Positions 1 to 64,000 of a stretch of DNA of 64,000 nt are shown here, piece by piece. The position numbers were made by a program, and so were the translations under genes. The notes beneath the pieces were generated by a model. That model made no database searches and had not been told where the DNA came from. It saw only the letters and a program-made list of their open reading frames with translations. How positions within the stretch are numbered: the stretch's first letter is position 1; each line of letters begins with the position of its first letter. The stretch is from Aromatoleum bremense. GTDB taxonomy: Bacteria; Pseudomonadota; Gammaproteobacteria; Burkholderiales; Rhodocyclaceae. Where the stretch lies: positions 682,001 through 746,000 of the forward strand of contig NZ_CP059467.1 in assembly GCF_017894365.1 (NCBI RefSeq). The letters are read 5' to 3'.

Positions 1-679
1 CCTTGTCCCACTCTTCCTTCTTCATCAGGATCGGCTGGACGATGTGGTCCGAATACTTGCGGATCAGGCCGCGCAGCTTCCATCCCGACAGCAGGTCTTC
101 CTGGCCTTCGCGCAGGTGCAGCGTGATCTCGGTGCCGCGCGCGGCCTTGTCGATCGCTTCGACGGTGTATTCGCCGGCCGCGTCGCCGGTCATTGCGCAT
201 TCCCACTTCACACCTTCGCCCGCCGCCAGACCCGCGCGCCGCGTGACCACTGTCACCTTGTCGGCGACGATGAACGCCGAGTAGAAGCCGACCCCGAACT
301 GGCCGATCAGGTGCGCGTCCTTCTTCTGATCGCCCGTGAGCTGCGAGAAGAATTCCTTTGTCCCGGATTTGGCGATCGTGCCGAGGTGCGCGATCACTTC
401 CTCGCGACTCATGCCGATGCCGTTGTCCGACACGGTGACCGTCTTCGCATCGCTGTCGAAGCCGATGCGGATCGCCAGCTCGCTGTCGCCTTCGAACAGC
501 TCCGGTTTGTCGAGCGCTTCGAAACGCAGCTTGTCGCACGCGTCCGATGCGTTGGAAACCAGTTCGCGGAGGAATATTTCGCGGTTCGAGTACAGCGAGT
601 GGATCATCAGGTGAAGCAGCTGCTTCACCTCGGCCTGGAAATTGAGGGTCTGAGCGCCTGCGGCGTGCTCGGTCGTCAT
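1..679 (-). CDS. htpG: Chaperone HtpG (Hsp90), N-terminal part, cut by window edge
   Basis: Bacterial Hsp90, an ATP-driven cytosolic chaperone that remodels client proteins. The first 226 residues are visible and form the GHKL-type ATPase domain: ELVSNASDA at residues 39-47 (Glu/Asn for ATP and Mg), DNGIGM at 85-90 and the lid/glycine motif [12 protein letters not shown] at 125-136. The rest of the roughly 630-residue protein lies beyond base 1. The ATG at 677-679 follows GGAG at a spacing of about 9. A sigma-32 promoter sits just upstream, as expected for this gene. Identification is secure from the conserved motifs; only the 3' end is missing. Confidence 0.97.
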
Positions 680-689
680 TGCGTGAACT

Positions 690-718
690 CCATCTGCTGA
701 TTAACGCGCAGCAGATGG
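690..718. repeat. Inverted repeat over the htpG promoter -10 (possible operator)
   Basis: A perfect 10-bp inverted repeat, CCATCTGCTG (690-699) and CAGCAGATGG (709-718), separated by exactly 9 bases. The distal arm lies inside the -10 element and the proximal arm in the leader just before the Shine-Dalgarno sequence. Because the predicted start site (about 706) lies between the arms, a DNA operator is more likely than an RNA hairpin. The arm sequence does not match CIRCE, although the 9-base spacer does. Confidence 0.6.
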
Positions 719-741
719 GAGCGGAGAGCCCGGATTTCAAG
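713..741 (-). promoter_or_regulatory. Sigma-32 (heat-shock) promoter of htpG
   Basis: On the minus strand CTTGAAA (741-735) is followed after 14 bases by TCCCATCT (720-713). This is close to the sigma-32 consensus CTTGAAA-N13/14-CCCCATNT. Transcription would start near 706, giving a leader of about 27 bases before the htpG ATG. Confidence 0.8.
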
Positions 742-754
742 CCCCCGCACGAGA

Positions 755-1315
755 TCAGACGTAGCGGATCTCGACCACTTCGATTTCGCGCGGCCCGGCC
801 GGACTCATGAAGCGCACGACGTCGCCTTCGCGCGCCTTGAGCAGTGCCCGTGCGAGCGGCGAGATCCAGCTGATCCGGCCGACGCTGGCGTCGGCCTCGT
901 CGACGCCGACGATCTGCCAGATCTGCTCGCTGCCGTCGTCACTGTCGACGTCGACGATGCTGACCGTGGCGCCGAAAAATACCTGGCCGATTTCCCGTTG
1001 GTCGGCGGGATCGACGACTTCGGCACTTTCGATGCGCTTGATCAGGAAACGGATGCGCCGGTCGATCTCGCGCAACCGTTTCTTGCCGTAGATGTAATCG
1101 CCATTCTCGGAACGGTCGCCATTCGACGCCGCCCAGGCGACGGTTTCGACCATCTTCGGCCGCTCGACGCGGACGAGGTGATCGAGTTCGCGGCGCAGGC
1201 TCTCATAACCGCGCCGCGTCATGTAGTTTTTCGCGCCGGCCGGCAGGCGCACCGCAACGGGTACCTCGTCGTCATCGTCGGCGCCGTCGTTTTCTGTCAC
1301 AAAGGCTTTGTTCAC
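755..1315 (-). CDS. greB: Transcription elongation factor GreB
   Basis: Stimulates cleavage of backtracked RNA in the RNA polymerase secondary channel. The 186-residue protein has an acidic N-terminal extension (residues 9-17, mostly Asp/Glu), a coiled-coil hairpin (about 30-105) carrying the acidic tip SENGDYIYGKK, and a C-terminal FKBP-like globular domain (about 110-186). The basic/aromatic composition and GDYIYGKK fit GreB better than GreA; a true GreA is encoded at 38570-39046. It starts with GTG at 1313-1315, and no ATG in frame gives a better N-terminus. A single gene between htpG and a lytic transglycosylase. Confidence 0.93.
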   Translation of the reverse strand: MNKAFVTENDGADDDDEVPVAVRLPAGAKNYMTRRGYESLRRELDHLVRVERPKMVETVAWAASNGDRSENGDYIYGKKRLREIDRRIRFLIKRIESAEVVDPADQREIGQVFFGATVSIVDVDSDDGSEQIWQIVGVDEADASVGRISWISPLARALLKAREGDVVRFMSPAGPREIEVVEIRYV

Positions 1316-1414
1316 GATGGGTATCCAGTTCTTCGGGAAGGGCTTGCAGGAATGCGATACCGAATCTGAGAATCTTGTTTGCCAACCTTATTTGCCAACC
1401 TCTCTTGCCGGTCG

Positions 1415-2620
1415 TCAGCGCTCAGCGTACGCCTTTCTCAACAGTTCGAGCACCCGCCGACCGGCGCGGCCGTCGGGCTCGAGCCCCTGCCCGCGCTGGA
1501 ACTGCTGCACCGCTTCGCGCGAACGGGCACCGAGCACGCCGTCAGCCTCTCCGGCGTCGTAGCCGAGTTGCGACAACAATGCCTGCACTTCGCGCCGCTC
1601 GGCGCGGGACAGGCCCGGGTCGTCGGTCGGCCACGAGGCGCGGAACGGCTCGCCGCCGCGGAGGCGATCGGACAAATGGGCGATCGCGAGCGCGTAGCTT
1701 TCGGCTGCGTTATAGGAATACAACGCATCGAAATTGCGCAGGACGAGGAAAGCCGGGCCCCGCTCGCCGGCGGGGAGCAGCAGGCCGGCGGCTTCGGTGC
1801 CCGGCTCGATCGCGCTTCCGTCCGCGCGCCGCACGCCGAGTGCGACCCATTCGGACAGCGCCCGTTTGTTGCGGCGTCCGGCGAGTTCGGCGTCGAAGTC
1901 GGGCGGGAGAACGACTTCGAAACCCCATGGCCGGCCCGTCTGCCAGCCCGCCTCGCGCAGAAAATTCGCCGTCGAGGCGAGCGCATCGGGAACGCTGTCG
2001 ATCAGATCGCGCCGGCCGTCGCCGTCGAAATCGACCGCGACGCGCTTGAACGTGGATGGCATGAACTGCGTGTGGCCGAACGCACCGGCCCACGAACCGG
2101 CCAGACGCTGCGGTGCAATGTGGCCGTCCTCGATGATCTTCAGCGCAGTGAAGAATTCACCGCGAAAAAAGGCCTGACGCCGCCCGAAGCAGGACAGGGT
2201 CGCGAGCGAAACGAGCAGCGGGCGCTTGCCGAAATTGCGCCCGAAGTTGCTCTCGACGCCCCACACCGCAACGACGGTGGCCGGATCGACACCATATCGC
2301 GCCTCGATGTCCTGCAGCGTCCCGGCCCATTGGACGGCCATTGCACGGCCGTCGGCGACGCGTTCGTCGTCCACCAGCCCTGCCAGATAGTCCCAGATCG
2401 GCGTGCGGAATTCGGGCTGGTAATCGAGCAAGCCGATCACCGCCATGTCCGGTTCGAGACCATCCACATGCTGCTCGAAGGTTGCCGGCGCGATCTCGTG
2501 CGTCGCGGCCACGCCGCGCAACTGCTTGAGGCAGTCGGCAAAAGACTCCTGCGCGTCGGCGTGAAACGGAAGCAGCGCGGCACACAGCAGGGACCAAGCG
2601 GGGAGGCGTCGGGGAATCAT
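1415..2620 (-). CDS. Lytic murein transglycosylase, MltB-like, with peptidoglycan-binding domain
   Basis: Periplasmic enzyme cleaving the MurNAc-GlcNAc bond of peptidoglycan. The ATG at 2618-2620 gives a signal peptide (cleavage probably after ADA, residue 23); upstream in-frame ATGs would add an arginine-rich stretch and are rejected. The SLT_2/MltB catalytic domain covers about residues 25-310 with the catalytic Glu in WGVESNFG (E123). A PG_binding_1 domain fills about 335-400 (LGYDAGEADG, then AVQQFQ). There is no lipobox, so it is probably soluble rather than membrane-anchored like classical MltB. Length 401. The family is certain; the subfamily assignment is an inference. Confidence 0.9.
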   Translation of the reverse strand: MIPRRLPAWSLLCAALLPFHADAQESFADCLKQLRGVAATHEIAPATFEQHVDGLEPDMAVIGLLDYQPEFRTPIWDYLAGLVDDERVADGRAMAVQWAGTLQDIEARYGVDPATVVAVWGVESNFGRNFGKRPLLVSLATLSCFGRRQAFFRGEFFTALKIIEDGHIAPQRLAGSWAGAFGHTQFMPSTFKRVAVDFDGDGRRDLIDSVPDALASTANFLREAGWQTGRPWGFEVVLPPDFDAELAGRRNKRALSEWVALGVRRADGSAIEPGTEAAGLLLPAGERGPAFLVLRNFDALYSYNAAESYALAIAHLSDRLRGGEPFRASWPTDDPGLSRAERREVQALLSQLGYDAGEADGVLGARSREAVQQFQRGQGLEPDGRAGRRVLELLRKAYAER

Positions 2621-2898
2621 TGTGGAACGGCTCGGGCAGTGGCGGACAGCGGCGAACGGGGCGGACGCAATTCGGACGCGGAGCCTGACACGAATGGCGG
2701 AACGAGGCAACCGGAGACACTCACGCCATTTTCGTGCCCGGCACGACCACCGATCCCGCATCCCTTGTCGATCGTGCAGTTGCCCGCTTCCAAAAGCCCG
2801 GACGGAGTTGTCATTGCCCGTTCTGCGGCATACCATCCAGCGTTACTGGCTCCGCCGCCCGGACGGCGTGCAATCCCCCTAAATTGAACAGGTATACG

Positions 2899-3114
2899 AT
2901 GAGCGAGGAAGCATTCGACGACGTTACCAGCCTGCAGGTGAGGCTGGCCGAACTCAGGGCCGAGCATCGCGACCTCGACGAGGCGATCAGCCACCTTGAT
3001 GCTTCGCCGCAGGAAGATGAATTGCTGTTGCGCCGCCTCAAAAAGCGCAAGCTCGCACTGAAAGACAGGATCGCCGTCGTCGAACGCATGCTCGAACCCG
3101 ACGAGCGGGCCTGA
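2899..3114 (+). CDS. Small coiled-coil protein of the YdcH/DUF465 family
   Basis: A 71-residue acidic/basic helical protein. The pattern RLAELRAEHRDLDEAI followed by LLLRRLKKRKLALKDRI (about 44-60) is typical of DUF465, small proteins predicted to form a helical hairpin. No biochemical function is established. The ATG at 2899 is preferred because the in-frame stretch upstream (from 2734) is proline- and arginine-rich and shows no coding character. It ends 28 bp before the MetY-like gene, so co-transcription is possible. Confidence 0.8.
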   Translation: MSEEAFDDVTSLQVRLAELRAEHRDLDEAISHLDASPQEDELLLRRLKKRKLALKDRIAVVERMLEPDERA

Positions 3115-3142
3115 AGCCGGACGACGAGGATTCAGGCCGCCA

Positions 3143-4447
3143 ATGACCCAATACGGATCCCCTGCTCCCGAGACGCTCGCCCTGCATGCAGGGCAGTCCC
3201 CTGATCCGGCATTCGGCGCCCGCGCGACGCCGATCTATTTCACCGCTGGCTACGTCTTTCCGGATGCCGATCACGCTGCGGCGCTGTTCAACCACGAACG
3301 ACCGGGGCACGTCGATACGCGCCTCTCGAACCCGACCAACGCAGTCCTCGAGGAGCGCGTCGCGGCCCTTGAAGGGGGTATCGGCGCGATTGCGCTGGCG
3401 AGCGGCCAGGCTGCGCTGCATGTCGCGATCGTGACACTGATGGGCGCCGGCCATCATATCGTTGCGTCGCGTTCGCTATGCGGTGCAGCGCGCAATCTGC
3501 TGGCCCACACGCTGCCGCGCTTCGGTGTCCGGACGACCTTCGTCGATCCGCGCCGCCCGGACGAATGGCGCGACGCGATCAGGCCCGAAACCCGTCTCCT
3601 GTTCGGTGAGGCGCTCGGCAATCCCGGCCTCGAGGTGCTCGACATTCCCGCCGTCGCGGCGATCGCCCATGCCCGGCGCGTCCCGCTGCTCGTCGATGCG
3701 ACGCTGGTCACACCCTGCCTGCAGCGCCCGTTGTCGCTCGGCGCAGATCTGGTCCTGCACTCGGCCACCGAGTTTCTCGGCGGCCACGGCGTCGCCGTCG
3801 GTGGCCTGCTGGTCGATGGCGGACGGTTCGACTGGGAGCAGTCCGGCCTGTTCCCGACGCTGACCGAGCCGTACGACGGCTTTCACGGCATGGATTTCAC
3901 CGAGGAGTCCCCGGTCGCGGCCTTCCTGTTGCGCGCCCGGTGCGAGGCGCTGCCGGACTTCGGTGCCTGTCTCTCGCCGATGAACGCATTCCAGATCCTC
4001 CAGGGCATCGAGACGCTGCCGCTGCGGATGCGGGCGCACGTCGCGAACGCGCGTGTCGTGGCCGCCCATCTTGCCCGTCAAGCGCTCGTCGCACGAGTCG
4101 CGTATCCGGGACTCCCGACTCATCCCGATCACGAGCTGGCGAGCCGCCTGTTGCCCGATGGAACGGGCCCGGTCCTGTCCTTCGAACTGACCGGCGGACG
4201 CGAGGCCGGCCGCGCCTTCATCGAGAGCCTGAAAGTGTTCTCGCACCTGGCGAACATCGGCGAGGCCAAGTCGCTCGTCAGCCACCCTGCGAGCACGACC
4301 CATTCCCGCCTGTCCGCCTCCGGGCTCGCTGCGACCGGGATCGGCGAAGGCACGGTGCGACTGTCGGTGGGGCTCGAGCACGTCGACGACCTGGTCGAAG
4401 ACCTGGACCGCGGACTGTATGCGGCGGACCGGGTGGCCCGGGGGTAG
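3143..4447 (+). CDS. O-acetylhomoserine sulfhydrylase-like protein lacking the PLP lysine (probable pseudoenzyme)
   Basis: A 434-residue member of the Cys/Met-metabolism PLP family, closest by pattern to MetY. LEGG..ALASGQAAL (76-92), GNPGLEVLD (159-167), VDAT (184-187), PGLPTHPDHELA and HPASTTHS are all well conserved. The PLP Schiff-base lysine, normally in HSATK(F/Y)GGHG, is Glu210 here (HSATEFLGGHG; codon GAG at 3770-3772). The Tyr that stacks on PLP in LYGGTYN is Cys113 (LCGAARN), and the Tyr-x-Arg phosphate contact is Asp58-Thr-Arg60. Asp185, Ser207 and Thr209 remain. The frame is intact, so this is not a decayed gene. Normal PLP catalysis should be impossible; the real role is unknown. 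It lies 3 bp upstream of an alpha/beta hydrolase. A functional relative, MetZ, is encoded at 59718-60887. Confidence 0.85.
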   Translation: MTQYGSPAPETLALHAGQSPDPAFGARATPIYFTAGYVFPDADHAAALFNHERPGHVDTRLSNPTNAVLEERVAALEGGIGAIALASGQAALHVAIVTLMGAGHHIVASRSLCGAARNLLAHTLPRFGVRTTFVDPRRPDEWRDAIRPETRLLFGEALGNPGLEVLDIPAVAAIAHARRVPLLVDATLVTPCLQRPLSLGADLVLHSATEFLGGHGVAVGGLLVDGGRFDWEQSGLFPTLTEPYDGFHGMDFTEESPVAAFLLRARCEALPDFGACLSPMNAFQILQGIETLPLRMRAHVANARVVAAHLARQALVARVAYPGLPTHPDHELASRLLPDGTGPVLSFELTGGREAGRAFIESLKVFSHLANIGEAKSLVSHPASTTHSRLSASGLAATGIGEGTVRLSVGLEHVDDLVEDLDRGLYAADRVARG

Positions 4448-4450
4448 ACG

Positions 4451-5260
4451 GTGCAGCTGACGGTATCCGGGCTCCCGGTCTTCATCTACACCGGCGGACA
4501 GATTTTCGTTCCCGCGCGGCCGGTCGTCGTGCTGCTGCATGGCGCCGCTCACGATCACAGCGTGTGGAACTTCCAGGCGCGCCACCTCGCGCGCCACGGT
4601 TTTTCGGTGCTCGCCCCGGATCTCCCCGGACATGGCCGCTCGGGCGGCGCCCCGCTCGCGTCGATCGAAGCGCTCGCAGGCTGGCTCGCGGCGCTGCTCG
4701 ATGCGGCCGGCGTCCGGCGTGCCGCCCTCGCCGGTCACAGCATGGGATCGCTCGTCGCGCTGCAGGCGGCGGCACAGTTCCCCGACCGCATCACGCAGCT
4801 GATTCTGCTCGGAAGCGTCGCGCCGATGCCGGTTGCCGAACCGCTGCTGTCCGCCGCGCACGTTGACCGGGCCGCAGCCCACGCGATGATCAACCACTGG
4901 TCCTACACTTTCGCGTCGCAGCTCGGGGCGAGCGCGGTGCCGGGAATCTCGCTCATGGGGCTGAATCGCCGCCTCATGGAACGACAGGGCGACAGCGTGC
5001 TGGCCATCGACCTCGGCGCCTGCAACGCCTACGAAAACGGTCTCGCAGCTGCGGCGGCGGTCCGCTGCCCGACGCTGCTGCTCTGCGCCGATCGCGACCA
5101 GATGACTCCGAGGCGCGCAGTCAAACCCCTGCATGAAGCGCTTGCCGGGGTAGCGGACGGCGCACGTATGATATCCATTCCTCGTGCCGGGCACGCAATG
5201 CTGGCGGAGGCCCCCGATGCAGTGGGCAATGCCATACGGAGCTTCCTCACCCGCCGCTGA
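4451..5260 (+). CDS. Alpha/beta hydrolase
   Basis: A 269-residue alpha/beta-hydrolase-fold protein, substrate unknown. The oxyanion-hole strand LLHGAAHD is at 28-35, the nucleophile elbow GHSMG gives Ser97, the acid is Asp216 (CADRDQMTP) and the base His248 (RAGHAML), so the triad looks complete. There is no signal peptide, so it is cytoplasmic. The GTG start at 4451 lies 3 bp after the stop of the MetY-like gene, and co-translation is likely. Esterase, acyl-transferase-like or C-C hydrolase activities are all possible for this fold; pairing with a homoserine-ester-type enzyme suggests an ester or thioester substrate, but that is inference only. Confidence 0.85.
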   Translation: MQLTVSGLPVFIYTGGQIFVPARPVVVLLHGAAHDHSVWNFQARHLARHGFSVLAPDLPGHGRSGGAPLASIEALAGWLAALLDAAGVRRAALAGHSMGSLVALQAAAQFPDRITQLILLGSVAPMPVAEPLLSAAHVDRAAAHAMINHWSYTFASQLGASAVPGISLMGLNRRLMERQGDSVLAIDLGACNAYENGLAAAAAVRCPTLLLCADRDQMTPRRAVKPLHEALAGVADGARMISIPRAGHAMLAEAPDAVGNAIRSFLTRR

Positions 5261-5323
5261 CAACAAGACAAAGAGGCAATCCGTGCGCTGCATCGACAAC
5301 AAAGTCCACAACAGGAGAGAGAG

Positions 5324-6118
5324 ATGTCGCAGCCGGAGGATGTCAAGCTGGGAACCGAGGAGTGGGTGTTTCCCGTTGTCCGGGACGTCGGGGCGGGTGC
5401 GCCGTTGCACTGGATCAGGAGCGGCTGGGCGGATTTCCGTGCCTGCCCGATACCGAGCCTGTTTTACGGATTCTGCTTTGCCGCGATGGGATTACTCGTC
5501 ACGATGGTTTTCGAGCACGCCTACGCCTACACGGTCGCGCTCACGTCGGGCTTTCTCCTGCTCGGGCCGTTTCTCGCGATGGGCCTCTACGAGATCAGCC
5601 GGCGGCGCGAGCAAGGCGCGACCTGCGCCCTCCTCCCCACCCTGACGGTGTGGAAGCGCAACGCCGGCAACATCGGCATTTTCGCCGTCGTGCTGGGCAT
5701 CGTGTTCCTCGTCTGGGCCCGCGCATCAATGGTCGTGTTCGCGCTGTTCTACACCAACGAGATGCCGAACCTGTCAGGCTTTCTGACGCAGTTGCTGGCC
5801 CTCGACAACCTCGAGTTCCTGCTCGTGTATTTCGGCGTCGGCCTGATCTTTGCGACCATCGTGTTCGCCGTCAGCGTGATTTCCGTGCCATTGATGCTCG
5901 ACCGCAACCAGGATGCGATTTCGTCGATGTTGACGAGCGTCGGGGCGTTGATGCGCAACCCGGGCGCGATGATCGTATGGGCTTTCATGATCGCCGGCCT
6001 CACGGTGATCGGATTCATGACCTTCCATCTCGGACTGGTGGTGCTGATGCCGATCGTCGGCCACGCGAGCTGGCATGCCTATCGCGACCTCGTCGTGCTG
6101 CCGGCCGCGCCGAGCTGA
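5324..6118 (+). CDS. DUF2189 integral membrane protein
   Basis: A 264-residue inner-membrane protein with about six hydrophobic segments (roughly 48-65, 68-90, 115-140, 160-190, 218-240 and 240-258). The N-terminal layout (WIRSGWADFRACP, then SLFYGFCF) and overall length match DUF2189 proteins, whose function is unknown. It has a strong Shine-Dalgarno (GGAGAGAGAG) before the ATG at 5324. It is the third gene in the same direction after the MetY-like and hydrolase genes, with a 63-bp gap, so operon membership is plausible but not proven. Confidence 0.8.
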   Translation: MSQPEDVKLGTEEWVFPVVRDVGAGAPLHWIRSGWADFRACPIPSLFYGFCFAAMGLLVTMVFEHAYAYTVALTSGFLLLGPFLAMGLYEISRRREQGATCALLPTLTVWKRNAGNIGIFAVVLGIVFLVWARASMVVFALFYTNEMPNLSGFLTQLLALDNLEFLLVYFGVGLIFATIVFAVSVISVPLMLDRNQDAISSMLTSVGALMRNPGAMIVWAFMIAGLTVIGFMTFHLGLVVLMPIVGHASWHAYRDLVVLPAAPS

Positions 6119-6127
6119 AGAACGTCG

Positions 6128-6979
6128 TCAATCGTTCAATTCGAGCACCAGCGGCTGATGGTCGGACGCCGGTGTCGCGGCGTACACCTCCACCTTCGCG
6201 ACACGAGCGGCGAGATCATCCGACACCCAGGCGTAATCGCAACAATAGGCTCGCCCGGGCCACTCGGCACCGTGAAGGCCGACCGTCGGATCATGTGCAT
6301 GGCTGCCGTGCTTCACGCGCCAGACGTCCCGCCACGGCGGGACGTGTAACGCGATATCCGCCGACATCAGCGTGTAGGCGCCGGATCCCGGCTCACAATT
6401 GAAGTCCCCGCAGACGACTGCGGCCAATGGTCCGCGCCGTGCCGCAAAAGCCGGGCTGGCTTCCCTGCCGCCAGGGCCGTTGCGGACATGTCCGGCAACC
6501 TCCTTCTGCAGCGCCCGCAACATGGCCACCTGCGCCGCGCGCTGTCGCGCGGAATAGTATTCGAGATGCGTCGTCAGGATGCGGACCGGCCCCCATGGCG
6601 CCTGCAGTACGGCCTCGACGCAGCAGCGCTGCATCGCGGGCTGTCCCGGGTCGGCGGGACACGGAAGCTGATGCCGGAATACGGGGCCGACCGCAAGTCG
6701 CGACAGCATCAGGTTGCCGAAACGCGCCCGCCCGCCGGCGCCATCGGGCACGTCGACGCCCGCCCCATATATCGCTTCATGGCCGGGAAAGGCCGCAGCC
6801 AGGATTCCCACTCCGTCTTCCCGGTTGCCGCCTTCGAGGCCGGGGAAATTCTGCGCGACTTCCTGCAGGCAGATCACTTCCGCGTCGCCGATGTCATGGA
6901 TCGCGGCGACGGTCCGCGCCAGGTCGACGCGCCCGTCCGCGCCGCGGCCCCATTGAATGTTCCACGAAACAATGCGCAT
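6128..6979 (-). CDS. Endonuclease/exonuclease/phosphatase (EEP) family hydrolase
   Basis: A 283-residue metal-dependent phosphodiesterase of the DNase I-like EEP superfamily. All core motifs are visible: SWNIQWG (5-11), ICLQEV (metal-binding Glu), THLEYYS, GDFNCEPGS (catalytic Asp/Asn), CDYAWVSDD and the C-terminal SDHQPL (catalytic His). There is no signal peptide. The substrate cannot be read from the sequence; relatives include nucleases, sphingomyelinase-like and inositol phosphatase-like enzymes. It converges with the DUF2189 gene (10-bp gap) and diverges from the cation exporter. Confidence 0.85.
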   Translation of the reverse strand: MRIVSWNIQWGRGADGRVDLARTVAAIHDIGDAEVICLQEVAQNFPGLEGGNREDGVGILAAAFPGHEAIYGAGVDVPDGAGGRARFGNLMLSRLAVGPVFRHQLPCPADPGQPAMQRCCVEAVLQAPWGPVRILTTHLEYYSARQRAAQVAMLRALQKEVAGHVRNGPGGREASPAFAARRGPLAAVVCGDFNCEPGSGAYTLMSADIALHVPPWRDVWRVKHGSHAHDPTVGLHGAEWPGRAYCCDYAWVSDDLAARVAKVEVYAATPASDHQPLVLELND

Positions 6980-7131
6980 ACTTCAACTCCGGTTGACCCG
7001 CCCGAACCCTCTCGTCCGGACGATCACGCACGCGCGCCCGGACCATGGGCAAATATCGAGCACGGAACATACTCATTGTAGGCATCCCCGCACGGGAACG
7101 CGGCAGGCACCTTTCGACGACCACGAACAGG

Positions 7132-8109
7132 ATGACGGCGATTCACGATCACGCGCATCACGGGCACGGCGAGGCCCTCCACCCCGACGGGCGCCCCAAC
7201 CGCGCCTTGCCCTGGGCGCTCGCGATGACCCTGAGCTTCGCGGCAGTCGAGGCCATAGCAGGCGGGTGGTCAGGTTCGCTGGCGCTGCTCGGGGATGCCG
7301 GACACATGCTCACCGACAGCCTCGCCCTGGCACTGGCGACCGCGGCGAGCATGTTGGCCCGCCGTCCCTCCAGCGCCCGCCACACGTATGGGCTGCGCCG
7401 CGTCGAGACTCTCGCCGGGATGCTCAACGGACTGTTCATGCTGCTCGTCGTGGCGCTGATCGCGTGGCACGCGATCGAGCGCCTGATCACGCCGCACCCG
7501 GTGCAGGCCGGCACCGTGATCGGCGTCGCCGCGCTGGGACTCGCGGTCAACGTGATCGTCGCGTGGATGCTGTCACACGGCGAAGGCGATCTGAACACGC
7601 GCGCCGCGCTGCTTCACGTACTCGGCGATCTGCTCGGTTCTGTCGCCGCGCTCGCGTCCGGGATCGTAATCCATTACACCGGCTGGTACCCGGCCGACCC
7701 CCTGCTGTCGATGCTGATCTGCGGGCTGATCCTCGCCTCGACGCTGAAATTGCTTCGCGTGGCGACGCACACACTGCTCGAAGGCGTGCCCGACAATCTC
7801 TCACTGGTCGCGATCGGCCACGCGATGGCGGAAGTCGAAGGAGTGCATTCGATTCACGACCTGCACGTGTGGAGCCTGGACTCGAACCATGTCGCACTTT
7901 CGGCGCATGTTGTCCTGCACTCGTGGCAAGCGTGGCCGACAGCCCTCGTTGCGCTGCAACGACTCCTCGCCGACCAGTTCGGCATCGACCATGCGACGCT
8001 CCAGCCTGAACCCTTGCCGGGCCAGATCGTCACATTTTCGTCGCGCCATCCCAGGCCCAAGTCTCCAGCGGGCACTCCCGCCGGACCCCGCGGAGCAAGG
8101 GAGACGTGA
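7132..8109 (+). CDS. Cation diffusion facilitator (CDF) family metal exporter
   Basis: Inner-membrane proton-driven exporter of Zn2+/Co2+/Cd2+-type ions. The N-terminus is His-rich (HDHAHHGHG), followed by six transmembrane segments with the CDF metal sites: GDAGHMLTDS (TM2, Asp/His/Asp) and HVLGDLLGS (TM5, His and Asp). A cytoplasmic C-terminal domain contains GVHSIHDLHVW. The ATG at 7132 puts the His-rich tail at the N-terminus as in ZitB/CzcD; an in-frame ATG at 7045 would add 29 residues and is less likely. About 325 residues. No metal-regulator gene is adjacent. Confidence 0.9.
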   Translation: MTAIHDHAHHGHGEALHPDGRPNRALPWALAMTLSFAAVEAIAGGWSGSLALLGDAGHMLTDSLALALATAASMLARRPSSARHTYGLRRVETLAGMLNGLFMLLVVALIAWHAIERLITPHPVQAGTVIGVAALGLAVNVIVAWMLSHGEGDLNTRAALLHVLGDLLGSVAALASGIVIHYTGWYPADPLLSMLICGLILASTLKLLRVATHTLLEGVPDNLSLVAIGHAMAEVEGVHSIHDLHVWSLDSNHVALSAHVVLHSWQAWPTALVALQRLLADQFGIDHATLQPEPLPGQIVTFSSRHPRPKSPAGTPAGPRGARET

Positions 8110-8490
8110 TTCGCCGGCTGGGGAACGGGCGCCTCGCGACGATTTGTCAGATTGGGCAACTGCCCGAACCACGTTGCAAACTGGATCACCCGGTGCTTCC
8201 GTGTCGGCAAGACGGTAGCCGCTCTTTCGCTTTCGGCCGGGCGTCGGGCGACAGGAATTCTTTTCATCAGGTCTCTGTCACCATTCTCGGACGAACCGCG
8301 CAAGACCCTTGCGGGACGTGGAATCGGGCGAAAAATAGCCCTGAATAACCTACTACATCTAGTGCAAATGTCGCTGTTGACATACCGTAATAAACATTAA
8401 GTTATTGTTTTAAATGTTATTTTATTTTTTTGCCTTATCAGCCTTTACACGCTATTCTTCGGCCACATTCAGACCACTCAAAAAAAGACC
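8110..8490 (+). other. Non-coding region upstream of nrdJ
   Basis: 381 bp without a convincing gene. The first 230 bp are GC-rich and featureless to me apart from a weak hairpin (GGGC/GCCC around 8325-8342). From about 8340 to 8455 the DNA turns strikingly AT-rich and carries the NrdR-like box (8350-8365), a perfect -35 hexamer TTGACA (8377-8382) and oligo-T stretches before the nrdJ start. No good -10 lies 17 bp downstream of the TTGACA (AGTTAT at best), so the exact promoter is unsure. Confidence 0.6.
8350..8365. promoter_or_regulatory. NrdR-box-like element
   Basis: CTACTACATCTAGTGC matches 12 of 16 positions of the NrdR box ACACTATATCTAGTGT. It lies 11 bp upstream of TTGACA and about 125 bp before a ribonucleotide reductase gene. 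NrdR is the ATP/dATP-sensing repressor of nrd genes and usually binds pairs of boxes; I could not find a second good copy here. Confidence 0.6.
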
Positions 8491-11376
8491 ATGAGCATCG
8501 CTACCCATCATCAGGCCAAGGGCAAGACCGACGCATCCACGCTGGCGCCACAGGAGATTTCTGGCGAAGTCCTGGTCGAAAAATACGCCAAGGGTGACGA
8601 ACAAAGCGTGGGCGAAGTGCGCGCACGGGTGGCACGTGCGCTGGCGATTGTCGAAGCCGAAGACAAGCGCGCACACTGGGAAGCGAAATTCCTCGAAGCC
8701 CAGGAAAAAGGCTTCGTTCCCGCGGGCCGCATCAACAGCGCTGCCGGAACGAACCTTCAGGCAACGCTGATCAACTGCTTCGTCCAGCCGGTCGGGGATT
8801 CGGTGACCGAAGCGGTCGATGGACGCCCCGGGATCTACACTGCCCTTGCGCAGGCAGCAGAAACGATGCGTCGCGGCGGCGGCGTCGGCTACGACTTTTC
8901 CAGCATCCGGCCCAAGGGCGCGCTGGTCCGGGGCACGCTTTCGAACGCCTCCGGCCCGGTATCCTACATGCGCGTGTTCGACCGATCCTGCGAAACCGTC
9001 GAATCGGCGGGGGCCCGTCGCGGTGCCCAGATGGGCGTGCTGCGCTGCGACCACCCGGACATCGAGGAATTCATCCACGCCAAGGATCATGGCGACTTGA
9101 CCAACTTCAACATCTCGGTGGGCGTGACCGACGCATTCATGAAGGCCGTCGACACTGATACCGACGTCGAACTCGCGCACAAGGCCGAGCCGATCGAGGA
9201 GCTGAAGGCGGCCGGCGCCTACCAGCGTGACGACGGCCTATGGGTCTACCGCAAGCTGCCCGCGCGCGAGCTGTGGGATCAGATCATGCGTTCGACGTAC
9301 GACCACGCCGAGCCGGGAATCCTGTTTCTCGACCGGATGAACCAGGACAACAACCTTCACTACTGCGAGACGATCGAGGCGACCAACCCCTGCGCCGAGC
9401 AGCCGCTGCCACCATACGGCTGCTGCGACCTCGGTTCGATCAACCTCACGCCGTTCGTGAAGCACCCCTTCACGGACAAGGCGGAATTCGATTACCCGGC
9501 GTTCGGCAAGGTCGTCGACGTCGCGATCCGCATGCTCGACAACGTGCTCGACGTCACCCACTGGCCGCTGCCGCAACAGGAAAACGAAGCGCAGTCGAAA
9601 CGGCGCGTCGGCCTCGGCTTCACGGGACTTGGCGACGCCCTGATCATGCTGTGCAAGCGCTACGATTCGCCCGAAGCGCGCGCCGTGGCGACGAAGATCT
9701 CGGAGTACATGCGGGACCGAGCCTACCTCGCGTCGATCGAGCTCGCGAAGGAGCGCGGCGTTTTCCCGCTGTTCAACGCCGACCTGTACCTGTCCGGCGG
9801 CAACTTCGCATCGCGCCTTCCCGCCGACGTCAAGGACCGGATACGCAAGCACGGGCTGCGCAATTCCCATCTTCTCTCGATCGCCCCCACCGGCACGATC
9901 TCGCTCGCTTTTGCCGACAACGCGTCGAATGGCATCGAACCGCCGTTCTCCTACACCTACACGCGCCGCAAGCGCATGGCCGACGGGACCTACAAGGAAT
10001 ACGCGGTCGAGGACTACGCGTGGCGGCTCTTCAAGCACCTCGGCGGCAACGTCGACGAGCTCCCGCCCTATTTCGTCACCGCGCTCGAAATTTCTGCCCA
10101 GGCGCACAAGGACATGGTCGCAGCGGTCGCCCCGTACGTTGACACCTCGATCTCGAAGACCGTGAACGTACCGGAAGACTACCCGTATGCCGAGTTCGAG
10201 GACCTGTACCTGTCCGCGTGGAAGGCCGGTCTCAAGGGTCTTGCGACCTATCGCCCGAACTCGGTGCTCGGTTCGGTGCTGTCGGTGACGCCATCCGCCG
10301 GACCGAAGCAGCCGCAGGACATCGAGTTTTCCGGCCCGAACAAGCGCTTGGCGATCAAGAGCCTGCCTGCCCCGGTGCTGTCGAGCCTGCGCTGGCCCGG
10401 CCGCCCAGAACTGCCCGACGGCAACCTCGCGTGGACCTACATGCTCGGCACGCCGCAAGGTGAATTCGCGCTATTCGTCGGCCACATCGAAGCCCAGGGC
10501 GCCGCCGGCTTCCCGTTCGAGGTCTGGGTCAACGGCGCCGACCAGCCACGCGGACTCGGCGCGGTTGCCAAGACGCTCTCGATGGACATGCGTGCCAACG
10601 ACCACGGCTGGCTCAAGCTGAAGCTCGAAACGCTGGCTATGACGATCGGCGAAAAGTCATTCGAGATGCCGTTCCCGCCCCACGGCGAGAAAAAACTCTT
10701 CCCGGGTGTCGTCTCCGCCTTCGCGCAGGTCGTGCGCTATCGTTGCGAACGGCTCGGCGCGCTCGCCGTCGAGGGACCGACCCCGGTGCTCGACACGCTG
10801 TTCAGCCTGCAGGAGCCGAAGACCGGCACCGACGGCACGCTGTCCTGGACTGTCGACATCCAGAACCCTGCTACCGGCGAAGACTTTGTGCTCGGGATGA
10901 AAGAGATCACGCTACCGGCCCAGGACGACTTCTCGGTGGGCGTCACCCGGCCGTACTCACTGTGGCTCTCGGGCAATTACCCCCGCGCGCTCGACGGGCT
11001 GACCCGTATCCTGTCGCTCGACATGCGGGTCATGGACCCGGCGTGGATTGGCATGAAGCTGCGCAAGCTGCTGAACTACCCGGAACCCCTCGGTGACTTC
11101 ATGGCGTTCGTGCCCGGGACGAAGCGCCAACAGAACTACCCGAGCACCGTTGCGTACATGGCGCGGCTGATCATCCACCGCTACGCGATGCTCGGCGTTC
11201 TCGACGAAAAGGGTTATCCGGTGCGCGAGATGGGGATTCTCGAGGCGCCACGCGAGAACAGCGACCCGAAAGTCATGCAGGGCGCGTTGTGCGCCGAATG
11301 CGGGAATTATTCGGTGATCCGCAAGGACGGCTGCGATTTCTGTACCGCCTGCGGTGCCGTCGGGACCTGCGGCTGA
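8491..11376 (+). CDS. nrdJ: Adenosylcobalamin-dependent (class II) ribonucleotide reductase
   Basis: Reduces ribonucleotides to deoxyribonucleotides using B12 to make the thiyl radical, with no oxygen requirement. The catalytic domain covers about residues 20-600: Cys96 in LINCFVQP (redox cysteine), NPCAEQP with the radical Cys301, and the [10 protein letters not shown] loop. The C-terminal tail (934-960) is Cys-rich ([15 protein letters not shown]), consistent with a redox-shuttle/zinc-ribbon tail. Residues about 640-905 hold two copies of a TSCPD-like module. No separate radical-generating subunit is adjacent, as expected for class II. 961 residues. Upstream is a NrdR-like box, downstream a strong terminator, so it is probably monocistronic. 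Confidence 0.95.
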
Positions 11377-11384
11377 GGAGCCAA

Positions 11385-11420
11385 ACAAAAGCCCGCGACT
11401 GGAAAATCGCGGGCTTTTGT
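11385..11420. terminator. Bidirectional intrinsic terminator after nrdJ
   Basis: Arms ACAAAAGCCCGCGA (11385-11398) and TCGCGGGCTTTTGT (11407-11420) form a perfect 14-bp inverted repeat with an 8-base loop and T-runs on both strands. It lies between the convergent nrdJ and Nudix genes and can serve both. Confidence 0.92.
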
Positions 11421-11472
11421 TCATCGGAAAACAGCAAGAGGCAAAGCGAGGCACGCCTTGCCTCGAAACCGT

Positions 11473-12060
11473 TCAGCTGCCGCCAGCCGGCCCCACCGCC
11501 AGACCCAGCGCGCGAAAGCCACGGAACAGCGCAACGATGCTCTTGCCGTCCGTGATGCGTCCGTCCTGCGCAGCCTCCAGCGCCTCCTCGACGGAAAGGG
11601 TCAGGACCTCGAGAAATTCACCGTCGTCCAGGGCATCCCCGACATGCGAGAGGCCGCGCGCGAGAAAAATCTCGATGCGTTCGTCCGAATAACCGATGCA
11701 CGGGTGCATCACACCCAGATACTGCCATTCGTCCGCCTCGTAGCCGGTCTCTTCCCGCAGTTCCCGGCAAGCACAACTCAGCAGGTCTTCGCCGGCATCG
11801 ATCTTTCCGGCCGGCAGTTCGAGAAAAGCACGCCGAAGCGGGTAGCGATACTGGCGCTCGAACAGCAGCCTGCCGTCGGGAAGCACCGCAAGTACCACCA
11901 CCGCACCGGGATGCCGCACATATTCGCGCATCGATTCCGCCCCGTCGGGCAGCCTGACCCGATCGCGTCGGACTTTCAGCAACGCCCCCTCGAAAACCGG
12001 CTCGGAGTCGAGTTCGAGTTCTTCGAGCGGGTCCCGCTCAGAGGGAGGCGAGCAACGCAT
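11473..12060 (-). CDS. Nudix hydrolase, ADP-ribose pyrophosphatase type
   Basis: A 195-residue Nudix enzyme. The Nudix box is complete at residues 85-107: Gly85, Glu91, Arg99-Glu100, Glu103-Glu104 and Gly106. The preceding QYRYP (70-74) and ELPAGKID (81-88) are typical of the NudF/ADP-ribose diphosphatase branch, which hydrolyses ADP-ribose and other nucleotide sugars; the exact substrate is inferred. It overlaps the 3' end of nuoN by 23 bp in the same direction, so it is probably the last gene of the nuo transcript. The ATG at 12060 could be replaced by a later start. Confidence 0.9.
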
Positions 12061-13507
12061 AGGCGCAGACCGACATCAGCCCCTGGGGCAGCAGGCCGAG
12101 TACCGCGATCGCCAGACCGTTGGCCGAAAGCATCACGCGTACTTCGGCCGGAGCACGGATCGGCGCGGAGTCGGTGGGTTCGTCGAAATACATGACCTTC
12201 ACGACGCGCAGGTAGTAATACGCACCGATCACCGACATCACCACAGCCAGCACGGCGAGCCACACATAGCCCGCTGCGACGACCGCCTGGAGCACGGACA
12301 GTTTCGCGAAGAACCCGATGAAGAACGGAATGCCCGCCATCGAGAACATGACGATCATCATCATTGCGGCGAACCACGAACTACGCTTGTTCAGCCCCTT
12401 GAAGTCGTCGATATTCTCGGCTTCGAACCCCGCACGCGACAGCAGGATCACCATTCCGAACGAGGCAAGGCTCATGATCACGTACGACACGGCGTAGAAC
12501 ATCGCCGAACTGTAGGCGTTGAGTGCGAAATGGCGGTCGCCCTCCACCACGCCGGAAAGCAGGCCCAGCAGCACGAAGCCCATGTGCGAAATGCCCGAAT
12601 ACGCCAGCATCCGCTTGATGCTCGACTGGGCGATCGCCGCGAAGTTGCCCAGAATGATCGACAGCACGGCGAGGAACATCAGCATCGACTGCCACTGTTC
12701 TGCCAGTTCGAACAGGCCATACACCAGCAACCGCATCGTCATGGCAAACGCGGCAAGCTTCGGTGCCGACGAGATCATCAGCGTCACAGCGGTCGGGGCG
12801 CCTTGATAGACGTCGGGCACCCACATGTGGAAAGGCACCACCCCCAGCTTGAATGCGATTCCCGCGACCAGGAACACCACGCCGAACAACAGCACGGTCT
12901 TGTTTGCGGCCTGGTGATAGATCGACTGCGCGATCCCCGAGAACTCGAGGCTGCCGGTCGCGCCATAAACCATCGACATGCCGTACAGCAGCAGCCCGGA
13001 CGCGAGCGCGCCGAGCACGAAATACTTCATCGCCGCTTCGGTCGAGCGAGCCGACTCGCGGTCGAACGCCACCATCCCGTAGAGCGACAGCGACATCATC
13101 TCCAGTCCGATGTACAGCGACAACATGTGGTTCGACGTGACCATCACCATCATGCCGAGCGTCATCAGCAGCGTGAGCAGATAGTATTCGGGGCGATCGA
13201 TGTTGCGGTCGGCGAGGTAGCCTCGCCCGTACAGCAGGGCGATCGCGACGGTGAAGTAGATCATGACCTTCAGGAAATCCCCCATCAGGTCTGAAATGAA
13301 CATGTTGCTGAAAGTCAACGTGACCTGACCGTCCATCGTCCCAATCGTGATGAGCGCGGCGACAACGAGCGTCGTCTGGGTCAGATAATAGGCCAGACCG
13401 CGTGCAATCCGCCGCGCAAAGGTTGTCGCCATCATGATGATGAGCGCCATCACGGCAACAAAAATCTCGGCCGCCGCGGGGTAGAAGTCGGGAATAACAA
13501 AATTCAT
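12038..13507 (-). CDS. nuoN: NADH-quinone oxidoreductase subunit N
   Basis: One of the three Mrp-antiporter-like proton-pumping subunits of complex I in the inner membrane. 489 residues, about 14 hydrophobic segments. Conserved features include GLEMMSL (TM5 Glu of the proton channel) and the YSGISHMGF segment. The last structural nuo gene in the operon, in the canonical position after nuoM, with a 36-bp gap. Confidence 0.97.
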
Positions 13508-13543
13508 CTTCTGACCAGTCCGAAAAAAGTCTCGCCCGCTCGA

Positions 13544-15025
13544 TTAGAGCTTGCTTACGGCAACGTGCCGCAGGAGTTCATTGACCGAAGCATGCATGAC
13601 TTCGGTGAAGGGGTATGGATACAAGCCCATTGCCAGCACGCACAGGGCCAGAACCCCGAGGAACGCGAACTCTCGACCGTCGATATCATTCAGTTGCGCG
13701 ACATGGCTGTTGCCGATCGCGCCGAACATCACGCGCTTGTACATCCAGAGGGTGTATGCGGCGCCGAGAATCAGCGTTATCGCTGCTGCGAACGCGACCC
13801 AGAAATTGAACTGGACCGCGCCGAGGACGACCATGAACTCGCCGACGAAGCCGCTGGTGCCGGGCAACCCGGCGTTGGCCATCGCAAACAGCATGAAGAA
13901 TGCAGCGAACTTCGGCATCACTTTCACCACGCCGCCGTAATCGGCGATGTTGCGCGAGTGCATGCGGTCGTAAAGCACCCCGATGCAAAGGAACATCGCG
14001 CCCGAGACGAAGCCGTGCGAAATCATCTGCACCAGCGCGCCCTCGAGGCCGATGGTGTTGAACATGAAGAACCCGAGCGTGACGAAACCCATGTGCGAGA
14101 TCGACGAGTATGCGACGAGCTTCTTCATGTCCGTCTGCACGAGGGCGACGAAACCGATATAGACCACCGCGATCAGCGACAGCGTGATCATCATCGGCGC
14201 CATCGCCTGGGCCGCGTCCGGGACGATCGGCAGCGAGAAACGCAGGAAGCCGTACGCACCGAGTTTCAGCGCGATTGCCGCCAGCACTACTGAACCCCCT
14301 GTCGGCGCTTCGACGTGCGCATCAGGCAGCCAGGTATGAACCGGCCACATCGGCACCTTCACTGCGAACGCGATGAGGAAGGCCCAGAAAATCAGCGTCT
14401 GCGGACCCATTTCGAGCGGCAACTGGTGCCAATCGAGGATGTTGAAGCTGCCACCGCCCTCCATGAACAGATACAGCAGCGCGACCAGCATCAGCAGCGA
14501 ACCGAACAGCGTATAGAGGAAGAACTTGATCGCCGCATACACCCGGTTCGCGCCGCCCCAGATCCCGATGACCAGATACAGCGGGATCAGCGAAGCTTCG
14601 AAGAACGTGTAGAACAGCACGGCGTCCAGGGCCGAGAAGATGCCGTTCATCAGGCCCGACATGATCAGGAAGGCAGCCATGTACTGCGCCACTTTCTGCT
14701 GGATCACCTGCCATCCCGCGATCACGACCATGATCGTGATGAATGCGTTCAACAGGACGAACAGCACCGAAATCCCGTCGACTCCGAGGTGGTAATTGAT
14801 GTTGAAGCGCGGAATCCACGGCAGGATCTCGACGAACTGCATCGCGCTGGTACTCGCGTCGAACTGCGAGTACAGCGGCAGCGTCACGAGGAAACCGGCA
14901 ATGGCGACCAGCATGGCCAGGAACCGCGCCAGCGGCGCATTACGATCCGACCCGGTCGCTAGCACGAGCAACCCCCCCAGGATCGGTACCCAGATCGCAA
15001 GGCTCAGGAATGGCAAACCCGTCAT
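13544..15025 (-). CDS. nuoM: NADH-quinone oxidoreductase subunit M
   Basis: Antiporter-like proton-pumping subunit of complex I. 493 residues, very hydrophobic, about 14 transmembrane helices. The TM5 Glu lies in FFEASLIPLYL, TM7-8 carry PVHTWLPDAHVEAPT, and YSSISHMGF follows. It lies between nuoL and nuoN as usual. The ATG at 15025 starts the typical short periplasmic/TM1 segment. Confidence 0.97.
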   Translation of the reverse strand: MTGLPFLSLAIWVPILGGLLVLATGSDRNAPLARFLAMLVAIAGFLVTLPLYSQFDASTSAMQFVEILPWIPRFNINYHLGVDGISVLFVLLNAFITIMVVIAGWQVIQQKVAQYMAAFLIMSGLMNGIFSALDAVLFYTFFEASLIPLYLVIGIWGGANRVYAAIKFFLYTLFGSLLMLVALLYLFMEGGGSFNILDWHQLPLEMGPQTLIFWAFLIAFAVKVPMWPVHTWLPDAHVEAPTGGSVVLAAIALKLGAYGFLRFSLPIVPDAAQAMAPMMITLSLIAVVYIGFVALVQTDMKKLVAYSSISHMGFVTLGFFMFNTIGLEGALVQMISHGFVSGAMFLCIGVLYDRMHSRNIADYGGVVKVMPKFAAFFMLFAMANAGLPGTSGFVGEFMVVLGAVQFNFWVAFAAAITLILGAAYTLWMYKRVMFGAIGNSHVAQLNDIDGREFAFLGVLALCVLAMGLYPYPFTEVMHASVNELLRHVAVSKL

Positions 15026-15093
15026 CGTTACTTTCCGTCAAGTGCGTCGACGACCGACGCGCGTTTATCGTTATTCATTGTTCCGACACCCGA

Positions 15094-17115
15094 TCAACCG
15101 AGGTTGAACCAGAAGGTGAGCAGGATGAAGACCCCGATGATCATTGCGAACGCGTACTGGTAGAGATGCCCGGTCTGGAACAGCCGGCTGATCTGGGCGA
15201 TCCAGCCAACCAGCTTGGCGGTCCCGTTCACCGCAACTCCGTCGATCAGCCCCTGGTCGCCGCCTTTCCACAATCCCTTGCCGAGTTGCCGCGAGCCGCC
15301 CGCGAAAACGATTTCGTTGATGCGATCGAAGAAATACTTGTTCTCGAGCAGCGCATGCACCGGCCGGAAAGTGCGCTGTATCGCCGCCGGAATGTCCGGC
15401 CGCACCATGTAGAAGAACCATGCGAGCCCGACGCCGCCCATCGCGAGCCAGAACGGCGCGGTCTGCAGCCCGTGTATCGCCATGGCCACCGGTCCATGGA
15501 AGTTTTCAGCCAGCTCGGACAGGCCGACGTGATTGGCGCCGACGTAGATCACGCCCTTGAACCATTCTCCGAACAACATCGGCTCGATCGTGAAGAACCC
15601 GATCACGACCGACGGAATCGCGAGCAGCACCAGCGGCAGCGTGACGACCCACGGCGACTCGTGAGGTTTCTGTCCAGGCGCGAGGCCGTGATGGTGATCG
15701 GTCGAGGGTTCCTCGTCGTCATGATCGCCCACATGATCATGGTGCCCATGGTTGCTGCCGAACCGCTCCTTGCCATGGAAAACCAGGAAATACATGCGGA
15801 ACGAATAGAAGGCAGTGATGAAGACGCCGAACAGCACGCAGAACAGCGCGTAGCCGGCACCCGGAATCGTCGAAGCGTGCACCGCCTCGATGATCGAGTC
15901 CTTCGAATAGAATCCCGAGAAGAACGGGAAGCCGATCAGCGCAAGGGATCCCAGCAACGATGTGAACCAGGTCACGGGCATGTATTTCCACAGACCGCCC
16001 ATGTTGCGCATGTCCTGATCGTGATGCATGCCGATGATCACCGAACCGGCGCCGAGGAACAGCAGCGCTTTGAAGAACGCGTGCGTCATCAGGTGGAACA
16101 CCGCGGCCGAATACGCCGAGACGCCCAGCGCGACGGTCATGTAGCCCAGCTGCGAGAGCGTCGAGTACGCCACGACGCGCTTGATGTCGTTCTGGACGAT
16201 GCCGAGGAAGCCCATGAAGAGCGCAGTTGTCGCGCCGATCACCAGCACGAACGACAGCGCGACGTCCGACAGCTCGAACAGCGGCGACATGCGCGCGACC
16301 ATGAAAATCCCGGCCGTCACCATCGTCGCCGCGTGAATCAGCGCGGAAATCGGCGTCGGGCCTTCCATCGAGTCGGGAAGCCAGACGTGCAGCGGAACCT
16401 GCGCGGACTTGCCCATCGCGCCGATGAATAGACAGATGCAGATCGCGGTGATCAACGGCCAGCCCGTAACCGCCATGTCCTGCGCGGCGAGTTCGCCCGC
16501 CTTGGCGAACACTTCGGCGTAATCGAGGCTTCCGGCGTAGGCGGCGATCAGGCCGATGCCGAGCAGGAACCCGAAGTCGCCGACGCGGTTGACCAGGAAC
16601 GCCTTGAGGTTCGCGTAGATCGCCGTCGGGCGCTCGTACCAGAAGCCGATCAGCAGATACGAGACGAGGCCCACTGCCTCCCAGCCGAAGAACAACTGGA
16701 GGAAGTTGTTCGACATCACCAGCATCAGCATCGAGAACGTGAACAGCGAAATATAGCTGAAGAACCGCTGGTAGCCGGGATCGTCGTGCATGTAGCCGAT
16801 GGTGTAGATATGCACCATCAGCGACACGAAGCTCACGACGAGCATCATCATCACGGTCAACGAGTCGATCAGGAAGCCGACCTCGAGAGTCAGGGTTCCG
16901 GTCGTCATCCACGTATACACGGTTCCGTTGAACGTGTTCCCGGCCTGTACGTCCTGATAGATCACCACCGAGGCCACGAGCGCCGTTGCAACGCCGAGGA
17001 TCGTGACGATGTGCGCCCCCGCGCGTCCGATCAGCTTGCCGAACAGTCCGGCGAGGATTGCGCCGGCCAGCGGTGCCAGCGGCACCAGGAGATAAAGCTT
17101 TTGCATGTCCGTCAT
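15094..17115 (-). CDS. nuoL: NADH-quinone oxidoreductase subunit L
   Basis: The distal antiporter-like subunit of complex I, with the long lateral helix. 673 residues. Motifs seen: FFGWEAVGLVSYLLIGFW (TM5 Glu), LHVWLPDSMEGPTP and YSTLSQLGYM. A His/Asp-rich hydrophilic loop (about residues 440-485) precedes the C-terminal lateral helix and anchor TM. The ATG at 17115 has AAGGAAG upstream at good spacing; an ATG three codons later is possible. Confidence 0.97.
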   Translation of the reverse strand: MTDMQKLYLLVPLAPLAGAILAGLFGKLIGRAGAHIVTILGVATALVASVVIYQDVQAGNTFNGTVYTWMTTGTLTLEVGFLIDSLTVMMMLVVSFVSLMVHIYTIGYMHDDPGYQRFFSYISLFTFSMLMLVMSNNFLQLFFGWEAVGLVSYLLIGFWYERPTAIYANLKAFLVNRVGDFGFLLGIGLIAAYAGSLDYAEVFAKAGELAAQDMAVTGWPLITAICICLFIGAMGKSAQVPLHVWLPDSMEGPTPISALIHAATMVTAGIFMVARMSPLFELSDVALSFVLVIGATTALFMGFLGIVQNDIKRVVAYSTLSQLGYMTVALGVSAYSAAVFHLMTHAFFKALLFLGAGSVIIGMHHDQDMRNMGGLWKYMPVTWFTSLLGSLALIGFPFFSGFYSKDSIIEAVHASTIPGAGYALFCVLFGVFITAFYSFRMYFLVFHGKERFGSNHGHHDHVGDHDDEEPSTDHHHGLAPGQKPHESPWVVTLPLVLLAIPSVVIGFFTIEPMLFGEWFKGVIYVGANHVGLSELAENFHGPVAMAIHGLQTAPFWLAMGGVGLAWFFYMVRPDIPAAIQRTFRPVHALLENKYFFDRINEIVFAGGSRQLGKGLWKGGDQGLIDGVAVNGTAKLVGWIAQISRLFQTGHLYQYAFAMIIGVFILLTFWFNLG

Positions 17116-17127
17116 CGAGCCGCTTCC

Positions 17128-17433
17128 TTAACCCTTGAGGCTGTCGAGATCATCCACATGGATCGTCCGCAGATTGCGGAACAACACCACCAGAATCGCC
17201 AGGCCAATTGCCGATTCCGCTGCTGCCACGGTGAGAATGAAGAAAACAAAAATCTGCCCTGCCAGATCGCCGAGATAGTGCGAAAAGGCAATGAAGTTCA
17301 GATTGACCGCGAGCAACATCAACTCGATAGCCATCAGCAGGACGATCAGGTTCTTCCGGTTGAGGAAGATCCCGACCACGCTGATCGCGAACAGGATCGC
17401 GCCCAGAACGAGATAGTGGGAAAGCGAAAGCAT
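17128..17433 (-). CDS. nuoK: NADH-quinone oxidoreductase subunit K
   Basis: Small membrane subunit (101 residues, three transmembrane helices) of complex I. The buried Glu residues in [13 protein letters not shown] (TM2) and [11 protein letters not shown] (TM3) that take part in proton translocation are both present. The ATG at 17431-17433 has GGGAG 6 bases upstream and is preferred over the in-frame TTG just before it. 12 bp before nuoL. Confidence 0.96.
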
Positions 17434-17476
17434 CAATGACTCCCTGATTGCATCGGCCTAACAGCGGCAGCAGTTC

Positions 17477-18079
17477 TTATTCTTTCTCGGCGGGCATCGA
17501 AATCAGTTCGACGCGATCGCCACGCTTGACCGAAATCTGCTCGGACGGATTGAGATAGCGGACGCCCTTGCGCTTGCGCAGCGTCAGCGTCACCGCGACG
17601 ATCATCGCGACGAGCAACAACAGCGAAGCCAGTTCGAACGGATACACGTAATCGGTATAGAGCAGCCGCCCCAACTCGCGTGTGTTGCTGTACCCCGCCT
17701 GCGCCGCGGGCGGCTCGGGCATGGCTTCCAGTCCGAAGTACCGTCCGCCGAGCACCAGCGCCATTTCGACCACCAGCAGCACGCCGATCAGCGCGCCCAC
17801 CGGCAGATAGCTCCAGAATCCCTGTCGCAGCCGATCGAGGTTGATGTCCAGCATCATGACGACGAACAGGAACAGCACCATGACTGCGCCCACATACACC
17901 ATGACGAGGACGACCGCGAGAAACTCCGCCGCCAGCAACAGCCAGATCCCGCCTGCCGAGAAGAACGCCAGCACCAGGAACAAGGCCGCGTGTACAGGGT
18001 TTCGCGCTGTAATGACTCTCAGCGCGGCGAAAATCACGATCGCGGCAAGAACGTAGAAGACGAAAGTCTTGAAATCCAT
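17477..18079 (-). CDS. nuoJ: NADH-quinone oxidoreductase subunit J
   Basis: Membrane subunit of complex I, 200 residues with five transmembrane helices. TM3 carries the conserved VYVGAVMVLFLFVVMML segment including the pi-bulge region. The C-terminus is a hydrophilic tail ending PAEKE. Followed by nuoK with a 43-bp gap. Confidence 0.96.
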   Translation of the reverse strand: MDFKTFVFYVLAAIVIFAALRVITARNPVHAALFLVLAFFSAGGIWLLLAAEFLAVVLVMVYVGAVMVLFLFVVMMLDINLDRLRQGFWSYLPVGALIGVLLVVEMALVLGGRYFGLEAMPEPPAAQAGYSNTRELGRLLYTDYVYPFELASLLLLVAMIVAVTLTLRKRKGVRYLNPSEQISVKRGDRVELISMPAEKE

Positions 18080-18112
18080 TTTCTTTTTCGTGGCGCCCGT
18101 CAGCGCCCTCCC

Positions 18113-18598
18113 TTAGCGATACTTGGCGTCGGCTTCGCGATCGGCAGCGATCTGTGCTTCATGACGATCGCCAACGGCAAGCAGCATCTGCTTCGTGTAG
18201 TAGAGATCGCCGCGTTTTTCACCGTGATACTCGAGCACGCGGGTTTCAACCACCGCGTCGACCGGGCACGCTTCCTCGCAGAAACCACAAAAGATGCACT
18301 TGGTGAGATCGATGTCATAACGCGTGGTGCGCCGCGATCCATCGTCCCGCTGCGCGGATTCGATCGTGATCGCCAGCGCCGGGCAGATCGCTTCGCAAAG
18401 TTTGCATGCGATGCACCGCTCTTCGCCGTTCGGATAGCGGCGCAGCGCGTGCAATCCACGAAACCGCGGGCTCGCTGGTGTCTTTTCCTCCGGGAACTGC
18501 ACCGTGATCTTGCGCGCAAACAGGTGGCGCCCGGTCAGCGCCATACCTTTGATCAGTTCCGTGAGGAACAGGCTACCGATGTAATCCTTCGCACCCAT
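18113..18598 (-). CDS. nuoI: NADH-quinone oxidoreductase subunit I
   Basis: Peripheral-arm ferredoxin-like subunit carrying clusters N6a and N6b, passing electrons towards NuoB. Two [4Fe-4S] motifs are intact: [12 protein letters not shown] and [12 protein letters not shown]. The amphipathic N-terminus ([15 protein letters not shown]) docks to the membrane arm. Two adjacent ATGs exist (18601 and 18598); the second has AGAGG at better spacing. About 161 residues. Confidence 0.97.
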
Positions 18599-18608
18599 CA
18601 TCAGCCTC

Positions 18609-19658
18609 TCATTTCCAGATCGACAGCGGAGACATCATCCACACTGCCACCACGACCACCCACACCAGGGTGATGGGAATGAATACCTTCCAGCCCAACC
18701 GCATGATGTGGTCGTAGCGGAAGCGCGGGAACGTTGCTCGCACCCACAGGAACACGAACAGGAAAAACGCTGTTTTCAATGCCAGCCAGAAGAATCCGTC
18801 GGGCAGGAAGCTGACCGGGGACAGCCAGCCACCGACGAACAGCACCGACGTCAGGATCGAAACCAGGATCATGTTCGCGTATTCGGCCAGGAAGAACAGC
18901 GCGAACGCCATGCCCGAATATTCGACCATGTGGCCGGCCACGACTTCGGATTCGCCTTCAACGACGTCGAACGGCGCGCGGTTGGTTTCGGCGATGCCCG
19001 AAATCAGGAACACGATGAACATCGGGAACAGCGGAATCCAGTTCCACGACAGGAACGACCATCCCATTTCGTGGAATTGACCCTGGGCCTGCGATCGGAC
19101 GATATCGGTCAGATTAAGGCTCGCCGATATCAGCAGCACGCAAATCAGCGCAAAACCCATCGCGACTTCGTACGACACCATCTGCGCTGCGGCACGCATC
19201 GAGCCGAGAAACGGGTATTTCGAGTTCGACGCCCACCCCGCGATGATCACGCCATACACTTCGACCGACGTGATTGCCAGCAGGAACAGCAGTCCGGCGT
19301 TGACATCGGCGAGCACCATCCCCTCGCCGAAAGGCACGACCGCCCAGGCTGCGAGCGAAGGTGCGATCGCCAGGATCGGGCCGAGAATGAACAGCCCCTT
19401 GCTGGCGCCGGACGGGACGATGATTTCCTTGAAAAGGAGTTTCATCCCGTCGGCAATCGGCTGCAGCAGGCCTTTCGGACCGACCCGGTTCGGTCCGATC
19501 CGAACCTGCATGTAGCCGATGACCTTGCGTTCCGCCAGCGTCAGATACGCGACGCAAATCATCAACGGCGCGATGATCGCGACGATCTTCGTGAGCGTCC
19601 ACACTGCGGGCCACGCAGGTCCGAACAACTGCGCCACGGGTTCCAGCAAAGCTTCCAT
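18609..19658 (-). CDS. nuoH: NADH-quinone oxidoreductase subunit H
   Basis: Membrane subunit that forms the quinone chamber together with NuoB and NuoD. About 349 residues with eight transmembrane helices. Conserved segments include [29 protein letters not shown]-type sequence seen here as ETNRAPFD, and EGESEVVAG. The start ATG (19656-19658) overlaps the TGA of nuoG by one base (TGATG), indicating translational coupling; a longer upstream start inside nuoG is rejected. Confidence 0.97.
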
Positions 19659-21996
19659 CAGACACGCTCCAGGCTGATTTCGCCGCACATCGCGCCGAGG
19701 GCCGCAGTCGCGGGGTGAGCGGCCGCGATGCGAACACAGTTGTCCGCGACCTTTTCATCGACCACCACACCCAGTTCTGCGACAGCTCCGCCCTGCTTCA
19801 CGCGGGCACGCGCACCCGCTTCAAATCCCAGGCGGGCAAGCGTCGCCGCGCTCGCACGGAGCGACGGTACCGCGCCGTCCCGCGTCTTTTGCAACGAAGG
19901 GGCGCGCCGCACCAGGGGGTCGGCGAAATAGATCGGCACGTCGCTCACTCGCTCCAACCCGCCGGCAGCCGCAGGACGCGTCGAGAGTTCGACGTCCGAC
20001 ACGCCGTTCCCCAGGCGTTCCGCGACATCCGTGGACAACACTTCCGCCGCGACCGCCTCGGAATCGTTCTGGTCGAAACCTTCCAGTTCGAGCAGGTTGC
20101 CGAGGACGCGAAGCACTTTCCAGCCCGGCCGCGCTTCACCGCGCGCGCGCGCGACGGCATTGAAGCTCTGCACCCTGCCCTCGCAATTGACGAAAGTGCC
20201 AGACGTTTCAGTAAACGGAGTAATCGGCAGCAGCACGTTTGCACAGGATCGCAGCGCGGGCGATGTAAACGCGGACAGCGCCACGACGAGCCGTGCGCCG
20301 CGCAACGCCGCCATCGTGGCGACGGGATTGGCAAAATCGAGATCGGGCTCGGCATTGAGCAGCAGATAGGACTTCAGCGGCTGCTCGACCATCTGCCGCG
20401 CGTTGAATCCCCCGACGATGGGCGCCGCTTTCGCGAGATACCCGCCGACACTGTTTGCCGCCTCGCCGATGAAGCCCAGGGAACCACCGCTCAAGCGGGC
20501 GATTTCCTGTGCAACGACGTGCAGTTCGGCAGCGAACTCGGACTGTTCCGCAAAGTTGCCCAACCACACGGCGACGCGAGCGCCCGTGGCGAGATTTTGG
20601 GCGATCGTACGAGCTTCGTCCGAGATTTCCGCCGGCACCCGCGTGGCGAGTTCGTCGACAACCGGCATGCCCTTTTCCGCCGCCAGGGCTGCGGCGACCT
20701 GCAACAGCATGCCGACCATCCCGGACGGCGCGACCAGCGCCTCGTTTTTCACCGGCAACAGCCAGTTATCGCCCGCGGCATGGATCGCACTCACCTGCAG
20801 CCCACGCTTGGCCGCCTGCCGCACGCGCTGCGCCAGCAGCGGCGCGTCCTTGCGCAAGAAGCTGCCGATGATCAGCAACCGGTTCAGCCCGGCGACATCG
20901 GCGATCGGCATTCCCAACCAGGGAGCGCCCGTCCGATGACCGTCTGCCCGGAAATCCCACTGCCGCAGCCGGAAATCTATATTGTCGGTACCGAGTGTGC
21001 GCGCGAGTTTCTGCAACAGGTGCAACTCCTCGAGGGTCGAATGGGGCGACGCCAGCGCACCGATCGTCGCCGGTCCGTTCTCTTTCGCCGTCGCGAGCAG
21101 ACCGTTGGCGACGAATTCGAGCGCAGCCTGCCAGTCGACTTCCTTCCACTCGCCGTCCTGCTTGATCATCGGAACCGTCAGACGATCCTCGCTATTCAAG
21201 CCTTCGTACGAAAAACGATCCTTGTCGGACAGCCAGCACTCGTTGATTCCTTCGTTCTCGAGCGGCAGGACCCGCTTGACGATATCGTGCTTGACCTGAA
21301 CGACGAGATTCGATCCGAGCGAATCATGCGAGCTGATCGATTTGCGCCGGGAAAGCTCCCAGGTGCGCGCGGCGAAGCGAAAAGGCTTCGACGTCAATGC
21401 ACCGACAGGGCAAAGGTCGATGATGTTGCCCGACAGCTCGGATTCGAGTGTCTTTTCGATGAACGGCATGATTTCCGCATGTTCGCCGCGGAAGGCCTGG
21501 CCGAGTTCCATCATGCCGGCGATTTCGGTCGTAAACCGCACGCAGCGCGTGCAGTTGATGCACCGCGTCATGTCCGTCGCAACGAGCGGGCCGAGGTTCT
21601 TGTTGAACACGACGCGCTTTTCTTCCTCATAGCGCGACTGGCTCCCGCCGTAACCGACGGCGAGATCCTGCAACTGGCACTCGCCGCCCTGATCGCAGAT
21701 CGGGCAATCGAGGGGGTGGTTGATGAGCAGAAACTCCATCACCCCTTTCTGCGCCTTGATCGCCTGATCCGATCGCGTCCACACCTTCATGCCGTTGGTG
21801 ACCGGCGTCGCGCAGGCGGGCAGCGGCTTCGGGGCCTTTTCGACCTGAACGAGACACATGCGGCAACTTGCCGCAATAGACAGTTTCTTGTGATAACAGA
21901 AGTGCGGAATGTATGCACCGATCTTGGTCGCTGCATCCATCACGGTGCTGCCATCCTCGACCGATACCTGCTTGCCGTCGATTTCGATCTCTAGCA

Positions 21997-21997
<1 letters not shown>
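19658..21997 (-). CDS. nuoG: NADH-quinone oxidoreductase subunit G
   Basis: Large Fe-S subunit of the peripheral arm, 779 residues. N-terminal [2Fe-2S] ligands are C34, C45, C48 and C62. The His/Cys cluster is H94, C98, C101 and C107. A [4Fe-4S] set begins C146/C149/C152 and is completed by the Cys in [10 protein letters not shown]. The molybdopterin-oxidoreductase-like domain follows but lacks the CxxCxxxC ligands of the extra N7 cluster found in E. coli NuoG. The ATG overlaps the nuoF stop (TGATG). Confidence 0.97.
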
Positions 21998-23306
<1,309 letters not shown>

Positions 23307-23310
<4 letters not shown>

Positions 23311-23786
23311 TTGTCTTCCAGATCGGCCAGCAGTTGATCGATCTTTTCAGTCGTCATCCAGCTGCACATGTGGTGGTTATTCACCAGCATTACCGGAGCA
23401 TCACCACAGGCTCCCATGCATTCACCCTCCTTGAGGGTGAATTTGCCGTCCGGCGTGGTTTCGTTGAAATCGATTCCCAGCTTCTGCTTGACATAATCCG
23501 CCGCATGCACTCCTCCCGACAGGGCACACGGGAGATTGGTGCACACCGTGATCTTGTGACGTCCCACCGGCTGGAGATCGTACATGTTGTAAAAACTCGC
23601 CACCTCGTACGCGGCGATTGCCGGCATGTCGAGATAGCCAGCGACAAACTCGATCGTCTCTTTCGCCAGCCAGCCCATTTCAACCTGGGCGATGCGCAGC
23701 GCCGACATTACCGCCGACTGCTTCTGGTCGGGCGGATATTTCGCGATCTCGCGATCGATCTGTTGTAGCGATTCCTGACTCAGCAT
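23307..23786 (-). CDS. nuoE: NADH-quinone oxidoreductase subunit E
   Basis: Thioredoxin-fold [2Fe-2S] (N1a) subunit, 159 residues. Ligands are in VCTNLPCAL (C-x4-C) and [10 protein letters not shown] (C-x3-C). It forms the NADH dehydrogenase tip with NuoF, whose start codon overlaps its stop. Confidence 0.97.
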
Positions 23787-23837
23787 TTCGTGTTCGTCTT
23801 CCCGGATTGCCTGCCGACGTTTGTCATGCCCGTTCGT

Positions 23838-25091
23838 TCAGCGGTCGATTTCGCCGAACACCACATCCATCGTGCCGATGATCGCAACCACGTCGGCAAT
23901 CATGTGGCCGCGGGCGATCTCGTCCATTGCCGCGAGATGCGCAAACCCCGGCGCCCTGAGTTTGAGACGGTAAGGCTTGTTCGCGCCGTCGGAGACCGCA
24001 TAGACGCCGAATTCACCCTTGGGGTGTTCAATTCCCGCATATACCTCGCCGCTCGGAACATGCATACCTTCAGTGAAGAGTTTGAAATGGTGGATCAACT
24101 CCTCCATGTTCCCCTTCATCCGCTCGCGCGGCGGCGGCGCAACTTTGTAATTGTCGGCAATGACCAACCCCGGATTCTTGCGCAGCCAGTCGATGCATTG
24201 CTTGATGATCCGGTTCGACTGGCGCATCTCTTCCATGCGGCACAGGTAACGATCATAGCAATCGCCGTTCTTCCCGATGGGAATGTCGAATTCCATCCGG
24301 TCGTACACTTCGTAGGGCTGTTTTTTGCGCAGATCCCATGCGATGCCGGAACCCCGCAACATCGGTCCGGTGAACCCCCAAGCCTTGGCCTGCTCGGGCG
24401 TTACCACGCCGATACCGACCGTGCGCTGCTTCCAGATCCGGTTGTCGGTAAGGAGTGTTTCGTAGTCGTCGCAGTAACCGTTGAACCGTTCGGTGAAGTC
24501 CTCGAGAAAATCGAGCAACGATCCCTGACGGTTCTCGTTCAATTCGCGGACGGTATTCGCATTCTTGAACTTGTTAACCACATATTGCGGCATACGATCC
24601 GGCAGATCACGGTAGACGCCTCCGGGACGGTAATACGCGGCATGCATCCGCGCGCCCGAAACCGCCTCGTAGGCATCCATCAAATCTTCACGCTCGCGGA
24701 AGGTATACAGGACCATCGTCATCGCGCCAATATCGAGCGCGTGCGTGCCGATACCGAGGAGGTGATTCAGAATCCGGGTGATTTCGTCGAACATGACGCG
24801 GATGTACTGGGCACGGATCGGCACTTCGACACCCAGCAGGCGTTCGATCGCCATGCAGTAGGCATGCTCGTTGCACATCATGGACACATAATCGAGCCGG
24901 TCCATATAAGGGACCGATTGCACCCAGGTGCGCGTTTCCGCGAGTTTCTCCGTTCCGCGATGGAGCAGGCCGATATGCGGATCGGCCCGCACGACGACTT
25001 CGCCGTCGAGTTCGAGCACCAGGCGAAGCACGCCGTGGGCAGAAGGGTGCTGCGGACCGAAATTGATCGTGTAATTGCGAATCTCAGCCAT
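23838..25091 (-). CDS. nuoD: NADH-quinone oxidoreductase subunit D
   Basis: 49-kDa-type subunit lining the quinone site, homologous to the large subunit of [NiFe] hydrogenases. 417 residues. [13 protein letters not shown] near the N-terminus holds the quinone-site His; [10 protein letters not shown] and the C-terminal [10 protein letters not shown] are typical. The ATG at 25089-25091 overlaps the nuoC 3' end by 8 bp; a 17-residue longer start is rejected because it would precede the conserved [15 protein letters not shown]-terminus. Confidence 0.97.
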
Positions 25092-25689
25092 GGCCGACAT
25101 CCCCGTAGTGCTCTTCGCGCACGATGCGCGGCGTGTTCTCACGTGGCTCGATGGTCACCGGCTGATATACCACCCTTCCCTGCTCGGGGTCGTAACGCAT
25201 CTCGACGTAGCCGGAAACAGGAAAATCCTTGCGGAACGGATGACCGACGAATCCGTAATCCGTCAGGATTCGGCGCAGATCCGGATGACCGGCAAACATG
25301 ATGCCATAGAGATCGAACGCTTCACGCTCGTACCAGTTGACACTGGGCCACACTCCCACCAGCGATTCGAGCATCGGGAATGCATCGTCATCGGCGAAGG
25401 CACGCAAGCGAACCCGCCAATTGTGCGTGATCGAAAGCAGATGTACGGCAACGGCGAACCGCTTTCCCGCCCATGCTCCGCTTCCGTAAGCCGAATAATC
25501 CAGGCCCGTGAGATCGATCAGTTCCTCGAACTGCAGATCGCGATGATCCCGCAGCAGTTGCGCAACGTGGAGGTAATCGGCCGCCGCGACTTCGAGCGTA
25601 ACCTCGCCGCGATCAACGATCACCGAGCGCACTTTCGCACCCAGGATATTTTGCAGTGAACTGCTCAGACGTTCCAGCTTCAAGCTCAT
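25084..25689 (-). CDS. nuoC: NADH-quinone oxidoreductase subunit C
   Basis: 30-kDa-type peripheral subunit that scaffolds NuoD. 201 residues. The signature ERE(A)xDxxG is visible as [21 protein letters not shown], followed by GHPFRKDFP. Starting at the ATG 25687-25689 gives the usual MSLKLERL N-terminus. Separate nuoC and nuoD, unlike the fused NuoCD of enterics. Confidence 0.97.
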
Positions 25690-25703
25690 AAATGGGCTAC
25701 CTG

Positions 25704-26180
25704 TCACCGCGCTATGGTGTTAGTGCGCTTGATCTTGTTCTGCAACTGAATGATGCCGTACAGCAACGCTTCTGCGGTCGGCGGGCAGCCCGGCACGTAA
25801 ACATCGACCGGCACGATGCGGTCACACCCCCTCACCACCGAATACGAGTAGTGATAGTAGCCCCCGCCATTGGCGCAGGAGCCCATCGAGATCACCCAGC
25901 GAGGCTCCGCCATCTGGTCATAAACCTTGCGTAATGCCGGCGCCATCTTGTTGCAAAGCGTACCAGCCACGATCATGAGATCCGACTGCCGCGGACTGGG
26001 ACGGAACACCACGCCGAAACGGTCAAGATCGTATCGCGCACAGCCAGCGTGGATCATTTCGACGGCACAGCAGGCGAGGCCGAAGGTCATTGGCCACAGG
26101 GAACCCGTACGCGTCCAGTTGATCACCGCATCGAGCGAGGTGGTAACAAATCCCTCGCGAAAAACGCCCTCAATGCTCAT
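25704..26180 (-). CDS. nuoB: NADH-quinone oxidoreductase subunit B
   Basis: Carries the terminal cluster N2 that reduces quinone. 158 residues. The tandem-cysteine motif ACCAVEM, the Cys in MGSCANGGG and [11 protein letters not shown] supply the N2 ligands. The N-terminal helix ([13 protein letters not shown]) contacts the membrane arm. It sits between nuoA and nuoC with gaps of 3 and 14 bp. Confidence 0.97.
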
Positions 26181-26183
26181 GCA

Positions 26184-26558
26184 TCACTCCCAGTCGAGTG
26201 CACCGTTCTTCCACTCGACGACATAGCCGATAACCAGCACGGCAAGAAAAACCATTACCGAACCGAATACAAACCAGGCAATTTCACCCGCCGCAATGAA
26301 TTCCTGAAAAACAGTCGCCCAAGGAAACAGAAAGGCGATTTCAAGATCGAAGAGAATGAAAAGAATGGCTATGAGATAATAGCGCACGTCGAATTTCATG
26401 CGAGCGTCTTCAAACGCCTCGAAGCCGCACTCGTAAGGCGACAGCTTCTCTCCGTCAGGCCGGTAAGGAGCGAGAACACGCCCGAGAATCACGGGAACCA
26501 GACCGAATCCCAGACCAACGAGGATGAACATCAGGACAGGAAAGTAGTTTTCCAGCAT
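26184..26558 (-). CDS. nuoA: NADH-quinone oxidoreductase subunit A
   Basis: Membrane subunit with three helices, 124 residues, first gene of the nuo operon. The hydrophilic loop contains [22 protein letters not shown], the conserved Cys-containing loop over the quinone channel. The ATG at 26558 follows a short non-coding gap downstream of the tRNA-Leu terminator, where a promoter is expected. Confidence 0.97.
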
Positions 26559-26576
26559 CGAAACACCCCGTTTTGA

Positions 26577-26582
26577 ATATTA
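26577..26582 (-). promoter_or_regulatory. Possible -10 element of the nuo operon promoter
   Basis: TAATAT on the minus strand, 19 bp before the nuoA ATG and downstream of the tRNA-Leu terminator. The -35 region (CAACAG or ACAACA) is poor, so the promoter may need an activator. This is the only space between the terminator and nuoA, so the operon promoter is probably here. Confidence 0.4.
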
Positions 26583-26614
26583 GACTTGCTCTGACTACGC
26601 TGTTGTACGGCATG

Positions 26615-26636
26615 AAAACGCCCGCATCAGCGGGCG
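26615..26636 (-). terminator. Intrinsic terminator after tRNA-Leu
   Basis: Minus-strand CGCCCGC and GCGGGCG form a 7-bp stem with a 4-base loop followed by TTTT. It separates the tpiA-secG-tRNA unit from the nuo operon. Confidence 0.85.
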
Positions 26637-26648
26637 ATCTTCAATACC

Positions 26649-26733
26649 TGGTGCCGACGGTGAGACTCGAACTCACACGGCTTTCGCCACCACCCCCTCA
26701 AGATGGCGTGTCTACCAATTTCACCACGTCGGC
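26649..26733 (-). tRNA. tRNA-Leu (anticodon GAG), CCA encoded
   Basis: An 85-nt class II tRNA. The acceptor stem GCCGACG pairs with CGTCGGC, the D-loop contains AAATTGGTAGAC, and the anticodon stem CCATC/GGTGG encloses the loop TTGAGGG with anticodon GAG. A variable arm follows, then the T-arm containing GTTCGAGTC, and the 3' CCA is encoded. It reads CUC/CUU. Its position directly after secG matches the leuU position after secG in enterics. Confidence 0.96.
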
Positions 26734-26795
26734 AATATTTGTTACAGCCGCGAAATTATACGACTTTTTCCGCAGTGCGCAAACCCAAAATGAAC

Positions 26796-27158
26796 TTATT
26801 TTGGAATCGCCTGCGCCTTCGAATCCTGAGCCTCGCCGCCGTCCGCGGGCTTCGCGTCCGCCGCCGGCACGGATAAGGTCGAGGCCCCCTCCATCACGCT
26901 CGAAGGCTGACTCGGCTTGTTGCTGGCGAGGTAGCTGAGACCCAGACTGGTTATGAAAAAGACCGTGGCAAGAATGCCTGTCGTTCGACTGAGGAAATTC
27001 GCCGACCCGGACGATCCGAACACACTGCCCGATGCGCCTCCGCCGAATGCCGCTCCGGCATCCGCCCCCTTGCCATGCTGCATCAACACCAGCCCGATAA
27101 TGCACAACCCTACCAGCACGTGAATCGTCAGAACGATTGAAAAAATATAGTTACTCAT
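26796..27158 (-). CDS. secG: Protein translocase subunit SecG
   Basis: Accessory subunit of the SecYEG translocon in the inner membrane. 120 residues: two transmembrane helices (about 3-22 and 55-75) around the conserved cytoplasmic loop [22 protein letters not shown], then an Ala/Lys-rich C-terminal tail. Its ATG overlaps the tpiA TGA (ATGA), so the two are translationally coupled. Confidence 0.96.
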
Positions 27159-27943
27159 CGAGAACCTTTGAAATCGCTTACATCGTCGTCCTGCGTAGCC
27201 ACGGCAGCAGCTTCGCAGATCTCAAGAAATTGCTTGGCAATCAGCGACGCGCCGCCGATAAGCCCGCCGTCCGAATCAGGCAGACTGAACAATGCAGCGG
27301 CACGGTCTGCCTTCACGCTTCCCCCGTACAGGACTCTGACCGCGCGAGAATCCACCACATGACGGGCCAACCAGCCCCGCACGAATGACAGGATCGCCTG
27401 GACCTGCTCCGGGGATGCCGCTCGTCCGGTCCCGATTGCCCACACCGGCTCGTACGCGATCACCAGCCGTGAGAGCGAGGCGCCATCGAGCACCCGCGCC
27501 AAGGCATCGAGCTGGCGCAACAGCACATCTTCTGCACGGCCCGCTTCGCGTTCGACAAGCGACTCCCCGACGCACACGATCGGCGCGAGACCCGCCGCCA
27601 GCGCAGCACGAGCCTTTCGGGCGACAAGAAGATCATCCTCGTGGAACAACGCACGCCGCTCGGAATGGCCGACGATGACGAAGCGGCAATCGAAGTCCGC
27701 CAGCATTGCCCCGCTGACTTCGCCCGTATACGCCCCGGCGTCGAACTCACTCAGATTCTGGGCGCCGAGCATCGTCGCACTACCCGACAACGCTCGCTGA
27801 CCCTGCGCCAGATAAGGAAACGGAAGGCACAGGGCAGTATCGACGCTGCCGGGACTGCGGCCGACAAGCTGTTCGAAGAGCGCCTGATTGCCTACCAGAT
27901 CGCCGTTCATCTTCCAGTTGCCGACGACAAGCTTGCGTTCCAT
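27155..27943 (-). CDS. tpiA: Triosephosphate isomerase
   Basis: Interconverts dihydroxyacetone phosphate and glyceraldehyde-3-phosphate. 262 residues, full TIM barrel. The catalytic Lys is in GNWKMNG (residues 8-14), the His in VIVGHSERR, the Glu in [11 protein letters not shown], and the C-terminal phosphate loop is LYGGSVK. The ATG at 27941-27943 gives the canonical N-terminus; a start 65 codons upstream is rejected. Confidence 0.97.
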
Positions 27944-27968
27944 GCACTCGAATCCGCTAAATCGGGGC

Positions 27969-27998
27969 ATTCTATCGTGCCCGGCCCCGCGGGGTAAA
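27969..27998 (-). promoter_or_regulatory. Probable sigma-70 promoter of tpiA-secG-tRNA-Leu
   Basis: Minus-strand TTTACC (27998-27993), an 18-bp spacer and TAGAAT (27974-27969), ending 25 bp before the tpiA ATG. The spacer contains the palindrome CCCCGCGGGG. Confidence 0.5.
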
Positions 27999-28082
27999 GA
28001 CGACCCGATGGACTGGCGGCCGCCAGGCTGGGCGGGGTGGGCCACCGATCCATCGCAGAAAAGCCGGTGCGCAGCGTAATCC

Positions 28083-28952
28083 CTAGCCGAAGCGTCCCGT
28101 GATGTAGTCCTCGGTTTCCCGGCGAACAGGATTGACAAACAGTTGGCGGGTCCGGCCGAACTCGATCAGTTCTCCGAGATACATGTATGCGGTGAAGTCC
28201 GACACCCGCGCCGCCTGTTGCATGTTGTGCGTGACGATCAGAATCGTGACTTTCTGCCGCAGCTGGTCGATGAGTTCCTCGATGCTGGCGGTGGCAATCG
28301 GGTCGAGCGCCGAGGTCGGTTCGTCGAACAGCAGCACTTCGGGATCTGTCGCGAGACAACGCGCGATGCACAGTCGCTGTTGTTGCCCGCCTGACAAGGC
28401 AAACGCAGGTTCGTTCAGGCGATGTGCGACTTCCGCCCACAGGGCCGCGCCCTTGAGGGCCTCCTCCACCCGACCGTCGAGGACAGAGCGGCTTTTTTCC
28501 CCGCGGATGCGCAGTCCGTACGCCACATTCTCGTAGATCGATTTCGGGAACGGGTTCGGTTTCTGGAACACCATGCCGATTCGCATCCGGACCTCGATCG
28601 GATCGACAGCAGGGTCGAGCAGATTGGTGTTGTCCGGCAGCAGCCGGATCGCGCCCTCGTACCGGTTGCCCGGGTAGAGATCGTGCATCCGGTTGCAAGC
28701 CCGCAGCAGCGTGGACTTGCCACATCCGGACGGCCCGATGAGCGCCGTAACGTGCTTCTCGTAGACCGGCAGCGTTATGGATTTAAGTGCCTGGAACTGG
28801 CCGTAATAAAAACTGAAGTTTTCCGCCGCGGCCTTGACCGGCGGCGTGTCCGGCGAAGACTGGGCGTCGCCCAAATGCACATTCGATGCGCCAGCGACGC
28901 TCTCGGCAGTAGGCCTCACTGCCTGCGCAGCGGGTCGATCAATCGAACGCAT
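28083..28952 (-). CDS. pstB: Phosphate ABC transporter ATP-binding protein
   Basis: ATPase of the high-affinity phosphate importer. About 289 residues. Walker [11 protein letters not shown]-loop in VFQKPNPFP, signature LSGGQQQRL, Walker [13 protein letters not shown] and the switch His in VTHNMQQA are all intact. The ATG at 28950-28952 has AGGA at about 9 bases; an earlier ATG (28970) overlaps the pstA stop. The N-terminus carries about 35 residues more than E. coli PstB. phoU, often the next gene, is absent here; tpiA follows. Confidence 0.96.
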
Positions 28953-28963
28953 TGTGATGTTTC

Positions 28964-29887
28964 CTACCATTTGATGTCCTTGCGCAGATGGTAACGAATC
29001 CAGATGGAAATCGCGTTCATGGCCAGGGTCATGAGAACCAGCACGAAACCAGCGGCGGCGGCATTCTGCTGGAAAGCCTCCTCGGGGCGGGAAGTCCAGT
29101 TGAACATCTGGATGGGCATGACTGTGAACCCGGATTTCAGCCACTCAAAGTTCACCCAGGGAAACTCCGGCCCGATCGGCGCCTCGGGCAGGAACGCGAT
29201 GAAGGTCAGCGCGCCGATCGTGATGATCGGAGCGGTTTCCCCGATCGCCCGGGACATGCCAATGATGACGCCGGTGAGGATGCCGGGCATCGAGTACGGA
29301 ACGATGTGGTCGTGCGTGACCTGCCAACGCGTCGCACCGAGCGCATAGGCCCCCTCCCGGATATGCTGGGGAATCGATCGTATCGCCTCGCGGGTCGCAA
29401 CGATGACGACAGGAAGGATCAGCAGGCCCAGAGTCAGGCCGGCAGACAGGATGCTCTGGCCGAAACCGAACGTGTACACGAACACACCAAGCGCCAGAAG
29501 ACCGTAAACGATCGACGGCACGCCGGCAAGGTTGGTCACGTTGATCTCGATGATGTCGGTGATGATGTTTCTTACGGCATATTCCTCAAGATATACGCCC
29601 GCGGCAACGCCGAGCGGTACTGCCGAGACTGCGGTGACCAGCATCACCAGCAGCGATCCGACCCACGCGGTGAGGATGCCGGCCTGTCCAGCTCGACGGG
29701 ATGGAAAATTCGTGAAGAACTCGGGGTTCAGGCGCTCCCATCCCGAATAGGCCATCTCCAAGAAGAGCGCCAGGAACGTCAATACACCGATCAACAGCGC
29801 CATGAAGCCGGCGATCGCAAACATCAGATCGCGGCGCTTGTTGCGTCGAATGATGCGATGAATGCCCGCCAGTTCTGCAGATTTCAT
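28964..29887 (-). CDS. pstA: Phosphate ABC transporter permease PstA
   Basis: Inner-membrane permease of the phosphate importer, about 307 residues with six transmembrane helices and the coupling-helix region [23 protein letters not shown]. The ATG at 29885-29887 has GAGAGG upstream. Lies between pstC and pstB, with 10-11-bp gaps on both sides. Confidence 0.96.
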
Positions 29888-29897
29888 GCTCAACCTC

Positions 29898-30857
29898 TCA
29901 ATAAGCTTCGCGATAGCGCCGACGAACGACGTGACCCGCGACATTCAGAAGGAGCGTCATCAGCATCAGGCTCAGCCCTGCGGCAAAAATCGACTGATAA
30001 CCAATCGAACCGTGAGGCAGGTCGCCAAGCGCGACCTGCACGATGTACGAAGAAATAGTCTGCGCCGGCTCCATCGGATTCATTGTGAAGTTAGGCTGCA
30101 TGCCTGCTGCGACCGCCACGATCATCGTCTCACCCACGGCACGAGAAATTCCCAGGATGTAGGCGGACAGGATGCCCGACAGCGCCGCCGGAACGACCAC
30201 GCGGACCGCAGTCTGGAACTTGGTACCACCCATCGCGTACGAGCCCTCACGCATGCTCATTGGCACGGCGCGCATCGCATCCTCTGCAAGAGAACTCACG
30301 TACGGGATGATCGCAATGCCCATCACGATACCGGCACCGAGCATATTGAAACCCGGCAGGCTCGGAATCAGCATTTGCAGCAGCGGGATGACAACCGTGA
30401 GCGCAAAGTAGCCATAGACGATAGTTGGAATGCCGCCGAGAAGCTCGAGAAAGGGCTTCACCACCTCACGTACGGAAGGTTGTGCGAATTCGGATAGATA
30501 GATCGCGATCGTCGTGCCGAGCGGAATTGCAACGACCAGTGCAACCAGCGAGGTCGTCAGCGTTCCGGCAAGCAGTGGCAGGATCCCGTAATGCGCATCG
30601 GCAAAGAGCGGTGTCCACATCGTGTCGGTCAGAAAGGACCAAATCGGCACGCTCTGGAAAAATTGGTAGGACTCGCTGACCAGCACCCAGACGATACCCA
30701 AGGTCGTCAGCACAGAGACACCCGCGGCGCCGAAAAGGAGGAACTCGATAACGCGTTCCTTCGAGTGGCGCAACGCCTTTCGGGCCAGTCGATCGCTGGT
30801 GACCAACGGCGGGAAGGATGCCTCCCCGGAAAAGCCGATTGTTTTTGCGTCTTGCAT
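29898..30857 (-). CDS. pstC: Phosphate ABC transporter permease PstC
   Basis: Partner permease of PstA, about 319 residues from the ATG at 30857 (MQDAKTIGF). An upstream ATG at 30911 overlaps the pstS stop (TAATG) and would add 18 residues; I prefer the later start because the added segment is a perfect hairpin sequence in the mRNA. Transmembrane helices and the coupling segment EDAMRAVPMSMREGSYAMGGTKFQ are typical. Confidence 0.93.
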   Translation of the reverse strand: MQDAKTIGFSGEASFPPLVTSDRLARKALRHSKERVIEFLLFGAAGVSVLTTLGIVWVLVSESYQFFQSVPIWSFLTDTMWTPLFADAHYGILPLLAGTLTTSLVALVVAIPLGTTIAIYLSEFAQPSVREVVKPFLELLGGIPTIVYGYFALTVVIPLLQMLIPSLPGFNMLGAGIVMGIAIIPYVSSLAEDAMRAVPMSMREGSYAMGGTKFQTAVRVVVPAALSGILSAYILGISRAVGETMIVAVAAGMQPNFTMNPMEPAQTISSYIVQVALGDLPHGSIGYQSIFAAGLSLMLMTLLLNVAGHVVRRRYREAY

Positions 30858-30880
30858 TCTTGACCCGATGATGGGGAACA

Positions 30881-30903
30881 GGGCACGGGGCTCGCCCGTG
30901 CCC
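30881..30903 (-). other. Stem-loop in the pstS-pstC junction
   Basis: GGGCACGGG (30881-30889) and CCCGTGCCC (30895-30903) form a perfect 9-bp stem with a 5-base loop, starting 8 bp after the pstS stop. No T-run follows, so it is more likely an mRNA-stabilising or translation-limiting structure than a terminator. Such structures help the binding protein to be made in excess over the permease. Confidence 0.6.
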
Positions 30904-30910
30904 TTGAACA

Positions 30911-31903
30911 TTAGAGCTTCGCTTCGCGACTCAGGAGCGACTCGATGGTCACGCCGATCTCGGGCTCACCACCAAAAACCGTACCGAGTTTTTTCTTATT
31001 CACATGCTCCATCGCCGTCTCGTATGCCTGCGCAGGCAGCGGCACATACTTCACCTCGGTCGCGAGCGCCGCCGCGTTCTTCATGTAATAGGCAACAAAA
31101 TCGCGAACTTCGGGCTTTTCAAGCGACTTCTCGCTGACATAGATGAAAATCGGGCGCGACAGCGGATTGTACGATCCATCAAGAACTGCCTTGGGCCCGG
31201 GCGCGACTGGCTGCCCTTCCTTATTCACGATCGGCACGGCTTTGAGCTTGCCCTGGTTTTCCGCGTAATACGCAAAACCGAAATAGCCGATGGCGTTGAT
31301 GTCGCGCGAAACGCCCTGGACCAGAACGTTGTCATCTTCAGAGGCAGTGTAATCGCCGCGCGAAGACTTGGCCTTGCCGACGATCGCTTCGGTGAAGTAA
31401 TCGAAGGTCCCGGAATCGGAGCCGGCGCCGAAGAGCTTCATCGGCGCATCCGGGAACGACGGATCGATCTGCTTCCAGTTCGTTACGGTGCCCTGTGCGG
31501 CCGGCTCCCACATCTTCTTCAACTGTTCAACGGTCAGCTGCTTGATGAAAGTGTTCTTGGGGTGTGCGACGACAGTCAAGGCGTCGAAAGCGACCGGCAG
31601 TTCGATGTACTTGATGCCAGCCTGGGCGCAAGCCTCCATTTCCTGCTTGAGGATCGGGCGCGATGCATCCGCAACATCGATCTCGCCTCTGCAGAATTTC
31701 TTGAAGCCGCCACCGGTACCCGATATGCCGACCGTCACCTTTACTTCGCCCTTCTTCGACTTCTGAAAGTCCTCAGCCACCGCCTCCGTAACCGGATACA
31801 CGGTACTGGAACCATCCACCTTCACGACAGACTGGGCGTACGCGGCATGCGAACCGAAGACGACAAGGGCGGCCGCAAAAGCGGTCTGCTTGAAACTGGA
31901 CAT
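30911..31903 (-). CDS. pstS: Phosphate ABC transporter substrate-binding protein PstS
   Basis: Periplasmic phosphate-binding protein, 330 residues. Signal peptide 1-23 with cleavage after AYA. Phosphate-binding segments GSSTVYP and GSGTGGG-like ISGTGGGFKKFCRG, and GAGSDSGTFDYF are conserved. ATG at 31901-31903 with AGGAG upstream; a start 30 codons earlier is rejected because it would bury the signal peptide. First gene of pstSCAB, behind a Pho box. Confidence 0.97.
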   Translation of the reverse strand: MSSFKQTAFAAALVVFGSHAAYAQSVVKVDGSSTVYPVTEAVAEDFQKSKKGEVKVTVGISGTGGGFKKFCRGEIDVADASRPILKQEMEACAQAGIKYIELPVAFDALTVVAHPKNTFIKQLTVEQLKKMWEPAAQGTVTNWKQIDPSFPDAPMKLFGAGSDSGTFDYFTEAIVGKAKSSRGDYTASEDDNVLVQGVSRDINAIGYFGFAYYAENQGKLKAVPIVNKEGQPVAPGPKAVLDGSYNPLSRPIFIYVSEKSLEKPEVRDFVAYYMKNAAALATEVKYVPLPAQAYETAMEHVNKKKLGTVFGGEPEIGVTIESLLSREAKL

Positions 31904-31970
31904 ACGGAATCTCCTAATGAATAAAGGGCGCCAGATCCGGAAACATGTTACCGAGAAGCAGGCGCCCCGA

Positions 31971-32004
31971 ATCATCCGTGGTATGTGTGACATAAATTTG
32001 ACAC
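31971..32004 (-). promoter_or_regulatory. Pho box and -10 of the pst operon promoter
   Basis: Minus-strand GTGTCAAATTTATGTCAC (32004-31987) contains two TGTCA motifs with an 11-bp period, the PhoB-box pattern (CTGTCATAAAACTGTCAT in E. coli). A -10-like GATGAT (31976-31971) lies 10 bp downstream, the usual geometry for PhoB-activated promoters that lack a -35. It predicts induction by phosphate limitation. Confidence 0.8.
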
Positions 32005-32392
32005 TGGCCGCATGATTTCACAGTAAACACAGCAATCTCTTGAACCGGGCCCCTTCCCGGCCCGGATCCGGCACATCGTGCGCGCTCCAAGCCTCGGGGG
32101 CCGCACGCGGGCAGAATGAGTTCGGTGGCCCAGCCCGTCGAGCACGAGCGTCAATGCAGACAAGCGGGAGCGTGGCCGCCCCTGGCCGCTCGGGGCGACA
32201 CCAAGGGCAATCTGGAGCAACGGAGAATGGCTAAAGGCTGGAAGCCTACGGATGAAATATTTCAGGAATGTTACAGCGCTGGATTCCGCCTCCGCCCACG
32301 GGAAACAGCCCTTCAGCCACAGAACGTGGCCGGTACACCAACTGGCCGAAGGCGGGCCGTAGGAGGATTTCCACCTCCGGGTCTTTTCAGTT
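32005..32392. other. Non-coding region between glmM and the pst promoter
   Basis: 388 bp. Short open frames here lack coding character. I see a perfect 7-bp hairpin CCGGGCC/GGCCCGG (32045-32065) and a weaker 5-bp hairpin GGAGG/CCTCC (32362-32378), neither with a T-run. One may end glmM transcription, but this is not certain. No other feature recognised. Confidence 0.4.
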
Positions 32393-33745
32393 TCAGACCA
32401 TTGCGCGCTCGATGCACGCCGCAATCTCTCGGGCAAGGCGATCGACTTGCGCACCGTCCTTCCCTTCAACCATGACCCGGAGCAACGGCTCGGTTCCCGA
32501 AGGGCGTAGCAGCACCCGGCCCTGCTCGCCGAGTTCCAGTTCGGCATCGCTCCGCGCCTGGTCGATGTGCTTGTCGGATCGCCAGTCGAATCCTGGGGCC
32601 AGAGGCACATTGATGAGTTTCTGTGGATAGAAGACGAGGTCCGCACAAGCAGCCGCCAACGTGCACTGACGCTTGATCAGCGCCGCGATAACCTGGAGCG
32701 CGGAGACGATGCCGTCGCCCGTGGTATGACGATCGAGGCAGATGATATGGCCGGAGTTTTCCCCGCCGAGCTTCCAGCCCCGCTCGTGCATGGTTTCCAG
32801 CACGTAGCGATCGCCGACCTTTGCCCGCGCGAAGGCAAGGCCGAGACGGCCGATCGCGCGCTCAAGGCCGAGATTGCTCATCAGCGTACCGACGACTCCC
32901 TCCAGGCGTCCTTCGGACTGCCGTGAGGCTGCAATCACGTACAGCAGCTTGTCGCCATCGTAAAGCTCGCCGTCTCCATCGACCATGACCACACGATCGC
33001 CGTCGCCATCGAGGGCGATGCCGAAGTCCGCCTGGTTCGCCAGTACCGCTGAACGCAGCGTCTGCGGATGCGTGGCGCCGACCTTGTCGTTGATATTCAG
33101 TCCGTTGGGCTCGACCCCCAATGGGATCACTTCCGCGCCCAGTTCGTGAAATACGCTCGGCCCGATGTGATAGGCCGCACCGTGGGCGCAGTCGAGGACG
33201 ATCCGGTAACCACGCAGATCGAACTCGTTCGGAAACGCACTCTTGCAGAATTCCACGTACCGGCCCGCAGCGTCCACGATCCGACGCGCCTTGCCCAGGC
33301 GGGACGCCTCGGCGCAGACCATCGGCTGATCGACCCGGAACTCGATCTCCTCCTCGAGCGCATCCGGCAACTTGGTGCCGTTCGCCGAAAAGAACTTGAT
33401 GCCGTTATCGTCGTAGGGGTTGTGCGAGGCGGAGATCACGACTCCGGCCTGAAGACGGAGGGCACGGGTGAGATAGGCCACCGCTGGCGTCGGCACCGGG
33501 CCGGCAAGCATCACATCGACGCCCGCCGCCGCAAACCCGGCTTCGAGGGCGGCCTCGAGCATGTAGCCGGAAATACGGGTGTCCTTGCCGATGAGAATCG
33601 CGGGCCGCTCCCCGGGGGGCAACTGCTCCCGCCCCACCAGCGTCACCCCGGCCGCATAACCGAGACGCATGACGAATTCTGGCGTGATTGTCGAATCGCC
33701 GACACGCCCCCGTACGCCGTCGGTCCCGAAATACTTTCTCCCCAT
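32393..33745 (-). CDS. glmM: Phosphoglucosamine mutase
   Basis: Converts glucosamine-6-phosphate to glucosamine-1-phosphate for UDP-GlcNAc, peptidoglycan and LPS. 450 residues. The phosphoserine loop ISASHNP gives Ser107; metal loop DGDGDRV; sugar loop GGENSGH; phosphate-binding RPSGTEP. ATG at 33743-33745 with the canonical [13 protein letters not shown]-terminus. It follows folP in the conserved rlmE-ftsH-folP-glmM order. Confidence 0.97.
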
Positions 33746-33815
33746 TTTTCCCCTCGCGACATTCGTCGAAAAACGAATTATCGCATCAACGACGGGAGAC
33801 TTCGTGCGCTCCTGC

Positions 33816-34649
33816 CTATGCCGGGACGCCGGTTACCGCCTGCCACACTTTCAATGCATCGCGCGTTGCGGCGACGTCATGGACTCGCACGATCTGTGCA
33901 CCCTGCCCGACAGCGATCAGGGCCGCGGCGACGCTGGCATGCACTCGCTCGCCGACCGGTCGCCCCGTGATCGCCCCGAGCATGGACTTTCGCGACACCC
34001 CCACGAGCATCGGATAGTCTTGCGCCACGAAGCGGTCGAGGGTGCGGAACAGTGCGAGGTTGTGCTCGAGTGTCTTGCCGAAGCCGAACCCTGGGTCGAG
34101 GAGGATCCGGTCCCTGCCCACGCCCTTGTCCGTGAGAGCCCGAACACGCCGCTCCAGGAACTCGAGCACCTCCGCAACGACATCATCGTAGCGCGGATCG
34201 GACTGCATGCCGCGGGGCTCGCCCTGCATGTGCATCACGCACAGCGCCGCCTCGCTGTCCCGCACGGCGTCGATCGCGCCCGGCGCGCGGAATGCGTTGA
34301 TATCGTTGATCAGGCTCGCCCCGGCCCTTAGCGATTCGCGCATTACGGCCGGCTTGAACGTGTCGATCGAAACCGGCACGGCCCAGTCGGCCAGACGCTC
34401 GACCAGCGGGATGACGCGGTCGAGTTCCTCCTGCTCCGAGACAGGCTCCGACCCGGGGCGGGTCGATTCACCCCCTATATCGAGCAAATCCGCTCCCGCA
34501 TCGACTGCAGCCTGCGCCCGTCGCACTGCCGCATCCAGATCCCGACCGAGGCCATCGCCCGAAAACGAGTCCGGCGTGACATTGACGATCGCCATGATGC
34601 GTGGGCGGTCGAGTTCCAGGCGGAATCGACCGCATCTCAAAACCTGCAT
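33816..34649 (-). CDS. folP: Dihydropteroate synthase
   Basis: Condenses 6-hydroxymethyl-dihydropterin pyrophosphate with p-aminobenzoate in folate synthesis; the sulfonamide target. 277 residues, TIM barrel. Signatures: [41 protein letters not shown] and [12 protein letters not shown] at 34647-34649 with GAGGA upstream; the longer frame upstream is rejected. Confidence 0.97.
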
Positions 34650-34667
34650 ATCAGTCCTCAAATGAAT

Positions 34668-34690
34668 CGGGCCGGCTAAATGCCGGCCCG
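34668..34690 (-). other. Stem-loop between ftsH and folP
   Basis: CGGGCCGGC (34668-34676) and GCCGGCCCG (34682-34690), a perfect 9-bp stem with a 5-base loop. The minus-strand sequence after it is ATTCATTTG, not a clean T-run, so it could be a partial terminator reducing folP-glmM expression relative to ftsH, or an RNA-stability element. Confidence 0.5.
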
Positions 34691-34725
34691 AAGAAGGTCG
34701 AACCTCTTGTCTCGTGCCGCGCGAA

Positions 34726-36618
<1,893 letters not shown>

Positions 36619-36665
36619 CTTCTTTCCTTGAAAGCCCAACGGGGGCAGCGACAGATGGACCCATT

Positions 36666-36830
36666 CTAGTGGCGAACGTTCCGCGGCGTAAACCAATAGA
36701 CCCGATGGGCTGTTTCAATCACCTGCTCGGCACGCCGCAACGATTCCGATATGGGGTCGCCGGTCTGAATTGCAATATGACCGCCAAAAGGATTTGGACA
36801 TCCCACATCACCAACTTGGACATCCTGCAT
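36666..36830 (-). CDS. Small open frame upstream of ftsH, uncertain
   Basis: A 54-codon frame starting at the ATG 36828-36830 inside the tandem repeat and ending TAG at 36666. The product begins [10 protein letters not shown] and has an amphipathic, Arg/Glu-containing second half ([19 protein letters not shown]). I do not recognise it. The start lies in the repeat and there is no Shine-Dalgarno, so it could equally be the tail of a lost mobile-element gene or a chance frame. Confidence 0.2.
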
Positions 36831-36837
36831 CACCAAC
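36794..36837. repeat. Tandem 22-bp direct repeat
   Basis: Two adjacent 22-bp copies, 36794-36815 and 36816-36837, differing at two positions (CCAC versus CTGC in the centre). Each reads TTGGACATCC..CATCACCAAC. Located between rlmE and ftsH, upstream of the ftsH start. Could be a tandem protein-binding site or the repeated end of a decayed transposon. Confidence 0.85.
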
Positions 36838-36893
36838 GGGAGACTCGGTGCCCGACTGCAGAGTTCCGCAGTTTTGGCGCTGTGACAAGGGCG

Positions 36894-37517
36894 CTAGCTG
36901 CCGCGGTGCCCGATGCCGACCAGATACACTTCCGCACTGCGGTCGCGCGATGCCTTCGGTTTTCGCACGTGCAGCGCGTTGAAATGCTTCGCGGCCTCGT
37001 TTCGATACTCCATGAAACCCTGTCCCTGGAACACTTTCACGACGAAACTGCCACCGGGCTTGAGGTGCCGCGCCGCGAACTCCAGCGCCAGCTCCCCGAG
37101 GTAGATCGAGCGGGCCTGGTCGGTCGTATCGATGCCGGACATGTTCGGCGCCATGTCCGACAGTACGACGTCGACGGGGAGCCCGCCGAGCCTCGACTCG
37201 AGTTCGGCAAGCACTGACTCTTCCTGAAAGTCGCCCTGTATGAACTCGACGCCGCCCAGCGGTTCCAGCGGCAGCAGGTCCAGTGCAAAGACCCGACCCT
37301 CGCGTCCGACCCGCCGCAATGCGATCTGGCTCCAGGATCCCGGGGCAGCGCCCAGATCCACGACGACCATTCCGCTTCGCATCAGGCGATCGCGTTCATC
37401 GAGCTCGATGAGCTTGAATGCTGCCCGCGACCGGTAACCTTCGCTTTTTGCACGCTGCACATACGGGTCGTTGACATGCTCCTGCATCCACGCCTTGCTG
37501 GTCTTGGTTCGCTTCAT
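36894..37517 (-). CDS. rlmE: 23S rRNA (uridine-2552-2'-O) methyltransferase RlmE
   Basis: Heat-shock methyltransferase (FtsJ/RrmJ) modifying U2552 in the ribosomal A loop. 207 residues from the ATG at 37517. SAM motif LGAAPGSW, catalytic Lys in SRAAFKL, Asp in SDMAPN, Lys in VVKVFQG and a late Glu complete the K-D-K-E set. An ATG 5 codons upstream is also possible. Divergent from yhbY (39-bp gap), as in enterics, and upstream of ftsH. Confidence 0.95.
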
Positions 37518-37556
37518 CGGAGTAGAATCCATGCCCCTGAAAGATTTGAGAAAAGT

Positions 37557-38027
37557 ATGAGCGAGCTCACTCCCGTCCGGCGGCGCGAACTGCGTGCCAG
37601 CGCCCATCACCTGAACCCCGTCGTCAGCATTGCCGGAAACGGCTTGACACCAGCCGTGCTGGGCGAAATCGACCGCTCGCTGCAGGCACACGAGCTGATC
37701 AAGATCAAGGTCCACGGAGCCGAACGCGCGGCACGCGAAGCACTGATGAAAGCGGTCTGCGAGGCCCTCGATGCCTCACCGGTCCAGCACATCGGTACAA
37801 TTCTCGTCATTTGGCGCCAACGTCGGGAAGAAGCCGAAAAATCCGTACAGGCTAAACCTGTGACATCCAGCGCAAGCACGGGCGTCGCAAGGGCGAAATC
37901 GGCGCGGGCCTTTGCAGCCGCTGCGCGTCGCACCGCGCTGATCAAGGCCGCGTCGGACAAGAAGCGTCTTGCGGCAAAGCGCAGCCGGACCTACACCCGC
38001 AAAACCGGGCCTGCCGGCAGTAAATAG
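37557..38027 (+). CDS. yhbY: YhbY family ribosome-associated RNA-binding protein with long basic tail
   Basis: CRM-domain protein that binds pre-50S ribosomal particles. Residues 1-97 form the CRM domain, including [13 protein letters not shown] and [10 protein letters not shown]. Residues about 98-156 are an unusual Ala/Lys/Arg/Ser-rich tail (for example [11 protein letters not shown] and [15 protein letters not shown]); E. coli YhbY has 97 residues and no such tail. ATG at 37557. Divergent from rlmE. Confidence 0.92.
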
Positions 38028-38049
38028 TTCGCCTGACGGGACGCCCCCG

Positions 38050-38514
38050 TCAGCGACCCAACAGTTTTCGGACACCCAGCACCAGCGGCAACGCGAGCAC
38101 GCTCTGGATGAGATAGAGCACGCTCGAGACGCCGTGCCACGTAGCGAAACGGTCCCGCATCACGGTATCCATCACCTCACGCGGCCAGGCATCCGCTTTC
38201 ATCTGCGCCATCAACGGCTGGATGCCGAACTGGCTCGCGAATGTCGCCAGCAGCATCGCCACGACCAGCCAGAACAGGCCGCTCCGGAACGCTCGCCATC
38301 GCCAGCGTGCGAGCATGAAACCCAGCACGTAGAGGGCACAGCCGACCCCGATCCACCCCAGCAGCGCAAAGAGGCGCCCCGCGATGTCGCCGGCGAGTGC
38401 GCGGTCGGAAAGCATGCCGAACAGGACCGGTGCGACGATGTAACCGATCGACCACAGCGCACCGGCCCAAAGCGTGATCAACACTACTAGCAGATGCTCG
38501 GAAAGGCGGCTCAC
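38050..38514 (-). CDS. DUF4149 membrane protein
   Basis: A 154-residue inner-membrane protein with four predicted transmembrane helices. The pattern GALWSIGYIVAPVLF near the N-terminus is typical of DUF4149 (TMEM205-like) proteins, whose function is unknown. GTG start at 38512-38514. Lies between yhbY (convergent, 22-bp gap) and greA (same strand). Confidence 0.8.
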   Translation of the reverse strand: MSRLSEHLLVVLITLWAGALWSIGYIVAPVLFGMLSDRALAGDIAGRLFALLGWIGVGCALYVLGFMLARWRWRAFRSGLFWLVVAMLLATFASQFGIQPLMAQMKADAWPREVMDTVMRDRFATWHGVSSVLYLIQSVLALPLVLGVRKLLGR

Positions 38515-38569
38515 GATGTTTCCCAGCTGATGCCCGAACGAGACTCCTGATGCGAAACGGGCGCCTCGC

Positions 38570-39042
38570 TCACACGTAGCGGACGTCGATGATCTCGTAC
38601 TCCCTCACCCCGCCCGGCGCCTGGACTTCGGCGATGTCCCCGGCGAACTTGCCGATCAGAGCGCGAGCGATCGGTGAGCTGATCGAAATCTTGTTCTCCT
38701 TCAGATCCGCCTCGTCATCGCCGACGATCTGATAGGTCACCGTCTGTCCGGTGTCCATATCCTCCAGCTCGACGGTGGCGCCGAACACGCATCGCCCGTC
38801 GGCGTCGAGCAATTTCGGATCGATGATCTGCGCGCTCGAAATCTTGCCTTCGATCTCCTTGATCCTGCCCTCGACGAATCCCTGGCGCTCCTTGGCGGCG
38901 TCGTACTCGGCGTTTTCCGACAGGTCGCCATGGGAACGCGCTTCCGCGATTGCCGCGATCACGCTGGGGCGCTCGACGGTTTTCAGCCGGTGTAGTTCGT
39001 TGCGAAGTTTTTCCGCACCCGCGACGGTAAGAGGAGTCTTGA

Positions 39043-39046
<4 letters not shown>
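38570..39046 (-). CDS. greA: Transcription elongation factor GreA
   Basis: Rescues backtracked RNA polymerase. 158 residues: N-terminal coiled coil with the acidic tip [13 protein letters not shown] (the two acidic residues that hold Mg2+) and a C-terminal FKBP-like domain. The ATG overlaps the carB TGA (ATGA), so greA is translationally coupled to carAB. A longer frame starting within carB is rejected. Confidence 0.96.
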
Positions 39047-42270
<3,224 letters not shown>

Positions 42271-42296
42271 TGCCTAACCTCGGTCTTGCGTTGATG

Positions 42297-42318
42297 AGCG
42301 GCAGCTCCGGCTGCCGCT
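42297..42318 (-). other. Stem-loop between carA and carB
   Basis: AGCGGCAGC (42297-42305) and GCTGCCGCT (42310-42318), a perfect 9-bp stem with a 4-base loop, in the 54-bp gap between carA and carB. No T-run; a likely mRNA-processing or stabilising element rather than a terminator. Confidence 0.5.
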
Positions 42319-42324
42319 GGCGAA

Positions 42325-43470
42325 TTACTTGACGCGCGTCTCGAGCATCCTGATGAAACGGTCGAACAGGTAAGACACATCGTGGGGTCCCGGACTCGCC
42401 TCGGGATGTCCCTGGAAGCAGAATGCCGGCACATCGTTCCAGGCGAGCCCCTGCAGGCTGCCGTCGAAGAGCGACACATGCGTCGCGCGCACATTCGCCG
42501 GAAGCGAATCGGGATCGACCGCGAAGCCATGGTTCTGACTCGTGATCAGAACCTGCCCGGATTCGAGATCCTTGACCGGATGGTTGGCGCCGTGGTGGCC
42601 GAACTTCATCTTGACCGTCTTGGCGCCGGCCGCGAGCGCCATCAACTGGTGGCCGAGGCAGATGCCGAAGGTCGGGATGCCACGCTCGAGGAACTTGCGC
42701 ACTGCCGCGATCGCATAGTCGCAGGCACCCGGATCCCCCGGGCCATTCGACAGAAAAACGCCATCAGGATTGAGCGCGAAGACTTCCGCAGCTGGCGTCT
42801 GCGCCGGCACCACGGTGAGCCTGCAGCCCCGGCTGGCGAGCATCCGCAGGATGTTGCGCTTGACGCCATAATCGTACGCGACGATGTGGTAGCGCCCGTC
42901 CACCTGCTCGCCGTAGCCGCTGCGGAGCGCCCACTCGCCCTCGGTCCATTGGTAAGGGCTCTCGACGCTGACGACCTTGGCCAGGTCCATGCCGGCAAGA
43001 CCGGGGAACGCGCGAGCCTGGGCAATCGCCGCATCGGCATTCAATGCGGTGCCGCCGGCCGCGGTGACGATGCAGCCGCCCTGGGCGCCCTTTTCACGCA
43101 GCACGCGCGTCAGCTTGCGGGTATCGATCCCCGCAATCGCAATGATGTTCTCGGCCTTGAGATAGGCATCGAGGGTCTGGTCCATGCGGAAGTTCGACGG
43201 CAGTATCGGCAGGTCGCGGATCACCAGGCCCGCGGCATGAACACGTTCCGCTTCGACGTCCTCCCGATTGATGCCGGTGTTGCCGACATGCGGATAAGTC
43301 AGCGTTACGATCTGGCGGCAGTAGCTCGGGTCGGTGAGGATTTCCTGATAACCGGACATCGAGGTGTTGAACACCACCTCGCCGACCGTGCTGCCGGCCG
43401 CACCGATTCCCTTGCCAAAAAATACCGTCCCGTCGGCAAGCGCTAGTAGGGCGGGCGGGGAAGCAGTCAC
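42325..43470 (-). CDS. carA: Carbamoyl-phosphate synthase small subunit
   Basis: Glutaminase subunit delivering ammonia to CarB. 381 residues. N-terminal small-subunit domain with [11 protein letters not shown]-terminal class I glutamine amidotransferase: SNGPGDP, nucleophile in FGICLGHQ and the His/Glu in [16 protein letters not shown] start at 43468-43470, with AGGAG 6-7 bases upstream. Preceded by a promoter and an apparent terminator in its leader. Confidence 0.97.
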
Positions 43471-43531
43471 GACAAACTCCTGAGTTCAGCCGAAAAGACA
43501 CGGGGAAAGCTATCGAGCCACCCCGAACGTG

Positions 43532-43564
43532 AAAAAAACGGGACGAGCCGACCGGCCAATCCCG
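43532..43564 (-). terminator. Intrinsic terminator in the carA leader (candidate attenuator)
   Basis: Minus-strand CGGGA and TCCCG (43564-43560 and 43543-43539) enclose an inner GCCG-GT-CGGC hairpin, directly followed by T7 (43538-43532). It lies downstream of the carA promoter and 62 bp before carA. It may simply end dapB transcripts, or it may attenuate carAB. Confidence 0.65.
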
Positions 43565-43581
43565 CTTTCAAGAAGCCGCTG

Positions 43582-43610
43582 ATTATATCGTTCCGCGCCC
43601 GTCGAGGCAA
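43582..43610 (-). promoter_or_regulatory. Sigma-70 promoter of carAB-greA
   Basis: Minus-strand TTGCCT (43610-43605), a 17-bp spacer and a perfect TATAAT (43587-43582). Transcription would start near 43575, about 105 bases before the carA GTG. Confidence 0.75.
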
Positions 43611-43636
43611 TCGCGCCCCTCCCAGCCGGGCCCGAA

Positions 43637-44928
<1,292 letters not shown>

Positions 44929-45048
44929 GGATGGAGTTCTTGGTCGGTGGCGCCAGACGGCGTATCGTTCAGGCAAAGGCGAAAAAATATATCATATGCA
45001 GGCACGAGCCATGAGTTATTGGCTCCGGGGCCACCCAGCGGGGCGACC

Positions 45049-45486
45049 ATGTCAGAAAATTCCGAAAACCTGAAAAACATCGGCCTCAAGGCCACTTATC
45101 CGCGCCTGAAGATCCTTGATCTGTTCCAGACATCCGATCTGCGCCACCTCACCGCCGAGGACGTCTACCGTCTCTTGATTGCGGAGGGAATGGATATCGG
45201 CCTGGCGACGGTTTACCGCGTACTGACCCAGTTCGAGCAGGCGGGCCTGCTCGAACGGCACTATTTCGAGTCGGGCAAGGCAGTGTTCGAACTCAAGAAA
45301 GGCGGCCATCACGATCACCTCGTGTGCGTACAGTGCGGCAAGGTGGAAGAGTTTTTCGACGCGGAAATCGAGCGGCGGCAAAACAGGATTGCCGAAGAGC
45401 GCGGTTTCGTCGTCCGCGAACACGCGCTTTATCTTTACGCGGACTGCCTGAGAAAGGACTGTCCGAACCGCAAACTGGAAGACTGA
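45049..45486 (+). CDS. fur: Ferric uptake regulator Fur
   Basis: Iron-responsive repressor. 145 residues: N-terminal winged helix (recognition helix around [16 protein letters not shown]), metal site [12 protein letters not shown], and a C-terminal CLRKDC pair. ATG at 45049 preceded by GGGGCGA. The 120-bp gap to bamE is AT-rich near 44985-45000, where a promoter probably lies; I see no convincing Fur box for autoregulation. Confidence 0.96.
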
Positions 45487-45541
45487 GCAGGAAGCTCACC
45501 ACCCGGCCCGTTTTTTCGGCCGCGGCAGGCGGGCCCTGCGA

Positions 45542-47212
45542 TCAGCGTCCGAACGAGTTCGCACCGAGCATTTCCGCCGCGTGACGGCGGGTCGTCTCGG
45601 TGATGTTCACGCCGCCCAGCATACGGGCAATCTCCTCGACCCGCGCTTCGCTGTTCAGCACGCAAACCGTGCTCAGGACTTCCGACCCGCGTGGCGTCTT
45701 GGCGATGCTCCATTGCCAGTCGGCGCACGCCGCCACCTGCGGCAGATGGGTCACGCACAGCACCTGGCGCTCCCGTCCCAGCCGGCGCAGCAACTGGCCG
45801 ACGATCTCCGCGACCCGCCCGCCGATCCCGACATCGACCTCGTCGAATATCAGCGTCGGCGTCGCCGAGTCGCGGCTGGTGATGACCTGGATTGCGAGTC
45901 CGATGCGCGACAGCTCGCCCCCCGACGCAACTTTCGCGAGCGGGCGCAGCGACTGGTTGGGATTCGCGGCGACGCGGAATTCAACGGATTCCAGGCCGTA
46001 GGCCATCGGCGAGGCGCAGGCTTCGAGCGCCACTTCGAACTTTCCGCCCGCCATCGCCAGCGTCTGCATCGCATCGGTGATGCCGCGCGACAGAGCTTCG
46101 GCTGCCGGCGCGCGTGCTGCGGAAAGACGCCGTGCGGCTGCCTCGTATTCGTCGTGGAGGCGCTTTTCCTCTTCGGCAAGGCGGGCCGGATCCGCGCGCG
46201 AGACGAGATCGTCGAGCTTTCGCGCCCACTCGGCGCGGAGGTCCGACAACTCGCCGGGGGTCACGCGGTGCTTGCGGGCCAGCGCCATGACGTCCTCGAT
46301 GCGCCGCTCGATCTCGGCCAAGCGCTGAGGATCGAGGTCGAGCCGCTCGCGATAGCGCCGCAGCGCGTGCAGCGCTTCGTCGGCCTGGATCGCCGCGCCG
46401 GCGAGCAGGTCACGGACATCGGCGAGATCGGAATCGATCTCGGCCATCCCATCGACCCGGACGCTGAAGTGGCGCAGCTGCGAAGCGATCGCGAGATCGC
46501 CTTCGCCGAGCGTCGCGAGCACTTCGTCCGCCCCCTCGATCAGACCCGCCGCATGGGCAAGACGTGCATGTTCGACATTGATCCGACCCCATTCCTCGGC
46601 GCTGAACGCGAGCTCGTCGAGTTCGCGTATCTGCCAGGCAAGGAGTTCACGCTCACGCTCGGACGCCACCGAGTCCTGGTCCGCAGCGCGACGCAGCTCG
46701 ACGAGGCGCTGCCACGCGTGGAAACGTGCGCTGACTTCTGCGGCGAGCGCCGCAGCCCCCGCGTGCATGTCGAGCAGCGCGCGCTGCGCGTCGGGCTTGA
46801 GCAGCGCGTGATGGGCATGCTGGCCATGAATGTCGGCGAGCCAGTCGCCCGCTTCGCGCAACTGCCCCTGCGTGACCGGCACGCCGTTGAGCCACGCCCG
46901 CGAGCGCCCGCCGGCCTCGACCACCCGTCTCAGGATCATCACTCCGTCATCCGCCGTCAGGTCCTGCCCCGCCAGCCACTCGCCGAGCGGGCTCGACGGC
47001 GGCAGGTCGAACTCGGCCGCGATATCCGCCTTGCCGCATCCCGCGCGTACCGCGCCAGCGTCGGCGCGCCCGCCCAAGGCAAGGCCGAGTGCATCGAGCA
47101 GGATCGACTTGCCCGCACCGGTTTCCCCGGTCAGCGCGCCGAACCCCGCTTCGAACTCGAGCTCGAGGCGGTCGACGATCACGAAATCCCGAATGGTCAG
47201 GCGACGGAGCAT
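45542..47212 (-). CDS. recN: DNA repair protein RecN
   Basis: SMC-like ATPase in double-strand-break repair. 556 residues. Walker A GETGAGKS near the N-terminus (after MLRRLTIRDF), a central coiled-coil region (about 150-350), the signature LSRIGLAIQ following SGGE, and Walker B LIFDEVDVGIGG. ATG at 47210-47212; the longer frame runs through nadK and is rejected. Converges with fur. Confidence 0.96.
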   Translation of the reverse strand: MLRRLTIRDFVIVDRLELEFEAGFGALTGETGAGKSILLDALGLALGGRADAGAVRAGCGKADIAAEFDLPPSSPLGEWLAGQDLTADDGVMILRRVVEAGGRSRAWLNGVPVTQGQLREAGDWLADIHGQHAHHALLKPDAQRALLDMHAGAAALAAEVSARFHAWQRLVELRRAADQDSVASERERELLAWQIRELDELAFSAEEWGRINVEHARLAHAAGLIEGADEVLATLGEGDLAIASQLRHFSVRVDGMAEIDSDLADVRDLLAGAAIQADEALHALRRYRERLDLDPQRLAEIERRIEDVMALARKHRVTPGELSDLRAEWARKLDDLVSRADPARLAEEEKRLHDEYEAAARRLSAARAPAAEALSRGITDAMQTLAMAGGKFEVALEACASPMAYGLESVEFRVAANPNQSLRPLAKVASGGELSRIGLAIQVITSRDSATPTLIFDEVDVGIGGRVAEIVGQLLRRLGRERQVLCVTHLPQVAACADWQWSIAKTPRGSEVLSTVCVLNSEARVEEIARMLGGVNITETTRRHAAEMLGANSFGR

Positions 47213-47240
47213 GAGCGGTGCAGTGGTTGGGAAACTTTGG

Positions 47241-48125
47241 TCAGGGACGACGCGGCGGCGCGCTCCAGTGAAGCTTCTCGCGCAGCATGGCGAAATAGCT
47301 GTAGCCCTCCGGGTGCAGCAGGCGGACGACATCGGGCGAACGAGTGACCCGCAGCCGGTCGCCGGCGCGAGCGTCGAAGCGGGCCTGGCCATCGAAATGT
47401 ATCCGGGCGTCATGCTGGGGCAACAGCACGATCTCGATATGAGAAGTATCCGGCAACGTGACCGGACGCGCGGTGAGCGCATGAGGGCACAACGGTACCA
47501 GGGCGATCCCGCCGACGTTCGGATGGAGGATCGGCCCGTTGGCCGACAACGCGTATGCTGTCGAACCCGTCGGGGTCGTCAGGATCATCCCGTCCGAGCG
47601 CTGCGTATAAACAAATTCCCCGTCGATTGACAGATCGAACTCGATCATCCGGCCCAGCTCGCCCTTGTTCACGACCACATCGTTGAGCGCCAGCGTCTGG
47701 AATACGCGGTGGCCCGCCCGCAGCACTTCGGCGTCGAGCATCGCTCGCGATTCCTCGGTGTAGCGTCCGTCGAGAATCTCGGCGAGTTTCGGCAACGCTT
47801 CGTCGCGCGAGATATCGGTGAGGAAACCGAGCCTGCCCTGGTTGATCCCGACCAGCGGCACGCCATGCTGGGACAGCCGGCGCGCCGTATTGAGCATCGT
47901 GCCGTCGCCGCCGAGCACGACAGCGAGGTCCGCCTGGGCGCCGATCTCATCGTAGCTCGCAACGGCAAACTGACCAGCCATGCCGATGGAACTCGCCGTC
48001 CCCTGCTCGATCCACACGTCAAGTCCGCGCACCCGCAGGAATTCGGCGATGCGCAGCACCGCCTCCGCCACGTCGGGGCTCTGGTACTTGCCGATCAGTG
48101 CAACGATGCGGAAGTTCTTGCTCAT
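47241..48125 (-). CDS. nadK: NAD kinase
   Basis: Phosphorylates NAD to NADP. 294 residues. GGDGTML holds the catalytic Asp, and STAYALSANGPILHP is the second family signature. ATG at 48123-48125 gives a start typical of the family; a 6-residue longer frame exists. Followed by recN (28-bp gap) and divergent from hrcA. Confidence 0.96.
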   Translation of the reverse strand: MSKNFRIVALIGKYQSPDVAEAVLRIAEFLRVRGLDVWIEQGTASSIGMAGQFAVASYDEIGAQADLAVVLGGDGTMLNTARRLSQHGVPLVGINQGRLGFLTDISRDEALPKLAEILDGRYTEESRAMLDAEVLRAGHRVFQTLALNDVVVNKGELGRMIEFDLSIDGEFVYTQRSDGMILTTPTGSTAYALSANGPILHPNVGGIALVPLCPHALTARPVTLPDTSHIEIVLLPQHDARIHFDGQARFDARAGDRLRVTRSPDVVRLLHPEGYSYFAMLREKLHWSAPPRRP

Positions 48126-48216
48126 GCGCGGATTAAACCACATCGCGTAATGCCTTGGCAGACGCCAGCGCTCGTCCGCAGGCTGTTAGAATCATCGCAA
48201 TAGTGCATACCGGATC

Positions 48217-49245
48217 ATGAAACTGCTAGACCCCCGCTCCCAGTTACTGCTGAAGACCCTGATCGAACGATACATCGTCGAAGGTCAGCCGGTCGGCTCG
48301 CGCGCGCTTTCACGTTATTCCGGCCTCGAGCTGTCGCCGGCGACGGTGCGTAACGTGATGAGCGACCTCGAGGAGATGGGTTTCATCACCAGCCCGCACA
48401 CTTCGGCCGGGCGCATCCCGACCGCCCTGGGCTACCGTTTCTTCGTCGATTCGCTGCTGACCGTGCAGCCGCTCGAACAGGCGCGCGTGCGCAAACTCAA
48501 GGGCCAACTGCAGCCCGATCAGCCGCAGCGCCTGATGAATTCCGCGTCGCACCTGCTGTCCGAACTTACCCAGTTCGCCGGCGTGGTTGTTTCGCCACGC
48601 CGCGATACCGTGAAGATCCGACAGATCGAGTTCATCAGCCTCGCCGAGAACCGCATCCTGCTGATCATCGTAACCACTGCCGGGGACGTGCAAAACCGCA
48701 TCCTGATCACGCGCCGCGCCTACTCCTCGGCGGAACTCGTCGAGGCGGCGGCCTACCTTACCGAGCACTTCGCCGGACTCGGATTCGACGACATCCGCGC
48801 CCGCATCCGCGACGAACTCAAGCAGTTGCGCAGCGACATGAGCGAACTCATGACGGCCGCCGTCGAGGCCGGCAATGCGGCCGCCGAAGAGGACAGCGCG
48901 AGCTATGTACTGTCGGGCGAAACCAACCTGCTCGACGTCGAGGACCTGTCGTCGAACATGGCTCGCCTGCGCGAACTATTCAAGCTCTTCGAACAGAAGA
49001 CCGGCCTGATGCAGCTGCTCGACCTCTCGAACCGCGCGCAGGGCGTGCAGATCTTCATTGGCGACGAATCCGGGCTCTCGCAACTCGACGGCTGCAGCGT
49101 CGTGACCGCGGGCTACGAAGTCAACGGCAAAGTGGTTGGCTCGGTCGGCGTCATCGGCCCGACGCGCATGGCCTACGATCGAGTCATCCCGATCGTCGAC
49201 ATCACGGCCCGCCTCCTGTCGAATGCGCTCTCGAGCCCTGGCTGA
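48217..49245 (+). CDS. hrcA: Heat-inducible transcription repressor HrcA
   Basis: Repressor of heat-shock operons that binds CIRCE (TTAGCACTC-N9-GAGTGCTAA). 342 residues: N-terminal winged helix ([18 protein letters not shown], about 40-57), GAF-like domain and a C-terminal segment with [15 protein letters not shown]. Divergent from nadK. No CIRCE sequence was found near it or any other heat-shock gene in the window. Confidence 0.97.
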
Positions 49246-49274
49246 ACGCTTCGGCCCGCCCCCAAAGGACTTGC

Positions 49275-50372
49275 ATGGCCCGTTATTGGCCCGAACCCGC
49301 CCACACCCACGGCACCTCCGCGCGCACCGGCGTCCTGCTTGTCAATCTCGGTACCCCCGCGGCGCCGACGGCTGCGGCGGTTCGCCCTTATCTCAAGGAA
49401 TTCCTCTCCGACCCGCGCGTCGTCGAGATCCCGCGCGTGATCTGGTGGCCGATTCTGAACGGTGTCATTCTCAACCTGCGGCCGAAGAAATCGGCTGAGA
49501 AATACGCGGCCGTCTGGAGCGACGCCGGATCGCCGCTCAAAGTCCACACCGAACGACAGGCAAAACTCCTTGCCGGGTATCTCGGCCACTCAGGGGTGAG
49601 CGACGTCGTCGTCGACTGGGCGATGCGCTATGGGGCGCCGCCCATATCCGACGTACTCGTCCGCATGAAAGCCGACGGCTGCAGCCGGATCCTCGTCGTG
49701 CCGCTGTATCCGCAGTATGCGGCGAGCACCACCGCGAGCGTCATCGACGAGGTCGCGCGCTGCCTGACCCGCTGGCGTAACCTGCCCGAGATCCGCTATG
49801 TGCGGAACTTTCACGATCACCCGGGCTACGTCGGAGCACTCGCCCAGAGCGTACGCGACCACTGGGCAAAACACGGTGAGCCCGACCAGCTCGTGATGAG
49901 CTTTCACGGTATACCGAAGCGCTCGCTCGATCTTGGTGATCCTTACCACTGCGAGTGCCACGTCACTGCACGCCTGCTCGCAGCGAAGCTCGACCTGCCA
50001 CCCGAGCGCTGGCAGCTCACCTTCCAGTCCCGCTTCGGCAAGGCGGAATGGCTGAAACCCTACACCCAGCCGACCCTCGAAGCACTCGGCCGCAAAGGGA
50101 CCGGGCGCGTCGACGTGATCTGCCCTGGGTTCGCTTCGGACTGCCTCGAAACCCTCGAGGAAATCGCCCTCGAATGCAGGACGGCGTTCCTCGGCGCCGG
50201 CGGCAAGGCCTTTCATTACATTCCCTGCCTCAACGAGCGACATGACTGGATTGCTGCACTGACCGACATCGTCCGCAGCCGGATCGGTGACTGGCTGGAA
50301 GCTCCCCTGCCGGAGGCGGGGCACCTCGCCGCGACAGCCCAACAGGCACGTGCCGCAGGAGCGGAACGCTGA
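49275..50372 (+). CDS. hemH: Ferrochelatase
   Basis: Inserts Fe2+ into protoporphyrin IX, the last step of protoheme synthesis. 365 residues. The catalytic His lies in [10 protein letters not shown], the second signature is [14 protein letters not shown], and [14 protein letters not shown] precedes the Glu-rich metal-site helix. ATG at 49275 with AAAGGAC upstream. 29 bp after hrcA, same strand. The protein has about 20 residues of hydrophilic N-terminus before [10 protein letters not shown]. Confidence 0.96.
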
Positions 50373-50541
50373 AATGGATCCCCGTTTCAAACTCGGCCCT
50401 GCAGTGGCTGCTCAATGCGGTCAATGCCTGCTCACTTGGCTCGCAAGCGTGGCGCTGACGGGCGTGACGACAGACGTCCACATCGTCGCCGGGCGGCGCC
50501 GGAATTGATCATAGCCTCCTTTGCGGCGGGATTTTCCCGAC

Positions 50542-51906
50542 TCAGTCGTCGAGGATCTGCAGATCGAGCCCGCCCGTGGCGGTCAGGTCACCGATAACGG
50601 CCGGCTCGCCATACCTCCCCAGTTCCCGCGCCGCGGCCGCGAGCCGCCGCGCAACCGTCGTCGCCACCAGCCGGCGGAAAAGTTCCCGGACCTCTTCCGT
50701 CGCCAGTGCCAGCGCTGCCGGGTTGACCTCGATATACGTCGTCGGCGCCACCGCGACCGCGGTGACCGGATGCCGGTGGTCGATCGTGTCGAGCCATGCC
50801 AGCTCGCCGAAGACCTCCCCCGGGCCGAGCCGCTGCACCCGGCGTCCATCGACAGACAGTTCCACCTCGCCGGCCACCACGACGCCGAAGCGCTGGTCGG
50901 CGTCGCGCTCGCGAATCAGCGTCGTCCGTGCCGCCACGCTGCGCCAGGTCGAAGTGCGCAGCACCTCCCACAACTCGACATCGTCGAATTCGGTGAAGAA
51001 GGCAAGCTTGCGCAGAGTCGTAAACCGCGTCGTATCCTGCGGCACATCCTCGTCGTCGACGATCTTGTAGCGCACCGCTGACAGATCCTTTGCAAACTCG
51101 GCGCCGTTGCGGTAGCGCGAGTAAAGATCCTTCTCCAGCGCCTTGCGCAGGACCGTGTCCATCAACTCCGGCATGTCCGGGTTCAGCTGCGAAACCAGCG
51201 GCGGGTCCGCATTAATGATCTTGTAGATCAGCTGCGCCGGATTGGCCGCACGAAACGGCAAGCGCCCGGTCAGTAAATGGAACAGCACGACGCCGAGGGA
51301 ATAGAGGTCGGTTTTCTGGTTCAGCGGGTAGCCCTTGATCTGCTCGGGGCTCATATAGGCGGGCGAACCGACGCCCATGATGAAAGTCGAGTCGGTCTCG
51401 ACCTTCTTGTTGATGTTCAGCGCCAGGCCGAAGTCGGTGATCTTTACGTTGTCGTTCTCGTCGACAAGGATGTTGGCCGGCTTGATGTCCCGGTGGACAA
51501 CGCCCTGCCGGTAGGCGTGGTCGAGCGCCATGCAGCACTTGAAGACGATGCCGATCGTGCGATGAATCGGCAGCAGGCGTTCGAAGCTGCAGTACCGCTC
51601 GAGCGACTCGCCGGGAAAATACTCCATCACCACGTAAGCCTGATCCGGCTCGGTGACGACTTCGTGGATGCGGACGATGTTCGGATGGTCGAGGCGGCTG
51701 ACGACCGCCTGTTCGGCCTTCAGCAGCTTGAGCAGGCGACGGTTCCACTTCGCTTCGTCCCTCGCCTTGTCCTGGAAGCGGACGAGCTTGACGGCCAGCG
51801 GTTCGGGATCATCCGGGGATTCCACCCTATAGACGATGGCAGTCGCGCCGCGCCCCACCTCCTTGATGACCCGGTATTTTCCGATGCTGTGCGGAATATC
51901 GCTCAT
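50542..51906 (-). CDS. Serine/threonine protein kinase with C-terminal cyclic-nucleotide-binding-like domain
   Basis: A 454-residue cytoplasmic Hanks-type kinase with no transmembrane helix. Gly-loop VGRGATAIVY (17-26), Lys40 in AVKL, catalytic HRDIKPAN (138-145), DFG 158-160, activation-loop GSPAYMSPEQ (180-189): catalytically complete. Residues about 305-430 match a cNMP-binding beta-roll: FGVVVAGEVELSVDG, LGPGEVFGELAWLD and YIEVNPAAL. In this fold GELA plus a following Arg bind the phosphate; here the Arg is not obvious, so the ligand may not be a cyclic nucleotide. Divergent from grpE across 185 bp. Substrates unknown. Confidence 0.88.
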   Translation of the reverse strand: MSDIPHSIGKYRVIKEVGRGATAIVYRVESPDDPEPLAVKLVRFQDKARDEAKWNRRLLKLLKAEQAVVSRLDHPNIVRIHEVVTEPDQAYVVMEYFPGESLERYCSFERLLPIHRTIGIVFKCCMALDHAYRQGVVHRDIKPANILVDENDNVKITDFGLALNINKKVETDSTFIMGVGSPAYMSPEQIKGYPLNQKTDLYSLGVVLFHLLTGRLPFRAANPAQLIYKIINADPPLVSQLNPDMPELMDTVLRKALEKDLYSRYRNGAEFAKDLSAVRYKIVDDEDVPQDTTRFTTLRKLAFFTEFDDVELWEVLRTSTWRSVAARTTLIRERDADQRFGVVVAGEVELSVDGRRVQRLGPGEVFGELAWLDTIDHRHPVTAVAVAPTTYIEVNPAALALATEEVRELFRRLVATTVARRLAAAARELGRYGEPAVIGDLTATGGLDLQILDD

Positions 51907-52029
51907 CCTCGTTCCATGCTTTCCCGCCCGCAGTAAGCACTGTCCCGCGCGCACCATTCACGCCAAGGGGGGCGAATCGTGACACACCTGCCGGCGAACC
52001 GGCAACCTTCGAAAAATCGCTGCACCTCC

Positions 52030-52057
52030 CTTGAAAAATGGAATCATGCCCCCAATT
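52030..52057 (+). promoter_or_regulatory. Sigma-32 promoter of grpE
   Basis: CTTGAAA (52030-52036), a 13-bp spacer and CCCCAATT (52050-52057), close to the sigma-32 consensus. Transcription would begin near 52064, 28 bases before the grpE ATG. Confidence 0.8.
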
Positions 52058-52091
52058 GGGCACGGTCGAAGAACAAAGGGAGATTCCACCC

Positions 52092-52670
52092 ATGCAGGAA
52101 AACAAGCAGCCTTCCGAAATCCAGGGCGAACTGCCCGAGCTTCCAGATGGCGAATCAGTGCAGCCGCAACCGGCGAACGAACAGGCGGCCCCCGATACGG
52201 ACACGATGCCGCGACTCGAGGAAACCCTGCGCCAGGCCGAACTGAAAGCCGCCGAACACCACGACGCGTGGCTGCGAGCCCGCGCCGAAACCGAGAACGT
52301 CCGCCGCCGGGCCCAGGAAGACATCGCCAAGGCGTCGAAGTTTGCAGCCGAAAAATTCGCCGCTGGCGTGCTTCCGGTCAGGGACAGCCTCGAAGCCGCG
52401 CTCGCGAGCGAGAAACAGACTCTGGAGAGCCTGCGGGAAGGCGTTGAATTGACGCTCAAGCAACTGAACGCTGCCTTCCAGAATGCGGGCCTCACCGAAG
52501 AAGACCCGACCGGGCAAAAGTTTGATCCGAACAAGCACCAGGCGATCAGCGCGATCGAAGCCGAAGGCGAGCCGAATACAGTACTCAACGTACTGCAGAA
52601 AGGCTACCTTCTGCACGGGCGCGTGATCCGTCCGGCAATGGTGATGGTTTCGAAAGCCAAGGGTATGTAA
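52092..52670 (+). CDS. grpE: Nucleotide exchange factor GrpE
   Basis: DnaK nucleotide-exchange factor. 192 residues: an acidic, Pro/Gln-rich N-terminus (1-40), a long dimerising helix (about 40-105) with [13 protein letters not shown], and the C-terminal beta-domain with HQAISAIE and [25 protein letters not shown] at 52092 follows AAGGGAGA; the longer frame from 52038 spans the promoter and is rejected. Confidence 0.97.
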
Positions 52671-52685
52671 GCCTCGCCGCGGATG

Positions 52686-52713
52686 CTTGAAATCCGACGC
52701 GGCGCCCCGATCT
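52686..52713 (+). promoter_or_regulatory. Sigma-32 promoter of dnaK
   Basis: CTTGAAA (52686-52692), a 13-bp spacer and CCCGATCT (52706-52713; 7 of 8 to CCCCATNT). It lies in the 136-bp gap between grpE and dnaK, giving dnaK its own heat-shock start besides read-through from grpE. Confidence 0.75.
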
Positions 52714-52731
52714 ACTGAACAACGAAAATCC

Positions 52732-52778
52732 GGTGAGGCGTGGTTACGGCAGCGACGCCAGGCGTCCTCCGCCTCACC
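52732..52778 (+). other. Long-range stem in the dnaK leader
   Basis: GGTGAGGCG (52732-52740) and CGCCTCACC (52770-52778) are perfectly complementary 9-mers with a 29-base loop that can fold further (GACGCC/GGCGTC parts). The structure ends about 17 bases before the Shine-Dalgarno (AAAGGA) of dnaK and lies inside the predicted heat-shock transcript. Confidence 0.6.
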
Positions 52779-52806
52779 CTTCACCCCTCACTTGAAAGGA
52801 ACGGCA

Positions 52807-54744
52807 ATGGGAAAAATCATCGGTATCGACCTGGGCACGACGAATAGCTGCGTCGCCGTGATGGAAGGCGGCAAGCCCAAGGTAATCGAAAACTCCGAAG
52901 GCGCACGTACCACCCCGTCCGTCGTCGCGTACGCGGAAGACGGCGAGATCCTGACCGGCGCGCCGGCCAAGCGCCAGGCGGTCACGAACGCGAAGAACAC
53001 GCTGTTCGCCGTCAAGCGCCTGATCGGCCGCCGCTTCGAAGAGAAGGAAGTACAGAAGGACATCGACCTGATGCCCTATACGATCTGCAAGGCCGACAAC
53101 AGCGACGCGTGGGTCGAAGTGCGCGGCAAGAAAATCGCCCCGCCGCAGGTCTCCGCCGAAGTGCTGCGCAAGATGAAGAAGACCGCCGAGGACTACCTCG
53201 GCGAGGAAGTCACCGAAGCCGTCATCACGGTGCCGGCCTACTTCAACGACAGCCAGCGCCAGGCGACCAAGGACGCCGGCCGCATCGCCGGGCTGGAAGT
53301 CAAGCGCATCATCAACGAGCCGACCGCCGCAGCGCTCGCGTTCGGCATGGACAAGAAGCCGGGCGACTCGAAGATCGCCGTGTATGACCTCGGCGGCGGC
53401 ACCTTCGACATCTCGATCATCGAGATCGCCGACATCGACGGTGAACACCAGTTCGAAGTGCTCGCGACGAACGGCGACACTTTCCTCGGCGGCGAGGACT
53501 TCGACCAGCGCCTGATCGACTACATCGTCACCGAGTTCAAGAAGGAACAGGGCGTCGACCTGAAGAAGGACGTGCTCGCGCTGCAGCGCCTGAAGGAAGC
53601 GGCCGAGAAGGCGAAGATCGAGCTGTCGTCGGGCCAGCAGACCGAAGTGAACCTGCCGTACATCACGGCCGACGCATCGGGCCCGAAGCACCTCGCGGTG
53701 AAGATCACGCGCGCGAAGTTCGAATCGCTCGTCGAAGAGCTGGTTCAGCGCACGATCGAGCCGTGCCGCATCGCGCTGAAGGACGCCGGGCTGAAGATCA
53801 CCGACATCGACGACGTCATTCTCGTCGGCGGCCAGACGCGGATGCCGAAGGTGCAGGAGAAGGTCAAGGAGTTCTTCGGCAAGGAAGCGCGCCGCGACGT
53901 GAATCCGGATGAAGCGGTCGCGGTCGGCGCCTCGATCCAGGGCGGCGTGCTGCAGGGCGAAGTCAAGGATGTGCTGCTGCTCGACGTGACCCCGCTGTCG
54001 CTCGGCATCGAGACGCTCGGCGGCGTGATGACGAAGCTGATCCAGAAGAACACCACGGTACCGACAAAGGCGAGCCAGGTGTTTTCGACTGCCGACGACA
54101 ACCAGAACGCGGTGACGATCCACGTGCTGCAGGGCGAGCGCGAAATGGCATCGGGCAACAAGAGCCTCGGCCAGTTCAACCTGTCGGACATCCCGCCCGC
54201 TCCGCGCGGCATGCCGCAAATCGAGGTCACGTTCGACATCGACGCGAACGGCATCCTGCACGTATCGGCGAAGGACAAGGCCACCGGCAAGGAAAACAAG
54301 ATCAAGATCCAGGCGAACTCGGGCCTGTCCGAGGACGAGATCCAGCGCATGGTGCAGGACGCCGCCGCGCACGCCGAGGAAGACAAGAAGGCCCACGAAC
54401 TGGTCGATACCCGCAACCAGTGCGACGCGCTGGTGCATTCGGTGAAGAAATCGCTGACCGAATACGGCGACAAGATCAGCGCCGACGAAAAGGCCAAGAT
54501 CGAACAGGCGATGAAGGACGCGGAAGAGGCGCTGAAGAGCAACGACAAGGACACCATCGAAGCCCGGATGCAGGCGTTGGCGACGGCCAGCCAGAAGCTC
54601 GGCGAGCAGATGTACGCGCAGTCGCAGGGTGCCGAAGGCGGTGCCACGGGCGAGGCAGCGGGCGGCGGATCCGCGGGCGGCTCGAAGGCTGCCGATGCCG
54701 ACGTGGTCGACGCCGAGTTCACCGAAGTCAAAGACAAGAAGTGA
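52807..54744 (+). CDS. dnaK: Chaperone DnaK (Hsp70)
   Basis: ATP-driven chaperone working with DnaJ and GrpE. 645 residues. ATPase domain begins [40 protein letters not shown] and [14 protein letters not shown] are conserved. Linker [15 protein letters not shown] joins the substrate-binding domain, and the C-terminus ends with the gamma-/beta-typical [13 protein letters not shown] after a Gly/Ala-rich tail. ATG at 52807 with AAAGGA upstream. Confidence 0.98.
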
Positions 54745-54768
54745 TCGCTCGCCGGAAGGCGAGATGTC

Positions 54769-54815
54769 GGCCGAGCCCCTGCCGGTGCCCCTCGCACTGG
54801 CCGGCTCGGCCTTTT
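54769..54815 (+). terminator. Intrinsic terminator between dnaK and dnaJ
   Basis: Outer arms GGCCGAGCC (54769-54777) and GGCTCGGCC (54803-54811), an inner CCGGTGC/GCACTGG stem, then TTTT. It should reduce read-through from dnaK, giving more DnaK than DnaJ. A second small hairpin, GAGACC/GGTCTC (54826-54842), follows. Confidence 0.75.
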
Positions 54816-54861
54816 GCATGATCTGGAGACCCTCCCGGTCTCACAGCCTGAGCGGACCAAG

Positions 54862-55992
<1,131 letters not shown>

Positions 55993-56064
55993 GCCCCAGG
56001 CTCACCAGGGCAATCGTTACCTGCCCGGAGGCTCGCGTTCGCAAGTCTCCGGAAGCAAGCCCAT

Positions 56065-57450
<1,386 letters not shown>

Positions 57451-57823
57451 GTTTCTTCCGCCTGGTCGGGTTCAGGGCAGCCGATTCGCAGGGTCGCAAA
57501 TAGAATCGGCGCCCGCCACCGATACAACAAAAAGGGCGGTACCCGTCGGTCCGCCCCGGCCGTTTCGCCTCCATCACTCGATTGCGATGCGGCGCAGTTT
57601 TCTTTGATAGAATGTCGCGTCGATCCGCGCGGATTTCACGGAAAGTTGGGGTGATTTTAGCACAACGACGACATGCTCCGATCCGGGGCCGGTGCGGATG
57701 CCCCTGCTGCCCGGACTCACCTGTGCGGCTTTCATCACGACCCGGGGCAGGGCTCGACGATCACCGCCAAGGCCGTGGCCCGATTAAATACCTTCTCCCC
57801 TCCTCACTCCTGGAAACCCGACA
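57451..57823. other. Non-coding region between cysS and the cyclophilin pair
   Basis: 373 bp between divergent genes, so promoters for both must lie here. I see a 6-bp hairpin GGGCGG/CCGCCC (about 57534-57556) and TAGAAT (57608-57613) as a possible -10 for the plus strand, but no good -35 at the right distance. No gene or known RNA recognised. Confidence 0.4.
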
Positions 57824-58405
57824 ATGAAGCGCCTGCTCGCCTCTCTCTTTCTGTTCGGCTGGCTCCTTTCCGCCGGCGCGGCCAACCCGGTTGTCGAGAT
57901 GCGGACCAGCGAAGGTCCGGTAGTGATCGAACTTTTCGCCGACAAGGCACCCAAATCGGTCGCGAACTTCATTGAGTACGTGAAGAGCGGCCACTTCAAC
58001 GGCACCATTTTCCATCGCGTCATCGACGGATTCATGATTCAGGGCGGCGGCTTCGACGCGGCGATGAGGCAGAAACCTACCCGCGCCCCGATCGAGAACG
58101 AAGCGAAGAACGGCCTGCGCAACGAAACCGGCACGCTCGCGATGGCACGCACGGCCGATCCTCATTCGGCCAGTGCCCAATTCTTCATCAACCTCGTCGA
58201 CAACCGCTTTCTCGACTACCCCTCCCGCGACGGCTGGGGGTATGCCGTTTTCGGCAAGGTCACTGAAGGGTTCGACGTCGTACAGAAAATCGGCCGGCTT
58301 CCGACCCGCACCGTGAATGGCATGCAGAACGTTCCCGAGCAGCCGGTCACGATCGAATCGGTCCGCGTCGTAGACGCGGTGCCGGCAAAATCCACCAAGC
58401 AGTAA
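57824..58405 (+). CDS. ppiA: Peptidyl-prolyl cis-trans isomerase, periplasmic cyclophilin
   Basis: Cyclophilin-type PPIase. 193 residues with a signal peptide ([19 protein letters not shown], cleavage about residue 20). The cyclophilin core includes [25 protein letters not shown] and [11 protein letters not shown]; the Arg, Phe and Gln of the active site are present. Followed 20 bp later by a cytoplasmic paralogue. Confidence 0.93.
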
Positions 58406-58424
58406 GCCCAACCAGGAGCTTTCC

Positions 58425-58919
58425 ATGGCAGTCAAGCTTCATACCAACCACGGTACGATCACCCTCGAACTGGATTCCGCGAAGGCTCCGGAAACGGTCA
58501 AGAATTTTCTCGCCTACGTTACGGCCGGCCATTACGACAACACGATCTTTCATCGCGTGATCAAGGGCTTCATGATCCAGGGTGGAGGTTTCGAACCCGG
58601 TATGGCGCAGAAACCTACTCGCGAGCCGATCAAGAACGAAGCCGACAACGGCCTGAAGAACGTCACCGGCACGGTCGCGATGGCCCGCACACAGGCCCCG
58701 CACTCCGCGACGGCGCAGTTTTTCATCAACGTTGCCGACAACGATTTCCTCGATTTCCGTTCGGCGGACACCCAGGGCTGGGGCTACTGCGTGTTCGGCC
58801 GGGTCACTGAAGGCATGGATGTCGTGGATGCGATCCGCTCGGTCAAGACCGGCTCCAGCGGCTTTCACCAGGACGTCCCGGTCGAGGACGTCGTGATCGA
58901 GCGCGCCGAAATCGTCTGA
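58425..58919 (+). CDS. ppiB: Peptidyl-prolyl cis-trans isomerase B, cytoplasmic cyclophilin
   Basis: Cytoplasmic cyclophilin of 164 residues, no signal peptide. [25 protein letters not shown] and [15 protein letters not shown] align with the preceding gene almost residue by residue, so the two look like a tandem duplication with one copy targeted to the periplasm. ATG at 58425 with AGGAG upstream. lpxH follows. Confidence 0.95.
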
Positions 58920-58950
58920 CTCGTTGCGTAACTTGCCGGCACAGGCCTCG

Positions 58951-59688
58951 ATGTCGGCCCTGTTCATTTCCGACCTCCACCTGTGCGAGCAACGGCCCGG
59001 CACGCTCCGGGCTTTTTTCGCGTTCCTTCAAGGCCCGGCGCGCAGCGTCCAGGCCCTCTACATCCTCGGCGACCTTTTCGAATACTGGGCCGGGGATGAC
59101 GATGCGACGCCACTGGGCAACGCGGTGAGCGACGCGCTGGCGGCGCTCGCCGAGACGGGGGCGAGCGTCTTCTTCCTGCCGGGCAACCGCGATTTTCTGC
59201 TTGGCGAATCGTTCGCGCGCAGAGCCCGCCTGCGGATCCTTCCCGATCCGGCGCCGATCGATCTCGGCGGCGAAGCGGTACTGCTGAGTCACGGCGATAT
59301 CCTGTGCACCGACGACGAGCATTACCAGTCGTTTCGTCGCCTGGTTCGCGACCCCGCTTGGCAACGGGCCTTCCTGGAACGGCCGCTCGCGCAGCGCAAA
59401 CAGGTCATCGAGGACCTGCGATCCCAAAGCGAAACCGCGAAGCAGGAAAAGGCGATGGAGATCATGGACGTGAATGCGTCCGCCGTCGAAGCGCTACTGC
59501 GCAAGCACGGCTATCCGACGCTCATCCACGGCCATACGCATCGCCCGGCGCACCACATGCACGTTGTGGACGGCCGGTCATGCGAACGATGGGTTCTCGC
59601 CGACTGGCACGACGACGCGCCCTATCTGCGCTGGGATGGGGCCGGCCCCCCGGTGGCGCTGCGATTCGGGCCGAAACCCGACGGCTGA
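58951..59688 (+). CDS. lpxH: UDP-2,3-diacylglucosamine diphosphatase
   Basis: Calcineurin-like metallophosphoesterase of lipid A synthesis, acting at the inner membrane. About 245 residues from the ATG at 58951; a TTG at 58924 would add nine residues and has no Shine-Dalgarno. Metal motifs: FISDLHL, GDLFEYWAGDD, GNRDFLLG, HGDILCTDD and HGHTHRP. The substrate assignment rests on the DLFEYWAGDD and length match to LpxH. Confidence 0.93.
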   Translation: MSALFISDLHLCEQRPGTLRAFFAFLQGPARSVQALYILGDLFEYWAGDDDATPLGNAVSDALAALAETGASVFFLPGNRDFLLGESFARRARLRILPDPAPIDLGGEAVLLSHGDILCTDDEHYQSFRRLVRDPAWQRAFLERPLAQRKQVIEDLRSQSETAKQEKAMEIMDVNASAVEALLRKHGYPTLIHGHTHRPAHHMHVVDGRSCERWVLADWHDDAPYLRWDGAGPPVALRFGPKPDG

Positions 59689-59717
59689 CTGCGCACCCCG
59701 CCGACGAGGCCGAAGGA

Positions 59718-60887
59718 TCAGGCTCCCAGACCCCGGGCAAGGTCGGCACGCAGGTCCTCGATCGACTCGAGACCGACCGCCACGCGCAGCAATCCTTCTC
59801 CGATTCCCGCAGCAGCACGCGCTTCGGCGCTGATGCGGCCGTGCGTCGTCGACGCCGGATGAGTGATCGTCGTTTTCGTGTCGCCGAGATTCGCGGTGAT
59901 CGAAATCATCCGGGTGGCATCGACCACCCGCCACGCACGTTCGCGCCCCCCCGCGACTTCGAAGCTGACGATCGCACCGCCGGATTTTTGCTGGCGCATC
60001 GCCAGTGCGTGCTGCGGGTGCGATGCGAGGCCGGGGTAAAACACGCGTACCACCCCCGGCTGCTGTTCCAGCCAGCGCGCCAGATTCAGGCTGGTCGCCG
60101 ACTGCGCATCCATCCGGATGCGCAGCGTCTCCAGACCTTTCAGAATCACCCATGCATTGAACGGTGAAATGCTCGGCCCGGCAGTACGCAGGAACTTGAG
60201 CACCTCGTCGACGACGACTTTCGCCCCGGCCACTGCGCCTCCGAGCACTCTCCCCTGCCCGTCGAGGTATTTGGTCGCCGAATGCACGACGACGTCGGCG
60301 CCCAGTTCCAACGGGCGCTGCAATGCGGGGGTACAGAAACAGTTGTCGACCGCGAACAGCGCGCCCGCGCCGTGGGCAATCTCCGCGACCGCCGCGATGT
60401 CGATGACTTCGGTGAGCGGGTTCGACGGCGTTTCGACGAAGAAGAGGCGCGTACGCGGCGTCACCGCAGCGCGGTACGCATCGAGTTCGGTGGCGGCGAC
60501 AAAGCTGGTCTCGATGCCGAATTTCGAGAGAATCGTGCCGAATAGCTGCTGCGTCGCACCGAACAGCCCTGTCGAAGCGACCACGTGATCACCGGCTTTC
60601 AGTGTCGCCATCGCCAGCGAGAGAATCGCCGCCATTCCCGACGCGGTCGCGACGCACGCCTCGGCGCCTTCGAGCGCCGCGAGCCGCTCCTGCATCGCCG
60701 TGACGGTCGGGTTCGAGAAACGCGCATAGACGTTGCCCGGCTCCTCGCCGGAAAAACGCGCTGCCGCCTGCGCTGCACTGCCGAACACGAAGCTCGAGGT
60801 CAGGTAAAGCGCCTCGCTGTGCTCGTTGAACTGGCTGCGTGCAGTGCCTGCCCGCACTGCCAGGGTGTCAAATTCGTAGGGATTCAT
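59718..60887 (-). CDS. metZ: O-succinylhomoserine sulfhydrylase
   Basis: PLP enzyme making homocysteine from an O-acylhomoserine plus sulfide. 389 residues. The PLP lysine is present: K206 in HSATKYLDGQGRVLGG. YARFSNPT (54-61), GLFGATQQL and VDNCFCTPALQRP are as expected. It contrasts with the lysine-less relative at 3143-4447. Next to purF (9-bp gap), an order common in beta- and gammaproteobacteria, which supports MetZ rather than MetB. Confidence 0.92.
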   Translation of the reverse strand: MNPYEFDTLAVRAGTARSQFNEHSEALYLTSSFVFGSAAQAAARFSGEEPGNVYARFSNPTVTAMQERLAALEGAEACVATASGMAAILSLAMATLKAGDHVVASTGLFGATQQLFGTILSKFGIETSFVAATELDAYRAAVTPRTRLFFVETPSNPLTEVIDIAAVAEIAHGAGALFAVDNCFCTPALQRPLELGADVVVHSATKYLDGQGRVLGGAVAGAKVVVDEVLKFLRTAGPSISPFNAWVILKGLETLRIRMDAQSATSLNLARWLEQQPGVVRVFYPGLASHPQHALAMRQQKSGGAIVSFEVAGGRERAWRVVDATRMISITANLGDTKTTITHPASTTHGRISAEARAAAGIGEGLLRVAVGLESIEDLRADLARGLGA

Positions 60888-60896
60888 GGGCGCGGT

Positions 60897-62423
60897 TCAG
60901 TTGTCGTGGCTGCCTACCAGGTTGAGGTCGAGTTGTCCGTCCTCGCTCTCGTCCGACGAGGGGGTGCCGGCTTCGCGCCGGTTCTCGATCCCGTTGAGAT
61001 ACTCCGACGTGATGTCTCCGGTCACGTAGCATCCGTCAAAGCACGAGGTTTCAAAGAAGTTGATCGCCGGATTGACGGCTCTCACCGCCGCCTTCAGGTC
61101 GGCGAGGTCCTGGTAGATCAGCCCGTCCGCACCGATTTCCCGGCAGATCTGCGCCTCGTCGCGGCCGGCGGCAATCAGTTCGCCGCGCGTCGGCATGTCT
61201 ATCCCGTACACGTTGGCATACCTGACCGGAGGGGCCGCCGACGCCATGTAGACTTTCTCGGCACCGGCCTCGCGCGCCATCGTCACGATTTCGCGGCTGG
61301 TCGTTCCCCGCACGATCGAATCGTCGACGAGGAGCACTTTCTTGCCCCTGAATTCCTGTGGAATCGTGTTCAGCTTCTGGCGCACCGACTTACGCCGGAT
61401 CGCCTGTCCCGGCATGATGAAGGTGCGTCCGATATAACGATTCTTCACGAAACCTTCGCGATAGGGAAGGTTCAGCCGGTGGGCCATTTCCATCGCGGAA
61501 GGTCGGCTCGAGTCGGGAATCGGGATCACGACATCGATCTCGGCGTGCGGCATCACGCGCTTGAGCTTGTCGGCGAGGAACTCGCCCATCTTGACGCGCG
61601 ACTCGTACACCGACACCCCGTCGATGATCGAATCCGGCCGCGCGAGATAGACAAACTCGAACATGCAAGGTGCTTCGACGGTTTTGTCCGCGCACTGCCG
61701 ACTCCGGAAATTCCCCTGCGTATCGATGAGGATCGCCTCGCCGGGTGCGACATCGCGCAGCATCCTGAATCCGAGGACATCCATCGCGACGGACTCCGAG
61801 GCGACGAGCCACTCCTGTCCGGCCTCGACGTCATTGCGCCCGACCACGAGCGGCCGAATGCCGTACGGATCGCGGAACGCAAGCAGGCCGTAGCCGGCAA
61901 TCATCACGACCACCGCATACGCGCCCCGGCAGCGCCGATGGACACCGGAGACGGCGCGGAAGACCGCGTCCTCATCGAGCTTGAAACCCTTCGCCGCTGC
62001 CTGCAGTTCATGGGCAAGCACGTTCAGCAGCACTTCGGAATCCGAATTCGTGTTGATGTGCCGCAGATCGGAAAGGAACATTTCCCGCTTGAGTTCCTCC
62101 GAGTTCGTCAGGTTGCCATTGTGCGCAAGCAGCAGCCCGAACGGAGAATTGACATAGAACGGCTGCGCTTCGGCGGGATTGCACGCGGATCCCGCAGTGG
62201 GATAGCGCACATGGCCGATACCCCAGTTGCCGACGAGATTGCGCATGTTCCGGGTACGAAACACATCGCGCACGAGACCCGGCCCCTTGTGCATCAAGAA
62301 GCGCCCGCCATCGGAGGTCGCGATCCCGGCAGCATCCTGACCACGGTGCTGCAGGACCTGGAGGCCATCGTAGAGCAACTGATTGACCGGGGAAGTCGCG
62401 ACGACCCCTAAAATTCCGCACAT
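60897..62423 (-). CDS. purF: Amidophosphoribosyltransferase
   Basis: First committed step of purine synthesis: glutamine plus PRPP to phosphoribosylamine. 508 residues. The N-terminal nucleophile follows the initiator Met (MCGILGVV, exposed after Met removal). Ntn glutaminase motifs [10 protein letters not shown] and HVRYPTAGS; PRTase loop [17 protein letters not shown] at 62421-62423; the long upstream frame belongs to cvpA antisense and is rejected. Confidence 0.97.
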
Positions 62424-62434
62424 GGAATAAACAC

Positions 62435-62926
62435 CTATCTGAAACGAATCCTGTCGGCCACCACGTCCGGCAGCCACGGTTTGACGGAAATCACCGCCAT
62501 TTCCATCGGGGGCGCAAACATCGCGTTTGCCCACCAGGGCTCCCGCGCCACACCGACCATTCCTCCAAGCAGCACTGCCGAGAACACGATTGCAAAGCCT
62601 CGTGCCAGCCCATAAATCGCGCCAAAAAAATGATCGGCAGCACCGAGTCCGACAGCTCTCAACAATTCCCGGAGCAAAAACCGCAACAGCGCCCCCAGCA
62701 ACAGGACCGCGATGAAGATCAGGACAAACGACGCCACATATCGCCACGCGAGCCCGCTCACGATTCCCGCCAGCGATGCTGCCGCATCACTCCCGTAACG
62801 CCAAGTTGCAAACAGCGCCAGCACCCACGCCAAAAGGGAAATCACTTCGCTTGCCAGACCTCGCCAGAGGCCGATCAGTGCCGAAAATCCCAGCACGCCC
62901 AGAAAAATGTAATCAAACGCGGTCAT
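62435..62926 (-). CDS. cvpA: CvpA family membrane protein
   Basis: Inner-membrane protein with four transmembrane helices, about 163 residues. The N-terminal [22 protein letters not shown] is the CvpA signature. CvpA is linked to colicin V export and envelope homeostasis in E. coli; its exact role is unclear. It is 11 bp upstream of purF, the standard cvpA-purF pair. A start five codons upstream is possible. Confidence 0.92.
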
Positions 62927-62950
62927 CAAGAACGCGAGCACGCAGCAGAC

Positions 62951-63637
62951 TCACCGCTGCACCACGACACCGCTCATACCGCTCAATCTCAGCCTTTCGG
63001 CCACCTTGTCCGCCTCTTCCCGGCTACTGAAAGGTCCGATGCGCACCCGCGTGACGGCCCCGGCCTTCTCCGTATAGGCAGCAAATCCGCGGTTCTTGAG
63101 GTCCGCGCCGAGCGCACTGGCTTTTGATGCTTCGCCGAACGCTCCGATCTGGACCACGAAAGACTCGCTAGCCGAAACCGCAACCGACTTCTTGCCCTCC
63201 AGCAGGGCCAGCGCCCGTGCTGCTTCGCCGTTGGACGTGGCAGCGGGCACGCGATCCGGCGCAGGACGGACGTTCGGCTCGACCGGTTTCGAGGCAGTGC
63301 CGGCCGACCCCACAGGAGATGGCGGCTTCGGCTCGGCAAGCGGCGCAACAGGCACAGGATTCGCTTCGGCAGTCTTGTCCGGCGACGACGGCTGTTCCTC
63401 CGGCGTCTGCACCAGCGGGGGCTCGACGGGTGCCGCAGAACGACCGGCGATCGGCAGTGAAAGTGCGGCGTCGGCTTCCCGGTCGGGAATCGTAATCTGG
63501 ATATCCTCGGCGGGCGGGCGGGGCTCCTGGTCCATCACCATCGGGAGCACGATTGCCGCGAGCAAGGCAATGGCCGCGGCACCCACCAAACGGCGTCGCG
63601 ACCGTTTCTTGAGGTCGAGGTTGTCGTTATCTGTCAC
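62951..63637 (-). CDS. SPOR-domain cell-division protein (DedD-like)
   Basis: A 228-residue single-pass membrane protein. Basic N-terminus (KKRSRRR), one TM (about 17-34), a Pro/Ala-rich periplasmic linker (about 40-145) and a C-terminal SPOR domain (about 155-228; FVVQIGAFGEASKASAL) that binds denuded septal peptidoglycan. GTG start at 63635-63637. Lies between folC and cvpA, the usual position of dedD. Confidence 0.92.
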   Translation of the reverse strand: MTDNDNLDLKKRSRRRLVGAAAIALLAAIVLPMVMDQEPRPPAEDIQITIPDREADAALSLPIAGRSAAPVEPPLVQTPEEQPSSPDKTAEANPVPVAPLAEPKPPSPVGSAGTASKPVEPNVRPAPDRVPAATSNGEAARALALLEGKKSVAVSASESFVVQIGAFGEASKASALGADLKNRGFAAYTEKAGAVTRVRIGPFSSREEADKVAERLRLSGMSGVVVQR

Positions 63638-63645
63638 GCGAAACC

Positions 63646-64000
63646 TCAGTGGCGAGCAGCAAGCACCGCTTCGAGCACGTCCGCCACCGTGAGAAATGAA
63701 CCGAAGGCGACAATTCTATCACCCTCTCCGGCGCTCGTTCGGGCGACCTCGAACGCGTCCGACGGGCGATCGAAACAGCGCACGTCTCCGCCGACCCCGG
63801 ACGCAGCGAGGCGCTCGGCCAACGCGGGGGCGGACAGACCGCGCGCGCCCGGCAGACTGGCGAGCAACCAGTGGTCAACCTTGTCGCGAATCAGGCTGAC
63901 GACCCCTTCGACGTCCTTGTCGGCGAACATGCCGAATACTGCCCACGTCTCTGGAAAGTAGCCCATGTTCGAAAGATTCTCGGCCAGTACGCCGGCTGCC
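63646..64000 (-). CDS. folC: Folylpolyglutamate/dihydrofolate synthase, C-terminal part, cut by window edge
   Basis: Only the last 117 or so codons lie in the window; the gene continues beyond base 64000. The visible part (AAGVLAENLSN, then VFGMFADKDVEGV) is the C-terminal Rossmann domain of the Mur-ligase-like FolC, with the FGMxADKD motif and FGSFLTVADVLEAV at the end. It adds glutamate to folate. Upstream of the SPOR gene, cvpA and purF, the usual folC-dedD-cvpA-purF order. Confidence 0.93.
   Translation of the reverse strand, partial: AAGVLAENLSNMGYFPETWAVFGMFADKDVEGVVSLIRDKVDHWLLASLPGARGLSAPALAERLAASGVGGDVRCFDRPSDAFEVARTSAGEGDRIVAFGSFLTVADVLEAVLAARH

Follow-up and report, generated by a model that had tools for sequence, protein, structure and literature searches.

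Introduction

Lysine-less relatives of PLP enzymes that selection has kept are known mainly as eukaryotic paralogues. Antizyme inhibitor is a dead paralogue of a PLP enzyme and acts by binding antizyme; it resembles the protein reported here in being a pseudoenzyme derived from a PLP enzyme, but its fold type III and eukaryotic setting set it apart. Another parallel is SPT1/LCB1 of eukaryotic serine palmitoyltransferase, which part of PMC6148460 describes as a relative of fold-type-I PLP enzymes that lacks the PLP lysine and has been kept. SPT1 is thus lysine-less and kept like our protein, in a different PLP family, but as a paralogue it pairs with the catalytic SPT2 in a heterodimer, whereas ours is a converted orthologue whose partner is putative. 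According to PMC9763685, MetY itself and Met15 assemble as homotetramers, and it takes more than one subunit to complete an active site. Lysine-less partners of PLP enzymes are already known, then, in SPT1; for the MetY family we found no report of a lysine-less pseudoenzyme among the open-access literature listed, by titles and the beginnings of abstracts.

Here we describe such a protein, encoded in a 64,000-nucleotide stretch (hereafter the window) of the genome of Aromatoleum bremense (G000; one contig of 4,376,837 bases). It is like PRK08134-type MetY (NF006004, TIGR01326, PF01053) in its full-length homology and in its gene order with a hydrolase, but differs from it in being without the Schiff-base lysine, the stacking tyrosine and the phosphate-contact tyrosine.

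A MetY-family protein with replaced cofactor residues

The gene at 3143..4447 (+) is an open reading frame of 434 codons from ATG to TGA with no internal stops. Its product, a PRK08134-type protein of the MetY family and very probably a pseudoenzyme, matched NF006004 (PRK08134, O-acetylhomoserine aminocarboxypropyltransferase) over its full length with 761.6 bits (cut-off 636), TIGR01326 with 527.5 bits (cut-off 495.1) and PF01053 with 397.5 bits over residues 10-425, placing it by sequence among the Cys/Met-metabolism PLP enzymes along its whole length. The nearest solved structures by sequence are the O-acetylhomoserine sulfhydrylases 4kam and 7kb0. An earlier note, made from the sequence alone, had described a full-length MetY-type protein with an intact reading frame, and both descriptions hold.

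Residue roles were carried over from methionine gamma-lyase, on which we take residue 113 to stack on PLP, 58 and 60 as well as 207 and 209 to contact the phosphate, 185 the pyridine nitrogen and 406 the carboxylate. Codons and alignment with relatives agree that the Schiff-base lysine is replaced by Glu210 (GAG, 3770..3772, +), the stacking tyrosine by Cys113 (TGC, 3479..3481, +) and the phosphate-contact tyrosine by Asp58 (GAT, 3314..3316, +), just as the earlier note had read them. Asp185, Ser207 and Thr209, which it had listed as intact, are all present, together with Arg406 and Arg60 (CGC, 3320..3322, +), the last being Ser in A. anaerobium (G001) and Gly in a second lysine-less protein (L179) discussed below. 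Two further codons stand out: codon 36 (3248..3250, +) encodes Gly where Lys-type proteins have Ser (167/178) or Ala (10/178), and codon 117 (3491..3493, +) encodes Arg where 169 of the 178 have His; the second lysine-less protein carries Gly and Arg at the same places.

Five of the 17 genomes of the genus (G000, G001, G002, G003 and G009; hereafter the Glu clade) combine Glu210 and Asp58 with Gly or Cys at 113, and the other 12 have Lys, Tyr and Tyr. Within the clade only G000 has Cys113, while its four sister genomes carry Gly113, which refines the claim of the earlier note at this site. Two Glu-clade proteins are identical to the named records of A. anaerobium (L002) and A. buckelii (L001). 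Across 184 distinct proteins (209 loci, a part of the matches from a family-wide and an order-wide search), residue 210 is Lys in 178, Glu in five, all of the Aromatoleum clade, and Gly in one. The replacements coincide more than chance would allow: all six proteins without Lys210 have Asp58 and Cys or Gly at 113, while the 178 Lys210 proteins have Tyr113 throughout and Tyr58 in 177, the remaining one being unreadable there. Aligned at positions 58, 113 and 210, as the earlier note had proposed, the four closest homologues proved to be without the lysine too, rather than all having it.

The protein of the window is 80-83% identical to its Lys-type orthologues within the genus. All five Glu-clade frames start at ATG and keep a net length of 434 codons, and the only early stop, at codon 433 in G002, costs the last two residues. 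At 36 positions the Glu clade carries residues absent from all 16 Lys rows compared (the 12 Lys genomes of the genus plus L009, L010, L014 and L020, the L010 protein being the same as that of G012 over the tree columns), and 23 of 310 otherwise invariant positions are altered in all five members. The changed positions include 35, 36, 58, 61, 113, 115-117, 122, 157, 210, 380, 388 and 390, many of which adjoin cofactor residues in the sequence. Fixed changes fall on 3 of 11 PLP-contact residues, a marginal excess (P 0.04) that assumes all 11 to lie within the 310 invariant positions.

The three Glu-clade proteins scanned (that of the window, L001 and L002) score 750-762 bits on NF006004. As these scores pass the curated cut-off of 636, automatic annotation would label dead proteins as active enzymes.

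Gene neighbourhood and orthology

Directly upstream lies a gene for a DUF465 protein (2899..3114, +), which many relatives have in this position too, and 3 bases past the stop begins a gene for an alpha/beta hydrolase (4451..5260, +), followed by one for a DUF2189 membrane protein (5324..6118, +). MetY sits between the DUF465 and hydrolase genes in Glu and Lys species alike; because the place is the same in both, the residues were lost from the orthologue itself rather than from an extra copy. Where the MetY is 60% or more identical to the protein of the window, the hydrolase gene is directly downstream in 64 of 68 loci, two of them Glu-type, against none of the nine testable loci below 60%. 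The pairing of PRK08134-type MetY with the hydrolase occurs mostly in betaproteobacteria; some of the records carry an alpha- or gammaproteobacterial label.

None among 25 of the 37 NCBIfam models listed for the hydrolase reached its cut-off. Ser97, Asp216 and His248, which we assign by motif as its catalytic triad, lie in motifs that are intact in the Glu clade, as read through to the His in four of the five genomes; the stretch from G009 ends before the His.

Elsewhere in the window, the NuoN and NuoM genes of NADH dehydrogenase (12038-15025, -) lie inside a strong positive AT skew at 12-18 kb. The gene for the large subunit of carbamoyl-phosphate synthase (39043-42270, -) faces an open frame of 1080 aa on the opposite strand (39052-42294, +), which is likely a by-product of codon bias.

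Selection after the loss

A branch codon model of 13 taxa (the five Glu genomes, six Lys genomes of the genus, L009 and L010) gave MetY an omega of 0.030 in the Lys part of the tree, rising to 0.069 on the Glu-clade stem and to 0.116 in the crown (lnL -6832.85 for a single omega, -6797.65 for three, and -6943.16 with crown omega set to 1). Constraint in the Glu clade is thus about fourfold weaker than in the Lys orthologues, and a crown omega of 1 is rejected at a cost of 145.5 lnL units (2dlnL 291). Compared with their consensus, the five Glu genes contain 101 amino-acid-changing codons, against about 545 expected neutrally in 500 simulations at the fourfold-site rate, the lowest of which gave 493. 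The same simulations produced 4.8 stops on average and none in some runs, so that the single stop observed (codon 433 of G002) is undecisive as a count. A neutral pseudogene is ruled out by omega and by the number of changes, and the view of the earlier note that this is not recent decay stands. The proteins thus combine absent catalytic residues with purifying selection and frames open in all five genomes, as a pseudoenzyme does.

A general relaxation of the region or the pathway in this clade was set aside on two controls. DUF2189, over about the first 207 of its 264 codons, showed none (-3819.92 vs -3819.26, 2dlnL 1.3), nor did MetZ (-5418.50 vs -5417.35, 2dlnL 2.3; tree without an outgroup, so the stem is soft). 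The hydrolase was mildly relaxed in the Glu clade (omega 0.081, 0.129 and 0.168; -5166.28 vs -5160.24, 2dlnL 12), and the second MetY of these genomes (MetY2) had a raised omega on the stem (0.0146, stem 0.0761, crown 0.0215; -4498.30 vs -4488.41, 2dlnL 19.8), in a tree that is again without an outgroup and soft at the stem.

The main rival to a kept function is slow, incomplete decay. On this view MetY2 and MetZ made MetY redundant, catalysis was lost, and the remaining constraint is a passing one, due to avoidance of misfolding or to the coupling of its translation with that of the hydrolase, the protein itself having no positive role. The fourfold rise in omega would fit such a course. So would the amino-acid identity of MetY, which falls from 0.945 in the Lys group to 0.922 in the Glu clade, although for its three neighbour genes the Glu clade shows the higher identity. 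Further pocket-side residues have also eroded in single species (G001 has Ser for Arg60 and Leu for His387, G009 has Asp for His381), and G002 has lost its last two residues. The mild relaxation of the hydrolase itself also counts against our main reading. Decay would nevertheless have to account for the crown omega of 0.116 over five species after the loss and the shortfall of changes against the neutral expectation; coupling of translation requires an open frame, not a conserved sequence; and the protein of the second lineage, though much further diverged, has kept its full length. We regard slow decay as rather unlikely, and consider a protein kept for a non-catalytic role the better account.

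Intact paralogues in the same genomes

MetY2 (G000:C1:3967922-3969196, L082) is 47-48% identical to the window protein and has its Lys in all 14 loci read, those of the five Glu genomes included. The metZ gene in the window (O-succinylhomoserine sulfhydrylase; 59718..60887, -), used as a control, keeps the Lys motif HSATKYLDGQG, which is intact in 13 of the 13 genomes read. MetX-like proteins occur in all 17 genomes of the genus at 461-470 bits, under the 500-bit cut-off. On the stem where the first MetY lost its Lys, MetY2 omega rises from 0.015 to 0.076, an estimate made without an outgroup, as if MetY2 had taken over part of the work of the first MetY.

Given these paralogues, the window protein might serve as a regulatory or stabilising subunit in mixed oligomers with active MetY2 or MetZ, much as SPT1 does with SPT2. 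The homotetramers of MetY and Met15, in which monomers jointly complete the active site, lend this some appeal, as do the presence of intact MetY2 in all five clade genomes and its raised omega on the same stem. An identity of merely 47-48% speaks against co-assembly with MetY2, however, whose stem estimate is moreover soft, and MetZ shows no change in selection. In MetY, Tyr58 is lent by one subunit to the active site of its neighbour, so that a mixed site would be harmed by the loss of this residue in the window protein. We consider mixed oligomers improbable.

A second lysine-less lineage

In the family-wide search, which found some match in 294 of 297 genomes, a second MetY pseudoenzyme with an intact open reading frame came from genus g63 (L180:8657-9994; matched part G078:C7:37716-38984, L179). 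The genus is represented by this one draft genome (G078) of about 70 contigs and 95% completeness. The protein is 58% identical to that of the window and scores 551.9 bits on NF006004, below the cut-off; it has Gly210, Asp58, Gly60, Cys113, Glu185, Ala207, Ser209, Trp387 and Gln406. It is therefore like the window protein in family, gene order, loss of the Lys, Asp58, Cys113, Gly36 and Arg117, but unlike it in having Gly at 210 and in having also lost Arg60, Asp185, Ser207, Thr209, His387 and Arg406. An alpha/beta hydrolase gene (L180:10000-10812) begins 5 bases after it, its product 45.6% identical and with intact motifs, so that in both pseudoenzyme lineages a hydrolase gene stands directly behind the pseudoenzyme. 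A further MetY of this genome, 49% identical, retains its Lys (L182).

An AU test on a quick tree, built without 20 trait columns but with position 36, rejected a single clade of the g63 protein and the Aromatoleum clade (p 0.0059). L179 does not group with the Aromatoleum clade but sits on a long branch (1.37) that makes its place unsure, a caveat under which we set aside a common origin of the two pseudoenzymes. The second lineage thus seems to have reached the lysine-less state separately. L179 shares 4 of the 21 residues diagnostic of the clade (positions where the Glu-clade residue occurs in <2% of Lys-type rows), namely Gly36, Asp58, Cys113 and Arg117, whereas among 53 Lys-type control rows of <68% identity, 48 share none, four share one and one shares two. 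These similarities look like parallel change around the cofactor site, a lead drawn from the sequence of a single genome on a long branch. On the L179 branch omega is 0.051 and a value of 1 is rejected (-11463.02 vs -11398.90), but as this branch covers the stretch before the loss and is saturated, the estimate is no proof of selection after it. The order-wide search of 399 genomes, 87 of which matched the second pseudoenzyme at E 1e-130, revealed no third lysine-less case at that threshold in the stretches read.

The repeated Ser36Gly, Tyr58Asp, Tyr113Cys and His117Arg, at 4/21 against 0-2 in the controls, might also mean that the emptied cofactor pocket now binds some other small molecule, or holds PLP without a covalent bond, and that the protein works as a sensor or carrier. 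The retention of Asp185, Ser207, Thr209 and Arg406 in the Aromatoleum clade would suit such binding, yet the second lineage has lost all four and residue 210 differs between the two (Glu vs Gly), so that a common binding site is not evident. Of ligand binding we are more doubtful still than of mixed oligomers.

Predicted structure

An AlphaFold model of the window protein built with 32 aligned sequences had a pLDDT of 82.0 and a pTM of 0.83, against 79.8 and 0.83 for the Lys-type control from A. toluvorans with the same rows. Confidence was low in residues 1-61 and 370-373 of the window protein and in 1-61 and 375-384 of the control; collapse of the fold was rejected, since the weak stretches occur in the control too and are uninformative on the pseudoenzyme. 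The structures placed highest by Foldseek were MetY-type (8sf5, 8sf6, 8wko and 8erb, then 7kb0, 4kam and 2ctz), with TMq to MetY chains of 0.77-0.88. In the model, the fold is without visible effect from the residue losses and resembles that of the Lys-type control, in agreement with the maintained fold for which the earlier note had argued.

Discussion

We read the gene at 3143..4447 as that of a MetY pseudoenzyme, an orthologue converted in place and kept for a non-catalytic role, plausibly alongside the hydrolase, and as a state that a second lineage seems to have reached separately; to this reading as a whole we give a probability of about one half. Its parts differ in strength: that the window protein is a pseudoenzyme we hold with high confidence, that a non-catalytic role is being kept is reasonably likely, and the alpha/beta hydrolase as its partner is a tentative suggestion. 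With the Lys and both Tyr absent, PLP catalysis by the window protein is very unlikely on the evidence of its residues, and recruitment to a new role is what we infer. Purifying selection, the hydrolase directly behind and the alternatives offered by MetY2 and MetZ together make a kept non-catalytic role the simplest account.

The course of events may have started from a Lys-type, PLP-dependent MetY beside an alpha/beta hydrolase gene, as present in many betaproteobacteria. The common ancestor of one Aromatoleum clade would then have lost the Schiff-base Lys, the stacking Tyr and the phosphate Tyr and, very probably, PLP chemistry along with them. Purifying selection has acted on the gene since then, and its product has probably been kept as a folded MetY-like oligomer. 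Homocysteine synthesis could be covered by MetY2 and MetZ, whose intact genes are present. The most likely role of the protein, to which gene order points, would be to support the co-encoded and apparently still active hydrolase as a structural or allosteric partner, although gene neighbourhood by itself is weak evidence that two proteins bind.

Two other explanations concern the chemistry and the data themselves. A residual PLP reaction is a formal possibility by analogy with the S1P lyase of Legionella, a fold-type-I PLP enzyme whose Lys366 is reported as non-essential in part of PMC6148460. An error in base calling or assembly, or a strain-level mutation, would need only one base to turn Lys into Glu (AAG to GAG), but is practically refuted, as the earlier note had expected of a sequencing error, by the same states in five genome assemblies, the linked changes at three cofactor sites and the 36 clade-only positions.

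Returning to a pseudoenzyme kept for a non-catalytic role, a wider and more speculative version, which we think unlikely, is that hydrolase-linked MetY has turned non-catalytic at least two times by parallel remodelling (Gly36, Asp58, Cys113 or Gly113, Arg117), with Lys-type members already holding a second, non-enzymatic job, such as partner of the hydrolase, that is sufficient to keep the gene.

For annotation, the Glu-clade proteins scanned are a trap, standing above a curated cut-off for an active enzyme. For the family, a single orthologue of a bacterial methionine-pathway enzyme appears to have been converted in place, apparently twice, with the motifs of the neighbouring hydrolase kept. 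The Glu clade thereby offers a natural setting, in the named strains A. buckelii and A. anaerobium, in which to test whether MetY hides a second function.
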